From Bacteriovoracaceae bacterium (lineage in GTDB: Bacteria > Bdellovibrionota > Bacteriovoracia > Bacteriovoracales > Bacteriovoracaceae), in contig CANCFT010000007.1 in NCBI GenBank assembly GCA_947377285.1, forward strand, positions 1-64,000: a stretch of DNA of 64,000 bases. The letters are read 5' to 3'. The notes beneath the pieces were generated by a model. That model was not told the origin of the DNA. It worked only from the letters and a program-made list of their open reading frames with translations, and made no database searches. Positions 1 through 64,000 of this stretch are shown here, in pieces. Position 1 is the stretch's first letter. The number at the start of each line of letters is the position of its first letter. The position numbers were made by a program, and so were the translations under genes.

Positions 1-101
1 GTGAGGAATGGATTATCTTCTCCAAAGCTGTTGTGAGTTGTACAAAATATTAGAATTAATAATAGTGGTTTCAAAAAATTGTCCTGTTGTTTTGTAAAAG
101 A

Positions 102-121
102 CCTCCATTTTTCAATGGAGG
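102..121 (-). terminator. Rho-independent terminator of the beta-barrel gene
   Basis: Perfect 8-bp stem (102-109 with 114-121) and a 4-nt loop. Read on the minus strand it is followed by a T-rich stretch, just past the stop of the outer-membrane protein gene at 175. Confidence 0.75.
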
Positions 122-174
122 CTTTGTAAGTAAACATTCTTCAAATAACAAGATTTCAAGGAGTGAAGAATGAA

Positions 175-1176
175 TTAGAATTCTGTTTTAACTGAAAAAT
201 TTAAAATATTTTCACTAATATTGCTTGCTTCTGTTCTGGTCGGAGATGTTAAGGATGTATCATTCCAATTAAATGTATTATATGATTTTGAACTAAAACC
301 AAGACTTAATAAGACGTTTTTTTGTAGAATATATTTAAAATCTAATCCACTAACGGAGTAAGATTTTTTGTCCCAAGTAACTTTTGTTCCACTTGAGTAA
401 TTTTCAATTTTTTCTCCCATATTACCAAAGCCAGCATTTAAATTAAGTATATATTTATTTGAAAATGTCCATTGCCAGGATCCATCTACCAGTAAGTCAG
501 AATAACTACTATGATTTATAGTCGATGTTGAATCATTCACGTCTTCAGATTTTCCTGAGCTGTAAAGCTGCTCTCTCACCCCAATTCGCCATGCCATATT
601 TGTATATTTTTTTCCAAAATTAATTCCAAGTGAAAGATTAGAATTTGGATCTATGGCATTTCCAATATTAGTTGTAATATTGTTGCCACTAATACTAGCA
701 GTAGCATTTTTACTAGTTCCAATTTTGGGCGTATAGCTAATAAGTAAATCTACATTAGAAAATTTTTCAGCTTGAGAAAATAAACGATAATGTGAATTAA
801 GCGATGGATTTATTATTCCGGATTCTTTTAAAGTAACATTTTTGCCATTAAATGAAGAAAATGGACCATAGGCATAAGATTCTTTACCAGATAATTGATA
901 ACCAATACCTAAACCAATTTCTAAATTATCTATTACTCCATAATTGATATTCTCTTTTAGAGTTGAAAGTTCATGTTTGTAAGTATAATCCTTTGAACCT
1001 CCCACAGTTCGAACTAAATCACCTAATGTATATGTTTCATAAATTGTCTCAGATGAATATTGGCCTTTTTTTACGATCGCCATTAAGTCATGACTTTCAT
1101 TTTCATTTTTTAAATTCCAATCAGCAAACGCCGAAAACGAACTTAGTGCAACACTCATTACTAAAATTTTTTTCAT
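175..1176 (-). CDS. Predicted outer-membrane beta-barrel protein
   Basis: 333 aa. Residues 1-18 form a Sec signal peptide cut after AFA. The rest alternates polar and hydrophobic residues in short strands and ends in a C-terminal phenylalanine, as outer-membrane barrels recognised by the Bam machinery do. No specific family is recognised; a porin or transport-type barrel is possible. The SD AAAGGA sits 5 nt before the ATG. It lies 14 nt downstream of a lipoprotein gene on the same strand, so the two are probably co-transcribed and may work together in the outer membrane. The barrel assignment is inferred from composition and the terminal Phe. Confidence 0.7.
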   Translation of the reverse strand: MKKILVMSVALSSFSAFADWNLKNENESHDLMAIVKKGQYSSETIYETYTLGDLVRTVGGSKDYTYKHELSTLKENINYGVIDNLEIGLGIGYQLSGKESYAYGPFSSFNGKNVTLKESGIINPSLNSHYRLFSQAEKFSNVDLLISYTPKIGTSKNATASISGNNITTNIGNAIDPNSNLSLGINFGKKYTNMAWRIGVREQLYSSGKSEDVNDSTSTINHSSYSDLLVDGSWQWTFSNKYILNLNAGFGNMGEKIENYSSGTKVTWDKKSYSVSGLDFKYILQKNVLLSLGFSSKSYNTFNWNDTSLTSPTRTEASNISENILNFSVKTEF

Positions 1177-1190
1177 TTTTATTCCTTTGG

Positions 1191-1577
1191 TTATTTTATT
1201 TTCTCATCAAGTTTTTCAATAATTTTTGGTTCCCAATTCGTGGCAAAAATCTGTGTTGACATGGCTTTTTTTGAGACCACTTCAATTTTTGTTTTATTTA
1301 CTTCTTTAGTTTTTTCTAAAAAAATCGCAACATTTTCACCTGAGCTACCTATCGACATTCCATTTTGAGCCAATATATAACCTTGTTCTTTGTTTTCACC
1401 GGCCATCGGTAGCTCGATTTCTTTTAAGACATCAAGGACAACTGCCCAGCTTTTTTCGTAATTTGCATTGTAGATTTTGGAAGAGCCTTGGCCCTTTGCA
1501 TTTCTTGCATCGGCCAGAGTCGAGCATCCTTGAGTTACTAAAGTTAGTAGTAAAAAAATGGGAATGAGATTTTTCAT
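1191..1577 (-). CDS. Small lipoprotein, unknown function
   Basis: 128 aa. The N-terminus is a type II signal peptide with lipobox TQGC, lipid-modified Cys at residue 18. The mature part is small and mixed alpha/beta, with no family I can name. It is the first gene of a two-gene unit with the beta-barrel protein downstream. The start has an SD-like AGGAC about 4 nt upstream. A near-perfect 32-bp palindrome lies 38-70 bp before the start codon and probably controls the unit. Confidence 0.75.
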   Translation of the reverse strand: MKNLIPIFLLLTLVTQGCSTLADARNAKGQGSSKIYNANYEKSWAVVLDVLKEIELPMAGENKEQGYILAQNGMSIGSSGENVAIFLEKTKEVNKTKIEVVSKKAMSTQIFATNWEPKIIEKLDEKIK

Positions 1578-1614
1578 TTGTCCTGCTTGTTAAAATGGAT
1601 GATTAGGTTAGATT

Positions 1615-1646
1615 AAATTAATGTAGACTATAGTCAACATTAATTT
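1615..1646. promoter_or_regulatory. 32-bp near-perfect palindrome upstream of the lipoprotein gene
   Basis: Ten-base outer arms (1615-1624 and 1637-1646) are exact reverse complements. Between them, 1626-1635 is itself a perfect 10-bp palindrome; only the A/A pair at 1625/1636 is mismatched. There is no loop and no T-tract, so a dimeric repressor or activator site fits better than a terminator. Confidence 0.65.
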
Positions 1647-1714
1647 AGTATCAAGAATAAAGCAGACAAAATTAGTCAGTTGATACTTTCTTTTGTTGTG
1701 TTAGAATTAAAAAA

Positions 1715-1768
1715 CTAGCGGGGGGTCCTTTAGGTCGGTTTGCAGTTCCCTCCCTTTCCCCACGCTAG
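1715..1768. other. G/C-rich dyad in the 1578-1949 intergenic gap, possible structured RNA
   Basis: The 372-bp gap between 1578 and 1949 contains the palindrome at 1615-1646, this G/C-rich island and the promoter of the next gene. CTAGCG at 1715-1720 pairs with CGCTAG at 1763-1768, then a G run pairs with CCCC at 1758-1761, closing a loop of about 33 nt. The island stands out in very A+T-rich DNA. No known RNA family is recognised and neither side has a clear T-tract. Confidence 0.35.
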
Positions 1769-1926
1769 AAAATATCCTAAATTCTTAAGAAATTTTCTTT
1801 TCTTTATCACCGCAGCTGATCTCTATGAATGCTAATTGCCAGGAATGCCTTTGAATTTTCAGTAGCGAATCGATTTAAACTTTAATCGGAAAAAACCACC
1901 CGATTCTCTATTATCTCGTTTGCCCC

Positions 1927-1932
1927 TATAAT
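1927..1932 (+). promoter_or_regulatory. Consensus -10 box upstream of the zinc-ribbon gene
   Basis: A perfect TATAAT lies 17 bp before the GTG start at 1950. The -35 region near 1904 is weak. The predicted leader would be only about 10 nt and carry the SD TAGGAG. Confidence 0.45.
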
Positions 1933-1949
1933 AAAGCTTAGGAGAATGC

Positions 1950-2348
1950 GTGAAACAAAATCCATTAGTCAGTCGTGTTTATAAATACAAAAATCAAGCG
2001 AGCACATTTTTTTGTCCGCTTTGTAGAACCGAGCGCGGGATCAATATTTCACCGAGGCTTACCAAAAAAAATTATGCTCAAATTCTTCTGACCTCCATTG
2101 TCCTAGGAAGTTTTCTTTTTCCATACATTGGCGTGAAATGCTTTTTTATTTTTTTCGTCAGCTGGGCCGTTTTTGAACTTGCAGTGCGCACAGATTATAA
2201 AAAACAAGTGGCCTGTCCACATTGTGGTTTCGACGCTACTTGGTATAAACGTGATGTAAAAGTCGCCAGACAAATAGTTAAAGATTTTTGGTTGCAGAAA
2301 CAGACGCTTAGCGATCAAAATTCTCAACCTGCCGCAAAACGTTCTTAA
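1950..2348 (+). CDS. Membrane protein with split zinc-ribbon cysteines, unknown function
   Basis: 132 aa, GTG start chosen because TAGGAG lies 5 nt upstream. A CPLC pair near residue 22 and a CPHC pair near residue 90 could bind one zinc ion. Between them are two hydrophobic segments (about 43-83) forming a probable membrane hairpin, so the two half-ribbons would meet on the cytoplasmic face. The C-terminus is basic. I do not recognise the family. Confidence 0.6.
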   Translation: MKQNPLVSRVYKYKNQASTFFCPLCRTERGINISPRLTKKNYAQILLTSIVLGSFLFPYIGVKCFFIFFVSWAVFELAVRTDYKKQVACPHCGFDATWYKRDVKVARQIVKDFWLQKQTLSDQNSQPAAKRS

Positions 2349-2441
2349 GAATTTCCCCAATTATAAATTGTCAGAAAAATCTTCTTTTGCTCCTGTGATT
2401 TAGTGTTTAAAGTTGCAACATCAGACACAATTAATCAGGTA

Positions 2442-2471
2442 ACAGTAAGCTTAAAACGATGCACTTACTGT
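2442..2471. promoter_or_regulatory. Inverted repeat upstream of ssb
   Basis: ACAGTAAG at 2442-2449 and CTTACTGT at 2464-2471 are exact reverse complements separated by 14 nt, ending 28 bp before the ssb start. They could be an operator or a leader hairpin. TTACTGTGAAT at 2466-2476 resembles but does not match the TTAC-N3-GTAA LexA box described for Bdellovibrio. Confidence 0.4.
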
Positions 2472-2499
2472 GAATAAATCGTAAAGGGAGATTTCTAGA

Positions 2500-2955
2500 A
2501 TGAGTGTAAACAAAGTTATTATTTTAGGCCGCCTAGGGCAAGACCCAGAGTTGAAATACACTCCAGGTGGAATGGCCGTTTGTAATTTTACGGTAGCAAC
2601 AAGTGAATCATGGGCCGATAAAGCGGGACAAAAACAAGAAAGAACTGAATGGCACAGAGTTGTCGTTTGGGGAAAACTTGCTGAGCTTTGTAACCAATAC
2701 CTAACGAAAGGCAGACAAGCTTTTATCGAAGGTGGATTACAAACTCGTTCATGGGACGACAAGAGTGGACAAAAACGTTACACAACTGAAATCGTCGCTA
2801 AGACTGTTCAATTCATTGGTGGACAAGCTGGTGTGGGAGCTCCGAAAGAGAATTCTCAATCACAAGGTGCTCCGTCATATGACACGAGCATGGTTAATCA
2901 GGAGTATGATATCTCTACAGATACAAACTTCACTGCTGATGATATCCCGTTTTAG
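2500..2955 (+). CDS. ssb: Single-stranded DNA-binding protein
   Basis: 151 aa, a typical bacterial SSB length. Residues 1-110 are the OB-fold, with the usual opening [17 protein letters not shown], a [12 protein letters not shown] core and the [11 protein letters not shown] strand. A flexible Gln/Ser/Gly-rich linker leads to the acidic tip DDIPF that recruits replication and repair partners. It works as a tetramer on ssDNA. GGGAG lies upstream of the ATG. The gene is monocistronic, with a strong terminator after it. Confidence 0.97.
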
Positions 2956-2987
2956 AGAGATGTTATTGCTCAAAATTTTGATCAAAA

Positions 2988-3011
2988 AAAAGGCCGCTTT
3001 CGCGGCCTTTT
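2988..3011. terminator. Bidirectional Rho-independent terminator
   Basis: A GGCCGC/GCGGCC stem with a TTTC loop, flanked by A8 on the left and T4 on the right. It serves ssb from the left and the convergent small secreted-protein gene from the right. Confidence 0.9.
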
Positions 3012-3017
3012 CTATTT

Positions 3018-3236
3018 TTAGTTAGCTGGGTGGTGTTTTTTCTTCTTAGCATGTTTTTTCTTTGCATGCTTAGCCGAAGCCTTGTGAGCTTTTTTGTGCT
3101 TTGTTTTGTGTGGCATTGGAGCCTCAGTAGCTGCCGCAGGTGCAGACATTGAATCTTGTGCAGAACCAGTTGTTTGAGCTGAAACTGAAAGAGAAGCGAG
3201 AAGAGCAAGCAATAGTGAACTAATTAGTAATTTCAT
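3018..3236 (-). CDS. Small secreted Lys/His-rich protein, Asr-like composition
   Basis: 72 aa from the preferred ATG at 3236, which has GGAGG 6 nt upstream and opens directly into a signal peptide (MKLLISSLLLALLASLSVSA). A longer reading from 3257 would put seven residues before the signal. The mature part is Ala/Thr/Ser/Pro-rich, then very basic with repeated HK and AKKKHAKKK blocks. Composition and layout resemble the enterobacterial acid-shock protein Asr, but low-complexity sequence gives weak evidence of homology. It is probably periplasmic. Confidence 0.65.
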   Translation of the reverse strand: MKLLISSLLLALLASLSVSAQTTGSAQDSMSAPAAATEAPMPHKTKHKKAHKASAKHAKKKHAKKKKHHPAN

Positions 3237-3386
3237 AGGACCCTCCATATCGGTCAAAAAAATAAGACATTAATAGCCTAACATAAAATAAGTTGAAGAA
3301 AATTATTTTGTCATCTTTTTAAAATAAAAAGCTCAACTTTATATTTTAGTACCCGACTAGCTTAGTAACAAATAAGCGAGGGTACT

Positions 3387-3746
3387 ATGAAAAAGGTGAT
3401 AGTTTTAGTCGGGCTTTTTACTTCCTTGGCCGCCAGTGCAGGTACTTTCCAAAAAACAGCTGTGACTGAGCTAGTTCCTATTCAAAATATGTATGCAGCT
3501 TTTGAACTCGTGACTCCAAAGTATGATCAGGTTGTACTTGATTGCCAAAGCTTTGTGAATGGTCTGAGTTTTTATAAAAATAAATTGAAAGTCCATGAAG
3601 TAAAAATGGTGAATTATTCTGATTGTGGTGATGTTTATGATTTTATCAATCAATCTCTCACTGACAAAGAGCCCGTTTGTTTACAATTAGAAGATGGGAA
3701 AAACGCTGTTAGTCTTTCAAATGATGGGCCGACTGACTGCCAATAA
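3387..3746 (+). CDS. Small secreted protein with four cysteines, unknown
   Basis: 119 aa with a signal peptide cut after SAA/ASA near residue 18. The mature domain has four cysteines (LDCQ, SDCG, PVCL, TDCQ), suggesting two disulfides in the periplasm. The SD GAGGG precedes the ATG. Its 3' end overlaps the convergent hydrolase gene by 38 nt. No family recognised. Confidence 0.65.
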   Translation: MKKVIVLVGLFTSLAASAGTFQKTAVTELVPIQNMYAAFELVTPKYDQVVLDCQSFVNGLSFYKNKLKVHEVKMVNYSDCGDVYDFINQSLTDKEPVCLQLEDGKNAVSLSNDGPTDCQ

Positions 3747-4641
3747 AATTTTTAAGTTCATCTAACGACTGAATTTCGATAAAGAGATCTTTTTCATTAT
3801 TGCCATTGATGACGTTGTTAATAGATTCAAAAATTTTAAACTGAACTTCTTGTGAATCATCAATTCTTGAGTGAATTTCTGGTCGCAATTCATTTATGAC
3901 TTCAGTGGTATCAGTATTTCTAGCGATATCAGGATCGCCATGAAGGAACGGAATAATTCCTTCGCTGATAAAATTTAAATTCTTTTTTACGTTCATCGGA
4001 ATAATCGTATTGTTCATTCCTACTGAGTCAATACTCACTAACAAATCAATTCCTCGGAAACCATTTTTAGCTGAATTAAGTGTGTTGGCGATCTCAACTG
4101 CACTATCGCCACCAAAACTATGGCCAACCAGAACGACTGGTTGCTCTGGAGAGTGTTTTTTTATTTCATCAATTATTTTGTCTTGTTCACCCCAAGAAAA
4201 TCTTTTAGCTCCAGGAAGATTATCGGCCATGTCTTTAATCCCATCACCATCTGAAATTCCAAACGCAGAAAAACCTTCAATAAAAATAAGTGCAGGCTTT
4301 TTAATAAAGCTATGTTTAAGAGGAGAATTTTCAGAAATTTTTGATTCTAATTTTTTTGTAGCAACTGGCTCACTTGGTACAACAATGGGAAGATTCGGAA
4401 TTTGCGGTAATGCTTTGGCCAGTGTCGTAGCACTTGTTGCAGCTGCAACTGGACTAAGTGGATTCTCTGGAGATACTGTCTCTGCCTTATTGGAATTCAA
4501 ATTTTTTGCAGTCTCAGAAATTTGGGTATTGTCTTTTACAACGGGAGTATTTCCTGAAACGTTTTTTCCTTTCATTGGTTTTAGATTAAGAAGGTTATCG
4601 TTTTTAATTGGCTCTTGAATTTTTGGTTGGACCGTCTTCAT
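3709..4641 (-). CDS. Lipase/esterase-like alpha/beta hydrolase with long disordered N-terminus
   Basis: 310 aa. Residues 1-110 are low-complexity, rich in Pro, Ala, Asn and Ser. From about 115 an alpha/beta-hydrolase core begins: a beta-strand ALIFIEGFSAFG, then the nucleophile elbow VGHSFGGDS with Ser175. The acid and His are not certain; His301-302 near the end (SAHH) is a candidate. No signal peptide is visible, so secretion, if any, is not by Sec. The ATG lies 6 nt after a perfect TATAAT with no SD, so the mRNA may be leaderless. The substrate is unknown. Confidence 0.7.
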   Translation of the reverse strand: MKTVQPKIQEPIKNDNLLNLKPMKGKNVSGNTPVVKDNTQISETAKNLNSNKAETVSPENPLSPVAAATSATTLAKALPQIPNLPIVVPSEPVATKKLESKISENSPLKHSFIKKPALIFIEGFSAFGISDGDGIKDMADNLPGAKRFSWGEQDKIIDEIKKHSPEQPVVLVGHSFGGDSAVEIANTLNSAKNGFRGIDLLVSIDSVGMNNTIIPMNVKKNLNFISEGIIPFLHGDPDIARNTDTTEVINELRPEIHSRIDDSQEVQFKIFESINNVINGNNEKDLFIEIQSLDELKNFIGSQSAHHLKD

Positions 4642-4647
4642 TAATAG

Positions 4648-4676
4648 ATTATAACGCTAACAGGCATTGCCTTAAA
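4648..4676 (-). promoter_or_regulatory. Promoter giving a probable leaderless hydrolase mRNA
   Basis: Read on the minus strand, TATAAT (4648-4653) has a weak -35 TTTAAG (4671-4676) at 17-bp spacing. Six bases separate the -10 box from the ATG at 4641, which places the start site at the A of the start codon. Confidence 0.45.
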
Positions 4677-4719
4677 GCGGGTAAAACTTAACCAAATTGT
4701 TTAGTTAAAAGATCGGCCA

Positions 4720-5445
4720 TTAATGAAAAACAGAATCAAGGGCATTGGCAATAAAGCTAGATTTAGTTTCAGTTGTAACTTTTTTTAGAACGATTCCAGT
4801 GCCTCTAGGGGATTCAATTGAAAACTCGAGTTTTGGCAATTTATTTCTTAAATTTGTTAAGTGAGTATTTACCGTTCGGTCGAGGACATTGTTTTGGTTC
4901 CAAGCTTTTTTCATAAGATTTTCCCGAGAGATTTTTTCAGGGAAATTTTTAACAAGAGTCATGAGAATTTTAAACTCAATTGGTGTGAGTTCTAAATTAG
5001 TATCTTTATGGAAAGCTTCAAGTGTTTCAGTGTTTAATTTTAGAGAACCGATGGTTAAATGTTTTTCAATTGTCTTATCTTTATTAAAAAGATTTATTTT
5101 ATTGAGAATTCTCAATTCAATTTCACGGTCATCAAGAGTACGGTAGATGATATCGCAAGCCGATGAAAGGAGAGCTTGGTAACGAACAACTTGTAATTCA
5201 TCAGAAGTATACATAAGGACAGGTATAGTTGAGAAACGGGATTCAGTTATTTCGTTTAATATATCGAATCCACTTTTTCCAGGCATATGAACATCTAGAA
5301 TAATGGCATCAAATTTTTCTCCTTCAAGTAGATTAAATACTCCATTTGGATTCGAAGAAGTAGTGATATTGAAAGTTTTTGAAAACGTCTCACTAAAAAT
5401 AGACAAATTGAATTCGTTATCATCGATATAGAGTATTTTTTTCAT
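4720..5445 (-). CDS. OmpR-family response regulator, orphan
   Basis: 241 aa. REC domain at 1-115: acidic pair D8/D9, phosphoacceptor D51 in LDVHMPGKSG, Thr80. Winged-helix DNA-binding domain at about 130-225, with LTPIEFKILMTLVKN and RTVNTHLTNLRNKL for recognition. The conserved REC lysine of strand beta-5 is Arg102 here (IIYRT instead of a K-P type motif), which may alter phosphorylation or switching. No kinase is adjacent. The next gene upstream on the same strand is a REC-HD-GYP protein, 72 nt away, so the two may be one unit. Confidence 0.92.
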   Translation of the reverse strand: MKKILYIDDNEFNLSIFSETFSKTFNITTSSNPNGVFNLLEGEKFDAIILDVHMPGKSGFDILNEITESRFSTIPVLMYTSDELQVVRYQALLSSACDIIYRTLDDREIELRILNKINLFNKDKTIEKHLTIGSLKLNTETLEAFHKDTNLELTPIEFKILMTLVKNFPEKISRENLMKKAWNQNNVLDRTVNTHLTNLRNKLPKLEFSIESPRGTGIVLKKVTTETKSSFIANALDSVFH

Positions 5446-5517
5446 AAAAATATTCTAAATGGAATTAACTTAAAAAGTGAAGTACTATCTAATGTATTAA
5501 GAAATATTAACACAACT

Positions 5518-6888
5518 TTAAAAATTAGTTTTAAGAAGTGGCTCTGTGTCATGAATGAGTTCAAGTGCTGCTTTAATGAAATCTTTATCAAAAATTTCTT
5601 TTTTATCATTTAAAAGTAAAATAATACTCTTAAAGCTCGCATCTTTATTTGCATGAAGGGCCCAAGAAGTTGCTAGAAAATCAGAAATAGCCAGTATGCG
5701 GGCAATCGGATGGATTTTCATTCTACCAATTCCAAATGGATATCCGCTACCATCAGCATGCTCGTGGTGGTGAAGAATCGCTTGAGTAACAACTTCTGGC
5801 GTGTCTTTAATGGAAGCAAGCAATTGACATCCGAGTTGTGGGTGAGTTTTGAAAAGTTTCAATTCTTCAAATGTCATTTTCTCAATTGGTAACTCTGACA
5901 AGTTTTTTGGAAGCTCTTTTAATCCAAAATCATGAAAAAGAGCAGCCAAAGAAACATTAATTACTGTTTTATTGTTAAATTCTTTTGACTGAAGAGCAAT
6001 CGCCGAGGCAATCAAACTAACTAGTAAGGATTCTTCAGCAATGCTTGGTGAAAATTGATGTAATGAGTGGAGAGCTTGAAAAAAATCCTTTTTTTCTGAA
6101 ATAAATTTTAATGTGTTATGTATAGCGAATAGAGACATGGCCAGAGTTTCGGAACTAATATCGTGGTGAAACTCATACTCGACAATATTTTTACAGATAC
6201 TAATAAAAAATTCGCGTTTCTTTTCGTCTTTTATTTCACGAAAAGCCAATAATCGCCGGGCAATCGTAATATTACGTTTTAGATAGTTATTATAATCAGC
6301 ATTTTCCAAATAAAAAAATTCGACACCATGCTTTTTAATGGCATCAATCTTTGCTTGGTCTAAATCTTCTCCGGTATGGGCGATTTTGACAAATTTAGCA
6401 GAAGATAATTTTAGAAATACTGGATAAATAATTTTTTTACCCATGACAAATTCGTCTATATGAATTTTGCAATAATAGTCTTCTAGCTCAATATCAGTTT
6501 CTGGGCGATTAACTATATTATTATAAGATTCAACTTCAATTAATTTTTTATTGAGCTCTTCGGGTTCAAATGGTTTAGTAATAAAAGCCTGAGCTCCTAA
6601 GCGATAAGCTTCCTCAGTTTCAATAATATTCGTGAATCCGGTGATAAAAATGAGAGGGATTTTTAATCCTCTTTCTCGAATAATTTTTAAAAACATTAAA
6701 CCCGAAATATGTGGCATTTGCAGATCACTAATTATGCAATACCATTTTTTTTCATCGAGTTTATTGAGCGCTTCAGCTCCATCATTGGCTTCTGTGACAA
6801 TATACCCCAATGATTGAAGATTCATCGAAATGATTTCTCGCAGGTCGCTATTGTCATCAATTAAAAGAATATGCAACGAAGAGCTCAC
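5518..6888 (-). CDS. Response regulator with HD-GYP domain, first metal His replaced
   Basis: 456 aa. REC domain 1-120 is complete: D11/D12, phosphoacceptor D55, T83, K105. A middle region (150-215) resembles the N-terminal domain often preceding HD-GYP. The HD-GYP part spans about 250-440: H319-D320, H349, the H373-H375 cluster and DGSGYP (379-384). HD-GYP proteins hydrolyse c-di-GMP. The usual first His (as in KHSxxV) is Glu286 (EESLLV), and FHDFG replaces LHDIGK, so catalysis may be changed or lost. Likely links phosphorelay input to c-di-GMP control. Confidence 0.9.
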   Translation of the reverse strand: MSSSLHILLIDDNSDLREIISMNLQSLGYIVTEANDGAEALNKLDEKKWYCIISDLQMPHISGLMFLKIIRERGLKIPLIFITGFTNIIETEEAYRLGAQAFITKPFEPEELNKKLIEVESYNNIVNRPETDIELEDYYCKIHIDEFVMGKKIIYPVFLKLSSAKFVKIAHTGEDLDQAKIDAIKKHGVEFFYLENADYNNYLKRNITIARRLLAFREIKDEKKREFFISICKNIVEYEFHHDISSETLAMSLFAIHNTLKFISEKKDFFQALHSLHQFSPSIAEESLLVSLIASAIALQSKEFNNKTVINVSLAALFHDFGLKELPKNLSELPIEKMTFEELKLFKTHPQLGCQLLASIKDTPEVVTQAILHHHEHADGSGYPFGIGRMKIHPIARILAISDFLATSWALHANKDASFKSIILLLNDKKEIFDKDFIKAALELIHDTEPLLKTNF

Positions 6889-6920
6889 GTTTATTTACCA
6901 AAATTATTTTTAAAGTTTAC

Positions 6921-8039
6921 TTAAGATTCAACTTTAAAGTCTTTTAGTAGATTTGCAAGTGCAGATGCATTTGTAGATTCTTTTGGTTTTGATTCTTTCT
7001 TGAGTACTTTGCTATCATTTTTATCAAGAGCATTTTCGTCAATAATAAAATCTCTAAAAGTAGGGAGTTGACTCTTATAAACTATGCGATCGAGGTGTTT
7101 CACAAAACCACTCCAGTGAGTCGTGCTGGAATCAGCTTTTTTTACTTGTTCAAATGAACTCATCTTCGAATCCATCAAGTCTATTAAATGGACGAGAAAG
7201 GCTTCACTCGTTTGTGGGATTTTAGGAGAGCCATATTCATATTCTCCGTGGTGAGACAGAAGAATATGTTTAATATGAGTTTTGACTGAATAAGGGAAAT
7301 TGTTTATTTTCGCAGCATAGTGATCAACGATTTCTAATCCTTTCACCAAGTGCCCAATCAATTTTCCTTCCTCAGTGTATTCGACAACTGGACCTTCCGA
7401 AAGTTCATAAATTTTGCAGATATCATGTAAAATGCATCCTGCAATGACATAGGAGCGGTTGACCTTATAATGAGGAGCAAGTGTGACGGCCAATTGGCAA
7501 CACGATAAAATATGTTCTAATAATCCAGATTGATAAGCATGATGAATGCTTTTTCCTGCTTGCCAAATTTTCAGTCTGCGAGAAATTTCAAAATCTTGTA
7601 AAATGGATAATAATAATTCACGAATATAAACTTCTTCTAAGGAGTGAACGATTGCTAAAAGTTCACTAAACATTTTTTCAGGAGCGCTTCCAGCTTTTTG
7701 AATATAGTCTTCACGCTTTATTTGCGACTCGTCCAGTTTAGACATCTCTTGGATTATTAATTGAATGCGTCCTTGGAACTGATTGATTTTTCCACTAACG
7801 ATGACTATGTCACCCGCATTAATTCTTTGCATTGCTAATTCAGCGCCCTGCCATTTACGCGCCTCTATTTCACCGGAATTGTCAGCTAAAATAACGTTTA
7901 AATAGGTTTTTCCATCCTTGCCTTCGGCCGTTGCGATGTATTTGACTAGGAACGGCGATAGGACGTCGTCTTTAGCATTGAGCTGTGAAATAAATTGCGT
8001 TTTATTCAAAAGATTCTCCTGAGGAATTAAGCTATTCAA
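6921..8039 (-). CDS. yhaM: YhaM-family 3'-5' exoribonuclease (OB-fold plus HD domain)
   Basis: 372 aa. An OB-fold nucleic-acid-binding domain lies at about 25-110 (TYLNVILADNSGEIEARKW, GDIVIVSGKI). An HD phosphohydrolase domain at about 160-320 carries SGLLEHILS, the HD pair in CILHDICKI, and LSHHGEYEYGSP. This order matches YhaM/CBF1 of Firmicutes, which degrades RNA from the 3' end. The C-terminal 40 residues are Lys/Ser-rich and probably flexible. Transcribed away from gap. The symbol follows the family, not proven orthology. Confidence 0.88.
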   Translation of the reverse strand: MNSLIPQENLLNKTQFISQLNAKDDVLSPFLVKYIATAEGKDGKTYLNVILADNSGEIEARKWQGAELAMQRINAGDIVIVSGKINQFQGRIQLIIQEMSKLDESQIKREDYIQKAGSAPEKMFSELLAIVHSLEEVYIRELLLSILQDFEISRRLKIWQAGKSIHHAYQSGLLEHILSCCQLAVTLAPHYKVNRSYVIAGCILHDICKIYELSEGPVVEYTEEGKLIGHLVKGLEIVDHYAAKINNFPYSVKTHIKHILLSHHGEYEYGSPKIPQTSEAFLVHLIDLMDSKMSSFEQVKKADSSTTHWSGFVKHLDRIVYKSQLPTFRDFIIDENALDKNDSKVLKKESKPKESTNASALANLLKDFKVES

Positions 8040-8116
8040 TTCTTCGCCAATATGTCATAGTAAGGCAATCAAAAAACACTCATATTTAATTCTAGGTTTG
8101 TCTTGGAGGCTCTATT

Positions 8117-9136
8117 ATGACTAGCAGTAAAGTAAAAGTTGCAATTAACGGAATGGGACGCATTGGACGAACTGTACTTCGAGAATATTTCAACCGTGCT
8201 GAAAATGATTTTGATATTGTTGCAGTAAATAACCCAGGCAGCATTGCTGAATATCTTCACCTTTTAAAATACGATTCAGTTCATGGACGTCTTGCTCATG
8301 AAGCTTCATTAGACGGCGATCAACTTGTCATTAATGGCAAAAAAATAAAATTCTTTACACTTAAAGACCCTTCCGAGATTCCTTGGAGCGAATACGGTGT
8401 TCAGGTCGTTATTGATGCTACTGGGATTTTCAAAGATAAAGCTGGTCTTGGAAAACACATAAAAGGTACGGTCAAAAAAGTTATAATGTGTGCTCCTGGA
8501 AAAGACCTGGATGCTACTTTTGTTATGGGAATCAATAACAATACTTATGATTCTGCTAAACACCACATCGTTTCAAACGCAAGCTGTACAACAAATTGCT
8601 TAGCTCCAGTTGTCCAAGTATTGAACGATAAATTTGGCATTGAAAATGGATTTATGACGACAGTTCATTCATATACTTCTGACCAAATGCTTCTTGATGG
8701 TGCTCACTCTGATCCAAGACGGGCCCGCGCTGCAGGACTTTCAATGATTCCTACAACGACTGGAGCTGCTAAAACTGTTGGAGAAATTATCCCAGAACTA
8801 AAGGGAAAACTTGATGGGTATTCAGTCCGCGTGCCAACTCCAAATGTATCATTAACAGATTTTACAGCTATCTTAAAAAAGAAAGCTTCTAAAGAAGAAA
8901 TCAATGCAGCTCTTAAAGAGGCAAGTGAGACTTATTTAAAAGGAATCTTACGATTTGAAGTTGAAGAATTAGTTTCCGTTGATTATATGGGAATGAGGCA
9001 TTCATCTTGTGTTGATGCTTCATTGACAAATGTTATTGGCAACAACGTTAAAGTTGTCGCTTGGTATGATAACGAATGTGGATTTTCAAACCGCGTTTTA
9101 GATCTAGTAAAATTCATTGCGAGTAAAGGACTTTAA
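8117..9136 (+). CDS. gap: Glyceraldehyde-3-phosphate dehydrogenase
   Basis: 339 aa, standard length for the NAD(P)-dependent phosphorylating enzyme. The Rossmann motif INGMGRIGRTVLR opens the protein. The catalytic Cys157 lies in SNASCTTNCLAPV and the catalytic His in the following TTVHSYTSDQ. It oxidises G3P to 1,3-bisphosphoglycerate. The SD TTGGAGG precedes the ATG. First gene of gap-pgk-x-tpiA-secG, separated from pgk by 3 nt, so translation is probably coupled. Confidence 0.98.
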   Translation: MTSSKVKVAINGMGRIGRTVLREYFNRAENDFDIVAVNNPGSIAEYLHLLKYDSVHGRLAHEASLDGDQLVINGKKIKFFTLKDPSEIPWSEYGVQVVIDATGIFKDKAGLGKHIKGTVKKVIMCAPGKDLDATFVMGINNNTYDSAKHHIVSNASCTTNCLAPVVQVLNDKFGIENGFMTTVHSYTSDQMLLDGAHSDPRRARAAGLSMIPTTTGAAKTVGEIIPELKGKLDGYSVRVPTPNVSLTDFTAILKKKASKEEINAALKEASETYLKGILRFEVEELVSVDYMGMRHSSCVDASLTNVIGNNVKVVAWYDNECGFSNRVLDLVKFIASKGL

Positions 9137-9139
9137 TTC

Positions 9140-10342
9140 ATGGCTTTAAAATTTATAACTGATGAGAATTTTAAAACAGGTGCTAAGGATAAAAAAATCT
9201 TAGCACGTTTTGATTTCAATGTTCCGATGGATAAAAATGATCATACTAAAATCGCCGATACAACTCGTATTGATGAAGCGATTGAAACGATCAATGCAAT
9301 ATTGGAATGTAAGCCAAAAAAGCTGATAGTGATGAGTCACTTTGGGAGACCAAACGGAAAAGTGAATCCTCAATTTTCACTGGAGCCAGTGGCTAAATAC
9401 TTGGCAGAAAAATTGGGCCAAGAAGTTCTCTTAACAGAAACGGCCTTGGACCGAGGAATTAAAACTTTACTGAATTTAAATGAATCAAAAATTATCATGT
9501 TACAAAATTTGCGTTTTCATCCTGAAGAAGAAAATAATGACCGCGATTTTGCCCGCATTCTCTCAACTTATGGCGACTTATATGTCTTCGATGCTTTCGG
9601 AGCAGCCCACAGAAAACATGCGTCTACTTATGAGATCAATGCGTTCTATAAAAATAAAGCTTATGGTGGACTATTACTTAAGCGTGAAATTGAAGCTCTT
9701 GATAAAATAGTTAATGACCCCGTTAAACCTTTTGTTGCTATCGTTGGTGGAGCTAAGGTTTCAGATAAAATTAAAATTATCGATCGCCTACTTGTCTCAG
9801 TTGATAAACTTTTAATTGGTGGGGCCATGGCCTATCCATTTCTTAAGGCCCAAGGACATGAAATCGGCAAATCACTTTGTTCAGATGAAGATGTTATTTT
9901 GGCGAGAAGAATTTTAGGAACACCTTCTAAAGGAAAAATTGTTCTTCCTAGCGACCATATTGTCTCTAATACATTTGGTGGAGCGCCTGAAGAAGTGGGC
10001 CAAGTAAATATTCCAGATGGAAAAATTGGTCTAGATATCGGACCTTCTACTCTCGTAAACTTTACAGACTATCTCGCTCCAGCAAAAACAGTTTTGTGGA
10101 ACGGACCGATGGGACTTTTTGAAAATACAAATTTCGCTAAAGGGACGTTGGGAATCGCTAAAGTTTTATCAAACTTGAAAGCTTTTACACTCGTTGGTGG
10201 AGGAGACTCTGTTAATGCGGTTAAGCTTGCTGGTCTCTCTGATAAAATGTCACATATCTCGACTGGTGGTGGGGCAAGTCTTGAATATATAGAAAATGGA
10301 ACATTACCTGGAATTCAAGCCTTGAAATTTGGAATTGATTAA
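9140..10342 (+). CDS. pgk: Phosphoglycerate kinase
   Basis: 400 aa, normal length. N-terminal substrate domain has RFDFNVPMD, SHFGRPNGK and LQNLRFHPEEE. The C-terminal nucleotide domain has GGAKVSDKI, WNGPMGLFE and the closing GGGDSVNAV...STGGGASLEYIE. It transfers phosphate from 1,3-bisphosphoglycerate to ADP. AAAGGA at the end of gap serves as its SD. A 113-nt gap follows before the next gene. Confidence 0.98.
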   Translation: MALKFITDENFKTGAKDKKILARFDFNVPMDKNDHTKIADTTRIDEAIETINAILECKPKKLIVMSHFGRPNGKVNPQFSLEPVAKYLAEKLGQEVLLTETALDRGIKTLLNLNESKIIMLQNLRFHPEEENNDRDFARILSTYGDLYVFDAFGAAHRKHASTYEINAFYKNKAYGGLLLKREIEALDKIVNDPVKPFVAIVGGAKVSDKIKIIDRLLVSVDKLLIGGAMAYPFLKAQGHEIGKSLCSDEDVILARRILGTPSKGKIVLPSDHIVSNTFGGAPEEVGQVNIPDGKIGLDIGPSTLVNFTDYLAPAKTVLWNGPMGLFENTNFAKGTLGIAKVLSNLKAFTLVGGGDSVNAVKLAGLSDKMSHISTGGGASLEYIENGTLPGIQALKFGID

Positions 10343-10455
10343 ATAGCTATAAATAGGTTCTCTCTATAAAAATTGTGCAGCTCTTGGCAGGTTCATCATT
10401 TGAGTGTTAAGAAAGTGATAATTCTAGAAAACAATATTTCTAATGGAGTTATATT

Positions 10456-10842
10456 ATGTTGAAATTTTTATCAATCCTCATTATTTCATTAACAGCATTT
10501 TCTTCATTTGCCAGTGAAGGGAATTTTTGCACGGCTTGGACAAAACAAGAAACGACAAGTTGTATCTTTGCTAGTTCTGGGGCCAATCTTTATAAAAGAC
10601 AATGTGAAAACCCATGCCGTATAGGTCGTAATAATTCAGGAAATATGGGCCCTGGTTGTGACCAAGAAGAAGTTTGCCATTTCAATAATCCAGATACATT
10701 TGAAGGTGTATGTAGCGATTGGGTAAAAGACGGCGGAGCTAATTGTTTTGATCCAAGCACTCAGTCTTGGGAGCAGCAATGGGTGAGAGCATGTACTATT
10801 GGTTTAGCTGAGACTTGGTGCTCGAGACAAAAACCTTTTTAA
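10456..10842 (+). CDS. Secreted Cys-rich protein with internal duplication
   Basis: 128 aa. A signal peptide (about 1-19, cut after FAS) precedes a mature protein with ten cysteines, so five disulfides are possible. Two halves look alike: CTAWTKxxxxxC...KRQC and CSDWVKxxxxxC...VRAC, each with the same Cys-x-x-Trp-x-Lys opening. GGAG lies 8 nt before the ATG. It sits between pgk and tpiA, 12 nt before tpiA, an odd place for an exported protein. The family is not recognised; a thrombospondin-like small fold is only a guess. Confidence 0.72.
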   Translation: MLKFLSILIISLTAFSSFASEGNFCTAWTKQETTSCIFASSGANLYKRQCENPCRIGRNNSGNMGPGCDQEEVCHFNNPDTFEGVCSDWVKDGGANCFDPSTQSWEQQWVRACTIGLAETWCSRQKPF

Positions 10843-10854
10843 ATCTAGGGTCCT

Positions 10855-11613
10855 ATGAAAAAACGCGAAGTCCATATTGTTGGCAACTGGAAAATGAATC
10901 AGACTCTTGTTGAAATCAGTCAATTTTTTATTGAGATGAGCAAGATGAAGATGGAGCTAAAATGCAAAGCTTGGATTGCTCCTCAAGCTATCCATATTTC
11001 AATTCTTAAAGAAATAGCTTTTACAACTGGCTCTATTCAAATTGGAGCGCAAAATTGTTGTGAGCACGACTCAGGTGCCTATACAGGGGAGATTTCTCCT
11101 TTGGGTTTAGCTGATATTGGCGTCGAGTTTGTCATTATTGGACACTCGGAACGACGAACGATTTACGGAGAACAAAATTCTCTTCTCAATAAAAAAGTTC
11201 TTTTAGCCTTAAGCCATGGATTAAAAGTTATTTACTGTGTGGGTGAGACTTTAGAAGAACGAGAGTCTGGACAAACATTTAGTATAATTGAAAACCAATT
11301 GGATTTAGGTCTAAAAAACTTGCCGGCTGAGCAGGCAAAAAACTTAATGATCGCTTATGAACCTGTTTGGGCCATCGGTACTGGTAAAACGGCAACAGCT
11401 GAACAAGCAGAGGAAGTTCATGCCTTTATCCGCTCAAAACTCACAACTCAAGCAGAGCAGACAATTATTCTTTATGGTGGATCAGTTAAGCCTGACAATA
11501 TTGACTCGTTGCTTGCAAAAGAAAATATTGACGGTGCGTTGGTCGGTGGAGCAAGTCTTAAGGCCCAAGATTTTAGGGCCCTTTGTTCAAGTGCTAGCAC
11601 GGCCATGATGTAA
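10855..11613 (+). CDS. tpiA: Triosephosphate isomerase
   Basis: 252 aa, a usual (beta/alpha)8 barrel length. Substrate-binding NWKMN is at residues 11-15. The catalytic His is in IGHSERR, the catalytic Glu in AYEPVWAIGTGKTA, and the phosphate-binding loops are LYGGSV and GALVGGASL. It interconverts DHAP and G3P. SD AGGG precedes the ATG. The start at MKKREVHIVGNWKMN fits the family, with a few extra residues. Confidence 0.97.
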   Translation: MKKREVHIVGNWKMNQTLVEISQFFIEMSKMKMELKCKAWIAPQAIHISILKEIAFTTGSIQIGAQNCCEHDSGAYTGEISPLGLADIGVEFVIIGHSERRTIYGEQNSLLNKKVLLALSHGLKVIYCVGETLEERESGQTFSIIENQLDLGLKNLPAEQAKNLMIAYEPVWAIGTGKTATAEQAEEVHAFIRSKLTTQAEQTIILYGGSVKPDNIDSLLAKENIDGALVGGASLKAQDFRALCSSASTAMM

Positions 11614-11698
11614 GAGATTGAGTATCTTACGTAAAATCTTTGCAAAGGTCTGGTAAGTTTGTTATTTAATTAAGACGAAATTTTTTAAGGAAAGATAG

Positions 11699-12070
11699 AT
11701 GACGACAGCATTAATGGTTTTTCAAGCAATCACTTCAGTAATTCTTATCATTGTAGTTTTACTTCAATTTGGTAAAGGAGCAGAAGCGGGTTTAATGACA
11801 GCAGCTGGGTCTGAGTCAATTATGTCGAGTTCAACTCGAGGTAATGTGATGGTTAAAATTACGACTGTTTTAGCAATCATTTTTCTTGGAAACTCTATTT
11901 TACTAGCTCGTCTTCAAGACACAAAATTTCAAAAATCAATTTTAGATTCTGAAAAACCAGTTGCTCGCCAACTGAATTCAGATGCTGAACAAAAAGCTGC
12001 TGCAGCGAAAGCAGCCGCAGAAAAAGCAGCACTACCAACGGCTAAAGCAACTCCTGCTGCAACCAAGTAA
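11699..12070 (+). CDS. secG: Preprotein translocase subunit SecG
   Basis: 123 aa. Two membrane helices (about 5-22 and 52-70) flank the conserved loop FGKGAEAGLMTAAGSES with SSSTRGN, which identifies SecG of the SecYEG channel. The C-terminal tail (about 85-123) is Ala/Lys-rich and longer than in E. coli. SD AAGGAAAG precedes the ATG. The tpiA-secG order is common in bacteria. Confidence 0.95.
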   Translation: MTTALMVFQAITSVILIIVVLLQFGKGAEAGLMTAAGSESIMSSSTRGNVMVKITTVLAIIFLGNSILLARLQDTKFQKSILDSEKPVARQLNSDAEQKAAAAKAAAEKAALPTAKATPAATK

Positions 12071-12078
12071 GTTTATCG

Positions 12079-13224
12079 ATGGATGAAGCCACACGTAGCT
12101 TAATCGATAAAGAATACTCTCATTTAAAATCTATTTATTTTAACTCGGCTTATTTTGGACCAAGTCCCATCCGTTCCAAATCAACGATTCTCGCTGCAAT
12201 GGAACGCGAACTCGATCCCTCGTTTTATGCTTACGATGATTGGATGAGTATCTCTGAAAAACTCAGAATCAAATTTGCAGCTCTTTTAAAGACGAGTCCT
12301 GATTGCATAACTCATTCGACTTCATCTTCAGATGTTGTGAATATTGTGGCCAATGGTTTTGATTTTAAAGAAGGTGACCGGGTTGCGGCCATTAATAAAG
12401 ACTATCCATCAAATATACTTCCGTGGATGTTGGCAGAACGACATAAGAAATTTGTTTTTGATAAATTAGATTTAGGTAATACGGTTATTCCAACTCCGGA
12501 ATGGCTTGAACAAAACCTAAAACCTCAAACAAGAATTTTTAATATTTCTTATGTGACTTTTGATACCGGAAAAAAAATGGATTTACTGGGCTTAGGGAAA
12601 TACCTTCGTTCAAAAAATATTTTCTTTGTGGTTGATGCAACTCAGGCCCTCGGTGGATTGGAAATAACACCTTCTGAGCTTTCTTATATTGATGTACTTA
12701 CAGTTTCTTCTTATAAATGGATGTTAGGTCCTTATGGTCATGCGTTTGCTTATTTCAGCCAGAAGGCCCAAGACCAAATTTTTCATTTAAATGCCAATTG
12801 GATTTTAAGCCCAAATTCGAAGCAAGTTTATAATCTTTTGGATTATACAACGGAAACACTACCAGGTGCTCGTCAATATGATAGAGGGCAAGCTGCCAAT
12901 TTACTTTGTTCTGGTTGCTTGGAAGGAAGTTTAAATTTCTTATTGGAAGTAGGGCTTGGAACAATTGAACAATACAATGCAAGTCTTCGAGATTATTTTT
13001 TAGAAAATTATCCACAAAAAAAATATCATCTGGTGACTCCATTAGAGCATATGGCCAATATCGTTTGTTTGAAAGCAATAAGTGGAGACAGCATTGCCCT
13101 TGAAACGGAACTAAAAAAACGCAATATTGATGTTTCTGTTCGCCAAGGAAATATTAGACTTTCATTCCATGTTTTTAATACTCACCAACAAGTTGATGAA
13201 TTAATCAAAGCGTTGGATGTTTAG
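12079..13224 (+). CDS. PLP-dependent class V aminotransferase / cysteine desulfurase-like
   Basis: 381 aa, fold type I. The N-terminus YFNSAYFGPSP matches the class V start. VDATQALGGLEI carries the PLP-binding Asp, and SSYKWMLGPYG carries the Lys that forms the aldimine. No conserved catalytic Cys loop of IscS/SufS is visible, so desulfurase activity is doubtful; an isopenicillin-N-epimerase-like or kynureninase-like role is possible. It starts 8 nt after secG. Its stop overlaps the convergent HD-GYP stop. Confidence 0.88.
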   Translation: MDEATRSLIDKEYSHLKSIYFNSAYFGPSPIRSKSTILAAMERELDPSFYAYDDWMSISEKLRIKFAALLKTSPDCITHSTSSSDVVNIVANGFDFKEGDRVAAINKDYPSNILPWMLAERHKKFVFDKLDLGNTVIPTPEWLEQNLKPQTRIFNISYVTFDTGKKMDLLGLGKYLRSKNIFFVVDATQALGGLEITPSELSYIDVLTVSSYKWMLGPYGHAFAYFSQKAQDQIFHLNANWILSPNSKQVYNLLDYTTETLPGARQYDRGQAANLLCSGCLEGSLNFLLEVGLGTIEQYNASLRDYFLENYPQKKYHLVTPLEHMANIVCLKAISGDSIALETELKKRNIDVSVRQGNIRLSFHVFNTHQQVDELIKALDV

Positions 13225-14387
13225 CCGACTTTCTTTTTGATTTTTCCAAAATTTTTATCTTTATCTTTATCTTTGTCTTTATCACCAAAACCTTCAATTT
13301 TGTAGCTTGGAGTCGGTGGTCTAAATGGTAAAACATTTTGCGGCTGACATGGATCAAAATCTTCAGGCAATTCTTTATTCACTTTACCAGTTAAAACTAA
13401 TTGTTTGACACTCTTTGTGAATATTTCAAAAAGTTGTGGGTCTAGCTTTTTGCCAACAGATTTAGACATGACAGCGATTGCATCTTCAGTTGAAAGTATA
13501 TCGTGGTAAGAACGCTTAGTCGTGATTGCATCAAAAAAATCTGCAATGGCCGTGACTCTTGCGAGTATATGAATATCGACAGCTGCAAGCTTAGAAGGGT
13601 AACCTGTGCCATTAAAATTTTCATGGTGCTCGTGAACAATTCGTTTAATAATCCCAAAGTCGACACCTTCACATTGACACGGATTTTCAATTAATAAATT
13701 AAGTCCAAAGTCAGGATGTTTCTTAATAATTTCGAATTGCTCTTCTGTGAGCTTGTCTGGATTATTGATAATGTCTGTGGAAATTTTTACTTTACCAATA
13801 TCGTGGAGTAGTCCACCAAGACCGGCCAAAACAATTTCTTCTTTGGGGGCGTTGGGACGAGCCGCTGAATAGAGAGCGATACAATACATAGAAACATTAA
13901 TCGAATGGTCATAGGTATAAAAGTCGTGAAAACTTAAAGTAGCTATGAGACTTTGTAATTTTGAAACATCATAATCTTTTATCACATCGACCATTGATTC
14001 AACAGTCGCTTTGCAACCGAGTATAGTATCTGAAAGCATTTCAGTACTAAATTCTTTATCTGTATCAAATAATTTGTCTAGGTAATGAATGGCCGAATCT
14101 TTAATAATTTCAGATTTTTGAGAATCAGGGATAGTCGATAAGTTTATCAAACTTTTTAAGTAAGCCGATCGTTGAGATTCATGAACGTAGAGTTGAAAAT
14201 ATTTTTTCTTAAAAACTTTTAATTCTTCAAAACTAATAGATTCATTTTTAGGATAGATTCGGACATATTTTTCTTTGTTTTCGTTAGTCGAAGAATTCAC
14301 GTATAAATCATAGGGAATGGCCCGATCGATACCGATCAAATCAAAAGAGATTGAAAAAAAGTTATTACCCATTTTGGCCATATTCAA
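13221..14387 (-). CDS. HD-GYP c-di-GMP phosphodiesterase
   Basis: 388 aa from the TTG at 14387; ATGs at 14381 and 14372 are better starts. An N-terminal domain (about 20-75) like those preceding HD-GYP leads to a full HD-GYP domain: H161 (DHSINV), H195-D196 with K199 (LLHDIGK), H224, H254-H255-E256 and NGTGYP (259-264), then ARVTAIADFFDAITTKRSY. All metal and GYP residues are present, so c-di-GMP hydrolysis is likely. The C-terminus holds a (DK)n run encoded by a hexanucleotide repeat. Cytoplasmic, no TM segment. Confidence 0.9.
   Translation of the reverse strand: MNMAKMGNNFFSISFDLIGIDRAIPYDLYVNSSTNENKEKYVRIYPKNESISFEELKVFKKKYFQLYVHESQRSAYLKSLINLSTIPDSQKSEIIKDSAIHYLDKLFDTDKEFSTEMLSDTILGCKATVESMVDVIKDYDVSKLQSLIATLSFHDFYTYDHSINVSMYCIALYSAARPNAPKEEIVLAGLGGLLHDIGKVKISTDIINNPDKLTEEQFEIIKKHPDFGLNLLIENPCQCEGVDFGIIKRIVHEHHENFNGTGYPSKLAAVDIHILARVTAIADFFDAITTKRSYHDILSTEDAIAVMSKSVGKKLDPQLFEIFTKSVKQLVLTGKVNKELPEDFDPCQPQNVLPFRPPTPSYKIEGFGDKDKDKDKDKNFGKIKKKVG
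13254..13283. repeat. Five-copy hexanucleotide repeat in the HD-GYP C-terminus
   Basis: Five tandem copies of TTTATC on the plus strand, the fourth with one change (TTTGTC). On the minus strand they encode the alternating Asp-Lys run. Copy-number change would vary tail length without shifting the frame. Confidence 0.85.
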
Positions 14388-14445
14388 TGATCGGCAATAA
14401 TCCCTTGAGAGTTAAACACTATTTTTAGTAATAAGGCCTAAGGAC

Positions 14446-15735
14446 GTGGTCAAATGCTCGCAAGTGCCTTACAATACAGGGATGAAAAATGAAAAATTTC
14501 CTAAGCCAGACCCCTATATTGCTCTAAAGTTCCCTGATTTTCGCTTTTTTGTGATGGTGAAAATTTTAATGACTATGGCCTTACAGTTTCAGTCAGTCAT
14601 TGTTGGATGGCATGTTTACTCAATTACACATGATCCACTTTCATTAGGTTTAATTGGACTTGTTGAAATTATTCCCAATTTTTCAGTCACTTTATTTGCC
14701 GGGCATTTTGCAGATTTATATGATCGGAAAAAAATTGTTTATAGCTGTTTAAGTGTTTTACTCTTTTGCAGTTTATCACTTTATTTTACCAGTTATCGTA
14801 TTAGTGGAACGCTTCAATTGTATTTTCTTTATGGGATTATTGCCATCAGTGGATTTGCTCGGGGAATTATTTCTCCTTCACTTTTTTCCATTTTAACTGA
14901 ATGTGTTCCCAAACAATATTTTGTCAACTCAACATCTTGGCACTCTACACTTTGGCAGATTGCTTTTATGTTAGGAGCAGGCGCAAGTGGTTTTTTATTT
15001 TCTGCAATTTCTTATAATACTTACTTAGTCATTACACTTTTTGTTGTATTGGCCATCTGTGCATTTTATTTTATTTCGCCCAAGCCCCATTTAAGTAAAA
15101 ACGACCCCAAAGCTCCAATGCTCGATTCTATAAAATCAGGTATACAATTTGTTTTTAGTAGTCAGATTTTTTTAGGGGCCATCTCTCTTGACCTGTTTGC
15201 CGTTTTATTTGGTGGTGCTGTCGCACTTTTACCAATCTATGCAAATGATATTTTAAAAGTTGGTCCACAAGGATTAGGCTTTTTAAAAGCAGCTCCTAGT
15301 TTGGGATCTTTTTTAATGGCCGCAGTTGTCGTTTATTGGCCACCTATTAAAAATACAGGAAAAAAATTATTGCTGGCCGTTTTTGGTTTTGGGATCTGTA
15401 TGATTGTTTTTGGAATATCTAAAAACTTCTATTTATCTATTTTTGTTTTGGCCCTAAGTGGAGCCTTCGATAATATTTCAGTGGTGGTGCGTGGTACGAT
15501 TATGCAGTCACTTATACCGCCAGATATGAAAGGGAAGGTTTATGCCGTGAATTCTATTTTTATCGGGTCTTCTAATGAAATTGGAGCCTTTGAGTCTGGG
15601 TTGGCGGCAAAGATAATGGGAGTCGTTCCCTCAGTTGTTTTTGGTGGCACAATGACACTTCTTGTAGTGATTTTTACAGCATTTAAGGCACCAAATCTTA
15701 AAAACTTAAACTTTTTGGACAATCAGAAGTCTTAG
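14446..15735 (+). CDS. MFS transporter, DHA3/EntS-like exporter
   Basis: 429 aa from GTG 14446, which has AAGG 9 nt upstream. ATG 14482 (MKNEKFPKP) is equally possible and fits the family better. About 12 hydrophobic segments. The MFS A-motif appears after helix 2 as GHFADLYDRKKIVY. Resemblance is to the enterobactin exporter EntS / macrolide-efflux branch, which expels siderophores or drugs. Substrate unknown. It is a single gene followed by the S8 protease lipoprotein. Confidence 0.9.
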   Translation: MVKCSQVPYNTGMKNEKFPKPDPYIALKFPDFRFFVMVKILMTMALQFQSVIVGWHVYSITHDPLSLGLIGLVEIIPNFSVTLFAGHFADLYDRKKIVYSCLSVLLFCSLSLYFTSYRISGTLQLYFLYGIIAISGFARGIISPSLFSILTECVPKQYFVNSTSWHSTLWQIAFMLGAGASGFLFSAISYNTYLVITLFVVLAICAFYFISPKPHLSKNDPKAPMLDSIKSGIQFVFSSQIFLGAISLDLFAVLFGGAVALLPIYANDILKVGPQGLGFLKAAPSLGSFLMAAVVVYWPPIKNTGKKLLLAVFGFGICMIVFGISKNFYLSIFVLALSGAFDNISVVVRGTIMQSLIPPDMKGKVYAVNSIFIGSSNEIGAFESGLAAKIMGVVPSVVFGGTMTLLVVIFTAFKAPNLKNLNFLDNQKS

Positions 15736-15803
15736 ATTTGACTATTATTTTTGCTCTGTTATAGTCACCCGTCATCATTGGATCAAGACGGGAGACTCGC
15801 CAA

Positions 15804-18800
15804 ATGAAAAATATCTCATTACTTTTAATATTGTTAGCACTGGCCACTTCATGTGCTCCAAAAAATTCTGGGAATAAAAATTTAGGAAATAAATTAACGA
15901 CAATTCTTGGAGACATGTTTAGCAATCGTCAGCAAACATCAACTCAAGTCGTCGGTATCATCCAATTACAACTTCCTTCTCTTTTGTCACAAGCTAAAAT
16001 GGTTGATGGAAAAGCAGTTATTGATGAAGCTGCAAAAGCAGCAGTCCTTGCTGAACAAGAAGAAGTTATTCAATCGTTAACTAATTTATCATCAGACATA
16101 AAAATTATTTCCACTTATAAGTTAGTTTTAAATGCCATTGCTTTTGTCGCTCCAAGTGAGCTTTCAGAAAAAATCGCAAAAATTCAAGGTGTCCAAAAAG
16201 TTGTAGAAAATACAAACTTTGAACGTCCAAAAATTGTTTCGACTTCACAAAAATTAGCAGCTCTAGATTCGACTATTTCATTAAATAAATTAGACGAGCA
16301 CAACACTGTCACTTTTATCGGTGCCGATAAGCTTCATAAAGCAGGTGTATCCGGTGAAGGAATGAGAGTTGGAATTATTGATACTGGTATTGATTATACT
16401 CATTCAATGCTTGGCGGCCCAGGTAAAAAAGAAATTTACGAATCGATTGATCCTTCAAAAGAAACATCTTATTTTCCCAATCAAAAAGTTATTGGTGGAA
16501 TGGATTTTGTTGGAACAGATTATTCAGCAGGTGACTCAGATATAGAAAAAAATATTCCGAAGCGAGATCCAAATCCACTTGATGAAGCTGGACACGGCAG
16601 TCATGTGAGTGGAACAGTCGCTGGTATTGGTGATGGCATTAAAACGTATTCTGGTGTTGCTCCAGCAGCAAAATTATATGGATTAAAAGTTTTTGGAAAA
16701 TCTGGAAGCACTTCTGACATTGCCGTTATCGCGGCCCTTGAGTATGCTGCAGATCCTAGTGAAAAAACGGATCCATCTGATCGATTAGATGTTGTGAATC
16801 TCTCTTTAGGTGGTGGTTACGGCAAACCTAAAATTCTTTATACTGAAGCTATCAAAAATTTAACTAAAGGTGGAACCGTTGTCGTCGCTTCCGCTGGTAA
16901 CTCTGGCGATAATCCATACATTGTTGGAGCTCCATCAACTGCAGATGAAGCTATCTCAGTAGCAGCTTCTATAGATGATATGCCACAAAATATTGGATTG
17001 CCGGCAGTTGAATTTAAAGTTGATACAAATGAAGCAGTGCTAATTGAAGCTGTAGATTCTTCAATTGGTTCGTCAGCTGTAGATAGTCATTTAAATGAAA
17101 AATTAGTTTATATTGGAAATGGCGCTGACCCAATTGCAGAAGATGTGCAATTAACTCTTAAAGGCAAGGTTGCGCTTATTGACCGTGGAATGATTTCATT
17201 TGCTGACAAATTAAAAGTTGCTACAAATTTAGGAGCTGTCGGTGTTGTTGTCGTCAATACTGAAGACGGAATTTTTATTATGGGAGGTGATAGTAAATTT
17301 ACAATCCCGGCCGTAATGGTTTCAAAATCAAATGGCGACAAAATAAAAGAAGCATTGACTAAGAAACTCTCAGTTGAATTTAATTTTTCTCCAGGAAAAG
17401 TTATTTCTCGAGATGATCTCATTGATACAATCACTGAATTCTCTTCTCGAGGCCCACGTTCAATTGACTCACTCATAAAACCTGAAATTGCAGGCCCTGG
17501 ATCAAATGTTATTTCGGCCCTTATGGGATCAGGATCAGTTGGTGTTCAGATGAGTGGAACTTCAATGTCAGGACCTCATATCACGGGAGTTATGACACTT
17601 TTAAAACAAGCTTTTCCGAAATTAACGGTGGCTCAATTGAAAGCGAAAGTTTTAAACAATTCTAAAATTATGATGAAAGGAAAAGTTCATGTTCCCGTTT
17701 CACTTCAAGGAGCAGGACGAGTTCAAGTAGACCAAGCGTTTCAATCTCAAGTTATTGCAATGCCAGCGACTCTATCTCTCAAAGAAGTTTTCATCTCTTC
17801 AAGTAAAAGTGTTTCTAAAGATGTGACTTTGACTAATTTTTCAAGCAAAGACTTGGTTTTTAGTTCAAAAGCCATGAATGGAAATAATATTGTCGCGGAT
17901 ATTTACCCAGGATCATTTAAAGTAAAAGCTGGTGGAACAAAAGTTGTCAGAATCAGCTTTAAGTTAACGAGAAAAAATGAAGAAAAAAATAATATTGAAG
18001 CTGATGGCTTTGTGACTTTCATTTCAGGTGATGGCTCTGAAAAACTTAATATTCCTTTTCTTGGTGTTTTAAATAAAGTCACAAATATTTCGGGAAGTGA
18101 TTTTGTCACTATGACTAATTCACCTGACGATAAATTAGGAACAGAGGTTCGTTTAACTTTAACAAATAAAGGTCAAAATGATGGCGACGCTCTCGTGTTC
18201 AACCTACTAGGAACTGATGAGAGAAAAGTTGTTACACCACCTTTAAACCTATCTAAAAATACCTCTTGTGACCTTGAAGCTGCAGGTATCCGAGTTGTCG
18301 ATAAAATGATTGAAGGGTCGGAAAAGAAAGTTTTACAAATTGGAGTGAAATTATATGACGCTCTTACGATGTGGCAGCCTTGTGATATTTCACTTCAGAT
18401 TGATTCAAATAATGACGGTATTGCTGATCTTGAATTAGTTGGTACAAAAGCTAGTTATATTTCTGGAATTTCATCCGACGCTTTCACTTCTGTTTTACTT
18501 GATGCCAAGGTAGTAAAAGAAATTCGCAAAGCCTATGAATTAGCTCCCAAAGTTGTGAAGGAAGACTATCTTCCAGCTGTCTTAGATGCTGCTGAAATGA
18601 AATTTTATGACCATTCAAATGTGGCAGTCATTGAAGCTGATCTTTCAAAAATTGCAACTTTAAAAAATGGATCAATTGGAATAAAACTTGCTGTCTCTAA
18701 TTTAGAATCAGAAGACAATGGTGATGACTTTTTAGCGGGCCATGAAACAAAATGGCAAAAAATTAATATTAGTGAGAATGCTTTTGCTTTTTACAATATG

Positions 18801-18965
18801 CCTGAAGTTGTTACTGTTAAGGCCAATGATCTAGAGATGCTTTCAATGAAACGTGGAGCAGGAGCAGCAAGACTTCTAGTGCTCTTTCCGAACAATGCCC
18901 CAGCGGCCAATGATGTATCGAAAGATCAGCAGTCGCAAATTCTTGTGGAAAAATACCAAAAATAA
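15804..18965 (+). CDS. Large subtilisin-family (S8) protease lipoprotein
   Basis: 1053 aa. Lipobox TSC with lipidated Cys17. An inhibitor-I9-like propeptide spans about 48-140. The S8 catalytic domain (about 165-650) has Asp193 (IIDTGID), His264 (GHGSHVSG) and Ser587 (GTSMSGPH). A protease-associated (PA) insert near 430-530 (ALIDRGMISFADK) is typical of lactocepin-like subtilases. Beyond 650 come beta-rich Fn3-like modules. It should be anchored to the outer membrane or cell surface after export. In a predatory bacterium it could digest prey proteins; that role is inferred. A terminator follows. Confidence 0.95.
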   Translation: MKNISLLLILLALATSCAPKNSGNKNLGNKLTTILGDMFSNRQQTSTQVVGIIQLQLPSLLSQAKMVDGKAVIDEAAKAAVLAEQEEVIQSLTNLSSDIKIISTYKLVLNAIAFVAPSELSEKIAKIQGVQKVVENTNFERPKIVSTSQKLAALDSTISLNKLDEHNTVTFIGADKLHKAGVSGEGMRVGIIDTGIDYTHSMLGGPGKKEIYESIDPSKETSYFPNQKVIGGMDFVGTDYSAGDSDIEKNIPKRDPNPLDEAGHGSHVSGTVAGIGDGIKTYSGVAPAAKLYGLKVFGKSGSTSDIAVIAALEYAADPSEKTDPSDRLDVVNLSLGGGYGKPKILYTEAIKNLTKGGTVVVASAGNSGDNPYIVGAPSTADEAISVAASIDDMPQNIGLPAVEFKVDTNEAVLIEAVDSSIGSSAVDSHLNEKLVYIGNGADPIAEDVQLTLKGKVALIDRGMISFADKLKVATNLGAVGVVVVNTEDGIFIMGGDSKFTIPAVMVSKSNGDKIKEALTKKLSVEFNFSPGKVISRDDLIDTITEFSSRGPRSIDSLIKPEIAGPGSNVISALMGSGSVGVQMSGTSMSGPHITGVMTLLKQAFPKLTVAQLKAKVLNNSKIMMKGKVHVPVSLQGAGRVQVDQAFQSQVIAMPATLSLKEVFISSSKSVSKDVTLTNFSSKDLVFSSKAMNGNNIVADIYPGSFKVKAGGTKVVRISFKLTRKNEEKNNIEADGFVTFISGDGSEKLNIPFLGVLNKVTNISGSDFVTMTNSPDDKLGTEVRLTLTNKGQNDGDALVFNLLGTDERKVVTPPLNLSKNTSCDLEAAGIRVVDKMIEGSEKKVLQIGVKLYDALTMWQPCDISLQIDSNNDGIADLELVGTKASYISGISSDAFTSVLLDAKVVKEIRKAYELAPKVVKEDYLPAVLDAAEMKFYDHSNVAVIEADLSKIATLKNGSIGIKLAVSNLESEDNGDDFLAGHETKWQKINISENAFAFYNMPEVVTVKANDLEMLSMKRGAGAARLLVLFPNNAPAANDVSKDQQSQILVEKYQK

Positions 18966-18977
18966 CTATTATATAAA

Positions 18978-19006
18978 AATGAAGCTGTATTTCATACGGC
19001 TTCATT
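18978..19006 (+). terminator. Rho-independent terminator of the S8 protease gene
   Basis: A 13-bp stem with one G-T pair and a TTC loop, followed by six T residues, 12 nt after the stop codon. Confidence 0.88.
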
Positions 19007-19080
19007 TTTTAATTACAAATCATAAAAAATCACAAATTAAGAAAAATTGAAATCAAATATTAAATGACCAAAAAATAACC

Positions 19081-19112
19081 TTGCAAGGATATTCCAACCG
19101 GAATACCATTAT
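19081..19112 (+). promoter_or_regulatory. Promoter with dyad in a 20-bp spacer, kinase operon
   Basis: TTGCAA (19081-19086) and CATTAT (19107-19112) are separated by 20 bp, and the dyad at 19089-19106 fills the spacer. Overlong spacers with a central dyad are typical of MerR-controlled promoters, but no MerR gene is seen here. CCTTGCAAGG (19079-19088) is also a perfect palindrome. Confidence 0.4.
19089..19106. promoter_or_regulatory. 18-bp dyad, copy 1 (ATATTCC-N4-GGAATAC)
   Basis: The arms ATATTCC and GGAATAC are inverted around AACC. The same arrangement with the same 4-bp gap occurs at 22265-22282 before the acyltransferase-like gene, suggesting one regulator for both units. Confidence 0.6.
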
Positions 19113-19144
19113 CTCTAGTTTAACTAAAGCATAGGCAAATCAAA

Positions 19145-19732
19145 ATGATTAAGAACCAAGAATTTATCCATAATTTAAATAATGACTTATTTATGTTGAA
19201 AGCACTTATTAAAAGACTCAACCTTCAAAGCGAACATACGGTTAAAATGACAGAAATCATTCAAAATATAACCGAAAAATGTTCAAAATTTTTGAATCCA
19301 GAATTGTCAAAAGACTCAACTATAAATCTGATTCATACAATCGATGAAGTTGTAAGTCGATTTCCTGAGCTAAAATTTGAAAAAACGTATTCTGAAGATT
19401 TGAATTTTAAAACAAATAAAATTGAATTTATGGATTCGATTTGTAACATTATAAAGAATTCATACGAAGCTGGCGCCAATATTATAAAAATTGAAATGAA
19501 ATATAATATGATTATATTTTGCGATGATGGCATATGTGATTCTGAGACTGTAGATAAATTAAATGCCCATGTTAACTTTTCAACAAAAGCATTGGGAAGT
19601 GGTATCGGTTCTCGCAGCTTAAGAATGTATTGCGAAAGGAATCATTGCCGAATATTATATTCATTAGTTCCATCAGCAAATAAAAACTTTAAAACTGGCA
19701 ATTTAAAAATTAGAATTAAACTACCTGTTTAA
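19145..19732 (+). CDS. Minimal sensorless histidine-kinase-like protein
   Basis: 195 aa, soluble. A short helical DHp-like segment opens the protein with His9 in FIHNLNNDL, resembling H-boxes. An HATPase_c domain follows at about 60-195: N-box N105 (NIIKNSYEAGA), G1 DDG (127-129), G2 GSGIGSRSLR (151-160). There is no sensor, PAS or membrane segment, so input must come from a partner. It leads the plus-strand half of the accessory cluster. The downstream HTH genes start 84 nt later. It could also be an anti-sigma-type ATPase. Confidence 0.82.
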   Translation: MIKNQEFIHNLNNDLFMLKALIKRLNLQSEHTVKMTEIIQNITEKCSKFLNPELSKDSTINLIHTIDEVVSRFPELKFEKTYSEDLNFKTNKIEFMDSICNIIKNSYEAGANIIKIEMKYNMIIFCDDGICDSETVDKLNAHVNFSTKALGSGIGSRSLRMYCERNHCRILYSLVPSANKNFKTGNLKIRIKLPV

Positions 19733-19816
19733 CTCATGTTGTAATCTCTCATTTGAATATTCACTTAAGTGTGTGATATGATATTTAAAAAGAACCAATA
19801 AAGGACAGGCTTATTT

Positions 19817-20650
19817 GTGATTAATAATAAAACGATTCATATTTCAAATATATTCAAAGCAACAAGAAAATTTAATAAACTTCAGCAATCAGAATTTGCT
19901 GCAATCCTAGAAATTACTCAAGGAACAGTTTCAAAAATTGAATCTGGAAATATGGTTCCAGAGCTAACATTATGGTTTAAATTTTTAAAATATTTTCAAA
20001 TTTCTGATCCTTACTGCTTCACCCATGGAGGAGTCGAATTCCACGAAAAGGCAATTCAGACAATCCTTAACAATGGATCAAATCTTGCGCCAACAAGTAA
20101 AATTGATATTAAAAAAAGGCATCTTACCGTGAGAATTATTCGGCCTATCTTTGACTATCTTTTTAAAAATCATCTGAAAAATTTTGAAGATTTTTTAAAA
20201 GAACAAAAAGTTTCAATTGAAATCTTCTATATTTTTAATCATCCACTGTCACAAAACTTTGTGGAGTCAATATTTTCATTTCTTCAAAATCAGGGAATTA
20301 ATTCTAAAAATCTAGCGCTGTTAGATTTCAATGTTAATAATACTTACGGTTCTCAGCCCTTAGACCCCTATAATGAACATCAGTTGGAATATTTTTTTAA
20401 AGCAATTAATTCAGATGAAAATTTTATTGTTAATTATAAATTAGTAACGAATAAAAATTATTATTCAGCAAGTTTAAACTTAAAAGATAAAGTTTTAATC
20501 AATGAACTTGACCCAAAAAGTTTGCAACATACTTACTATATGCTTTATCCATACTATTTTTTAAAATCTACTAAGAATTGTTTAAGTACAGCCCCAGTAA
20601 TAGAAATGATTAAAAAGAATTCAACTTGGAAAATTTCCTATGCAAGTTGA
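19817..20650 (+). CDS. XRE-type HTH regulator with unknown C-terminal domain
   Basis: 277 aa, GTG start with AAGGAC upstream. Residues 10-60 form an XRE/Cro helix-turn-helix (LQQSEFAAILEITQGTVSKIESG). The remaining 210 residues are helical, with RPIFDYLFKNHLKNF...FNHPLS. The next gene repeats this pattern, so the two are paralogues. The C-terminal region may sense a ligand or partner. Overlaps the next gene by 11 nt, so the two are translationally coupled. A good candidate for the protein binding the two ATATTCC dyads; inference only. Confidence 0.78.
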   Translation: MINNKTIHISNIFKATRKFNKLQQSEFAAILEITQGTVSKIESGNMVPELTLWFKFLKYFQISDPYCFTHGGVEFHEKAIQTILNNGSNLAPTSKIDIKKRHLTVRIIRPIFDYLFKNHLKNFEDFLKEQKVSIEIFYIFNHPLSQNFVESIFSFLQNQGINSKNLALLDFNVNNTYGSQPLDPYNEHQLEYFFKAINSDENFIVNYKLVTNKNYYSASLNLKDKVLINELDPKSLQHTYYMLYPYYFLKSTKNCLSTAPVIEMIKKNSTWKISYAS

Positions 20651-21554
20651 AGTGATTTTTTTTTGGAAAAACTTAGAAAGAATTAAAAATGTGCTAACTA
20701 AATCAGATAGAGAATTCGCTAAATTTCTTGAGATAAGTTATGGCCAATATCTCAAGTGTAAAAAAAACCAAGTTTTTCTTCCCTTAGGCTGTATTTACCA
20801 ATGTGCAGAGAAACTTAATTTTTATTATACTGATTTATTATATGATAATTTTAGTCTTCAATCTGTTGTAAATACTATTAATAATGGTCAAAATTTAGAT
20901 GAGAAATACTCACATGCTACATATAGTACCTTGCGGCCTTTCAAAAATGTACTTACTTATTTAGAAAAAGAAAAGGGAGAACAGGCTAAGATAAACTTAC
21001 TAAGAAAATTTCAGATTTCAGATAAAATCTTAAATCAGCCTGATCAAAAAACGAATATACATTTATTAACCGACGCAGTTAGATATTTAAGGGCAACTTA
21101 CCAATTATCTGAGCTGGATTTGATTTCAATTGGTCGTATGACTCCAAATGCTAATAAGGATTTCGAAATAGGTTTATCCACAAAGAAAAACGCTCCAGAA
21201 GTAGTTGAGTTTTTTCTAGATGAATATGCACACCTTTTCGATAAAAATTATACATATTCAATTGAGCAATTATCAAATAATCAGTCAATTATTCAGGCGC
21301 TACCAAATAAGAATGTAGTTGAAGAGCTTGGCTTAAAATTTTCAGAATTCGGTAGTGAAGATGTATGCCTTACTCGAATGGGAGTTTTGTCATCGATAAT
21401 GTGGCCTAAATTTAAAAAATATGCGGACGTGCAAAAAATAAGTTCAATTTATTCAGGTGATAAGTCACATCGATACATAATCGACTTATCACCTTTTAAA
21501 AAATTAAGCAGCTTTGCGGATATTTCTATGGAGACTGGCAGATTCTATCACTAA
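20640..21554 (+). CDS. Paralogous regulator-like protein with degenerate HTH
   Basis: 304 aa. Its start lies inside the end of the preceding gene (11-nt overlap). Residues 15-60 align with the neighbour's HTH (REFAKFLEISYGQYLKCKKNQ) but the recognition helix has lost the usual QxTVSxIExG pattern, so DNA binding is doubtful. Shared features follow: INNGQNL versus LNNGSNL, then a RPFxxxLTYLEKEKG...LNQPDQ helical domain that also recalls heme-NO-binding-associated and TIGR02265-type modules. Its 3' end overlaps the convergent acyltransferase-like gene by 51 nt. It may form a heterodimer with its neighbour. Confidence 0.68.
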   Translation: MQVEVIFFWKNLERIKNVLTKSDREFAKFLEISYGQYLKCKKNQVFLPLGCIYQCAEKLNFYYTDLLYDNFSLQSVVNTINNGQNLDEKYSHATYSTLRPFKNVLTYLEKEKGEQAKINLLRKFQISDKILNQPDQKTNIHLLTDAVRYLRATYQLSELDLISIGRMTPNANKDFEIGLSTKKNAPEVVEFFLDEYAHLFDKNYTYSIEQLSNNQSIIQALPNKNVVEELGLKFSEFGSEDVCLTRMGVLSSIMWPKFKKYADVQKISSIYSGDKSHRYIIDLSPFKKLSSFADISMETGRFYH

Positions 21555-22247
21555 TTTCTCATCCCAAAAGATTGAATATTTATCGGCCATCTCTAATGCT
21601 TTTGGCGAAAAGCTATTATTATAAAAAATAACGACGTCTTCATTATTTAAATTTTTTTGTTTAAATTGCGCATTATTATCTAGTTTTTCCAATCCAGCAT
21701 TTAAGAAAAATTGATCCGTTTTAACTTTAACTACACCACAAGTCATCATATGTGGAATTTGATATTCCTGATGATGTTTTACAATAAACATCATTATTAT
21801 TTCCCTTAACATCGTTTTTGTTTTTGGATCTGAGTTGAAGCGGTAGTCTAAGTTTTGTGCCCAACACGAATCATAAGAGATTGAACTTGGAGATTCTATA
21901 TTTTTTAAAATATTTTCAATTCTTTCAACACAACTTGGATGTCCGTCACTTTTCATTAGTGTTAGTCCTGGAAATTCAAAATTGTAAAAAAGACATCGAT
22001 CGTAAGGAGTAGATTTGTAGGCAGTAATGGGGATCAGTTGATCTTCTTTTTCTTCACAGAAAATAATATGAGTGGAAAAAAAATCACTTTTATCCATCGG
22101 TAATGCTGTTTCACCATAAGTGGCTTTATATCCAATATGTTTCATTTTAAGAGTTTTATCTAGCAGTGTTGTAGATACAGAGTTGTCTAAAATCTCGATT
22201 GGGTAATCAATAACTACCACTTTAAATTTTTTATTTTCAAAAAACAT
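21504..22247 (-). CDS. GNAT-fold N-acyltransferase-like protein (FeeM/autoinducer-synthase-like)
   Basis: 247 aa. Residues 33-80 read K-x-x-GY...TYGETALPMDKSD...THIIFCEE...LIPITAYKST, the order seen in FeeM and LuxI-type acyl-amide synthases (GY, D, H-x-x-x, then a G-T-x-R-like strand, here AYKST). The rest is less clear. Members join an acyl group to an amino acid or homoserine lactone. The start has a strong SD, GGGGAGG, 5 nt away, but it lies in a long hairpin. The family assignment is tentative. Confidence 0.45.
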   Translation of the reverse strand: MFFENKKFKVVVIDYPIEILDNSVSTTLLDKTLKMKHIGYKATYGETALPMDKSDFFSTHIIFCEEKEDQLIPITAYKSTPYDRCLFYNFEFPGLTLMKSDGHPSCVERIENILKNIESPSSISYDSCWAQNLDYRFNSDPKTKTMLREIIMMFIVKHHQEYQIPHMMTCGVVKVKTDQFFLNAGLEKLDNNAQFKQKNLNNEDVVIFYNNSFSPKALEMADKYSIFWDEKLVIESASLHRNIRKAA

Positions 22248-22253
22248 CTAAAC

Positions 22254-22292
22254 CTCCCCGATATATATTCCGAAAAGAATATGTGTCGGGAG
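22254..22292 (+). terminator. Long hairpin: plus-strand terminator and minus-strand SD-blocking leader
   Basis: On the plus strand, arms 22254-22270 and 22277-22292 pair over 16 bp with one bulge and two wobbles, followed by five T residues, so it can end transcripts running antisense through 21504-22247. On the minus strand the same hairpin, with two C-A mismatches, pairs the SD GGGGAGG (22253-22259) of the acyltransferase-like gene. Confidence 0.6.
22265..22282. promoter_or_regulatory. 18-bp dyad, copy 2 (ATATTCC-N4-AGAATAT)
   Basis: Same arms and 4-bp gap as the dyad at 19089-19106. Located 18-35 bp upstream of the acyltransferase-like start, at the tip of the larger hairpin 22254-22292. 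Confidence 0.55.
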
Positions 22293-22316
22293 TTTTTCTT
22301 TATAAGTTGAGAACTT

Positions 22317-23087
22317 TTAAGAAATTAAATTTAAAAAAGCTGAGGAATTTTCGAGATGGGGGAAATGACCAGTATTTGGGATAATTGTTATTCTTTCTTT
22401 TCCAACAAGATCAAGCCAGAATTGAAAATCTTCCTTGGTATAATATGGATCAAATTCTCCGAGGATAATATGTGAGTTTGAGTTTTTTAAGTGGTTAAAA
22501 TTGATTTTTTGGGGCTTAGTAAATAAATAGTCATTAATTACGACTTGCCATTCTTCTGAATCAAAAGCTGGAGAATTTACATTAATTGCTAAGTAATCTT
22601 GGTAGCGTTCAAGAGAATGCCAAAATGAAGAACTATAATTAGGGTGAATAATAATTTGACTTACTAGGCTCCAAAAGACTTCAGGGCTATTAGCATTCTT
22701 ATTAGCAGTAGCTTGAATTTTTAAAAGTTCATTTTTTAATTGAGGTAGCTCATTTGTCAAATTTAAATTTTTGGCTAAATTGATAAAGCAGTTGGGGATA
22801 TTTAACAATGGGCTAATAAGAATAAGTTTTGAATCATTTTGGGGATGAGTATTTAAAATTGATAAAATGATATCACAACCAAAACTATGAGCAATAATAA
22901 GTGAGGGAGAATTCAACTCTTCAATTTTCTTTTCACATAACGAAACAAGATTTGGATAAGGGATTGATAGATGCCGAACTGTAGGTTGATCCCAAAAAAC
23001 AATTTGATTATTTGCTTTTCCAAGAATTTCTTTTTCTACAAAAGAATTTCCACCAGGACCATAATGCAAAAAAAGAGAATTATTCAT
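22317..23087 (-). CDS. Alpha/beta-hydrolase (thioesterase/lipase-like)
   Basis: 256 aa, cytoplasmic. HYGPGG (8-13) forms the oxyanion loop. The nucleophile elbow is AHSFG with Ser68, a variant of GxSxG. The acid is in LGEFDPYY near 213 and the His in NTGHFPHLEN near 241, so the triad is complete. The SD AGGATG precedes the ATG. It is the first gene of a minus-strand pair with the acyltransferase-like gene, 69 nt apart, and may release or remove an acyl group from that enzyme's product. Confidence 0.85.
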   Translation of the reverse strand: MNNSLFLHYGPGGNSFVEKEILGKANNQIVFWDQPTVRHLSIPYPNLVSLCEKKIEELNSPSLIIAHSFGCDIILSILNTHPQNDSKLILISPLLNIPNCFINLAKNLNLTNELPQLKNELLKIQATANKNANSPEVFWSLVSQIIIHPNYSSSFWHSLERYQDYLAINVNSPAFDSEEWQVVINDYLFTKPQKINFNHLKNSNSHIILGEFDPYYTKEDFQFWLDLVGKERITIIPNTGHFPHLENSSAFLNLIS

Positions 23088-23183
23088 TGGACATCCTGCT
23101 AATGTATTAGCTTTGTTTTACCGAACGTGATGTTAAATTTAAAATATTTTGTAGCCTAAAAATTAACAAGAGAGAATATAAAA

Positions 23184-24053
23184 ATGAATGGAAAAAATAA
23201 TTATGAAGATTTATTCAAACGAAATAAAAATATTATTTCAGACCTAACTCAAAATAAAATAAAAAAACTAAAATTATTGATAGCTGGTTGTGGTTCCGTT
23301 GGAGGAGCTTTCATCGAAGGAGCTTCTCGGCTGGGAGTTATTCACTATAGATTAGCTGAGCCTGATAACTACGATACACATAATTTAAACAGACAATTTG
23401 TTTATCCGTGCGACATTGGAAAAAATAAAGCAAGCGTTCATGCCAACCGCTTAAAAGAATTATTTTTAAATTGTCATCCTGTTATTGAAATTGAACCCCT
23501 AGGAATTAACTCTGAGAATTTAGACTCTTTATTAATGGACATTGATTTAGTTTTTGATGGGGTAGACGTCACTACAACAGAAGGAATAAAGGCAAAAATT
23601 TTGTTACATCAAATGGCTTGTCAGAAAAAAATTGCAGTTGTTTCTTCGCTTGATTTAGGATTTAAACAATGGATTCGAATTTATGATTACCGAAAAATAA
23701 CATCGCCCTTAGATGGTCACTTAGAAGCAGCATTGAGTTGTCAAAATCCACTAAAATCTCTTATGTATGGATTTTGTCCTCCTGAAGAATTATCAGTAGA
23801 AATACTCGAAGAAGTCATAAAATTATTAACTCAACCTGGCACTAGTGCCTGCCAATTAGGATCTTGTTGTCATTTGCTCGCAGCATTCACTGGGCCTCTG
23901 ATAATACGATTTTGTGAAGGCAAAAGTTTACCTCCGACAATTACATTTGATTTAATGAGGGCCCTAGAAGATCAACTAGAATCGAAGTCTTCTGAGGAAA
24001 AAAGATTGAAACTCTTAAAAAATTTAATGGGTTTGTTTCAAGAAATTGCTTAA
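23184..24053 (+). CDS. ThiF/MoeB/E1-like adenylyltransferase
   Basis: 289 aa. A Rossmann motif GCGSVGG (35-41), Asp61, Arg70 in LNRQF, Lys82 and Asp125 (VFDGVD) match the ATP-binding site of ThiF/MoeB/E1 enzymes that adenylate a C-terminal carboxylate. Cys223, Cys228 and Cys229 near TSACQLGSCCH may give a catalytic thiol; the usual paired CxxC zinc motifs are not obvious. No ubiquitin-like or ThiS-like partner is in the window. It is divergent from the hydrolase gene, with 96 nt between the starts. Confidence 0.85.
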   Translation: MNGKNNYEDLFKRNKNIISDLTQNKIKKLKLLIAGCGSVGGAFIEGASRLGVIHYRLAEPDNYDTHNLNRQFVYPCDIGKNKASVHANRLKELFLNCHPVIEIEPLGINSENLDSLLMDIDLVFDGVDVTTTEGIKAKILLHQMACQKKIAVVSSLDLGFKQWIRIYDYRKITSPLDGHLEAALSCQNPLKSLMYGFCPPEELSVEILEEVIKLLTQPGTSACQLGSCCHLLAAFTGPLIIRFCEGKSLPPTITFDLMRALEDQLESKSSEEKRLKLLKNLMGLFQEIA

Positions 24054-24111
24054 CTACCTTATTTATTTGAATAGAATCCAAGCATTCTTTTGTTTTTGCA
24101 ACGCGCAAGAC

Positions 24112-24140
24112 TTGACGAATTTACTCCTATTGCTTACTTT
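24112..24140 (+). promoter_or_regulatory. Sigma-70-type promoter of hppA
   Basis: TTGACG (24112-24117) and TACTTT (24135-24140) are spaced by 17 bp. The predicted start is about 40 nt before the ATG. Confidence 0.5.
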
Positions 24141-24187
24141 AACCATTCTAATTTAAACAGAAATTTAAATAAAACATAGGAGCAAAA

Positions 24188-26257
24188 ATGTTTAGTGAAA
24201 CACTACTTCTCTCTCCTGCTATTGCTGGAGCGATTGGTTTAGTACTCGCGCTCGCTTTTTACATTCGCGTAAAAGCTCAGCCAGGCGGAAATGAAACAAT
24301 GGAAAGAATCGCATCTTACGTGCGCGAAGGTTCAATGGCCTTCTTATCACGTGAGTATAAAGTACTTGCTGTTTACTCAGTAGTTATTGGGACTTTAATG
24401 TGGCTATCTCTCGGAATGATTTCTGCTTTAAGTTTTATCCTAGGTGCAGTTCTTTCTTTATTAGCTGGATTCTTCGGAATGAAGGCCGCTACTTACGCTA
24501 ACGTTCGCACAACTCAAGCGGCACGTGGTGGATCAAAAGCAGCAGCTCTTCTCGTTGCTCTTGATGGTGGCGCGGTTATGGGGCTTGCAGTTGCTGGCCT
24601 TGGATTAATCGGTCTTTCACTTATCTATATCCAATTTAAAGGTACTCCAAATTTATCAGTAGTCCTTCACTCATTTGCAGTTGGTGCTTCATCGATCGCT
24701 TTATTTGCTCGTATTGGTGGTGGTATTTATACTAAAGCTGCTGATGTTGGTGCTGATATCGCTGGTAAAGTTGTCGAAAATATTCCTGAAGATGATCCAA
24801 GAAATCCAGGTGTAATCGCTGATAACGTTGGTGACAACGTTGGTGACGTTGCTGGTATGGGTGCAGATATTTTTGAATCAATGGTAGCTGCAATCGTTGC
24901 AACTATGGCCATTGCTTTAACAATTCCTGCAGAGAGCTTAACTTCATTAGTAACAAACGTTACTGATCTTGAAGCAACTCGTTTATTGGGAGTTGGTCTT
25001 CCATTAATTCTTTCAGGTCTTGGTTTAGTTATTTCAATCATCGTTATTTTTGCTGCTCGAATGTTTAAAAATTCAAGCCCAGCAGTCGTACTTCGTAATG
25101 CTTTAATCGTCCCTCCAGTTTTATTAACTGTAGCGAGCTATATCATTATGCCTATGTTTGGTATGACTCAAAACGTGACTGTAGCATTAGCTGCAGGAGC
25201 TTTTGGTGGATTATTAATCGGATTAATCACTGAGTACTACACTGCTCACAGACCAATTCGTTTAGTCGCTGAAGCTGCTTTAACAGGTGCTGGAACTGGT
25301 GTTATTAGAGGTCTTGCAGTTGGTATGGAATCAACGGCAATTCCTATGTTAATCGTTGTGACTGCAGCTTATTTTGCTGACAGAGCATTAGGATTATACG
25401 GAATCGCACTTTCAGCAGTAGGAATGCTTGCAGGAACAGCTGTTGTTATGACGGTTGATGCTTACGGGCCAATCGCTGATAACGCTGGTGGGATTTCTGA
25501 AATGTCAGGTTTAGGAAAAGAAGTAAGAGATATTACAGATGAGCTAGATGCAGTTGGAAATACTACAGCAGCTATCGGAAAAGGATTTGCCATCGGTTCA
25601 GCGATTCTAACTGTTATCGCTTTATTTTCTGCTTTCAACATCGAAGTTAACCATGTTCGCGTAGCTGCAGGCCTGGCGAAAATGTCATTAGAATTAACTT
25701 CTGCTAAAGTTTTAATGGGAATCTTGATTGGATCAATTCTTCCATTCCTTGTTGGCTCAACAACAATGACTGCAGTAGGAAAAGCTGCTCAACAAATCGT
25801 TCAAGAAATTGCTCGTCAGTTTAAAGAAATCCCAGGACTCAGAGAAGGAAATGCGGAACCAGAACCAGCTAAAATCGTCGATATCGCAACTAAGGCTGCA
25901 TTATACGAAATGATTTTACCAGGAATGATCGCTGTATTCTCTCCAGTCGTCGTAGGGTTTTTAATGGGACCAGCTGTACTTGCAGGTATGCTTGCAGGTT
26001 CCCTTGCAGTTGGTGCGACTATGTCTCTCTTCATGGCCAACGCTGGTGGAGCTTGGGATAACGCTAAAAAATTCATCGAGAAAGGAGGCCTTCCAGGTCA
26101 CCCTAAAGGATCTGATGCTCATAAAGCAGCAGTCGTAGGTGATACAGTTGGAGATCCATTCAAAGATACATCTGGTCCTGGGGTTGCGATCTTAATTAAA
26201 GTTATGTCAGTTGTTTCACTTTTAATTGCTCAGTTAATTGCAACTATTGGTGGATAA
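24188..26257 (+). CDS. hppA: Membrane-bound ion-pumping pyrophosphatase
   Basis: 689 aa, about 16 membrane helices, family length. All signature loops are present: [20 protein letters not shown] with [37 protein letters not shown], and [14 protein letters not shown]. It couples PPi hydrolysis to H+ or Na+ export. [16 protein letters not shown] has Ala where K+-independent enzymes have Lys, which by family rule indicates a K+-dependent enzyme. SD AGGAG precedes the ATG. Monocistronic with its own promoter and terminator. Confidence 0.97.
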
Positions 26258-26290
26258 GATTTAAGACTAAATATTTTTAAAAAAATAGCG

Positions 26291-26316
26291 AAGCCCACAT
26301 AGAAATATGTGGGCTT
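26291..26316. terminator. Bidirectional Rho-independent terminator
   Basis: An 11-bp perfect stem with a GAAA tetraloop. T7 follows on the plus strand and A residues precede it, so it ends both hppA and the convergent TatD gene. Confidence 0.9.
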
Positions 26317-26323
26317 TTTTTAT

Positions 26324-27145
26324 TTAATTGGAAAATTTAAAAAGATTTACGCTGTTTTGGTAAGCATTTATTAAAATCTCATCGAGAGATACTTCTTTTA
26401 CTTCGGCAATCTTTTCGGCAATAAAAGGAAGATAGTAAGGCGCATTTTCAAATCCTCTATAGGGATCAGGCGTAAGAAATGGAGAGTCGGTCTCTAAGAG
26501 AATTTTCTCCAACGGAGTAATCCTTAAGGCATCTCTAACATTCTCAGCATTTTTAAAAGTTATAATCCCATTAAATCCCAAACAAAAGTTTTCTGCTATT
26601 GCAAAACGTGCCAACTCTAATCCAGATGTAAAACTATGAATGACTCCCTTGCGTTTAAGTGTCGAACTAAAATTTTTTAGTACGGCCATCGTATCTTCAT
26701 CAGCATCTCTTGAATGAATGACAACTGGAAGATTGTGATCGGCCGCAATTTGCAGCTGTTCTTCAAATGCAAGAAGTTGCTCATCGCGAGGAGATTTAGA
26801 ATAATAAAAATCTAAACCAATTTCGCCAACGGCTACAATCTTTTTATTTTTTTTGGGATCGTTGAGATTTTTTAGTACGTGGGCCTTAACGATATCATTC
26901 CATTCTTTTCCTTCGTGAGGGTGAAGGCCTTGAGTGCAATAAATGTCTTCGAATTTTTCAGCAATTGAGATCACTTCATCTAAATTGTTTGGATTAGTTG
27001 AAATGGTGATCATTTTTTCTATATTATGCAGCCGAGTCTTGGCCACAATTTCTTCTCTTGAAAGTGCTTTAAGCATATCAAGATGAAAATGGGTTTCAAT
27101 AATCGGCCGTTTTAAAACAGGAATTTCTCTTTTTACTTTGCTCAT
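26324..27145 (-). CDS. tatD: TatD-family metal-dependent hydrolase (DNase)
   Basis: 273 aa. Metal ligands of the TatD TIM barrel are present: ETHFHLD, GLHPHEG, VGEIGLDFYY, VIHSRDAD, VIHSF and LLETDSPFLTPDPYRG. The family has 3'-5' DNase or esterase activity. It overlaps the VKOR-DsbA gene by 4 nt (ATGA), so translation is coupled. Last gene of the minus-strand operon from 31700. The symbol follows the family (TatD/YcfH/YjjV not separated). Confidence 0.93.
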   Translation of the reverse strand: MSKVKREIPVLKRPIIETHFHLDMLKALSREEIVAKTRLHNIEKMITISTNPNNLDEVISIAEKFEDIYCTQGLHPHEGKEWNDIVKAHVLKNLNDPKKNKKIVAVGEIGLDFYYSKSPRDEQLLAFEEQLQIAADHNLPVVIHSRDADEDTMAVLKNFSSTLKRKGVIHSFTSGLELARFAIAENFCLGFNGIITFKNAENVRDALRITPLEKILLETDSPFLTPDPYRGFENAPYYLPFIAEKIAEVKEVSLDEILINAYQNSVNLFKFSN

Positions 27146-28281
27146 TTGCCTGATCGTTTTATGACTTCGTCCATTATGGCAAACAGTTGATCAGATGGAA
27201 GTGCGCCTTCGATTTTTACTCCATTGATAAGAAAAGTTGGTGTTGATCGAATATTAAAAGGATCTGCTGCTTTAATAAGAGCGACGACTTTTTCTTTTGT
27301 TTTTGGATCGGCCACACAAGTTTCAAGTTTATTTTCTTTTATGTATTGATCGACATAACCTGATTCAAATTTATCTTGGTTTTTAAAAATGTCTTCGTGA
27401 GTTTTATCGAAGTTTGCTAATGGCATACAACTAGCTGCATAGGCCGCTTTACAAGCATATTGATGCATAGGTCGCTCCATTGAAGGATTACAACTATTAT
27501 CTAAAGGATAATAGAAATACTGAATATCAATTTTTCCAGCATAACGAGCAGCTATTGAAGGCATTTGCTCAGAGAGTGCTTTACAAGCGGGACATTCAAA
27601 ATCAGAAAAAATAACCATTTTAATTGGAGCATTACTGGCACTTGCAATTCTAAATTCAGATTCAATTTTCGGAGCTCCAAGATTGGGAAGTCCAAAATAT
27701 TGTTTAATAATATCTGTCGCGACGGCAGATTGAGTGTGTTCTTTTCCTTCTATATTTAATTTAACTAAATAACTACTGGCCAGGACAACTACTGAAAAAG
27801 CTAGGAGGTAAGTAAATGCCGGTTTAATATTCGGGCTATGTTTGAAAAACATAAAAAAGATTAACCCAGAAGTAATATAATAAAGTGTGCAAAATGGACA
27901 AAGTCCGTGAAGTACGAACAAAGAGTAAAGAAATAAGACCACACAGCCTGCAAAGTTGACTGCTAAAGTAAAATAGATTGTTCTTTCATAATGTTCATTT
28001 TTTAAAACAAGTCCAAGCATAGTTAAGGCACCGATTAATACTCCAAAAATAGAAATAGGAACATTGAAAATATTAGATGCACTCGAAAGCGTCGTTTTAT
28101 CACAATTAAAAAATTGGTTAACATTACAAAGTGATTTTCCTTCTAAACCAGTAGGGAATCGCAAATCAAAATAATGCTGAGTAAGATATAATGAAAATCC
28201 AATCATTAATGAACTTAAAACAATCAGAATAATAGTCGTGTTTAAAGTGCGTTCATGATGAATAGAGGTATGTTTTTTCAT
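27142..28281 (-). CDS. VKOR-DsbA fusion thiol oxidoreductase
   Basis: 379 aa from ATG 28281, chosen because GGAG lies 10 nt upstream; a TTG five codons earlier overlaps that SD. The N-terminal part (about 15-170) is a four-to-five-helix VKOR domain with loop cysteines (LCN...FNCDK) and CPFC. The C-terminal thioredoxin-like domain has CPAC, like DsbA. Together they oxidise cysteines of exported proteins and reoxidise via quinone. The many Cys-paired secreted proteins of this window are likely clients. Confidence 0.92.
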   Translation of the reverse strand: MKKHTSIHHERTLNTTIILIVLSSLMIGFSLYLTQHYFDLRFPTGLEGKSLCNVNQFFNCDKTTLSSASNIFNVPISIFGVLIGALTMLGLVLKNEHYERTIYFTLAVNFAGCVVLFLYSLFVLHGLCPFCTLYYITSGLIFFMFFKHSPNIKPAFTYLLAFSVVVLASSYLVKLNIEGKEHTQSAVATDIIKQYFGLPNLGAPKIESEFRIASASNAPIKMVIFSDFECPACKALSEQMPSIAARYAGKIDIQYFYYPLDNSCNPSMERPMHQYACKAAYAASCMPLANFDKTHEDIFKNQDKFESGYVDQYIKENKLETCVADPKTKEKVVALIKAADPFNIRSTPTFLINGVKIEGALPSDQLFAIMDEVIKRSGK

Positions 28282-28296
28282 AAGTCGTAACTCCAA

Positions 28297-28878
28297 TTAG
28301 GGAATATAGATGTTCCAATTGCGATCAGTTGTTTTATTTCTTCGGTAACTAAAAAAGAGTTCATTGGTAAAGGTATCAATGCCAGATTCTTCAATAATAA
28401 TACCAGGAAAATATTCATTTAATTGAATCATAGTCATTGCCAATAAATCAAAAAATATTTTGCCATCTTTTGCTTGAAAGACTTTTGGGTTAGAAAAATG
28501 GCTTTTAAAGTCTGATTGAACAACGTATTGATCCAATTTTATATGAGGTCCAATAAAAGCATAATTTGGTTTAATTTTTTCAATCAGCTCATGTCTTAGA
28601 ATTTCTGACTCTAAGCCGCGCCAACCAGCATGAACCATCGCATGGCCGTGTTCTCCTAATAGAAGAATAGGCACACAGTCCGCCGTGAGAATGGCCAATG
28701 GGGTTTTTGAATCTCCCACGATGCCGTCGGCAACTTGCTCTGAACAAAATTTTTCATTTAAGACAATATTTGAGTGTGTTTGTTTAACTCGGGTTAAATC
28801 AAAATCAGGACGAGATTGATAAACACAAAATGAACCGCGAGGAAGATCTTTTTTGAATACTAAGACTGCATTAGGCAT
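28297..28878 (-). CDS. pgeF: PgeF/YfiH-family multicopper-like purine nucleoside / laccase-domain protein
   Basis: 193 aa, shorter than the usual 240. The family motifs are visible: QTHS, LTADCVPILL and VHAGWRG, which supply the His-Cys-His zinc site. In E. coli YfiH edits mis-incorporated residues in peptidoglycan precursors; other members act on purine nucleosides. It lies between rluD (upstream by 9 nt) and the VKOR-DsbA gene, a common rluD-pgeF order. Confidence 0.9.
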   Translation of the reverse strand: MPNAVLVFKKDLPRGSFCVYQSRPDFDLTRVKQTHSNIVLNEKFCSEQVADGIVGDSKTPLAILTADCVPILLLGEHGHAMVHAGWRGLESEILRHELIEKIKPNYAFIGPHIKLDQYVVQSDFKSHFSNPKVFQAKDGKIFFDLLAMTMIQLNEYFPGIIIEESGIDTFTNELFFSYRRNKTTDRNWNIYIP

Positions 28879-28887
28879 TCAATACTC

Positions 28888-29922
28888 TTAGATATTTTTT
28901 ATACTTTGTCTCGAAAATTCTAAAACATCTAGGAACAATTTTGGAGCTGGTATTTCAAATCGTAATCTTTGACCGGTAATCGGGTGAACTAGTCCCAAAA
29001 TCTTGGCGTGAAGAAATGGATAATTATAATCGCCAATAATTTCTTTATAGGCAGGGCCCAGTTTCATCATATGTTCATTTTTAGAACTGTACATAGAATC
29101 GCAAATGATCGGCATTTTTAAAATATCTGCCGAGTGAACGCGGATTTGGTGAGTCCGTCCAGTTTCTAATTTATATTCCATATGTAAATGGCGGTCGTAA
29201 ATTTCTAAAACTTTATAATGAGTAATGGCCGTTTTACCACGAGTCCCACTATTTTTCATTTTTAAGCGGTTGTGCGGATCGCGACCAATGAGACTTTCAA
29301 TGGTCCCATAGGACTGACATCGACTTTTAATAACAAGGGCTTCATACACTCGTTCAATATCATGAGTTGAAAAAAGAAGTACTAAACCTTCGTGACACGC
29401 CTGAGTTTTTGCAATAACCATTACTCCACTTGTCCCTTTGTCGAGACGGTGAACAATTCCAGGGCGCTTTTGATCGCCAATCCCAGTGAGGTCTTTGCAA
29501 TGCCATAAAACAGCATTAACTAAAGTTCCTGAATAATTTCCAGGGGCCGGGTGAGTGACCATACCTGCGGGTTTATTAACAAAAAGTAAATGCTCGTCTT
29601 CATAGAGAATTTCTAATGGAATGTTTTCAGCTTCAACAGTGCTTTCCATTGGAGGTGGAACTAGGATTTCAATGATTGTTCCTACCGGAGGCATTTTTTT
29701 TAATTCAATTTTTGGTATGGGAAGAGGAGAGTCATCACCCACAACAATTTGTTCTTTTAAAAAAAGATTTTTTAAAAAAGTTCTGGAATGCCCAGAAGAT
29801 TTTTCAGCGAGAAATTGATCGAGGCGTTTGTATTTTTCACGATCTTCTGCTGTTATGGTAAAAGAAATGAATTCATCTTCTGATTTTTCTGAATCTTGAC
29901 TTGTATCTACTTGATTGTCCAC
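28888..29922 (-). CDS. rluD: RluD-family 23S rRNA pseudouridine synthase
   Basis: 344 aa. An S4 RNA-binding domain (about 30-95) precedes the catalytic domain, which has VHRLDKGTSGVMVIAKT with the catalytic Asp, then LETGRTHQIRVH and HAKILGLVHP. It isomerises uridines of helix 69 or related sites. The first 25 residues are acidic and unlike the family. It is 15 nt after the J/HTH gene. Confidence 0.94.
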   Translation of the reverse strand: MDNQVDTSQDSEKSEDEFISFTITAEDREKYKRLDQFLAEKSSGHSRTFLKNLFLKEQIVVGDDSPLPIPKIELKKMPPVGTIIEILVPPPMESTVEAENIPLEILYEDEHLLFVNKPAGMVTHPAPGNYSGTLVNAVLWHCKDLTGIGDQKRPGIVHRLDKGTSGVMVIAKTQACHEGLVLLFSTHDIERVYEALVIKSRCQSYGTIESLIGRDPHNRLKMKNSGTRGKTAITHYKVLEIYDRHLHMEYKLETGRTHQIRVHSADILKMPIICDSMYSSKNEHMMKLGPAYKEIIGDYNYPFLHAKILGLVHPITGQRLRFEIPAPKLFLDVLEFSRQSIKNI

Positions 29923-29937
29923 GTGGCTTCTACTCGA

Positions 29938-30744
29938 TTAAGGTTTTAACTTCTTCATTCGAGCGACGTAAGAGTTGGCTACAATTTCCGGCCTAAGTTT
30001 TAAACATTTCGCGTATTGAAAGACAAATCCGCGAACATAAACTGGGGCAGGAAGTTTATCGTAGTCTTCACTCTCGATTCCCTGAAGATAAAGTCTGGAG
30101 ACCTTAGTCATATCACTTAAACGCTCAAGGTCAACACTTTTGTACTCGCGGATTTTGCGAAGAAAGTCTCCTGTAAATTCAGTTGCATCTTCAATTTCTT
30201 TATCAAATTCAGCATTGACTTCAAAATCGAGGGCAAAGTGTTTTTGTGTGACGAGTCTGGTTACATTTGTTGTATTTGATAGGGTTTGAGCGGCCCTTGG
30301 AGACATTTCTCCACTTGAAATAGGAGCAGAAGACTGAGAGTTGAGTTTAAATTCTTCACGGAGCATGGCACTTACTGGAGCGCCAATTGGCTTGGCCACT
30401 GTTGCAAATGAAGTTTCTGCTCTCACTTGAGTAGAACGTTCAGACAAATTGCTGTAGTTCAGTGCATTTATTTCTCGGTTAAATCCACGTGCTTCATCAT
30501 ATCGCTTTCTTTTCATTGGATCTGAAAGAATAGAATAAGCTTCTTCAACTAATTCTAAAACATTTCGGCATTCTTCCTGACTCATTAAAGAGTACAGAGC
30601 AAGTGAATCAGAAGAGTAAGCTGACTTCGCTCTTAAATAGCTATGGTAAACTTCTTCTGACCTGGCGGTTGAATGAATTTCTAAAACTTCATAATAATTT
30701 TTTAAATCACTGCTCATTCGTACTGTCTCAGCTATCTGTTGCAT
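29938..30744 (-). CDS. Degenerate J-domain plus RodZ-like HTH protein
   Basis: 268 aa from ATG 30744; ATG 30717 is also possible. Residues 15-85 look like a J-domain (YYEVLEI...AYSILSDPMKRKRYDEARGF) but the HPD tripeptide that activates DnaK is missing. A disordered stretch follows, then at about 190-265 an HTH_25 domain as in RodZ (FLRKIREYKSVDLERLSDMTKVSRLYLQGIE...LPAPVYVRGFVFQYAKCL). No TM helix. Overlaps the ParA-like gene by 1 nt. Probably a DNA- or cytoskeleton-binding adaptor. Confidence 0.82.
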   Translation of the reverse strand: MQQIAETVRMSSDLKNYYEVLEIHSTARSEEVYHSYLRAKSAYSSDSLALYSLMSQEECRNVLELVEEAYSILSDPMKRKRYDEARGFNREINALNYSNLSERSTQVRAETSFATVAKPIGAPVSAMLREEFKLNSQSSAPISSGEMSPRAAQTLSNTTNVTRLVTQKHFALDFEVNAEFDKEIEDATEFTGDFLRKIREYKSVDLERLSDMTKVSRLYLQGIESEDYDKLPAPVYVRGFVFQYAKCLKLRPEIVANSYVARMKKLKP

Positions 30745-31700
30745 TAATTAATATTGAGTAGGCGGTGGATAATACGGTCAAAATTATTCACAAGAGTTGA
30801 ATTAGGAAATTCCATTAATAATGGTTTTCTTTTTTTCACACTCTGCCAAACGGTAGCATCGTAATCGAGGTATCCCACATAATCGAGATTGATTCCAAAA
30901 TATCTTTTACTAATCAATTTCATGGAAAAACCAATATCAATATCTGCTTGAGTGCGGACTTGATTGATAATCAGACGCGGAGTTAATTTATTAATTTCTG
31001 AACGAAGTTTCTGTCCAACAATTGGATTGATTTCAATCACGCGGTTGATGAGATCCGCCGGTGTAGAATTCTGAGAAAGTTTTGCATTCATAGCTTGGTC
31101 TATAAGCGGACCAATTTCTAAAAGCTCTTCCGCCATTTTTAATTTTCTGTGATAGACAGCTTTAATAAATCGGTAAGAGTTCTCAATTGATGTTGGCTCA
31201 GGAAGAGTCGTAATTATCCCTTGATCTGCTGAGATAAAAAAATCAATAGTATTAAAAGTTGTCCCTGCACCAAGATCTAATAAAACATAATCGACAGGAA
31301 GCTCACTCAATTGATTGAGAAGTTTTGCTTTTTGCATTTGTTTTAAATTAGCTATCCCTAAGTCATCTTGGGCGCCACTAATTATAAATAAATTATTGAT
31401 GGCCGTCGGAGTAAGTAATTCGTTTAAGCTACGAACTTTTTTTGAAAGATAGTCTGAAAGAGTTTTTTCAGGAATAGGCACACCCAAACAAGTATGTAAG
31501 TTGGCCCCACCTAAATCTAAATCAATTGCAGCTACTTTATGACCCATTAAGGCAAGACAGATTGCGAGATTGGCCGTGACTAGGCTTTTTCCAACGCCAC
31601 CCTTTCCACCGCCAATGGCCCAGACTTTTTGTTGCCCATGTGAACCCAAATGCTTTTGAAATTCACTGTTTAAGCTTGATTGATCATTTAATATAGACAC
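30744..31700 (-). CDS. ParA/MinD-superfamily ATPase, FlhG-like
   Basis: 318 aa. The deviant Walker A GGKGGVGKS lies at 31-39, switch I/II are DLDLGGANLHTCLG and LLDLGAG, and DQGIITTLPEPTSIENSYRF is typical of FlhG/FleN/MinD-like proteins. A 22-residue N-terminal extension precedes the P-loop. No flagellar genes are in the window, so a flagellar-number role is only possible. First gene of a six-gene operon ending with tatD. Confidence 0.88.
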   Translation of the reverse strand: MSILNDQSSLNSEFQKHLGSHGQQKVWAIGGGKGGVGKSLVTANLAICLALMGHKVAAIDLDLGGANLHTCLGVPIPEKTLSDYLSKKVRSLNELLTPTAINNLFIISGAQDDLGIANLKQMQKAKLLNQLSELPVDYVLLDLGAGTTFNTIDFFISADQGIITTLPEPTSIENSYRFIKAVYHRKLKMAEELLEIGPLIDQAMNAKLSQNSTPADLINRVIEINPIVGQKLRSEINKLTPRLIINQVRTQADIDIGFSMKLISKRYFGINLDYVGYLDYDATVWQSVKKRKPLLMEFPNSTLVNNFDRIIHRLLNIN

Positions 31701-31940
31701 AAGATTCCATCCTCTTCTAACAGGGCTTTAATCCACAATTCTAGCAGATGTTTTATTTTATTATAGGAAGAATTCGGCAGAATGAAAGAAAAAATAGCAA
31801 AGTCATTGGTACTATTGAAGTTGTAAATAATGCAGAGAGATTTACAGTAGTGCGACTTCTCTGTAAGCTATATATATATTAGGTACTTGAATGGAATATA
31901 TGATCAACTTTGTTGGTTATTGGACACTTTGGAGCCACTC

Positions 31941-32606
31941 ATGGGACAAACCCTATCTTCACAATTAAGAATGACTTCGCCAATGCGAATGCGCTCAGAC
32001 TTACATATCAAAAGAAAGCTGTGGCATATGGCCACAGGACTTACTGGCTTAATCTTTTATTATAAGTCTGGTTTCTCAAGTGATAAAACAGCTACAATCC
32101 TCCTTATTTTTTCAGCTTGTTCATTCCTGGTTGAATTTTTAAGACTCCGAAATGAGCAAGTGAACCAATTACTAATGGTTTTGATGAAACCCGTGATGAG
32201 AGAATCTGAAAAAAATTCAATAAGCGGAATGCCGTTTTACGCTTTAGGTGTTTCACTTTCCCTTTTCTTTTTCCCAGAACGATTAGCAATACTTTCTATA
32301 CTTTTTTTAATTTTCGCCGACCCAATGGCTTCATTGTGTGGTGTCCTTTATGGACGAGATAAAATCTTGCCGAATAAATCACTCCAGGGAACAATGGCAG
32401 CTTTTTCGGTTTGCTATATAGTCACTTTGGTTTACGGGTTAATACATGCCAGTCCAAATATAAACTTATTGGTTTTTTCAATAGCCGCAGGATTGATTGG
32501 TGCAATGTCAGAGTTATGCTCACAATTTATAGATGATAATCTTTGCATACCTGTACTTTCTGGACTTGGGTTATTTTTAGTTAATATAATGATTCAGGTT
32601 TTTTAG
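31941..32606 (+). CDS. Dolichol/phytol-kinase-like CTP-dependent membrane kinase
   Basis: 221 aa from ATG 31941, chosen because GGAG lies 6 nt upstream; an in-frame TTG at 31887 would add 18 residues. Six or seven hydrophobic segments. HIKRKLWHMATG at the front and IFADPMASLCGVLYGRDKI...NKSLQGTMA later match the SEC59/VTE5 family, which phosphorylates polyisoprenols. GD is replaced by AD, as in some members. The 240-bp gap before it shows only an A+T-rich promoter-like TATATATATT near 31870. Confidence 0.75.
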   Translation: MGQTLSSQLRMTSPMRMRSDLHIKRKLWHMATGLTGLIFYYKSGFSSDKTATILLIFSACSFLVEFLRLRNEQVNQLLMVLMKPVMRESEKNSISGMPFYALGVSLSLFFFPERLAILSILFLIFADPMASLCGVLYGRDKILPNKSLQGTMAAFSVCYIVTLVYGLIHASPNINLLVFSIAAGLIGAMSELCSQFIDDNLCIPVLSGLGLFLVNIMIQVF

Positions 32607-32619
32607 ATCCTATTAAGTA

Positions 32620-33273
32620 CTAGCAGGCATTTTTGAATTCATTGAACTCTAGGCGTTCAAAGTTTTTTATTGCTTCGCCAATTTCGCTGTTTTCAGTATC
32701 GGGATTTTCACCAACTAATAGCGCATCCATCATTCTTACTCTTTCAGTTAATGAAGTACTTTCAAGAAATATTTTTTTCAATTCAATATCTTTTAAAACA
32801 AACATACATAAATTATTAATTAACTTGGTCGGTGAGCTTATATCTTTCATAAAACGTTCTTTCTCACGAGTAGAATGTATATGGCGATCGATCCAGTTCT
32901 CCAGAACAAAGTGCAATCTCTCAATTGCATGGTCAGTAATTTTTTGTTTTTTTTCATCTACATCATAATAATGAGACGTATGATAAAGAGGGTAGGGTTC
33001 CTCTTGGTCCATATCTAGAAGTTTTATACGGATTAAACCTTGTACTATAACACTCAAGCTACCATCACTATTATGTTCTACTAGAATAATGCGTCCTAGT
33101 GTTCCAACCCCCTTTGATCGGCCATGAGGATGGTAAAAAGCGATATCGCTACTATTTTGATAACTGTTAAGAAGCATTTGTTTAGAAGTATGATCACTTA
33201 CAGTCAGAGGAATAATTGTCTGTGGGTAGAAGACATTGTTAAAAAGAAATAGAGTTGGGACCGAGCTTTTCAT
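32620..33273 (-). CDS. Stand-alone Lon N-terminal (substrate-binding) domain protein
   Basis: 217 aa. FLFNNVFYPQTIIPLTV opens like the Lon N-domain, followed by VGTLGRIILVEHNSDGSLSVIVQGLIRIKLL and a helical half. No AAA+ or protease domain. Such proteins are widespread and of uncertain function; substrate or polymer recognition is inferred. Monocistronic and convergent to the dolichol-kinase-like gene, 13 nt apart. Confidence 0.88.
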   Translation of the reverse strand: MKSSVPTLFLFNNVFYPQTIIPLTVSDHTSKQMLLNSYQNSSDIAFYHPHGRSKGVGTLGRIILVEHNSDGSLSVIVQGLIRIKLLDMDQEEPYPLYHTSHYYDVDEKKQKITDHAIERLHFVLENWIDRHIHSTREKERFMKDISSPTKLINNLCMFVLKDIELKKIFLESTSLTERVRMMDALLVGENPDTENSEIGEAIKNFERLEFNEFKNAC

Positions 33274-33376
33274 GATGTTATTTTAGAATGAAATTGGTAA
33301 ATATTAAGAATTCAACCTATTGCCTTGAATTCTCGACCAGGTATTGAGATAATATTGCCAACTCTTCGAGGTCCTA

Positions 33377-34240
33377 GTGATTAAACACCATAAGCCCACC
33401 ATAATTCGAAAAATTTGGGGGGGACATAAGCTTCTCCAAATGAAAAATATTTCTACTAAGAGTAGTCTGGGCCTTGAGCCCATTGGTGAAACTTTAGAAA
33501 TTTCGGAAAAGACTCTACCTTATCTCGCAAAATTTATTGATACAAATGAAGCGCTCTCGATTCAAGTCCATCCAGGTGATGAGTATGCACGTATTCATGA
33601 AAATTCGCTCGGAAAGTCAGAGTGTTGGATTATTTTAGAAGCAGAAATAGATGCAGGGATATTCCTCGGTTTAAAATCATATGTGACAAAAGAGTTTTTA
33701 GAAAATGCACTCCTTGAAAAAAAAGAAATCAATGAATTGTTAAATTTTTATCCTGTAGAAAAAGGGGATTTCTTTTTTGTTCCTGCCGGTAGTATTCACG
33801 CCATAGGCGCCGGGGTTACACTAGCTGAAGTTCAACAAAATTCGGGTATTACCTATAGAGTTTGGGATTGGAATAGAGTTGATCTATTGGGGAATGCCCG
33901 CGATTTACATGTCAAAAAATCGATAGACGTAATAGAGTTTGCTCAAGAGAAAAATAATCCTGATTACTTTCAGATGAAAAAAAATCTTTTAGAGAGACAA
34001 GGTCTAAGTGAACTTTGCCACCATTTTGACTTTCATTTGTTTATATTAAATTTAAATGCAGGAGACGTTTTTAAAAAAGTATTAGATAAAAATGCGCGCC
34101 CTTGCTCTGTTATGAATCTCACAGGAGACATTTCAATAAACGGAATTAAAGTTGATTCTTATGGATCTGTGACATTAGAGCAAGAGTCTGAGTTAATCAT
34201 TAATTCTTCAGTGAAGAGCACACTCTTAATCATTTTTTAA
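33377..34240 (+). CDS. manA: Mannose-6-phosphate isomerase, class I
   Basis: 287 aa, shorter than the E. coli enzyme but close to compact class I forms. GTG start with GAGG 6 nt upstream. Metal ligands: Gln and His of SIQVHPGD, Glu of GKSECW, His of VPAGSIHAIGAG. The C-terminal half has the TYRVWDWNR arginine. It interconverts fructose-6-P and mannose-6-P for glycan precursors. Confidence 0.93.
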   Translation: MIKHHKPTIIRKIWGGHKLLQMKNISTKSSLGLEPIGETLEISEKTLPYLAKFIDTNEALSIQVHPGDEYARIHENSLGKSECWIILEAEIDAGIFLGLKSYVTKEFLENALLEKKEINELLNFYPVEKGDFFFVPAGSIHAIGAGVTLAEVQQNSGITYRVWDWNRVDLLGNARDLHVKKSIDVIEFAQEKNNPDYFQMKKNLLERQGLSELCHHFDFHLFILNLNAGDVFKKVLDKNARPCSVMNLTGDISINGIKVDSYGSVTLEQESELIINSSVKSTLLIIF

Positions 34241-34243
34241 AAA

Positions 34244-34277
34244 AAGCCTCGGCTTACGGGGGAATAAGTCAAGGCTT
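34244..34277 (-). terminator. Rho-independent terminator of the small secreted-protein gene
   Basis: A 13-bp stem with one mismatch and one wobble. On the minus strand it is followed by T7. A second perfect 9-bp hairpin (34281-34289 with 34298-34306) lies between it and the stop codon at 34316. Confidence 0.82.
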
Positions 34278-34315
34278 GAGTATCACTTGCTTTGGGACAA
34301 GTGATAAATTGAATT

Positions 34316-34657
34316 TTATTTTTGCTCACAACTCAAAGGATAGGTAACTTCATGACCAGATTTCGCTTTGATAATAATATAATCTTCTACATCAGAAAAA
34401 TGAGCTGCATCTGAAATATGGATTGTATGCTTTTGATTTTCAAAATCTACAATTTTAGTCATTCCTTTTTCTGTAGTTCGAACACGTGAAGGAACAGAGG
34501 CTAATTCTCTTTTAGTTGTGACATCAAATTCGTTATAAAAAGTAACTTTCGTATCTTTAATTTCAAAAATTTTATTTGACCTAGGAGTGTGACAAAGGAT
34601 ATTTGCACTCGCTGAAAAGCTAAGAATTGAAACGATTGTCATTAATAAAGTTTTCAT
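34316..34657 (-). CDS. Small secreted protein, unknown
   Basis: 113 aa. Signal peptide MKTLLMTIVSILSFSASA. The mature part is about 95 residues, beta-rich, with two cysteines (LCHT and LSCEQ at the end) that could close one disulfide. SD GAGAG precedes the ATG. Monocistronic with its own terminator. No family recognised. Confidence 0.65.
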   Translation of the reverse strand: MKTLLMTIVSILSFSASANILCHTPRSNKIFEIKDTKVTFYNEFDVTTKRELASVPSRVRTTEKGMTKIVDFENQKHTIHISDAAHFSDVEDYIIIKAKSGHEVTYPLSCEQK

Positions 34658-34769
34658 AATTCACTCTCTTTTTTAAGTTTGCTTGTGTTGTATAAAGCAA
34701 GGAGAGTGCCAGGATTTGGGATGGGAATAATAGGGGTTAGAGAAGTGGTTTGTGTAAAATTAAAACATG

Positions 34770-34788
34770 GTGTTTAAAATTTAGACAC
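34770..34788. promoter_or_regulatory. 19-bp palindrome with TGTYTAAAATTTAGACA core, copy 1
   Basis: GTGTTTAAA-A-TTTAGACAC, with one mismatch. It shares its 17-bp core with the palindrome at 54524-54554. Six T residues follow on the plus strand, so it may double as a weak terminator. Confidence 0.45.
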
Positions 34789-34799
34789 TTTTTTGTAAT

Positions 34800-34832
34800 C
34801 CTCTTAAGGATCCTCTTAAGGATCCTCTTAAG
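34800..34832. repeat. 12-bp tandem repeat, 2.75 copies
   Basis: Unit CCTCTTAAGGAT at 34800-34811, 34812-34823 and partial 34824-34832. It lies directly after the stop of the Fe-S protein gene. Each unit is rich in short palindromes (CTTAAG, GGATCC). Confidence 0.85.
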
Positions 34833-34849
34833 AAAGGACGTGAATTCAT

Positions 34850-35542
34850 TTATATGAGGTCTGCTTGATTCATATGATAATTCATTTGATCTATTTCATA
34901 TTGATGTTCATCTTTATATGGGCATATATTTCGGGATTTGCAGGTTTTTCCACAAACTGAATTTGTACTTTTGCGATATGTGGCACAACTATTAATATTA
35001 AATTCAGCGAGATCTCTAATTGAGTTGGCAGGACATGCCTTAATACAAGGCTTATCAATACAAAGTATACATGGAGAGATAAAATCTTGATTTTTAATAG
35101 TGGGTACATATTTTGTAATAAAAGCACATCTAAGAGCAAACCAAAGACCATAAGTATCATTAATATCCAAACCAAGAAGTGATTTTCGCGAGATATTCAT
35201 GGCCCTTGCTATTCTTTGTAATGGCACGTTTATTTGCTGGTGAGGAAATATAATTCGGCACTCACTTTTCAAATATTTTTGTGCAAATTTATGTACTTGT
35301 TCAATTGAAAATTGATCTATTGGATTTTCTTTTTCATTCAGTGGATGAGGTAGGTGATTCCAAAGATCTTTTCCACCATGACCTACCAGGCAAATAAAAT
35401 CATCACTTGCATAAATAATATTTTGTTCTTCAAAATTTTTTAAAATTTCTTCTGGTAGGTCTTTTATTAGTAGACTAGAAAAAATATTCAAACCTACTAC
35501 TGTAAAATCCATAATAACGTCTGAAAAATTTTCTATGGTCAT
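34850..35542 (-). CDS. 4Fe-4S protein related to epoxyqueuosine reductase C-terminal region
   Basis: 230 aa. Residues about 145-215 carry a ferredoxin-like cluster motif CILCIDKPCIKACPANSI, then CATYRK, CGKTC and CPY, giving ligands for two 4Fe-4S clusters. RARAMNISRKSLLGLDIND...YGLWFALRCAF before it recalls QueG-like and MMACHC-like reductases, but the corrinoid domain is absent or very divergent. The ATG follows the upstream stop by 1 nt, so translation is coupled to the phytase-like gene. Function unknown; a redox role is likely. Confidence 0.7.
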   Translation of the reverse strand: MTIENFSDVIMDFTVVGLNIFSSLLIKDLPEEILKNFEEQNIIYASDDFICLVGHGGKDLWNHLPHPLNEKENPIDQFSIEQVHKFAQKYLKSECRIIFPHQQINVPLQRIARAMNISRKSLLGLDINDTYGLWFALRCAFITKYVPTIKNQDFISPCILCIDKPCIKACPANSIRDLAEFNINSCATYRKSTNSVCGKTCKSRNICPYKDEHQYEIDQMNYHMNQADLI

Positions 35543-35543
35543 A

Positions 35544-36671
35544 TTAAGGAATTATTTCAAAAGCTAAAAATTGAGTTCGTTGATTTTTTTTGAAGTTATT
35601 ATCACTCACAAAAACGAGGGTACTATGCCCATTCGCTAGCTTAGGGCCAAAGCAAATGCCTTCAATATTATCGAGACTCTGAAAACCTGGAGTCATTTGT
35701 GTACTAAAATCTTCTAAATTAGCAATAAGTTCTTTATCTACCATTTTAATTGATAATCCTTTAATAGATTCCATCTTAGAGATATCTGTTGTCTTTTCAT
35801 TTATAGAGTTTTTAAAAATTCTAATCACAGTTTTTTTAGCGAGTGGAAGATAGCTCCTTTCAATGGTGTAAAAATTGTTGTCATCAATGGCCAACATATC
35901 AGAAAGTCCTGTTTCTCCAACAACTAAGCCTGCCACTTTAATGCTTGGAACTTTAGCTAATTGGTAAGCAACTTCTTTTACAGGTTTTGAGTCTTTGTAT
36001 TGAATAAGTCGAACAACGCTGTCGTAAGTCGGTGTAGAAGTTCGGTCATCTTGGTTAAGTGCTTCTTCTGTTCCTACCCAAACAGTTTTCATATCGGGAG
36101 TAGAAGAAAGACCTTCAAATGCCAAGTTATCTCTAACACCAATCTTATTTTCTTTATCTTTTACAGGTAAGAATTTTTCTGGAATTGTAATATTATTTTT
36201 ATAAGTTCCAAGTCTTGTAAATTGAAAAATTTCAGGAGCAATTGGAGGCTCATGTTTGATGGATCCCTCTGAACTGACAAGTAAATCACCGTTTACAAAA
36301 GTAATGCCCTCGAAATCAATAGTATGCTTTTTAAATGGTACCCCATCTTTATTTTTTAAAATGACTACATCTGTTGGAGTTATTTTAAAATTTTTATCAT
36401 CAAGTTTTAAATCAAATTCATAAAAACGAGCATCATTAATAATACTTCTGTCATCGCTTATTGCCAAAAGTTTATTTTTTTCACTGTCAAAGGCTAAACC
36501 AGAAAGACCTCCAATTTCAGTGTCTTTAAATTTTTCACCTGTTGCGATATTTTGATCACCTAAGAATTTTAACTTCTCTGAAGCGAGAGCATTGGTTGTG
36601 ATACAAGAAAATGTAGCACATAATAGTAGAAACACGGTTGCAAAGGTATTTTGGCCAATAGGTCTTTTCAC
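35544..36671 (-). CDS. Secreted phytase-like esterase (beta-propeller)
   Basis: 375 aa. GTG start with AAGGAG 6 nt upstream. Signal peptide about 1-30 (cut after ALAS). The rest is beta-rich with GGLSGLAFDSEKNKLLAISDDR and DFEGITFVNGDLLVSSEGS, DNLAFEGLSSTPD and DNIEGICFGPKL, the repeated EGI/EGL pattern of the esterase-like-activity-of-phytase family. Periplasmic or surface; substrate unknown. First of a two-gene unit. Confidence 0.82.
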   Translation of the reverse strand: MKRPIGQNTFATVFLLLCATFSCITTNALASEKLKFLGDQNIATGEKFKDTEIGGLSGLAFDSEKNKLLAISDDRSIINDARFYEFDLKLDDKNFKITPTDVVILKNKDGVPFKKHTIDFEGITFVNGDLLVSSEGSIKHEPPIAPEIFQFTRLGTYKNNITIPEKFLPVKDKENKIGVRDNLAFEGLSSTPDMKTVWVGTEEALNQDDRTSTPTYDSVVRLIQYKDSKPVKEVAYQLAKVPSIKVAGLVVGETGLSDMLAIDDNNFYTIERSYLPLAKKTVIRIFKNSINEKTTDISKMESIKGLSIKMVDKELIANLEDFSTQMTPGFQSLDNIEGICFGPKLANGHSTLVFVSDNNFKKNQRTQFLAFEIIP

Positions 36672-36748
36672 ACTATCTCCTTGTGAAAGATTTAATTTTT
36701 AAGTTAAAATATTAAACTAAATTTGGACCAACAAACCAAGAGATTTCT

Positions 36749-38170
36749 ATGAAATATTTAAGCTTCTTCTTACTTGTAACGTCGATGTCATCAACATTCG
36801 GTACGGAGTTGAATACCCAACTAAAAGCAGTGATTAAAAAACACCATTTTAATGAATCGAGTTTGGGGCTTTATATAGAAGACGAAGGACGAGAGATTTT
36901 TAATATTAATGCGTCTAAACTTATGGTCCCTGCTTCACTCACAAAAATAGTGACGGCCGCTGCAGTTCTAAATAGTTTTCCTATGAATAAAAAATTTGAC
37001 ACGAAGATATTAGCCAATCAAGTTATAAAAAATGGAAAACTCTCAGGAGACCTTTGTTTAAAAGGTGGGGGAGACCCATCATTTGTTTCAGAAAAAATGT
37101 GGTACTTAGTAAATGAGTTAAAAAGAACAGATCTCTCGATAGTAGAAGGAGATTTACTAGTCGATGCAACTCGTTTTGATGATGAACTCTTTGATTCCGG
37201 TAGAGAATCTGTGCGCGTTGACCGAGCTTTTGATGCTCCTATTTCTGCAGCTTCTTTTAATTGGAATAGTACAAATATTTTCATTCGCCCTGGAGAGTCT
37301 TCTGGTGCGCCGGCCAAAGTTTGGTTAGACCCAAAAAGTGATTATTTGGAATTAGAAAATAATACTAAAACAACTTCAAAGTCCGGTGTGAAATCTTTAG
37401 AAGCTTCAAGAATTAAATCTGGTGACCATGATAAAATAATAGTGAGTGGTACTATTTCTATGGATGCACCAGAAGCAGTTATTTATAAAAGTATTTCTAA
37501 TCCCAATTTATGGATCGGTTTGCAATTAAAAGAATTTTTAATCCAAAGGGGAATAACTCTTAAAGGAAAAGTTAAAGTTGCAGCTTGTCCAACAAATGCA
37601 TTGGTCATTGCGACATCTCCTTCTAAAAATTTAAATGAAATTTTATCTGACATGTTAAAGTTTTCTAATAATTTTGTAGCTGAAATGTTAGCAAAAAATC
37701 TTGCGGCAGAACAAAGCACTAGTCCAGCTCGCATGAAAGATGGAATAGAAGAGATAAAAAAATATTTAGATAGTATTGGTTTTGAACGAAAAGATTATGT
37801 ATTAGAAAATGTCTCAGGATTAACCCGCGACAACCGATTTTCAGCTAAGCAGCTTGCCTTCATTTTAAATTCAGTGAAAAATGATTTCCTCAATTTTCCA
37901 GAATTTGCTTCTGGACTTCCGATTGCTGGTGTTGATGGCACACTGAAAAATAGGATGAAAAGTAAAAATGGCTTGAAAATAGCCCATCCAGATGATCAGA
38001 ATTTAGTTCGTGCAAAAACTGGGTATCTCGATGGGGTCGTGGGCCTTGGTGGATATATTGGAAGAAAAAACAATTCTCCACTTATTTTTGTTTTTATGTT
38101 TAATGGGGATTATCAGCAAGGGATGGCCACGCGGGCAATGTTTGATGATTTAATCAAACAATTGAAATAG
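36749..38170 (+). CDS. dacB: D-Ala-D-Ala carboxypeptidase/endopeptidase, PBP4 (S13)
   Basis: 473 aa, class C PBP length. Signal peptide 1-18. Active-site SLTK (Ser63, Lys66), SNN (Ser306) and KTG (Lys423) are all present, with the GGGDPSF insert region. It trims peptidoglycan stem peptides and cleaves crosslinks in the periplasm. Predatory bdellovibrios use related DacB enzymes to round prey cells; that use here is inferred. The adenine deaminase gene follows after 35 nt. Confidence 0.95.
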   Translation: MKYLSFFLLVTSMSSTFGTELNTQLKAVIKKHHFNESSLGLYIEDEGREIFNINASKLMVPASLTKIVTAAAVLNSFPMNKKFDTKILANQVIKNGKLSGDLCLKGGGDPSFVSEKMWYLVNELKRTDLSIVEGDLLVDATRFDDELFDSGRESVRVDRAFDAPISAASFNWNSTNIFIRPGESSGAPAKVWLDPKSDYLELENNTKTTSKSGVKSLEASRIKSGDHDKIIVSGTISMDAPEAVIYKSISNPNLWIGLQLKEFLIQRGITLKGKVKVAACPTNALVIATSPSKNLNEILSDMLKFSNNFVAEMLAKNLAAEQSTSPARMKDGIEEIKKYLDSIGFERKDYVLENVSGLTRDNRFSAKQLAFILNSVKNDFLNFPEFASGLPIAGVDGTLKNRMKSKNGLKIAHPDDQNLVRAKTGYLDGVVGLGGYIGRKNNSPLIFVFMFNGDYQQGMATRAMFDDLIKQLK

Positions 38171-38205
38171 GTCATTTACAATTAGACTTCACTAGGATGT
38201 AAGAC

Positions 38206-39966
38206 ATGTCTTTAGCTTCTAAAAGAACACAAACATTATTAAGAGAAGAACTTCAAAAAGTTTTAGCAGTTGCTCGAGGTGATGCTCCGGCCGATACGCT
38301 CATTAAAAATATTAAAATATTAGATTTAATAAATGGAGATGTGATTGAATCTGCCATCGTCATTTCAGGAAAGTCTATTGCAGGAATTGGTTTGGAATAT
38401 GCCGATTCTGAAGCACTTGAAGTTATTGATGGACGAGGTCTAACGGCAGTCCCTGGTTTTATTGATGGTCATCTTCATATTGAATCATCAATGATGAATC
38501 CATTTGAGTTTGAACGAATGACTCTGCCCTTAGGAACGACTACTGCGATTTGTGATCCACATGAAATTACCAATGTTATCGGAGACCGAGGATTTTCATG
38601 GTTTCTTCGTTGCTCCGAGCTTATGCATCAAAATCTTTTTGTTCAAACCTCATCATGTGTTCCTGCCCTTCCTGGATTTGAAAGCAATGGCGGTGAATTT
38701 AAATTGAGTGAAATGAAAAAATATAAAACTCATCCTAATGTTTTAGGATTGGCAGAAATGATGAATTTTCCCGGAGTCATTAATGGTGATTCTTCCGTGA
38801 TAGATAAAATAGAAGAGTATTCTGATATGAATTTAGACGGACATTGTCCAATGCTTCGAGGAAAATCACTCAATGCATATATTGCGGCAGGAATTCAAAA
38901 CTGTCATGAGACAATTTCAAGAGATGAAGGTCATGAAAAATTACAAAAAGGAATGGCCCTAATACTTCGCGAAGGCTCCGTTGCAAAAAATCTAAAAACA
39001 TTAGCCCCTCTTGTGACTGAATTTAATTCCACTCAATGTTTTCTTTGTACAGATGACCGCAATCCATACGAAATTTTAAAAGAAGGTCATATAAATTATA
39101 TGATCAAAAAATTAATTAGTGAGCTTTCAATTCCAGTTCATGTTGCTTATCGCCTGTCTTCATATTCAGCAGCAAAACATTTTGGACTTAAACGATTAGG
39201 ATTGATTGCTCCTGGGAAACAAGCAGATATTGTATTGCTTAAAAACTTAGAAAAAGTTGAAATTGGCCAAGTCTATATAGCGGGAAAGAAAATTCAAGAC
39301 TTAAGATTACACGAGGACCTGAAAGAAAAATTAAAGCATTCTCATCCACCTCTTGAAAATACAATGAATCGTTTGCCTCTTACTGAAGAAGATTTTCAAT
39401 ATCATTTAAAACCTGGCCCGTATAATGTTATTGAAATTGTCAAAGATGAGATTATTACAAATCATATAATTGCTAATTTTAACGGAGTGACTTTTGATAA
39501 AGAAGATATCAATTTTATGGTTAATATCGAGCGCTATGGTAATCAATTAAAGCCTGCTCTCGGATTAGTGAAAGGCATGGGATTAAAAAAAGGTGCAATC
39601 GCGGCCAGTGTGGCCCATGACTCTCACAATTTAATGGTTATAGGCAAAACCATTCCTGATATCGTTGTAGCCGCCAATGCACTATTAAAATCAGGAGGCG
39701 GTCTTTGTGTTGCCGAAGGCCAAAAGATTAAAGCATTACTAGAACTTCCAATGGCCGGACTCTTAAGTTTGAAAACTGGACCAGAAATTTATGAAGAAAT
39801 TAAGCTATTAAAAACTGCTTACCTTGAGCTCGGAATAGTATTAGATGAGCCATTTATTCAAATGGCTTTTTTGGCATTACCGGTAATTCCAAAATTAAAA
39901 TTGACGGACAGAGGCTTGTTTGACGTAAGCACATTTTCTTACATTAGCTTGGAAACAAGGCCATAA
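38206..39966 (+). CDS. ade: Adenine deaminase
   Basis: 586 aa, the normal length for AdeC-type amidohydrolases. The metal site is GFIDGHLHIESSMMNP, TTAICDPHEITNV, then NCHETIS and the CTDDRNP Asp. The C-terminal region has GGGLCVAEGQKI and VAHDSHNLMVIG. It converts adenine to hypoxanthine, useful for salvage of prey or environmental purines. The stop overlaps the start of the GIY-YIG gene by 1 nt. Confidence 0.96.
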   Translation: MSLASKRTQTLLREELQKVLAVARGDAPADTLIKNIKILDLINGDVIESAIVISGKSIAGIGLEYADSEALEVIDGRGLTAVPGFIDGHLHIESSMMNPFEFERMTLPLGTTTAICDPHEITNVIGDRGFSWFLRCSELMHQNLFVQTSSCVPALPGFESNGGEFKLSEMKKYKTHPNVLGLAEMMNFPGVINGDSSVIDKIEEYSDMNLDGHCPMLRGKSLNAYIAAGIQNCHETISRDEGHEKLQKGMALILREGSVAKNLKTLAPLVTEFNSTQCFLCTDDRNPYEILKEGHINYMIKKLISELSIPVHVAYRLSSYSAAKHFGLKRLGLIAPGKQADIVLLKNLEKVEIGQVYIAGKKIQDLRLHEDLKEKLKHSHPPLENTMNRLPLTEEDFQYHLKPGPYNVIEIVKDEIITNHIIANFNGVTFDKEDINFMVNIERYGNQLKPALGLVKGMGLKKGAIAASVAHDSHNLMVIGKTIPDIVVAANALLKSGGGLCVAEGQKIKALLELPMAGLLSLKTGPEIYEEIKLLKTAYLELGIVLDEPFIQMAFLALPVIPKLKLTDRGLFDVSTFSYISLETRP

Positions 39967-40307
39967 TGTCAGAATGGTTTGTTTATATTATCCTTACAGT
40001 GAAAAATCGACTCTACACAGGTATAACAACTAATGTAGAGCGTCGCTATGATGAGCATTCACATAATAGGACTAAAGGTGCGAAGTTCTTTCGAAGTGAT
40101 AAACCACAAAAAATTGTGTATATTGAAGCTTGTAAAAATAGAAGTGAAGCAAGTATCAAAGAGTCGGCAATAAAAAAATTGAGTCGCCTCCAAAAAGAAT
40201 TTTTTATTAAGGAATCATTATATGGTCGAGACAAAATTCAACTCCGAAGGAAAAAGCAAAGCAAAGACATGGAAGGAAGCGCTCGATCTATTAATAAAAG
40301 GAAATAG
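39966..40307 (+). CDS. GIY-YIG nuclease superfamily protein (YhbQ-like)
   Basis: 113 aa. FVYIILTVKNRLYTGITTNVERRYDEHS contains the VYI...LYTGIT form of GIY-YIG with the catalytic Arg. The domain ends near residue 84. The last 29 residues, basic and low in complexity, are encoded entirely within an 86-nt overlap with the carbonic anhydrase gene. Translation is coupled to ade. Confidence 0.88.
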   Translation: MSEWFVYIILTVKNRLYTGITTNVERRYDEHSHNRTKGAKFFRSDKPQKIVYIEACKNRSEASIKESAIKKLSRLQKEFFIKESLYGRDKIQLRRKKQSKDMEGSARSINKRK

Positions 40308-40839
40308 CGATTTTGCATCAGGTAATACGACTCATCCAGAGCGCGGTCGCGAAACACTTTTTGCTCAATACTTAAAACAATTCCCGTTTGCTGGAATTTT
40401 AAGTTGTGCCGATTCACGAGTCGTTCCAGAGTTAGTGTTTGACGTAGGAATTGGGGATTTATTCACTTGCCGAATTGCAGGGACAGTTTTGTCTGATGCT
40501 GTTATTGGAAGTTTAGAATTTGCTATTGAATCTTTAGGTGTCTCTTTGATTGTTGTAATGGGGCATGAAAATTGTGGGGCCTTTAGAGCTTGCATGAATC
40601 CAGAACATCATCCAAACGTGAGAGGAATTTCGTGGCAGATTATGCCAATTATTGAAGAATGCCGCTCACTTCCAGGGGACCATCTCTATAATTCGATTGT
40701 GGCCAATGCTAGGCATGTGACGAAGCAATTAAGTTCAGTTGGACCAGTTCTTAGTCAAAAAGTTAGGTCGGGAGAAATAAAAATTATTCCAGCATATCAC
40801 TCGTTATCAACTGGGATTGTGACTTTCTATGATATTTAA
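40222..40839 (+). CDS. Beta-class carbonic anhydrase
   Basis: 205 aa. Zinc ligands are Cys in SCADSRVVPE, with the Asp-Arg dyad, and His and Cys in VVMGHENCGAF. It hydrates CO2 to bicarbonate. The ATG has AAGGA 8 nt upstream, and WKEALDLLIKGNSDF is a normal family N-terminus, so the start stands despite the 86-nt overlap with the GIY-YIG gene. Confidence 0.95.
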   Translation: MVETKFNSEGKSKAKTWKEALDLLIKGNSDFASGNTTHPERGRETLFAQYLKQFPFAGILSCADSRVVPELVFDVGIGDLFTCRIAGTVLSDAVIGSLEFAIESLGVSLIVVMGHENCGAFRACMNPEHHPNVRGISWQIMPIIEECRSLPGDHLYNSIVANARHVTKQLSSVGPVLSQKVRSGEIKIIPAYHSLSTGIVTFYDI

Positions 40840-40843
40840 AAAA

Positions 40844-40871
40844 GCCCGAAACTAAATACTAAATTCCGGGC
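40844..40871. terminator. Bidirectional Rho-independent terminator
   Basis: GCCCG pairs with CGGGC, extended by two A-T pairs past a mismatch, with A6 before and T6 after. It ends the carbonic anhydrase gene and the convergent secreted-protein gene. Confidence 0.8.
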
Positions 40872-40885
40872 ATTTTTTATTGCTA

Positions 40886-41218
40886 TTATTTACAAGTTGA
40901 AACTAATTCATCATTTATAAATACTCGGGCCATAATTGCATTTTCTAAGCTTGCTCCGCGTTTTGTTACGATAATTCCTAGTTGTGCTTTTGAGTTCTCG
41001 AAACTAACAGTTGTTCTCGTTGCCCCAACGATATTAAGTAAAATATTTCTAGAAGTATTGGCACCTTCTGTTTGGCTATTTAAAACACAAGACTGAATCC
41101 CGCATTCCACTTTTAAGATATTAGATTGGTCATTTAAATTTGTGCAATCTAGTGTTGAAGCGAATGCACTAGCAGAAATAATAGTTGCAAGGAAAAGGCA
41201 AGAAATCATTTTTTTCAT
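40886..41218 (-). CDS. Small secreted protein with four cysteines, unknown
   Basis: 110 aa. Signal peptide MKKMISCLFLATIISASAFAS. The mature protein has Cys in LDCTN, VECG, QSCVL and a final STCK, suggesting two disulfides. SD-like AGGAG precedes the ATG. Monocistronic. No family recognised; it resembles other 90-120 aa secreted proteins of the window only in layout. Confidence 0.62.
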   Translation of the reverse strand: MKKMISCLFLATIISASAFASTLDCTNLNDQSNILKVECGIQSCVLNSQTEGANTSRNILLNIVGATRTTVSFENSKAQLGIIVTKRGASLENAIMARVFINDELVSTCK

Positions 41219-41445
41219 AAATACTCCTATGTTTGTTTCGCTTAAGATAACATAGGCGATAATTTTCTCTAGATAGTGGTGTCTTTTTTATAGGGATGTT
41301 AAAAAGTTGATCAGTTTTTAATGAAAGTGCCTTAATGAAATCGCATTCCAGGAATGTAATTATTACAGATAGAATATTTCAATCAAAATTTATGATATAA
41401 GACTCTAATTCATTTTTGTAATTAATAAACTCTATAGGTATAGAC

Positions 41446-42042
41446 ATGAATTCACATGCATTTTTAAAATTTATTTCGGCAATTTTTATATTTTCAATCT
41501 CATCACTTTGTTTGGCTCAATCCATAGAAAATCTTCCTATAAATATCGAAGCAAGTAATGATCTAACAAGTTTTTCAGGTAAAAAAGGTAAATTACTAGC
41601 GTCTTTTGATGGAAAACCAATTGTTCAAAATGATAATAATTGTGGGATAACGACTTGGTTTCATCCCACTCCTGATCGTCCTTATTTATCAAACGCTAGA
41701 GTGAGTATAACTAATAAATATGATACTAATTTTATGCAATTTTCTTTTTCGAGCAATACTGTTCTCTCAGGTGTTTTCAATGAAAGTTCAAGAGTAGGTG
41801 AGGCCGTTAGGCAAATTAATGATAAAGGGCAAATCGTCTATACTAACGATTATGATATAGAAGCAGATTCCAAATTTACGATCAGTTGTGGATCAGGAGC
41901 ATTTCCACATAGTAGTAAGATGGCCATGCATAGAGTAAATTATTTAATCATTGATAGAAATGCAATAAGCACAGTTACTACTTTCTCATGTGGTTTATTA
42001 AATCCGCAAAAGCATATAACTACTTTTACGTGCCAATTATAA
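41446..42042 (+). CDS. Secreted protein, unknown
   Basis: 198 aa. Signal peptide about 1-25 (cut after SLCLAQ). The mature part is beta-rich with cysteines in NCGI, ISCGS, SCGLL and a terminal TCQL. The SD is weak (TATAGG). The 227-bp gap upstream has an odd palindrome CATTCCAGGAATG (41344-41356), otherwise A+T-rich DNA. It converges on the MORN gene with 7 nt between stops. Confidence 0.62.
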   Translation: MNSHAFLKFISAIFIFSISSLCLAQSIENLPINIEASNDLTSFSGKKGKLLASFDGKPIVQNDNNCGITTWFHPTPDRPYLSNARVSITNKYDTNFMQFSFSSNTVLSGVFNESSRVGEAVRQINDKGQIVYTNDYDIEADSKFTISCGSGAFPHSSKMAMHRVNYLIIDRNAISTVTTFSCGLLNPQKHITTFTCQL

Positions 42043-42049
42043 TTAAATA

Positions 42050-42637
42050 TTAGTATTTAGTTTTTTGTTTGATTGACCCATCAGGAAAATATTCACTTTT
42101 TTCAAGTGGCTCACTGGTTTTTTCATTATATTTTGTTTCTTCAACTAGTATTCCATCTTTCCAGAGTGATTCAAAACGGTAAGACTGTTTTTTATGAAAA
42201 TAGATGTAGAAAGATTTGCCATCTAATAATCCTTTGTCATTATAAATTTCTGAGGAAGTTTGCACTCCGGCTTCAGAGTAAGTTTTTTGTTCACCAAAAT
42301 ATTGGTAATACCCATAGCCATAATCAGAATTTATATGTGCCTTATACTCTTGTCTTTTATGCCCATTATCGAAAAAGTATGTTCCAGTTTCAATTTGATT
42401 TGGAAAAACTCCGACAATTTCAAACTCTTTCTGTTTTTGACTGTTTTGAAAAAAATTAATACCTTTTTCTCCACCATCTTTTGAAAAATTGTATTGGTGA
42501 GAGAGTTGGCCTTCTTTAAAATATTCTTTTTCTTCAACTAGAACTCCGTGCTGATAAATTCGCGACATTTGTGGTAAGCCAGTTTTAAAAAATGTATTAT
42601 AAGGGCCATCGAATGTACCATTTACCCATTTACCCAT
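42050..42637 (-). pseudogene. 3' part of a MORN-repeat gene, split by an 8-bp repeat
   Basis: 195 codons with MORN/YwqK-like repeats: GKWVNGTFDGPYN, YFKEGQLSHQYNF, GTYFFDNGHKRQEY, NDKGLLDGKSFYIYF and YFPDGSIKQKTKY. Its apparent ATG lies inside the repeat at 42620-42651 and it has no signal peptide. Removing two repeat units fuses it in frame to the gene upstream. In the present state it could still be made by reinitiation, because its ATG overlaps the upstream stop. Unknown role, probably surface or periplasmic when fused. Confidence 0.75.
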
Positions 42638-42651
42638 TTACCCATTTACCC
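42620..42651. repeat. Four-copy octanucleotide repeat, likely phase-variation tract
   Basis: Four exact tandem copies of ATTTACCC (GGGTAAAT on the coding minus strand), plus a partial copy. Because 8 is not a multiple of 3, gain or loss shifts the frame. One register reads GGG-TAA and stops translation. With two copies the flanking MORN frames join without a stop. Confidence 0.9.
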
Positions 42652-43232
42652 CGAATTCTCGGCTTTCCATTTGCATAATTAACAGAAATCTCTTTGTTTT
42701 TATCTTTAAATTCAGCCGCGGCCATTTCTTTTAAATGCGCTCGAACTTGTGAGTCGAAAATGCCAAATTTTTCACTTAAGCATTCATTATAGCTAATATT
42801 TTGATTATCTTTTATGCAAGCACCAATATAGTCTTTTACATGAAAATTTTCATCGGCTTTAAACGTTAATTTAATTTTTTTATCTTTTTCAAAGTATTCA
42901 ATATTCCATATGTTTTGGGATTCATCAAAAAGTCTGAATTCACCATTTTTTTTGCCGTCACTATATTCACCAGTTGCTAAAACAAAACCTAGAAAACTTC
43001 GACAAATAAAGGTACCGTCCGGAATACCTTCTTTATAGTTTGCTTCAAGTAATACAATCTTAGGATTATCCAAAGCTCTGCAGATTTCTTTTCCGAGTTT
43101 TTTTCCGTCAACAATTTTCACTTCGCAATTGTCATCGGTTTTACAATTTAATTCTGAATTGTAATCACTTGCCATGAGTGAAGAAGAAAATATTATTAAA
43201 AGCACAAAATGGATTAAAGTTTTTTGAATCAT
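42630..43232 (-). pseudogene. 5' part of the split MORN-repeat gene, with signal peptide
   Basis: 200 codons. Signal peptide about 1-22 (cut after LMAS). Mature part has cysteines in LNCKTDDNCE, EICRA, FICRS, GACIK and NECLS, and MORN-like ANYKEGIPDGTFICRS and GEYSDGKKNGEFRLF. It ends at a TAA created by the third repeat unit, right after RIRGKWVNG. The downstream frame starts with the same GKWVNG. Whether this is truly off in the cell or an assembly artefact cannot be told from the sequence. Confidence 0.78.
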
Positions 43233-43774
43233 TCGTCACTTCCAATTGTTAAATTTACTTTTTTCACATAAGCTTCGAAAAGTTTTCTAGATTGAGCCGA
43301 TTTTTCATCAAACAAAATATTTAGATCTTCAATTTTGTTTATTTCGGATCGCAATTTTATTCCTAACTCTTTTATAGTTTGCACCGTTTTGTTTTTTGCT
43401 GGGTTCTTACTAAGAACTTGAACCACTTCATTTTCAAAACTTTCACTTTCCATCGAAACTTGAGTGGAGTTTAATTTTCCAATATCATTTTTTGAAGAAA
43501 ATTGAGGGGTTTGATTCTTTTTACTTTTATTTTCCTTAAAAAGAATACTACTAATCCATTTTTCGGCATCTGTATTAGTGGGGTCTGATTTAAAAATTAA
43601 TTTTTTCTTTTCAAAATCAAGAGAGTCGTTTTTGGTGTTTGCATAGGTGCAAAAATAAGTATCAATTTTATCTAAGACTATAAATGTTTGCTTCTTGTTT
43701 GTTTTGCATTGATCTGCAATGACTTTAATTGGCTTAATGCAATTATCTAAAGACCATCCTGAATCTTTTTGCAA
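43229..43774 (-). CDS. Protein of unknown function, possibly 5'-truncated
   Basis: 181 aa from a TTG at 43774, the only usable start. The open frame runs 13 codons further (to NLNWTSFEDFL) without ATG, GTG or TTG, and a stop lies before that. The middle is Lys/Asn/Ser-rich and the end helical. Cys residues in DNCIK, DQCK and TYFCTY hint at export, but no signal peptide is present. Overlaps the MORN 5' part by 4 nt (coupled). A damaged 5' end is possible. Confidence 0.45.
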   Translation of the reverse strand: MQKDSGWSLDNCIKPIKVIADQCKTNKKQTFIVLDKIDTYFCTYANTKNDSLDFEKKKLIFKSDPTNTDAEKWISSILFKENKSKKNQTPQFSSKNDIGKLNSTQVSMESESFENEVVQVLSKNPAKNKTVQTIKELGIKLRSEINKIEDLNILFDEKSAQSRKLFEAYVKKVNLTIGSDE

Positions 43775-43809
43775 AAAATCTTCAAAGCTTGTCCAATTTA
43801 GATTTTTTT

Positions 43810-43838
43810 TAGACTATATTAAATTTCGATAATATAAT
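43810..43838 (+). promoter_or_regulatory. Strong promoter giving a probable leaderless mRNA
   Basis: TAGACT (43810-43815), 17-bp spacer, perfect TATAAT (43833-43838). Six bases separate it from the ATG at 43845, with no room for an SD. Confidence 0.6.
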
Positions 43839-43844
43839 TTCGTA

Positions 43845-44141
43845 ATGAATTTTATATTTGAATCATTAGAAAAAAAGTTATCCAAATACTCCTATACTTT
43901 CGCCGGATTGTTTAGTTTATTTATTGTTTTAACTTCATTATTACTTTTTTTATTAATCTCTTATGAGATTTTAAATTTAAATGGACTCTATGAAGATTGG
44001 GCACATCCGAAATCAGCGATGGTTAGCGTCGAAGGCTTGCTAGTAAGTTGCGTAATGTTCTTTTCATTTTTTATAGTTGAAATATTATTTATTCGAAAAA
44101 TGGTGATTGTACTTAAAAATTTAAAGCTTCTAAAAATATAA
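43845..44141 (+). CDS. Small membrane protein, two TM helices
   Basis: 98 aa. Two hydrophobic helices (about 17-42 and 62-85) joined by a short loop LNGLYEDWAHPKSAM, with basic ends. No SD; the promoter layout suggests a leaderless transcript. Convergent to the CrtI-like gene. No family recognised. Confidence 0.55.
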   Translation: MNFIFESLEKKLSKYSYTFAGLFSLFIVLTSLLLFLLISYEILNLNGLYEDWAHPKSAMVSVEGLLVSCVMFFSFFIVEILFIRKMVIVLKNLKLLKI

Positions 44142-44153
44142 ATATATACTTTC

Positions 44154-45620
44154 TCATTCAGCTAGATAATCAACCAAGTTCATTGAACCCATAACAACCG
44201 CCGCAATTCCCTGACCAGGAAATTGAGTATCGCCTAGCATATAAAAATTTTTATAAGGCGATTTTGCGAAAATTAATTCCATTGGATTTCGATTCAGGGA
44301 ATGGGGAATTCCACCGACTAAGCCAAAGGATCGCTTAGTATATTTAATAAATGTTTTAGGTGTTCCTGTTAATTTGTTTTGCAGATCTTCTTCGCCGAGT
44401 TGAAATTTTTGTTTCAAAATACGTAGGATATAATTTTCTGTTTCAATTTTTTTTAATTTATACTGCTCTTTATCTAAACCGATCCATTCTGCTGGTTTTG
44501 TATGAGTCGAAATAGTAACAACTTGTCTTCCTTTGATAGATCTAGACTTATCTTCAGGATGAGAAAGTGAAACAAAAAAAGATTTTGTTGAGCAGTTTGG
44601 TATGACTTGATTCTCCGGGCAATGGATCTGAAAATACAGACCAACTCTTGAAGTATTAATTGGAATGGTTAAATAAATCATAAAAGCAGACCAACAATCT
44701 TTTGGGTCGTGAATTTTTTTTGCCGAAAAAAAATCGCGAGCTTTTTGATCTTCGAACATCTCGGCATGGTTCCAGATGGGAATCGTCGAGATAAGTTTTT
44801 TGCCATGAAAAACTTTTCCTGTAATCGTCGTAATGCTGAAACCTTCTTTTCCTTTTTTTAATGCTTCAATTTTTTTGACTTGTTCTTTAAAAAAAAGATG
44901 CGAGCACTTTGCAGCGAGTGCGTCTGAAAAGGCTTTCATTCCTCCCATGGCATAGAATGTATCTTCTGGGTAACAAAGTCCCATTGCACCCATCAGAAGC
45001 GGTGTTGTTTCCATTTGACTTTGGGCAGTAATAAAAAGAAGTTCATTTATCATGTCTAAATAGTTCTGATCTTTTATATTATATTTTTCTAATTCGGACT
45101 TCACACTTGTGAAAAATTTTGGAATCGCAAGAACGGCTCCGGGAAGTTTAAGAGAAAAAAAGGGGAGTAGGCTGCGAGCTGATCGCATCGGAATATTTTT
45201 AAATATTGTAGATAAATTCCATCCTCGCCGCTCAATTTTTTTTAATTTTTCCCAAAGTGATTGATGGTCGATACCAGGAAATTTTTCTGATAATTCAGCG
45301 ATCCATTGATTGGTATTTTTATGATGGGAAATTTTTTGATCACCAATTATTGAAATGATTCCTGGATCGATCGATACAAGTTCAAGCTGGAGATCGAGTT
45401 CTTTGATTAAATTATTGAGAGGTCGGCCTTTGGCCATACCTGAAAGTGTCGTGGCCCCTGCATCGAAAGTAAAACCCTCTCGATCAAAATAAGATGAGCA
45501 TCCGCCTGGAAGTGTATGGGCTTCAAGGACAGCGACCTTGAATCCTTTTTTTTCCATGAGAGCGGCAAAACTTAAGCCAGAGGCACCCGCGCCAATAACA
45601 ATATAATCGTAATATTCCAT
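44154..45620 (-). CDS. FAD-dependent oxidoreductase, phytoene desaturase/CrtISO-like
   Basis: 488 aa. The dinucleotide fold YIVIGAGASGLSFAALMEKKGFKVAVLEAHTLPGGCSS opens the protein and the C-terminal FAD motif NFYMLGDTQFPGQGIAAVVMGS closes it, as in CrtI and CrtISO. Members desaturate or isomerise carotenoids; others act on retinol. No other carotenoid gene is in the window. Monocistronic, substrate uncertain. Confidence 0.88.
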   Translation of the reverse strand: MEYYDYIVIGAGASGLSFAALMEKKGFKVAVLEAHTLPGGCSSYFDREGFTFDAGATTLSGMAKGRPLNNLIKELDLQLELVSIDPGIISIIGDQKISHHKNTNQWIAELSEKFPGIDHQSLWEKLKKIERRGWNLSTIFKNIPMRSARSLLPFFSLKLPGAVLAIPKFFTSVKSELEKYNIKDQNYLDMINELLFITAQSQMETTPLLMGAMGLCYPEDTFYAMGGMKAFSDALAAKCSHLFFKEQVKKIEALKKGKEGFSITTITGKVFHGKKLISTIPIWNHAEMFEDQKARDFFSAKKIHDPKDCWSAFMIYLTIPINTSRVGLYFQIHCPENQVIPNCSTKSFFVSLSHPEDKSRSIKGRQVVTISTHTKPAEWIGLDKEQYKLKKIETENYILRILKQKFQLGEEDLQNKLTGTPKTFIKYTKRSFGLVGGIPHSLNRNPMELIFAKSPYKNFYMLGDTQFPGQGIAAVVMGSMNLVDYLAE

Positions 45621-45678
45621 TCTGCAATTCTATCTTAAATTTGTGATCTGTTAATGGCCGTCTATTTAATGCCGAGCT

Positions 45679-45900
45679 TTAGTAGTCGTCTTCATCTGAA
45701 ATGTCTTCCGTAGCCCAAGCATCACTAAATTCAGCAGGAATATTTGGATCGATTTTATTCTTAAAGTCATACGGGCAATGCTGGCATCCGCTCTGACAGC
45801 AGTATCCGCGCTTTAAATGGTATTTTTCGGTAAAGACGAGGTTTCCATCGGGATTGATGTAGAAGTCGATATTGGGAATAAGAGCAGGTTTTAAAGGCAT
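45679..45900 (-). CDS. DUF5522-like small Cys-rich protein
   Basis: 73 aa from ATG 45900. An ATG nine codons upstream is inside a terminator hairpin, so it is unlikely. Motif YHLKRGYCCQSGCQHCPYDFK gives a compact Cys cluster (CC-x3-C-x2-C) that could bind zinc. The tail is acidic. The family is small and widespread without known function. Confidence 0.8.
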   Translation of the reverse strand: MPLKPALIPNIDFYINPDGNLVFTEKYHLKRGYCCQSGCQHCPYDFKNKIDPNIPAEFSDAWATEDISDEDDY

Positions 45901-45918
45901 AGTTTTTTTCAAATAAAA

Positions 45919-45938
45919 ACGGCCCATTGCTGGGCCGT
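45919..45938 (-). terminator. Rho-independent terminator of the RRM gene
   Basis: ACGGCCCA/TGGGCCGT, an 8-bp perfect stem with a TTGC loop. On the minus strand it is followed by a T-run. It lies 110 nt after the RRM stop codon. Confidence 0.82.
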
Positions 45939-46048
45939 TCTTTGTCGTATCTTTAAAGTAGTGTCTTTTAATATTCTTTATAAGATTCTTTAATAACTTT
46001 ATAGAAAATATAATAGGTGCGATAAAGTTTTCTCAAATAAATGAGAAA

Positions 46049-46432
46049 CTAGTATCTACCACCGCCGCCACCGCCGCGAGATCCACGATCTCCACCGCCA
46101 CGGTTTCCACCGCCGCCGCCGAATCCGCCACCTGATCTTCCACCACCGAATCCACCGCCGCCACCGCCGCGAGAATCTCTTTCTGGTTGTGGTTTAGCTT
46201 CTGATACTCTTAATGAACGTCCTTCGTACTCTTGACCATCCAATTGAGAAACAGCAGATTGAGCTCCGTCATCTGAATCCATTTCAACAAATCCGAAGCC
46301 CTTGCTTCTTCCTGTTTCACGGTCGATGATGATTTTAACTGATGCAACTGATCCAGCAGATGAGAAATGAGACTTTAGTCCATCTTCAGTAGCAGAGTAA
46401 GGAAGATTTCCAACGTACAACTTAGCAGCCAT
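46049..46432 (-). CDS. RNA-recognition-motif protein with Gly-rich tail
   Basis: 127 aa. RRM at 1-80 with RNP2 LYVGNL (5-10) and RNP1 KGFGFVEM (44-51), as in cyanobacterial cold-inducible Rbp proteins. The tail (about 88-127) is made of GGGGG, GFGGG and RGG units. It binds single-stranded RNA, possibly as a cold-shock chaperone. GGAG lies 7 nt before the ATG. The tail codons make a local G+C-rich patch of GCCGCC repeats. A 192-bp gap upstream shows nothing else distinct. Confidence 0.92.
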   Translation of the reverse strand: MAAKLYVGNLPYSATEDGLKSHFSSAGSVASVKIIIDRETGRSKGFGFVEMDSDDGAQSAVSQLDGQEYEGRSLRVSEAKPQPERDSRGGGGGGFGGGRSGGGFGGGGGNRGGGDRGSRGGGGGGRY

Positions 46433-46624
46433 AAAAAAACTCCAAAAAATAGGTCAAAAGTGGGTAAACGCTTAGGACCAACGTAACTATTAGACTCAAG
46501 ATATAACACATCTCAGTGCCACTTCCAAATATAAAATTACATAAATATTGTGACAGACCCTTGCGTTAAAATGGAAGTCTATTAGAATTTAGTGATAAAA
46601 GTTTTTGTTTAATTGGGGATCGTT

Positions 46625-48295
46625 ATGGAAAAGATTTGGGTTAAAAATTATCAGTCAGGAGTGCCTGCAAGCATTGAAGATCAAATGGAAAAATACCAAA
46701 ATATCCCAGAAGTTTTGGAAGAAACTTTTAAAAATTATAGCACCAAAAAAGCTTTTCATTGCATGGGAAAAGACCTGACATATCAAGAAATTGATCAACT
46801 TAGTCTTAAGTTTGCAAGTTATTTACAACAGGATTTAGGGCTGAAAAAAGGGGACCGTGTCGCCTTAATGATGCCAAACATACTCCAATACCCAATTGCC
46901 CTTTTTGGGATTTTGCGTGCAGGTATGATCGCCGTAAATGTAAATCCACTTTATACAGCTAGAGAGTTAGAGCACCAAATGAAAGACTCTGGGGCCGTCG
47001 CCATTATTATTTTTGAAAATGCCTGTCATACACTTCAAAATATTTTAGCTAAAACAGATTTGAAATTTATTATAACAACTTCTATTGGGGATATGCTCGC
47101 TTTTCCCAAATCCATAATTGTTAATTTTGTTATCGATAAAATTAAAAAAATGGTTCCTGCCTGGAGTATTCCCAACTCAGTTCGATTTATCGATGCGCTA
47201 AAAAAAGGGGATTCTGGCCGATTTCAAAAACCGGTGTTAGTCCAAAAAGATATTGCTTTTCTTCAATATACTGGTGGAACGACAGGCGTTGCCAAAGGGG
47301 CCATCCTTACTCATCGAAATATTATTGCAAATATTTGCCAAGCGCGTGCATGGATATTTCCATTGGTGAAATTAGGTGAAGAAATTATCATAACACCATT
47401 GCCTCTTTATCATATTTTTTCGTTAACAGCTAATTGCTTTGTTTTTGGATCAATTGGTGCGCTTAATATTTTGATTACTAATCCTCGAGATATGCCAGGA
47501 TTTATCAAAGAATTAAAAAAATGGAAATTTACGGCTTTCACTGGAGTGAATACACTTTTTAATGGATTAATGAATAATCCTGAATTTAAGACGGTTGATT
47601 TTACTTCACTGAAATTGACTCTAGGTGGAGGGATGGCAGTTCAAAAAGCTGTTGCTGAAAAATGGATAGAAATAACAGGAAAAGTTTTAGTTGAAGCCTA
47701 TGGATTAACGGAAACTTCACCCGCAGCTTGTATTAATCCTATGAATTTAAAAAAATATAATGGATTTATTGGTCTTCCTATTTCTTCTACAGATGTAGAA
47801 ATAAAAGATGATTTAGAAAACACAATTGCTTTGGGTGAAGCAGGTGAGATTTGTATTAAAGGGCCACAAGTAATGCCTGGATATTGGAATCGCGATGATG
47901 AAACTGCAAAAGTTTTTAGCAAAGATGGATTTTTAAAGACAGGGGATGTTGGTATTATGGATGCGGATGGTTTTATTAAAATCGTCGATCGCAAAAAAGA
48001 TATGATTATTGTTTCAGGATTCAATGTTTATCCAAACGAGATTGAAGAAGTTGTAAGTCAGTACCCAAAAGTTTTTGAAGTAGCAGCAATTGGTGTTCCA
48101 GATGCTAAAACCACTGAAGCCGTAAAATTATTTATTGTAAAAAAAGATCAATCATTAACTGTTGAAGAGATTATTAAATATTGTCATGAAAATTTGACAA
48201 ATTATAAAGTTCCAAAGCATGTTGAGTTTAGAACTGAGTTACCAAAAACTAATGTTGGGAAAATTTTAAGAAAAGATTTACGTATTCAGCCTTAA
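46625..48295 (+). CDS. fadD: Long-chain fatty-acid-CoA ligase
   Basis: 556 aa from ATG 46625, chosen because GGGGAT is 5 nt upstream; a TTG four codons earlier overlaps that SD. ANL-superfamily motifs: YTGGTTGVAKGAILTH (P-loop), EAYGLTETSPA, KTGDVG with IKIVDRKKDMIIVSGFNVYPNEIEE, and the catalytic Lys in PKTNVGKILRK. It activates fatty acids with ATP and CoA. Its stop overlaps the convergent lipoprotein gene by 4 nt. Confidence 0.95.
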   Translation: MEKIWVKNYQSGVPASIEDQMEKYQNIPEVLEETFKNYSTKKAFHCMGKDLTYQEIDQLSLKFASYLQQDLGLKKGDRVALMMPNILQYPIALFGILRAGMIAVNVNPLYTARELEHQMKDSGAVAIIIFENACHTLQNILAKTDLKFIITTSIGDMLAFPKSIIVNFVIDKIKKMVPAWSIPNSVRFIDALKKGDSGRFQKPVLVQKDIAFLQYTGGTTGVAKGAILTHRNIIANICQARAWIFPLVKLGEEIIITPLPLYHIFSLTANCFVFGSIGALNILITNPRDMPGFIKELKKWKFTAFTGVNTLFNGLMNNPEFKTVDFTSLKLTLGGGMAVQKAVAEKWIEITGKVLVEAYGLTETSPAACINPMNLKKYNGFIGLPISSTDVEIKDDLENTIALGEAGEICIKGPQVMPGYWNRDDETAKVFSKDGFLKTGDVGIMDADGFIKIVDRKKDMIIVSGFNVYPNEIEEVVSQYPKVFEVAAIGVPDAKTTEAVKLFIVKKDQSLTVEEIIKYCHENLTNYKVPKHVEFRTELPKTNVGKILRKDLRIQP

Positions 48296-49617
48296 TTATC
48301 TCTTTTTTGAATGAATTCCTCGATAGGGATTTCAATAGCGCTAGTCAGAGAATTGCTTTTTTGCATTTCTATCTGTTTAGTCTGTTCAAGCTGCTGTAAA
48401 TGAGCGGCATCTTCAGATTTTATTTCCACAGATTTTGCTTGATCTGAAAGCTCGGTAGTCGTTTTATTATTTATAGTGAAATAGCGTTGAAATCCATACC
48501 CAACACTAAGAATAGAACCTCCACTAATTGCTGCTTGTTTGGGAGTCATTTGTGTAATTGAAAGATATGCTTTTTTGAAAATTCCAATTTTTTCAGGATC
48601 ATCATTCCCATCACTTTTAACAAAGAAATTTTTAAACCAATCTTTTAATTGAGTTAATGGTTCTTTAATTTTCATGTAGGCAACATCTAATTTTGAAGTT
48701 GCAATTACTTCTCTAATAAAAACTTTATTGTCGATTTTATATACGCCATAAGACGACGGTGAAAAAGTATCTACGCTAATAATTCTGGATAAACTTTCAA
48801 ATTCTTTTACAGCTAATTCATTTGGAGATACTGCATTTTTCAAAGTGTACTCGAGCTCTCGGTGTACAATTGAAAGCATATCTTGAAGCATTGCTTGCCT
48901 AATGACTCGTTCTTTGATTTTTCCATTTTTTAAAAAAGTTCCGTCTAAGATTTTCACTTCTAGTCTAAGTTTGTTTATGACTGCATTTAAATTTTTATCT
49001 TCTTTTCTAAAGGTTATTATTTCATTTTTCATTTCACCATTTCTCATAATTGATAACTGAATATCAACGGCATCATCATTTTTTAATTTAAGCTTTTTTA
49101 ATAAATTAATATTATATTGAAGTGAAATTCTTTCTTCAATTAATTGATCAATTTCTAAATTATACGAGATGTATGAATTGAGCCATTCTGAAACATCTAA
49201 ATAGGCTTTTGAAGTTTGATCATCTTCAATTGGGATTTGGTTGGTAAGGATTTTTTCTAAGTTTTCAGCGTATCTTTTTGCCGTCGGAATTATCTCTTCA
49301 TCTTGGAAAATATAAAATGCAGGATAACGATTATTGTTCCAATTGCGTAAAGATTTATTAAATGATTTTTTAACTTTATTGATCCAATTCAAACTTGGGT
49401 ATTGGAGTTGCATCCGCTTCTCAGAAAAAGTGATAAGCTTTTTCTTTTCGAGAGCAGTCATTAAATCATCAGTATAGCTTTCGGTTAAAAATATTTTTTT
49501 AGCCATTTCGTTGCAAGTGCCATCTACTTCAGCTGGAATCCGAATAGGATTAAGGCCGCTCATAGATGAACATGAGGATAGGACAATAATTAAAAATGTT
49601 AACAAGAAAAATTTCAT
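48292..49617 (-). CDS. Lipoprotein of 441 aa, unknown
   Basis: Lipobox LSSC with lipidated Cys16. The body is largely helical and charged (about 25-340). A Gly-rich hydrophobic patch near 375-395 (AAISGGSILSVGYGFQ) could insert in a membrane, and a Gln/Glu-rich tail follows. It is divergent from the 1458-aa lipoprotein, 148 bp between starts, and both are lipoproteins with a late Gly-rich hydrophobic segment, so they may form a complex. No known family recognised. Confidence 0.68.
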   Translation of the reverse strand: MKFFLLTFLIIVLSSCSSMSGLNPIRIPAEVDGTCNEMAKKIFLTESYTDDLMTALEKKKLITFSEKRMQLQYPSLNWINKVKKSFNKSLRNWNNNRYPAFYIFQDEEIIPTAKRYAENLEKILTNQIPIEDDQTSKAYLDVSEWLNSYISYNLEIDQLIEERISLQYNINLLKKLKLKNDDAVDIQLSIMRNGEMKNEIITFRKEDKNLNAVINKLRLEVKILDGTFLKNGKIKERVIRQAMLQDMLSIVHRELEYTLKNAVSPNELAVKEFESLSRIISVDTFSPSSYGVYKIDNKVFIREVIATSKLDVAYMKIKEPLTQLKDWFKNFFVKSDGNDDPEKIGIFKKAYLSITQMTPKQAAISGGSILSVGYGFQRYFTINNKTTTELSDQAKSVEIKSEDAAHLQQLEQTKQIEMQKSNSLTSAIEIPIEEFIQKRDN

Positions 49618-49684
49618 ACCAAACTTGTCGGTTAATGTTGGTTAAAACCTAAGTCCTTATTTAAATTGTCAAAAAAATAGACAC

Positions 49685-49711
49685 TTAAGATTTATCCGAG
49701 TTTGCCGATAG
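49685..49711 (+). promoter_or_regulatory. Sigma-28 (FliA)-like promoter before the giant lipoprotein
   Basis: TTAAGATT (49685-49692), 11 bp, GCCGATAG (49704-49711); the consensus is TAAAGTTT-N11-GCCGATAA. The -10 matches 7 of 8, the -35 fewer. Confidence 0.4.
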
Positions 49712-49765
49712 GTTATTTATATTTGTACCCATTATATCAAAATGGGGCTGGAGTTTCACTTGGCC

Positions 49766-52700
49766 ATGAAGTATCTATTGATCATTTGCTTAATTCTGCA
49801 ATCTTGTAGTTTTAAAGGACCAATCTGGAACCGTGGACCCTCATCGATTGATAACTTCACAGAACAAAAAAATCAAATGGCTGCTTTTCGAAGCAAGATA
49901 ATGGGCTCTGAGCATGAAACGAATTGTTCAAAAGAGCAATTAGATGAAGACTTTAAACGATTGATGGCTTCAGTTAAGCAGGATTCCTGCGTTGAAGATA
50001 ATTTTACCTTAGATAAAGAAGAGTATTATCAAAAAAATTGCCCCAAAATAAAAACAGAAGGTCTTTTTGATCGCATAGTTAAAAAAACTATAGAAGAAGA
50101 AAAAACCGATAAACCTCTTACATATTTTCAAAATAGTATTAACCCGGACTTTTTAAAATTAGTAAATGAGGCCAATACATTTTTAAAAATGGTAAATGGT
50201 ATTAGTTCTGATGAAGACCGCTCAATTGATGAACGGATTGATTTAATAAGTTTTTATGTTGAAAATGTCCTATTACCTATTCGTGATTTAGTAGTTATTA
50301 AGCGTTCATATTTAGCAAAAGAAAATGATGGAAGTGAATTTTATAATAACTTAAGGCCAACTCTGCCGAACTCAATGACGAATGGATTGAGTAATGAACA
50401 ATTAGGATTGTTAACTCAAGGTCCTAATCCATCTTCTGCACCATTCTATATGGAAATTCAAAATCAAAGTGGAAATAATGCCTATTTGAGTTTTTCACCT
50501 TCCGATATAATTAAACATGACGTCATGACATTATTGAAAGCACCAACTTCTAAAAACTATGTAATGGCGCTGAAGTGGATGACATTGCATATGATGCTTT
50601 CTCAAGTATATCTTTACGACACAATATTAGAAAGCAAAGGTGTATTGAGTATTCCTAATTCATGCCAGGATCAGTTAAATGGTAATTTACCGACAGAGTT
50701 TAAGTTTAAATTTGAAGAGGGAGTAGGGGATCAATTTTTAGAAAATATTCTAAGTGGACATGGATTAACTTTTAAAAAAGATGACTCTGCCTATTTAGAT
50801 TATTATATCGATAATATAAATAAAGACCCAACAAAAGATGGTTATAGTGGTCTAGTACCTTTTGAAAATTTTAAAAATGCTAATAAAAGTTTAGAAGTTC
50901 AAATGAGTACGAACTCTTCCTTAAAACCTCAGTTTGATGATGTTGCTCATTTTCAAACGATTATGGGATTTAAAGCACCTGAAGCATTAAGAGTATTTAA
51001 AGGTGTCATTGAAAAAAGAAATAGAGCTCAAAAAACAAAAGAAAATATTACTTACACAGGGGTTCAAACTTTTCAAAATATTCTTGGATCTTTTCCGATT
51101 GATGAAATTGCAGAAATTAAACTACCTGATGGAACCACTTCTCAAATTTATCCAGGTAAGCAAAACTTATCACCCTATTTACTTGATTTAATGAAATCGA
51201 ATGGATTCAATGAATATTCTCAATTAATTACAGAAAGAATGAGAAAGAAATTTCTTGGTAAAAAAGCATTGATTCCATTTCCTTCGATGTATTCTTCACC
51301 TGTTTGGAGAGATTGGAGTTTAAAGCTTCTTGCAGATGCATTTTATCACTATAAAGATCTTCCAGAGAATTCAGCTCTTCACCGGTTAACTCAAGGAAAT
51401 TGTGAAAAAGTTACTGGAAACAAAGAAATAAAAGAATTATGTTCTGGAAATCGAGTTCTTAATATTTCAAATTTTTTAGGCGAATTTAGATCGGGTGAAA
51501 AATATATCCCAACTCGGCGATTAGAAGAAAAGCAATTTCAAAATATATATCCACTACTAAGTCTATTATGGTCATCAATGCGAGATTATACAGACATTTT
51601 ACCTGATGCAAAACCATACGAGCTTAATTTTTTATTAGAACAAATGTCAGCAGGTAATCCCTGGGCACGACTTAAGTTAAGTTACATGATTGCACTTGAT
51701 CAATTAGAATATCAAAGAGAAGGAATTCCGCCAGTCTATTCAGTTTCTGGTTTATGGTTTAAAACAAATGAGAGAGCTCAATGTGAAAACAAAAATGTGA
51801 ATCTTCAATATTCAAAAATTTTTGAAGCTGGTCAAATCTTAGGTTTAAATGAGCCATTTAATTATAATCACGCAGATAAAATTTTATCGGCTATCGAAAA
51901 AAGTTTTATTTGGAAAAATATAATTGAGGATATCAATCATCGCAATGCCCAACTCTTTAGTGTGACAAGTGGAGGGAGAAGTTTTTATAAAATTGCAGAT
52001 GATATTTCTTATAAAACGATTTTAGATAAAGAAAGCGCCTTTAAAACAGGAGTCAATCTCAGTGATAAAGCAAGGCTAGAAATTACAGGGGCCGCAAAAT
52101 CAAATGAAGCTCAAGTCGGGGATTTCTTTTTGCAACTTTATAAAGTTAAAAATGATATTGAAAGACAAAAAAAATTATTTGAGGATTTCTCGAAAGTGAA
52201 TGGTATTGATAATACATTTAATCTAAAACTCAATTTTTTGGCCATCGAAGACTCTTATAAAAAACCTATTTTTAAAGACATACTAAGACAAGCTGCCCTA
52301 GCTCGTAAATTACAAATCTTGTCACAGTTAAAAACATTTTGTGGAATGAATATAAATGACCAAGCTGAATTTAAAAATATTTTCTATTCAACCAGTAAAT
52401 CTCAAAATGAAATAAATCAAATGGCTGGACTTCCTGCAGTTCCAGAATCTGTTTTGAAAAAAATAAATGAGATGTCTCCTTCAGAATTTAGGGATATGTG
52501 GTGGGGGATTGGTTCAGGTGTTGCTGGTATGGCCGCAGTTATTGTCGGTGGTGCCTGCACTGTTGCCAGTGGTGGGATTTGCGCTCCACTTGGCGGTGCC
52601 ATGGCCGTGGCGGGAATGACTTCACTTGGAATCCAAGTAAAATTAACGGCAAATGAGCTCGATCGAAAATTAGATGCTGATGTTTCAGAGAAAAAAGTAA

Positions 52701-54142
52701 AAGCGATGGAAGACTTGGGTTTTGCAAATCTAGGGAGTGCGGATGAAGTACACCGAAGTTATGCTTGGACAGCATTTGAGGCATTAAGTATTTTCCCGTT
52801 AATTGGGATTGCTACAAGATCACTTACTCTAGGCCCAAAACTTGTGGCTGTTTCATCAAGATCGATTTCTCAACAGTTGGGAAAGTCAGCTTTCAGGTCA
52901 GCTGCTAAATCGGCCACCCATGAAGAAGAAGTAAGGTCAGCTAAATATCTTTTAGGAGTAGATAGCGTTTCAAAAAACTTAGGTTTGGATAAAAAAAGTT
53001 TAGACTTAGCAAAAAATAAAATTGATATGGTTAAAAAACTTTATACTTCAGGTGAAATAGATCTTGAGACAATGCTCACTCGAGTGGCTAAAATTCTAGA
53101 TCCCATAAAACGAGCAAAATTAGCAGCAGCAAAAACGCTTCGAAGTGAAACTGGAAAAGTATTTGTTACTGAAACAAAAGATCAAATAGACCATCAGGCT
53201 GCAAAAGTTGTTTCTCAATATTTTGCAGATAATTCAAAAGACATGTTAAGGCTGATACAGAGTTATTCGGGAGAACGGCTTAGTCGGGCAGTCCGGATAA
53301 TGAGTGAAATAGAATCAAAAGACCGGATCGGCAATCGTATTCCAATTTATAGTGGAGTTAAAGATTGGTTCATGAGAATGAGAAACGAGTCCTTAGCGAA
53401 AAATGCAAATAAAATTTTAAGAATTGAAAAAGAATTGAATGATTTAAGTACAAAACCTGGATTTTTGGAAGCTTTTGTCTATAAAAATATTGAAGACTTT
53501 ACTGATATCTTCATTGATATACCTTTGAAGAAAAGAGAGCTTCCATATATAGTTCAAGTTCAAGGCATGCCTGATTTTAATTTTATTCAAGGTCGAAAAA
53601 TTCCACTCTTAAGTATGATGTCAGAAGGGCAAACATTAAAAAAAGTTTTCACCGCCAGAGCTCGTTTAGTTTATGAATCTTATAAATCTGAAGCTAGGTC
53701 AACTTTAAGACTTAAGCGATTTGTCCAATCTGAAACTTCACTTGGAGCCTTTCAATCATTTCAAGTTTCAGTTGCTGAGATGGCCAGTAAAAAAACAACT
53801 CTTGAAGCTGCGAGTATTATGCGAGACTACCGAAACCTTGAAGAGCAATTTACTAAACGTCTCTATCAAAAATTTGGTGAAAGTGGCAAAAAAATGGAAT
53901 ATGGACTATTTAAAGCTATGGTAACTAATCCAAAAAATCTCAAAGAAAAAGCAATGTCTGAAGCCATTTGGGAAGCTGTACCAGCTGATGAATTAATGGG
54001 TATGAAAGATGTTGGAACTTTTGCCCATAAAGCAGTTCAAGAACTCGCCAATTACAATGATGTGGACTCGTTTCAGCGATATCTCAATGCACTTAGAATT
54101 TTGGTTATTAACCGAGACCCAGCAGTGCTTGAAATTATGTAA
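49766..54142 (+). CDS. Giant lipoprotein of 1458 aa with Gly-rich membrane hairpin, unknown
   Basis: ATG 49766 is preferred because it opens a lipoprotein signal (MKYLLIICLILQSC, lipidated Cys14); an upstream ATG at 49742 would add eight residues before it. Residues 30-900 are helical and charged, with no domain I recognise. At about 912-955 a Gly/Ala-rich hydrophobic stretch (WGIGSGVAGMAAVIVGG...GGAMAVAGM) resembles glycine-zipper hairpins of pore-forming or contact toxins. The last 500 residues are basic, helical and coiled-coil-like. Codon use matches its surroundings. A surface effector used on other cells is an inference. Confidence 0.7.
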   Translation: MKYLLIICLILQSCSFKGPIWNRGPSSIDNFTEQKNQMAAFRSKIMGSEHETNCSKEQLDEDFKRLMASVKQDSCVEDNFTLDKEEYYQKNCPKIKTEGLFDRIVKKTIEEEKTDKPLTYFQNSINPDFLKLVNEANTFLKMVNGISSDEDRSIDERIDLISFYVENVLLPIRDLVVIKRSYLAKENDGSEFYNNLRPTLPNSMTNGLSNEQLGLLTQGPNPSSAPFYMEIQNQSGNNAYLSFSPSDIIKHDVMTLLKAPTSKNYVMALKWMTLHMMLSQVYLYDTILESKGVLSIPNSCQDQLNGNLPTEFKFKFEEGVGDQFLENILSGHGLTFKKDDSAYLDYYIDNINKDPTKDGYSGLVPFENFKNANKSLEVQMSTNSSLKPQFDDVAHFQTIMGFKAPEALRVFKGVIEKRNRAQKTKENITYTGVQTFQNILGSFPIDEIAEIKLPDGTTSQIYPGKQNLSPYLLDLMKSNGFNEYSQLITERMRKKFLGKKALIPFPSMYSSPVWRDWSLKLLADAFYHYKDLPENSALHRLTQGNCEKVTGNKEIKELCSGNRVLNISNFLGEFRSGEKYIPTRRLEEKQFQNIYPLLSLLWSSMRDYTDILPDAKPYELNFLLEQMSAGNPWARLKLSYMIALDQLEYQREGIPPVYSVSGLWFKTNERAQCENKNVNLQYSKIFEAGQILGLNEPFNYNHADKILSAIEKSFIWKNIIEDINHRNAQLFSVTSGGRSFYKIADDISYKTILDKESAFKTGVNLSDKARLEITGAAKSNEAQVGDFFLQLYKVKNDIERQKKLFEDFSKVNGIDNTFNLKLNFLAIEDSYKKPIFKDILRQAALARKLQILSQLKTFCGMNINDQAEFKNIFYSTSKSQNEINQMAGLPAVPESVLKKINEMSPSEFRDMWWGIGSGVAGMAAVIVGGACTVASGGICAPLGGAMAVAGMTSLGIQVKLTANELDRKLDADVSEKKVKAMEDLGFANLGSADEVHRSYAWTAFEALSIFPLIGIATRSLTLGPKLVAVSSRSISQQLGKSAFRSAAKSATHEEEVRSAKYLLGVDSVSKNLGLDKKSLDLAKNKIDMVKKLYTSGEIDLETMLTRVAKILDPIKRAKLAAAKTLRSETGKVFVTETKDQIDHQAAKVVSQYFADNSKDMLRLIQSYSGERLSRAVRIMSEIESKDRIGNRIPIYSGVKDWFMRMRNESLAKNANKILRIEKELNDLSTKPGFLEAFVYKNIEDFTDIFIDIPLKKRELPYIVQVQGMPDFNFIQGRKIPLLSMMSEGQTLKKVFTARARLVYESYKSEARSTLRLKRFVQSETSLGAFQSFQVSVAEMASKKTTLEAASIMRDYRNLEEQFTKRLYQKFGESGKKMEYGLFKAMVTNPKNLKEKAMSEAIWEAVPADELMGMKDVGTFAHKAVQELANYNDVDSFQRYLNALRILVINRDPAVLEIM

Positions 54143-54143
54143 A

Positions 54144-54434
54144 TTACTCGACACTTAAAACGTGGCAGTTATTTTTATCTAAGATGACATTATAGTTTTC
54201 AGTTGATCCATTTTCGCCATCGATAATTTGAACAGATTGGGTAATCGTATTTCCTTCGACGAATGCTTTTGATGTTGTTTTTGTGAAGACTATTGAATTG
54301 CCGAACTGGGCCTTATAACTTTTAAAAGCAACAAGTTCCACAACTCCTTTACAAGGGGTTTTCTCAACGGCAAAAGTTGGTAAGCTTTGAGTAATAATTG
54401 ATAATACTATTAAGCCTTTTAAAAATGATTTCAT
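54144..54434 (-). CDS. Small secreted protein, unknown
   Basis: 96 aa. Signal peptide about 1-22 (cut after TFA). The mature 74 residues are beta-rich with two cysteines (TPCKG, NNCHV) that could pair. It converges on the giant lipoprotein gene with 1 nt between stops. No clear SD. No family recognised. Confidence 0.6.
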   Translation of the reverse strand: MKSFLKGLIVLSIITQSLPTFAVEKTPCKGVVELVAFKSYKAQFGNSIVFTKTTSKAFVEGNTITQSVQIIDGENGSTENYNVILDKNNCHVLSVE

Positions 54435-54523
54435 CTTTTTGTCCCATTTTAGTTCGTTTATAGGATCTTAAATCAGATTAAAAATAAATATAACTCACTT
54501 GAAAATTATTCACCAAAATATTT

Positions 54524-54554
54524 CAATAACTGTCTAAAATTTAGACAGTTATTG
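54524..54554. promoter_or_regulatory. 31-bp perfect palindrome with TGTYTAAAATTTAGACA core, copy 2
   Basis: Fifteen-base arms around a single central A are exact reverse complements. No T-tract follows on either side. It lies 90 bp upstream of the small secreted-protein gene that starts at 54434, and shares its core with 34770-34788. Confidence 0.65.
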
Positions 54555-54589
54555 GCTTCTTGAATGAGTTGACTTTTAAGACCAAAAAA

Positions 54590-54614
54590 AAGCCCATCGT
54601 TTTAAGATGGGCTT
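54590..54614 (-). terminator. Rho-independent terminator
   Basis: AAGCCCATC/GATGGGCTT stem of 9 bp. On the minus strand it is followed by T8. It ends the 314-aa secreted-protein gene. Confidence 0.9.
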
Positions 54615-54643
54615 ATAAGAGCTAGGTCAATTTTTTTATTTTT

Positions 54644-55588
54644 TTATTTAAAAAAACATCTCTTTGCTTTAAGTGTTTCATATTGTTTCATTAAAGATTC
54701 ATTTCCTTCAGCTTTATCTTTCATAGTGCGATAAAAAGCTTCTTCAGAAGTGACTTTATCTTTTTCTGCTCTCGCCGCTACTTCATTAAGCGTTTTAGTC
54801 CATCCATTCATATCTTGAGGACTCATATCATCTGCTACGACTTTCCAAAATTTTTGAGGATTTTTTGGATCGATAATATTAGTAGTTCCATTTCTTGTTG
54901 AAAGTTTTTTAATTGAAGCAATTAATGCTTTTTGTTCAGTACTCCCCGTTTCTGCTAATCCTAAAAAGAGCGCAAGGGATTTTTCTTCAGAAGGAGACAC
55001 GGCCTCTGGAGTTACCTTAGAATAATCTCCCATTCCCAATCGTCTCATTCTTGCCGAGATAAAAGTATTGAGTTCAGCTGGATTATTAGGAATGACATTA
55101 TTCATTACTTGAAGTGCTGAAGAATTTTTAATATTTTCAACAGTAAATTTAAATCCATTTTTTGCTAAATTTTCGTTCACACACTCAGCGCATGTAATAA
55201 TCACAGATTTACCATGGCGATTGGCGAGATAGATCATATGATTAATTGCTTTAACTACATCTTCTTTTTTTAAATCGCCTTCTGATTTATCTAAAAGTAC
55301 TTGAAGTTCTTTTCTCACACTGGCATCTTGTCCAGTTACTGGAAGCTTAGAGAGCACGTCCATTAACTCAAGTTTAGAGAGAGTTTTTTTAGACCCTAAA
55401 GCTGTTATTGAAGAGGCCATATAGCTTTCAACTAATTTGGCGTCACCACCACTAATTCCATATTTGCCCAGTAATTCAATCACACCACTTCCACTCAGCA
55501 TAAAATCAACTAATTTTGTACTTGCACCAGCAAATACACTTGAAGTCATATTGAGAGTAAGACAGAGAACAATAAAATACTTAAGCAT
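54644..55588 (-). CDS. Secreted helical protein of 314 aa, unknown
   Basis: Signal peptide about 1-21 (cut after VFA). The mature protein is helical, with a CAEC pair near 134-137 (IITCAECVNEN), which could be a redox or zinc pair, and a Cys near the C-terminus (KRCFFK). No family recognised. SD GAGGAA precedes the ATG. A 230-bp gap separates it from the divergent nuclease gene; nothing distinct is seen there. Confidence 0.65.
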   Translation of the reverse strand: MLKYFIVLCLTLNMTSSVFAGASTKLVDFMLSGSGVIELLGKYGISGGDAKLVESYMASSITALGSKKTLSKLELMDVLSKLPVTGQDASVRKELQVLLDKSEGDLKKEDVVKAINHMIYLANRHGKSVIITCAECVNENLAKNGFKFTVENIKNSSALQVMNNVIPNNPAELNTFISARMRRLGMGDYSKVTPEAVSPSEEKSLALFLGLAETGSTEQKALIASIKKLSTRNGTTNIIDPKNPQKFWKVVADDMSPQDMNGWTKTLNEVAARAEKDKVTSEEAFYRTMKDKAEGNESLMKQYETLKAKRCFFK

Positions 55589-55818
55589 AGATAATTCCTC
55601 ACATTCATTTAGATCAATTGACCACTTAAGAAGATTTTCGGAATTTTTGTAATTTTCTTTAGCTATGTCATTTTTTCATAGTTTATTTTCTTTTGGTTAA
55701 ATTGCAGATAATCAGACACTTAACAGGCACTTCCGTTTGAGATGATAGTTGCTCATTAAGGAATTTAGTGATTAAACTACTACGCAATATTAGTTGAGTT
55801 AATTGCTAGGGGATATTT

Positions 55819-57516
55819 TTGAAAATCATTACCAAGCTATTTTTTCTAATTTCTTGTTTAATTTCATCTGCACTATTGGCAGATTCTCAGCCTGTTTTTG
55901 GGCCAACTAAAACTCCTGAAGATGATCAATCAAAAATCCTTGAATATAATCAAGCTTGCCAAACGATTAATGCACTTCTTGTAAGAAAACAATTTCCCGT
56001 AGAATGTTTTAGTAATTATCAACATTTCGGTCCAACAACAAAATCAAGTTTAAATCGCAGCACAACACTTAGAATCGCCGGATATAATTTACTTCATCCA
56101 GGTACCTCTAAGGCTTTATTTAAAAACTATTCTTTGATTGCAAAAATAATGAATCAATATGATGTTGTTGCGGGTTTAGAAATTTTAGGAACAGTTGGAC
56201 ATGATGAAGCTAATAACCAAGCCGTTTTAAATTTTCTTCGTGAAAGTCCCAAGTTGGTAACGGATTTAAAAACACTTAAATCTAAAACTACCGATGTGAC
56301 AAAATTGGCAGAAATTGATGTTAAATTGAACAAAGTAATTTCTGATACTCAAAAAGCCTATACTCTCTATCGCTCTCCTGGTTATTTTAAGGCGCTTACT
56401 GAATTAAAAAAATTAGACCCTAGCTGGGCACTTATTCTTTCACCTAGAGGAGACTCGGCACTTCAAGGCTCTGTAGAAGAAATGGTAGGATTTTTTTATC
56501 GGGCAAATAGCGTTACTCCAATCACCAATCCTCATTGCAATGAATTTAAAGATGCAAATGCAGGAACTCCAATTGCTTGCATGATTAATCTTACGTCTCA
56601 ATTTATGGACAAGGATTATTTTCATAATTTTGCTCGAAGACCCTTCATGGCAAGCTTTCAATCTGGAAATTTTAAATTTTCATTAGTTAGTACTCATGTG
56701 GTTTTTACTTTTTCAGGTGATGAAGAAGCACAAAAAAAATTAATGAATGATGTTTTTGGTGTTGATGCTCCGGGGGATTTAAGCACTGGAATGAACACTT
56801 CTAATTTTGCTCGATTTGCTGAAGTCAAAACGACTTTAAGTTTTATGGATAGATTTAGAAAAAAATATAATGATAATAATATTATGTTTGTTTCTGATAC
56901 CAACTTAACTGGCAATAATCCTTTTTGGTCAGAAGTCCTAAAAAGCTTTCCAGGTGGTTCAATGCTAATCAATGAGCCCTCTACCATTTCTCCACCACGG
57001 TACTCGGGAGATGGAAAAGAAACTTTTGGAGTGGCCAATTCATATGACCATTTCGTGCTTGATAAATCTGCATTTCCTAGTTGCGATGATGGTCACGTCT
57101 ATAATTATTATAAATCTGATATTCAAAAAGATATTCAGAAAATATACATGATTCGCTTAATGAATTCCCTCTCACTCTTCAATAAAAGTTTTGAACTGGC
57201 CGATGATGGGGGAGTTTTGGTTGGAGGGGATATTCCTCCTGATGACAGTCCATTGCCAGCGAAACTAGATTATCCAATGTCTACTATTGGGCAAATGAAA
57301 GTCGATCAAATGGTCAATACCTACTCAACACAATTGAGTGGGCAGCAGACAATTAAAAAGAATGAAGTTGTTTTAGATGATTTTCAATTACAAGAACGCA
57401 TTGATGGTTTTAAGAGAAGAGTTTTCACTAACCAACTCACCAATGCATTCTATTATAGATTTTATCAAGAGATTTTAAGCGATCATTTTCCAGTATCAAT
57501 TAATTGCAAAATTTAA
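55819..57516 (+). CDS. Secreted DNase I-like nuclease (EEP superfamily)
   Basis: 565 aa. TTG start with AGGGGAT 6 nt upstream. Signal peptide about 1-21 (cut after LLA). The endonuclease/exonuclease/phosphatase fold shows its metal and catalytic residues in order: Asn in GYNLLH, Glu in GLEILG, His in SLVSTHVVF, Asp/Asn in SDTNLTG, Asp in SYDHFVLD, Asp-His in SDHFPVSI. About 200 residues of inserts make it larger than DNase I. It probably degrades extracellular or prey DNA; sphingomyelinase or phosphatase activity is an alternative. Confidence 0.88.
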   Translation: MKIITKLFFLISCLISSALLADSQPVFGPTKTPEDDQSKILEYNQACQTINALLVRKQFPVECFSNYQHFGPTTKSSLNRSTTLRIAGYNLLHPGTSKALFKNYSLIAKIMNQYDVVAGLEILGTVGHDEANNQAVLNFLRESPKLVTDLKTLKSKTTDVTKLAEIDVKLNKVISDTQKAYTLYRSPGYFKALTELKKLDPSWALILSPRGDSALQGSVEEMVGFFYRANSVTPITNPHCNEFKDANAGTPIACMINLTSQFMDKDYFHNFARRPFMASFQSGNFKFSLVSTHVVFTFSGDEEAQKKLMNDVFGVDAPGDLSTGMNTSNFARFAEVKTTLSFMDRFRKKYNDNNIMFVSDTNLTGNNPFWSEVLKSFPGGSMLINEPSTISPPRYSGDGKETFGVANSYDHFVLDKSAFPSCDDGHVYNYYKSDIQKDIQKIYMIRLMNSLSLFNKSFELADDGGVLVGGDIPPDDSPLPAKLDYPMSTIGQMKVDQMVNTYSTQLSGQQTIKKNEVVLDDFQLQERIDGFKRRVFTNQLTNAFYYRFYQEILSDHFPVSINCKI

Positions 57517-57517
57517 C

Positions 57518-57931
57518 TTAAGCCAATGAAGCTTTTACTAATTCATTGGCCAGTTTACTATCAAATTGCCCTTTGATCATTGGACTTAATTCTTTCATGA
57601 CAAGACCTGCATTAACTCCAGGTGTTTTAGCAATAATATCTTTAATATATCCTACAACCACGTCTTGGCTTAATTGCTTTGGCATGTACTCAGATAATAT
57701 TATGATCTCTCTTTCTGTTTTTTTACGGACTTCATTTTCCGGAGGAAAGCTCTCTAGTGAATCCTTTAGTTTTTTAACATGCTTTATTAAAACATCCATT
57801 TCCGCAATTGGTGCTGTCTTAGACGTTTTGTTTTCAATTAACATACTTTTGAAATAGCGAAGAGCATCGAGACGCTCTTTATCTTTAGCAAACATTGCTT
57901 TCTTGATATCTTCGGTAATTTGTTCAAACAT
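57518..57931 (-). CDS. yqeY: GatB/YqeY-domain protein
   Basis: 137 aa. The YqeY fold motifs are present: MFAKDKERLDALRYFKSML near the start and YMPKQLSQDVV...GLVMKELSPMIKGQFDSKLANELV at the end. It resembles the tRNA-binding tail of GatB; its role is unknown. Its SD GGGGGC lies in the 3' arm of a terminator-like hairpin whose T-run touches the ATG. Confidence 0.93.
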   Translation of the reverse strand: MFEQITEDIKKAMFAKDKERLDALRYFKSMLIENKTSKTAPIAEMDVLIKHVKKLKDSLESFPPENEVRKKTEREIIILSEYMPKQLSQDVVVGYIKDIIAKTPGVNAGLVMKELSPMIKGQFDSKLANELVKASLA

Positions 57932-57936
57932 AAAAA

Positions 57937-57956
57937 AGCCCCCTAGTTAGGAGGCT
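57937..57956 (-). terminator. Terminator/attenuator overlapping the yqeY SD
   Basis: Arms 57937-57944 and 57949-57956 pair in 7 of 8 positions. On the minus strand the 3' arm ends in GGGGGC and is followed by T6, then the yqeY ATG. It both ends the upstream gene's transcript and masks the yqeY SD. Confidence 0.7.
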
Positions 57957-57987
57957 ATTATTGTTTATAAACTTCAAGGCTACAAGA

Positions 57988-58242
57988 CTAAGCATGGTAT
58001 CGAATGATCTTATTTTCAAAATCAGTAACTTCCCAACCTGCTCCTTTACCTGATTCAAGGACTGGCGAAATGTCTTTAATATCGCCTTTAATGGCAAGAG
58101 AGAGCATAACTTTTCGAATCGCAACTTTAGCATCTTGTGCTGCTTTCATCCGTTGAAGATCACCATCATTGGTATTACGTTTGTACTTTTTAATAAGAAG
58201 GTTTAATCCTTCTTCTACTAACGCTAATTGTTCTTCATCCAT
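57988..58242 (-). CDS. Small helical protein, unknown
   Basis: 84 aa from ATG 58242, chosen because AGGTGG is 5 nt upstream; a GTG at 58251 would overlap the SD. Helical and charged at first (MDEEQLALVEEGLNLLIKKYKRNT), mixed at the end. Cytoplasmic. In many bacteria yqeY follows rpsU; this protein does not look like S21. Function unknown. Confidence 0.65.
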   Translation of the reverse strand: MDEEQLALVEEGLNLLIKKYKRNTNDGDLQRMKAAQDAKVAIRKVMLSLAIKGDIKDISPVLESGKGAGWEVTDFENKIIRYHA

Positions 58243-58443
58243 TGATTCCACCTAAACAAGGTTTAATTCTTATACCTAAATCTTAAGGCCGTTTGGCTTA
58301 ACTTGCACAACTCATTGTCTCTTAACTGGGGAAAGCTAATACATTCAGAGGCTTATCTCTTCAAGTGACCCACTGAAATATATTGTATTTTCAGTATTCT
58401 AGCTAAAGATTACCCATGAAAATCGAGTCTTTTTTGTGGCATC

Positions 58444-59997
58444 CTATGTAATTTCGGGCTTAACTTCCTTCTTTTGCTTAGGAGGTTTTGGTGCTTTCGG
58501 TTCAGGTTTTGGAGCTGCCGGCAAATCGATCTTTGGAAAGAGCGGAGTAGGCTCTGAGAGCTCATAAGTGATTGAACCAAATTTCACATCTTCAAAGCGC
58601 CCAAGTGAGACTCCAAGCGGTTCAAGGGCCTTCGTAGCTGTATCAGGTAAAAAAGGTGAAAGAAGAGTTGAGAGTGCATGAATGGAGTACACACAATTAT
58701 AAACAACTTGTTTTAAGGCTGCTTTATCATCTTTTAATTTCCAAGGCTCTTTAGTATTAACATATTGATTCATACTATTGACACCTTCCCACAATGCTTC
58801 GAGCGCTCGGTTGTGTTCACGTTTTTGCATATATTCTTTCATTTTTTTATAATACTCATCGAAATTCACTTCTTGAGTCACACCGACTCCATCAAGAGTG
58901 GGAGCATTGTCTTTTAAGTATAACTTCAGAACTCTCATGATAAGATTTCCATAACTATTACCTAATTCAGCATTTTGTTTTTCGATTAATTCTTTTTCAG
59001 AAAATTTCCCATCGTTTTGAGCTGGAATGGCACGAAGGAGATAGTAACGAAAACTATCGAGTGGATATTTTTCCAACATATCATTCGGGTCAACTACGTT
59101 GCCCAATGACTTACTCATCTTTTTTCCATCTTCAGCAAGGATCATTCCATGGACATAAACTTGTGCAGGGATGGCGATATCAGCAGCGTGAAGCATGATG
59201 GGCCAAATGACCGTGTGAAACCAAGCAATGTCTTTTCCAATAACGTGCATAGAAGCCGGCCAGAATTTTTCTTTATCTGTATGGGCCACTGCTGAATAGT
59301 AATTTATAAGTGCATCAAACCAAGTGTACATAACAAATTTAGGATTTCCAGGAACAGGAATTCCCCAGCCTTCATTTGGTCTTGAAATCGGCAGGTCTCT
59401 TAATTTATCTCCTTCAAGGCGTGAGAGCATTTCATTATATGACGATTGAGGGACAATAAAATTTGAATGGGTCTTAATATAAGAAATAATCCAATCTTGG
59501 TAAGCACCCATTTTGAAGAAGTAACCCTCTTCTTCTTTTTTTATTAAAGTTGTCGAATGGGCCGGGCAAATATTATCTGGAGCTTGAGTTTCAGTATAAA
59601 AAGACTCACAAGCTAGGCAGTATTGACCTGAATAGACTCCGAAATAAACATCGCCTTTTTTTTCTAACTTAGTCCAAAGTTCATTGCAGACATCTATATG
59701 TCGTTTTTCAGTTGTTCTAATATAATCATTATTTGAGACATTCAAATCCTTGCATAATTTTTTAAATTTTGCAGAATTAGTATCAACATACTCTTGAGTG
59801 GGAACACCAGCGGCTTTAGCAGATTCTAATAATTTTTGTCCATTTTCATCAGTCCCAGTTAAGAAGAATGTTTCATAACCTAAAAATTTATGCCAACGCG
59901 AGTAAGCATCACTTATTATTTTTTCAAGAGCATGACCCATATGGGGCGTACCATTGGGGTAATCGATAGCAGTAGTGATATAAAATTTTTCTGACAT
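58444..59997 (-). CDS. metG: Methionyl-tRNA synthetase
   Basis: 517 aa from ATG 59997 with AAGGAT 8 nt upstream. The class I HIGH motif is PHMGHA and KMSKS is DGKKMSKSLGN. The connective peptide has CLAC...CPAH, one zinc knuckle. It lacks the EMAP-like tRNA-binding extension and ends in a Pro/Lys-rich tail. Start is 4 nt after the leuS stop, so leuS-metG form one unit. Confidence 0.96.
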   Translation of the reverse strand: MSEKFYITTAIDYPNGTPHMGHALEKIISDAYSRWHKFLGYETFFLTGTDENGQKLLESAKAAGVPTQEYVDTNSAKFKKLCKDLNVSNNDYIRTTEKRHIDVCNELWTKLEKKGDVYFGVYSGQYCLACESFYTETQAPDNICPAHSTTLIKKEEEGYFFKMGAYQDWIISYIKTHSNFIVPQSSYNEMLSRLEGDKLRDLPISRPNEGWGIPVPGNPKFVMYTWFDALINYYSAVAHTDKEKFWPASMHVIGKDIAWFHTVIWPIMLHAADIAIPAQVYVHGMILAEDGKKMSKSLGNVVDPNDMLEKYPLDSFRYYLLRAIPAQNDGKFSEKELIEKQNAELGNSYGNLIMRVLKLYLKDNAPTLDGVGVTQEVNFDEYYKKMKEYMQKREHNRALEALWEGVNSMNQYVNTKEPWKLKDDKAALKQVVYNCVYSIHALSTLLSPFLPDTATKALEPLGVSLGRFEDVKFGSITYELSEPTPLFPKIDLPAAPKPEPKAPKPPKQKKEVKPEIT

Positions 59998-60001
59998 AGT
60001 A

Positions 60002-62425
60002 TTATCCTTTAACAACAAAGTTTACGATTTTACCTGGAACATAAATTTCTTTAACGATTGTTCCAATTAAATTTTTAGCAACATTTTCTTCAGCCTTCGC
60101 CATGAGAAGAATTTCTTCTTGAGAGATGCTTGGTTCAACTTCTAGCGTGGCACGAAGTTTTCCGTTAACTTGAACGGCCACAGTAATAGTGTCGTCTTTT
60201 GCGAGCTCTTCACTAAAAACCGGCCATGAGTGATAGGACAGAGTTTTTTTATGTCCTAAAATTTCCCAAATTTCTTCTCCTGCATGTGGGGCCATTGGAG
60301 CAAGTAGTAATGTGAAAATTTCAGCAGTAGACTTAGTTACAGTTCCGACTTTATAACAATGATTGGTGAAAATCATTAAACTAGAGATGGCCGTATTAAA
60401 TCTCATGTGGTCATAGTCATGAGTCACTTTCTTAATTGTCTTATGAAGGATTTTTAGAGTTTCGTCAGACTCATCAGAGTTAGAGATATGAGCTTGGTCT
60501 GCAAAAAATTTATAAGCGCGGTTTAAGAAATTATAAACTCCTTTTACACCATCAGCTTTCCAAGGTTTTACTTTTTCCAATGGCCCCATAAACATTTCAT
60601 AAAGTCTTAATGAGTCTCCACCAAATTCTGAAACGACACTATCAGGATTGACGACATTGCCACGAGACTTACTCATTTTCTCACCATCGCTGGCAAGGAT
60701 TAATCCTTGGTTTACTAATTTTTGAAAGGGCTCTTTTGTTGAAACAAAACCTAGGTCAAATAAAACTTTATGCCAGAAGCGAGCATAGAGTAAGTGAAGG
60801 ACAGCGTGTTCAGCTCCTCCTACATAAAGATCAACAGGCATCCAGTATTTTTCAATATCGGCGTTCCATGGTTCTTTTTCATTTTTAGGGTCACAAAAAC
60901 GCAGATAATACCAACATGAACCGGCCCAGTTTGGCATGGTGTTTGTTTCTCTCGTCGCTTTTTTTCCAGTCTTTGGATCAATTACATGTAACCACTCTGT
61001 TGCGTGAGCTAGAGGAGACTCACCAGTTCCTGATGGTTCAAATTTTTCTAATGCAGGCAAGGCCACAGGGAGCTCGTCAGCTTCTAGGATACGAACAGTT
61101 CCATCTTCATACTTTAAAAGAGGAAATGGTTCTCCCCAATATCTTTGGCGCGAAAAAATCCAGTCGCGAAGTTTGTAATTAATTTTCTTGGTCCCTAATT
61201 TTTTTTCTTCAAGCCAGCTAATCATTTTAGTCACAGCTTGAATTTTATTAAGACCATTTAAAAAATCAGAATTGATATGAGCGCCGTCGCCAGTGTGAGG
61301 AGCATTTTCAATATCGCCACCTTCAAGAACTGCAATGATAGGAAGATTGAATTTTTTAGCGAACTCGTAATCGCGCTCGTCGTGGGCAGGGACTGACATA
61401 ATGGCCCCTGTTCCATAAGTCATAAGAACGTAGTCGGCGATCCAAATAGGAATCAGATTATTATTGGCAGGATTCACAGCGAAAGATCCAGTGAAGACTC
61501 CAGATTTATCTTTGTTAAGTTCTGTTCTTTCTAAATCATTTTTTGCCAAACATGTTTTTTGGTAAGCTTCTACTGCTAATTTATTTTCTGAAGTTGTAAG
61601 CTTGGCCACAAATGGATGTTCGGGAGAGATAACCATATAGGTTGCACCAAAAAGAGTGTCAGGGCGGGTCGTGAAGACTTCAATTGATGAATCTAATTTT
61701 TCAACTTTAAAATTAACCGTAGCCCCTTCAGATTTTCCAATCCAATTACGTTGCATCTCTTTAATGCTATCAGGCCAGTCCACATCGTCGATATCTACTA
61801 AAAGTCTTTCTGCATATTCAGTAATACGAAGCATCCATTGATTCATTTTCTTTTGAATAACCGGATGTCCTCCAACTTCTGATTTTCCATCGACAACTTC
61901 TTCGTTAGCTAATACTGTTTTTAAGTTCGGGCACCAGTTGACATTGATTTCGTCTTCGTAAGCCAAGCCTTTATTATAAAGTTGAACAAAAATCCATTGA
62001 GTCCATTTGTAATAGTCCACATTAGAAGTGGCCACTTCGCGGTCCCAGTCGTACGAAAAACCTAGAGACTTTAATTGACGAGTAAAAGTCGCAATATTTT
62101 TTTTGGTCGTTGTATCCGGGTGTGTTCCCGTTTTCATCGCATAATTTTCAGCAGGTAGTCCAAAAGAATCCCAACCCATTGGGTGGAGGACATTGAAGCC
62201 TAACATTCTTTTGTAACGAGACATAATATCAGTTGCCGTATAACCCTCTGGGTGGCCAACGTGAAGTCCATCTCCTGATGGAAATGGAAACATATCGAGG
62301 GCGTAGTATTTTGGTTTTTTGGATTCGCCGAGCTTTGGGGTTTCCGTTTTAAAGGTTTTGTTTTCTTCCCAATACTTTTGCCATTTTTTTTCAATTTCTT
62401 TGAAGTTGTATTCGATTTCAGACAT
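60002..62425 (-). CDS. leuS: Leucyl-tRNA synthetase
   Basis: 807 aa from ATG 62425, preceded by AAGGAAA; a TTG 17 codons upstream is less likely. HIGH is HVGH in [17 protein letters not shown] and KMSKS is [11 protein letters not shown]. The CP1 editing domain is present ([31 protein letters not shown]). First gene of leuS-metG. A 146-bp gap separates it from coaD. Confidence 0.97.
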
Positions 62426-62571
62426 CTGGAATTTCCTTGGTAAATGAACCCGTTTTTTATCCTTTTTGGAAGTCAAAAGTCTAACACTAGGAATTCTTTT
62501 TATAAAGTGTATAATGTAATTGAATCAATAATTAGAGAGTCGTTTGAGTAATGACGAAAAGTGAGCAGACT

Positions 62572-63078
62572 ATGAGTGAAAAAATAATTGTTTACCCAAT
62601 TAGTGCTAATCCTCCGACTTGGGGGCATGCGGATATCATGATGAGAGCGGCTAACCATTTTGATAAAATCATTTGGGTTGCAGCAACAAATCCTCAAAAA
62701 AATTATATGTTCACTCTCGTTGAGCGTATTGAGATGATGCAATCCTATGTGGATTATTATAAATTAAAAAATGTAGAAATTTGTTCTCACGACGGAACAA
62801 TTGCTCGTTTTGCCGAAAAAAAGGGAGCGACATTCTTATTGAGAGGACTTCGAAATTCGTCAGATTACCAAATGGAATTAGAACTTTCAGTAGGCAATAG
62901 AGGAATTAATAAAGAATTAGAAACCATATGCCTATTTGCGAAACCACATTTTGCGACTATTTCATCAACTCTCATAAGAGAACTTGCTGTCTTAAATGAA
63001 CGTATTGATCAATATGTTATGCCGTCAATTGCAAAAAAAATTCTTCATAAGCTTCACGGTGATAAGGCAATTATGTGA
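62572..63078 (+). CDS. coaD: Phosphopantetheine adenylyltransferase, divergent
   Basis: 168 aa from ATG 62572, the usual family start; ATG 62551 would add seven residues. The nucleotidyltransferase site is YPISANPPTWGHADIM, a variant of YPGSFDPxTxGH, and GLRNSSDYQMELELS and ISSTLIRE match CoaD. It makes dephospho-CoA. The GSFD segment is ISAN here, so a related nucleotidyltransferase cannot be excluded. The stop overlaps the next gene's GTG. Confidence 0.85.
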   Translation: MSEKIIVYPISANPPTWGHADIMMRAANHFDKIIWVAATNPQKNYMFTLVERIEMMQSYVDYYKLKNVEICSHDGTIARFAEKKGATFLLRGLRNSSDYQMELELSVGNRGINKELETICLFAKPHFATISSTLIRELAVLNERIDQYVMPSIAKKILHKLHGDKAIM

Positions 63079-63650
63079 GAACCTTAATCATCCTAGGACA
63101 CCCTGATAAAGATTCTTTTTGTTGTCACCTGGCCGATGCTTATGAAAATGGGGCCCGTGAAAAAGGGGGAGATGTCATGAGAATTAATCTTGTTGACCTC
63201 AATTTTGACCCTATTTTAAGAAAGGGGTATCGCCAAATTCAGTCACTTGAACCAGACCTAATAGAAGCTCAACGCTTAATCAAATGGGCCAATCATTTAG
63301 TTTTTGTCTATCCTGTTTGGTGGTCATCTCCACCGGCCCTGTTAAAAGGATTTATTGATCGAGTTTTTTTACCGGGATTTGCTTTTAAGTATCGTGAGAA
63401 TAGTTCGATGTGGGATAAGCTTTTGATTGGAAGAAGTGCCCGATTGATACTCACAAGTGATGCTCCTGTTGCCTGGCTTTATTTTGCTTATTTTCATCCG
63501 GCTTTAAATATGATGAAAAAAGCGACCTTGGAATTTTGTGGAATTGTACCAGTTTCAGTGACAAGCTTTGGGGCAATAAAAAATACAAGTGATAAAAAAA
63601 GAGAAATCTTGCTGAATAATGCTTACAGAGAAGGGCTTCAAGATAATTAA
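63075..63650 (+). CDS. Flavodoxin-fold NAD(P)H oxidoreductase (KefF/MdaB-like)
   Basis: 191 aa. GTG start overlapping the coaD stop by 4 nt, so translation is coupled. LIILGHPDKDSFCCHLADAY (FMN phosphate loop) and FVYPVWWSSPPALLKGFIDRVFLPGFAFKY match the NQO1/KefF family, which reduces quinones by two electrons. Convergent to the partial solute-binding gene. Confidence 0.92.
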   Translation: MRTLIILGHPDKDSFCCHLADAYENGAREKGGDVMRINLVDLNFDPILRKGYRQIQSLEPDLIEAQRLIKWANHLVFVYPVWWSSPPALLKGFIDRVFLPGFAFKYRENSSMWDKLLIGRSARLILTSDAPVAWLYFAYFHPALNMMKKATLEFCGIVPVSVTSFGAIKNTSDKKREILLNNAYREGLQDN

Positions 63651-64000
63651 GGTTCTCGAAATTTTATTAAACTATTCATATATGCTTTAGTAATGGCATT
63701 AGTATCAATTTTTGAAATACCTCGGTTGAAAATATCAGAATATTTTTTTCCAAGTTTATTCTTTTTAAAAAGGACATATAGCTTTTTATTTTCAATGAAT
63801 TTTGAATTAACTTTTAATTGGCTTTTAAATTTGATTAGCTGACTGTTAGAAGTCATTAAATAATTAAATACATTGATATCTATGATTGCTAAATCCACTC
63901 TTGAATGGGCCAATTTGGATATATTCGTTTCATCATCAATAGCAATATCTTTTTGAATGATTTTTTTTGAAAATAAATCATCGAGCTCATTTGTGTTTAT
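63647..64000 (-). CDS. C-terminal part of a periplasmic solute-binding protein (family 3-like), partial
   Basis: 118 codons, open from the window's right end, so the gene continues outside. VDLAIIDINVFNYLM and KKYSDIFNRGISKIDTNAITKAYMNSL resemble the second lobe and C-terminal helix of family 3 extracellular solute-binding proteins. An internal TTG at 63913 is not the real start. Signal peptide and N-terminal lobe lie outside. Confidence 0.6.
   Translation of the reverse strand: MNTNELDDLFSKKIIQKDIAIDDETNISKLAHSRVDLAIIDINVFNYLMTSNSQLIKFKSQLKVNSKFIENKKLYVLFKKNKLGKKYSDIFNRGISKIDTNAITKAYMNSLIKFREP

Follow-up and report, generated by a model that had tools for sequence, protein, structure and literature searches.

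A tandem octamer array divides a MORN-like gene and probably marks a recent slippage-born null allele rather than a contingency locus

Repeat-driven switching of bacterial genes has been studied mostly in pathogens, according to the excerpted text of a GeneTack survey of frame changes (PMC3711429). Among the systems closest to the locus described here are the octanucleotide SSR loci of Haemophilus influenzae, for which the excerpted part of a survey counts octamer repeats from a threshold of three units describes arrays upstream of genes (12-15 copies at hmw, 1-6 at a pyridoxine biosynthesis gene), and considers an octamer locus whose copy number is one, four or six too short and too little varied for classical phase variation (PMC2651432). 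The GeneTack excerpt assigns frame changes to its phase-variation and coupling classes when a cluster of relatives shares the change, and regards unclustered ones as likely indel mutations or sequencing errors (PMC3711429). Finally, reversible de novo tandem duplications are described in the excerpted report on a beta-lactamase gene, where they were selected in the laboratory and altered the substrate range (PMC4169377).

Like the H. influenzae loci, the locus reported here carries a tandem octamer, in four units as compared with the 1/4/6 copies of the locus mentioned above, but its array lies inside a coding sequence and holds a stop in whichever frame it is read, whereas the surveyed arrays, as excerpted, lie upstream of genes (PMC2651432). 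It resembles the GeneTack singletons in its two-frame gene, in the tandem repeat near the frame change and in a second start no more than 10 nt from the first stop, and differs from the phase-variation and coupling classes, as the excerpt defines them, in that no cluster of relatives with the frame change accompanies it (PMC3711429). With the beta-lactamase duplications it shares a coding-sequence tandem duplication that is able to revert; those were laboratory-selected for an altered substrate range, according to the same excerpt, whereas the present array is not known to have been selected or to have reverted (PMC4169377). No description of this locus was found in a search of one open literature collection, within the portions of text that it offered.

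The window analysed here, a stretch of 64,000 nucleotides, contains the octamer tandem array at positions 42618..42651, with the unit GGGTAAAT on the minus strand. TRF assigns to it a period of 8 and 4.2 copies (4.25 units) at 100% match, and direct inspection of the sequence bears out the original prediction that four exact units stand between two reading frames. The upstream half (42630..43232, minus strand, 200 aa in the ORF list) terminates at a TAA inside the array, and the downstream half (42050..42637, minus strand, 195 aa) starts at an ATG inside it; the two ORFs share the 8 bases ATGGGTAA at 42630..42637, a possible reinitiation site at which the downstream ATG overlaps the upstream stop, as had been proposed. 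Whichever of its three frames is read, a run of the unit reaches a TAA within 24 nt, with ATG immediately after it, and every frame of the array reads GKWVNG, stop, Met; GKWVNG at the joint is common to both halves, in the same phase.

In an exact search of the host's own genome, the two-unit 16-mer is confined to the array, and the three-unit 24-mer occurs in one of 129 family genomes, namely the own one; a pattern search for three exact units returned none of the 128 other family genomes, all of which belong to other species. Read backwards the octamer is a rotation of itself and matches the same array, and a reversed-pattern control is therefore uninformative. Octamer arrays of at least three copies were absent from 3.84 Mb of order-3 Markov sequence modelled on the window, and the three-unit pattern with up to three mismatches was matched in the window only within the array, and in none of 100 shuffled versions that preserved its dinucleotides. 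The array is not a product of chance; it is real and unusual.

Both halves carry a coding signal, and of similar strength. With the array excluded, codon log-likelihood in frame amounts to 0.187 bits per codon for the upstream (N) half and 0.205 for the downstream (C) half, the alternative frames of the same strand are negative for both, and one reverse-strand frame per half is slightly positive (0.058 and 0.037). The N half was found in 3 of 129 family genomes, one of them its own, with the same three returned by a class search of 129 genomes, and the C half in 3 of 57 relatives and 5 of 129 genomes, the own genome being counted in both. We compared three relatives, of which G009 was found by the N half, G116 by the C half and G007 by a MORN_2 match below the cut-off (1 of 14 genus genomes). 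Read from a chosen Met, they are single ORFs of 358, 440 and 417 residues, respectively; the split is thus conserved in none of the three, the homology being distant. On a profile built from all three, the N half aligns with the beginning and the C half with the end, and none of 1000 shuffled halves came near this result (best E 0.0025). In a stricter test confined to relatives that had not been selected by the half under test, the score of the N half was reached by 4 of 1000 shuffles against G116 and by 2 of 1000 against G116 and G007 together, and that of the C half by 165 of 1000 against G009 and G007 and by 616 of 1000 against G009 alone; the independent part of the homology for one gene is weak. 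The G116 ORF itself combines a C-half-like end (E about 5e-7) with a weaker N-half-like start. A genus search with the G009 protein retrieved only itself (1 of 14). When G009 and the two halves were aligned by MAFFT, the halves were overlaid on each other, and the alignment was left unused. Mainly because of the shared phase at the joint, the G116 ORF and the predicted sheet fold, the one-gene reading is likely, and the two halves are probably parts of one MORN-like beta-sheet protein.

The two frames had been described as MORN frames, which holds as a resemblance, in agreement with the predicted fold of the C half, but in neither half attains the Pfam cut-off: MORN_2 (PF07661) matches the C half at E 0.3 and 11.9 bits against a cut-off of 29.6 and gives no match to the N half. 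The AlphaFold2 model of the C half (mean pLDDT 82.3) is all beta, its successive hairpins forming a sheet as in MORN_2 proteins and the single-layer beta-sheets of OspA type, with the difference from MORN_2 proteins just noted; the model of the N half has a mean pLDDT of 56.9. Locally, the N half matches a Bacteroides protein with five MORN_2 stretches, and a genome-contig scan with this half yielded one relative, from Bacteroides. The best NCBIfam match of the C half has E 0.68, with none for the N half, and the best PHROGs matches of the halves have E 0.31 and 0.16. The G009 relative weakly matches the LIC20035 adhesin model (23.6 bits, cut-off 250). A Late nodulin match of the N half was set aside, as it reached 19.7 bits against a cut-off of 30.4 and covered residues 7-39, a signal-like region. 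Among viral contigs the C half found no relative and a 20-base pattern of the joint no exact match. By eye, the upstream half has a signal-peptide-like N-terminus and an ATG preceded by a GGAAG-type RBS, and the downstream half shows no signal peptide. The gene product is probably exported; the surface location claimed in the original prediction goes back solely to this N-terminus, and the product may at best be called a candidate surface protein. Surface exposure is common among the products of phase-variable loci, though not a rule.

Frame arithmetic at the joint defines what changes in unit number could achieve. The two-unit form brings the frames into phase, as predicted, over 1167 nt including the stop, which corresponds to 388 residues and not to the 390 originally given. 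The GGG-TAA that had been attributed to three or four units is indeed created there, but it is not peculiar to them: arrays of at least three units are closed because every frame meets TAA within 24 nt, and even five units, in phase by length, encounter the same TAA. Gain beyond two units shuts the gene, and further gain therefore does not reopen it. A single array length is thus open, whereas in a locus adapted to switching one would expect every third length to restore the open frame.

These data support a model where the locus is, with better than even probability in our judgement, a null or nearly null allele, recently arisen, of an accessory gene for an exported MORN-like protein, formally revertible yet not built as a switch. 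The coding sequence would have happened to repeat an 8-base stretch about twice, and slipped-strand expansion of this stretch would have interrupted the gene, four units placing a TAA in the upstream frame to leave an exported fragment of 200 residues. Reinitiation would yield the downstream 195 residues at a low level at most, without a signal peptide, and loss of two units could restore the phase as a formal reversion. The break would be formally reversible because slippage is its obvious origin, and we regard it as not built for switching because every array of at least three units is off. As the evidence stands, a chance near-repeat in a coding sequence may have broken a gene in a formally reversible way, a caution that a split gene with a repeat is not always phase-variable.

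Simple repeats are scarce in the sampled part of the own genome (784 kb of 3.45 Mb). Four exact arrays with a period of 4-12, three or more copies and a length of 16 nt or more were counted there, namely two hexamers, one CAAT x4 and the octamer array, which is the sole exact array of three or more copies among periods 7-12; for comparison, 400 kb of G002 and G009 contain two such arrays, both 12-mers. A repertoire of contingency repeats was sought in the same 784 kb and was not found. Separately, the highest TRF score in the window belongs to a 12-base repeat, ATCCTCTTAAGG, with 2.9 exact copies at 34798-34832, in a stretch that holds no listed ORF of at least 110 aa. In G009, two arrays of 12-base units (L111, 6287-6357 and 6431-6501) have 5.92 copies, and the one at 6287-6357 reads in frame as EDKR repeats within a 405-codon open frame.

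True phase variation, as originally predicted, would imply that the unit number changes frequently and that the exported protein is made at full length by some cells and not by others. Its anatomical part stands, since a slippage-type array splits halves that look like one gene and phase is restorable by unit loss: the array is an uninterrupted run of at least three units with a period that is not a multiple of three, it lies inside the gene of a probably exported protein, both halves are otherwise undamaged, and four units exceed the threshold of three applied in the excerpted H. influenzae survey (PMC2651432). The extension to a contingency locus is unsupported, given the single open length with stops in every frame from three units upward, the missing repeat repertoire in 784 kb, where no further octamer array of at least three copies occurs, and the absence of the unit array from the 128 other genomes; moreover, the excerpted survey judges the comparable locus of 1/4/6 copies not to be classically phase-variable (PMC2651432). 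Judged by the anatomy, a null allele born recently of slippage is the likelier reading, and we consider phase variation unlikely. The gene content suggests that the host is a presumably environmental bacterium of Bdellovibrionota type. If the unit number did vary in its population, repeat-driven switching would extend to an exported protein of an environmental lineage.

A working split gene, in which the stop/start overlap couples translation of the halves, the second is made by reinitiation and the unit number sets the coupling, is likewise unlikely. With the 8-base overlap ATGGGTAA, the upstream stop and the downstream start are no more than 10 nt apart, as expected of a coupled pair; whichever frame of the array is read, an ATG comes right after the TAA; and the second half retains its coding signal. 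Against this, that half would lack a signal peptide and would begin inside a predicted strand (in a low-confidence part of the models), G009, G116 and G007 each have one uninterrupted ORF, the RNA at the joint is no more structured than its shuffles (z 1.04), and by eye no clear RBS precedes the downstream ATG. A related and still more speculative possibility, to which we give a slim chance, is a one-sided stochastic switch through a stop-and-restart octamer, in which two units would yield the full exported protein, longer forms would yield exported and reinitiated cytosolic fragments, and the unit number would tune the distance between stop and start.

That the true unit number is not four, through an error of assembly or consensus, is very unlikely. 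Tandem repeats are a known place of assembly errors, and the draft genome comprises 68 contigs at 92.75% completeness; however, the units are exact, an array of 34 bases fits within one ordinary short read (if short reads were used), and its position, 42.6 kb into a contig of 116.9 kb, is distant from the ends. Least probable are two unrelated adjacent genes whose ends meet in the array by chance, a reading consistent with the failure of the C half to exceed shuffles against G009 or G007 but opposed by GKWVNG in phase on both sides, by a start codon in the array right after an in-frame TAA and by the single ORF of G116, with its C-half-like end (E about 5e-7) and a start whose likeness to the N half was reached by only 4 of 1000 shuffles.

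The presumed null allele lies in a species-variable spot (40840..44153, no strand assigned) that extends from a carbonic-anhydrase-like gene to an FAD oxidoreductase gene and is visible in 9 of the 13 other genus genomes, the remaining four (G006, G007, G012 and G013) being uncounted owing to contig ends or because no close counterpart of the carbonic-anhydrase-like gene was present. A gap of 10 bases separates the flanking-gene matches in G002 and G008, where the content of the spot is absent; G009 has one other gene between the flanks; in G003 and G010 the FAD gene is missing from this position and further flank genes come after the carbonic-anhydrase-like gene, whereas other genes come after it in G001, G004, G005 and G011. 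A phmmer comparison of the six ORFs of the spot with locus ORFs of 60 aa or longer, from which the locus's own copies were excluded, gave matches of MORN type only, for both halves. Directly upstream of the split gene, an ORF on the minus strand (43229..43774) has a stop that overlaps the ATG at 43232; it has no ATG of its own, its sole start codon being TTG, an in-frame TAG lies a short way before it, and matches were found in none of the 128 other family genomes. It may be a 5'-truncated remnant; a homopolymer slip behind its missing start was considered and set aside, the upstream sequence being open in no frame. Between 41900 and 44200, promoter-like sites number 10 (shuffle mean 12.6) and terminator-like sites 0 (shuffle mean 1.0). 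Taken together, the surroundings would fit an accessory, poorly conserved region that tolerates a null allele.

Elsewhere in G009, an intact MORN-like gene (L009, 1465-2562) lies between apparent homologs, identified by eye, of the window ORFs 3387-3746 and 3709-4641, which in the window adjoin without a MORN-like gene; such genes may come and go at various places. At the spot itself, G001 and G004 carry short low-complexity proteins with signal-like starts (L051 2598-3446, L052 2572-3313), one of them in G001 with repeats of the type GVIQPGVIQSG, and in G008 the carbonic-anhydrase-like match (L039 1501-2112) contains one internal TAA.
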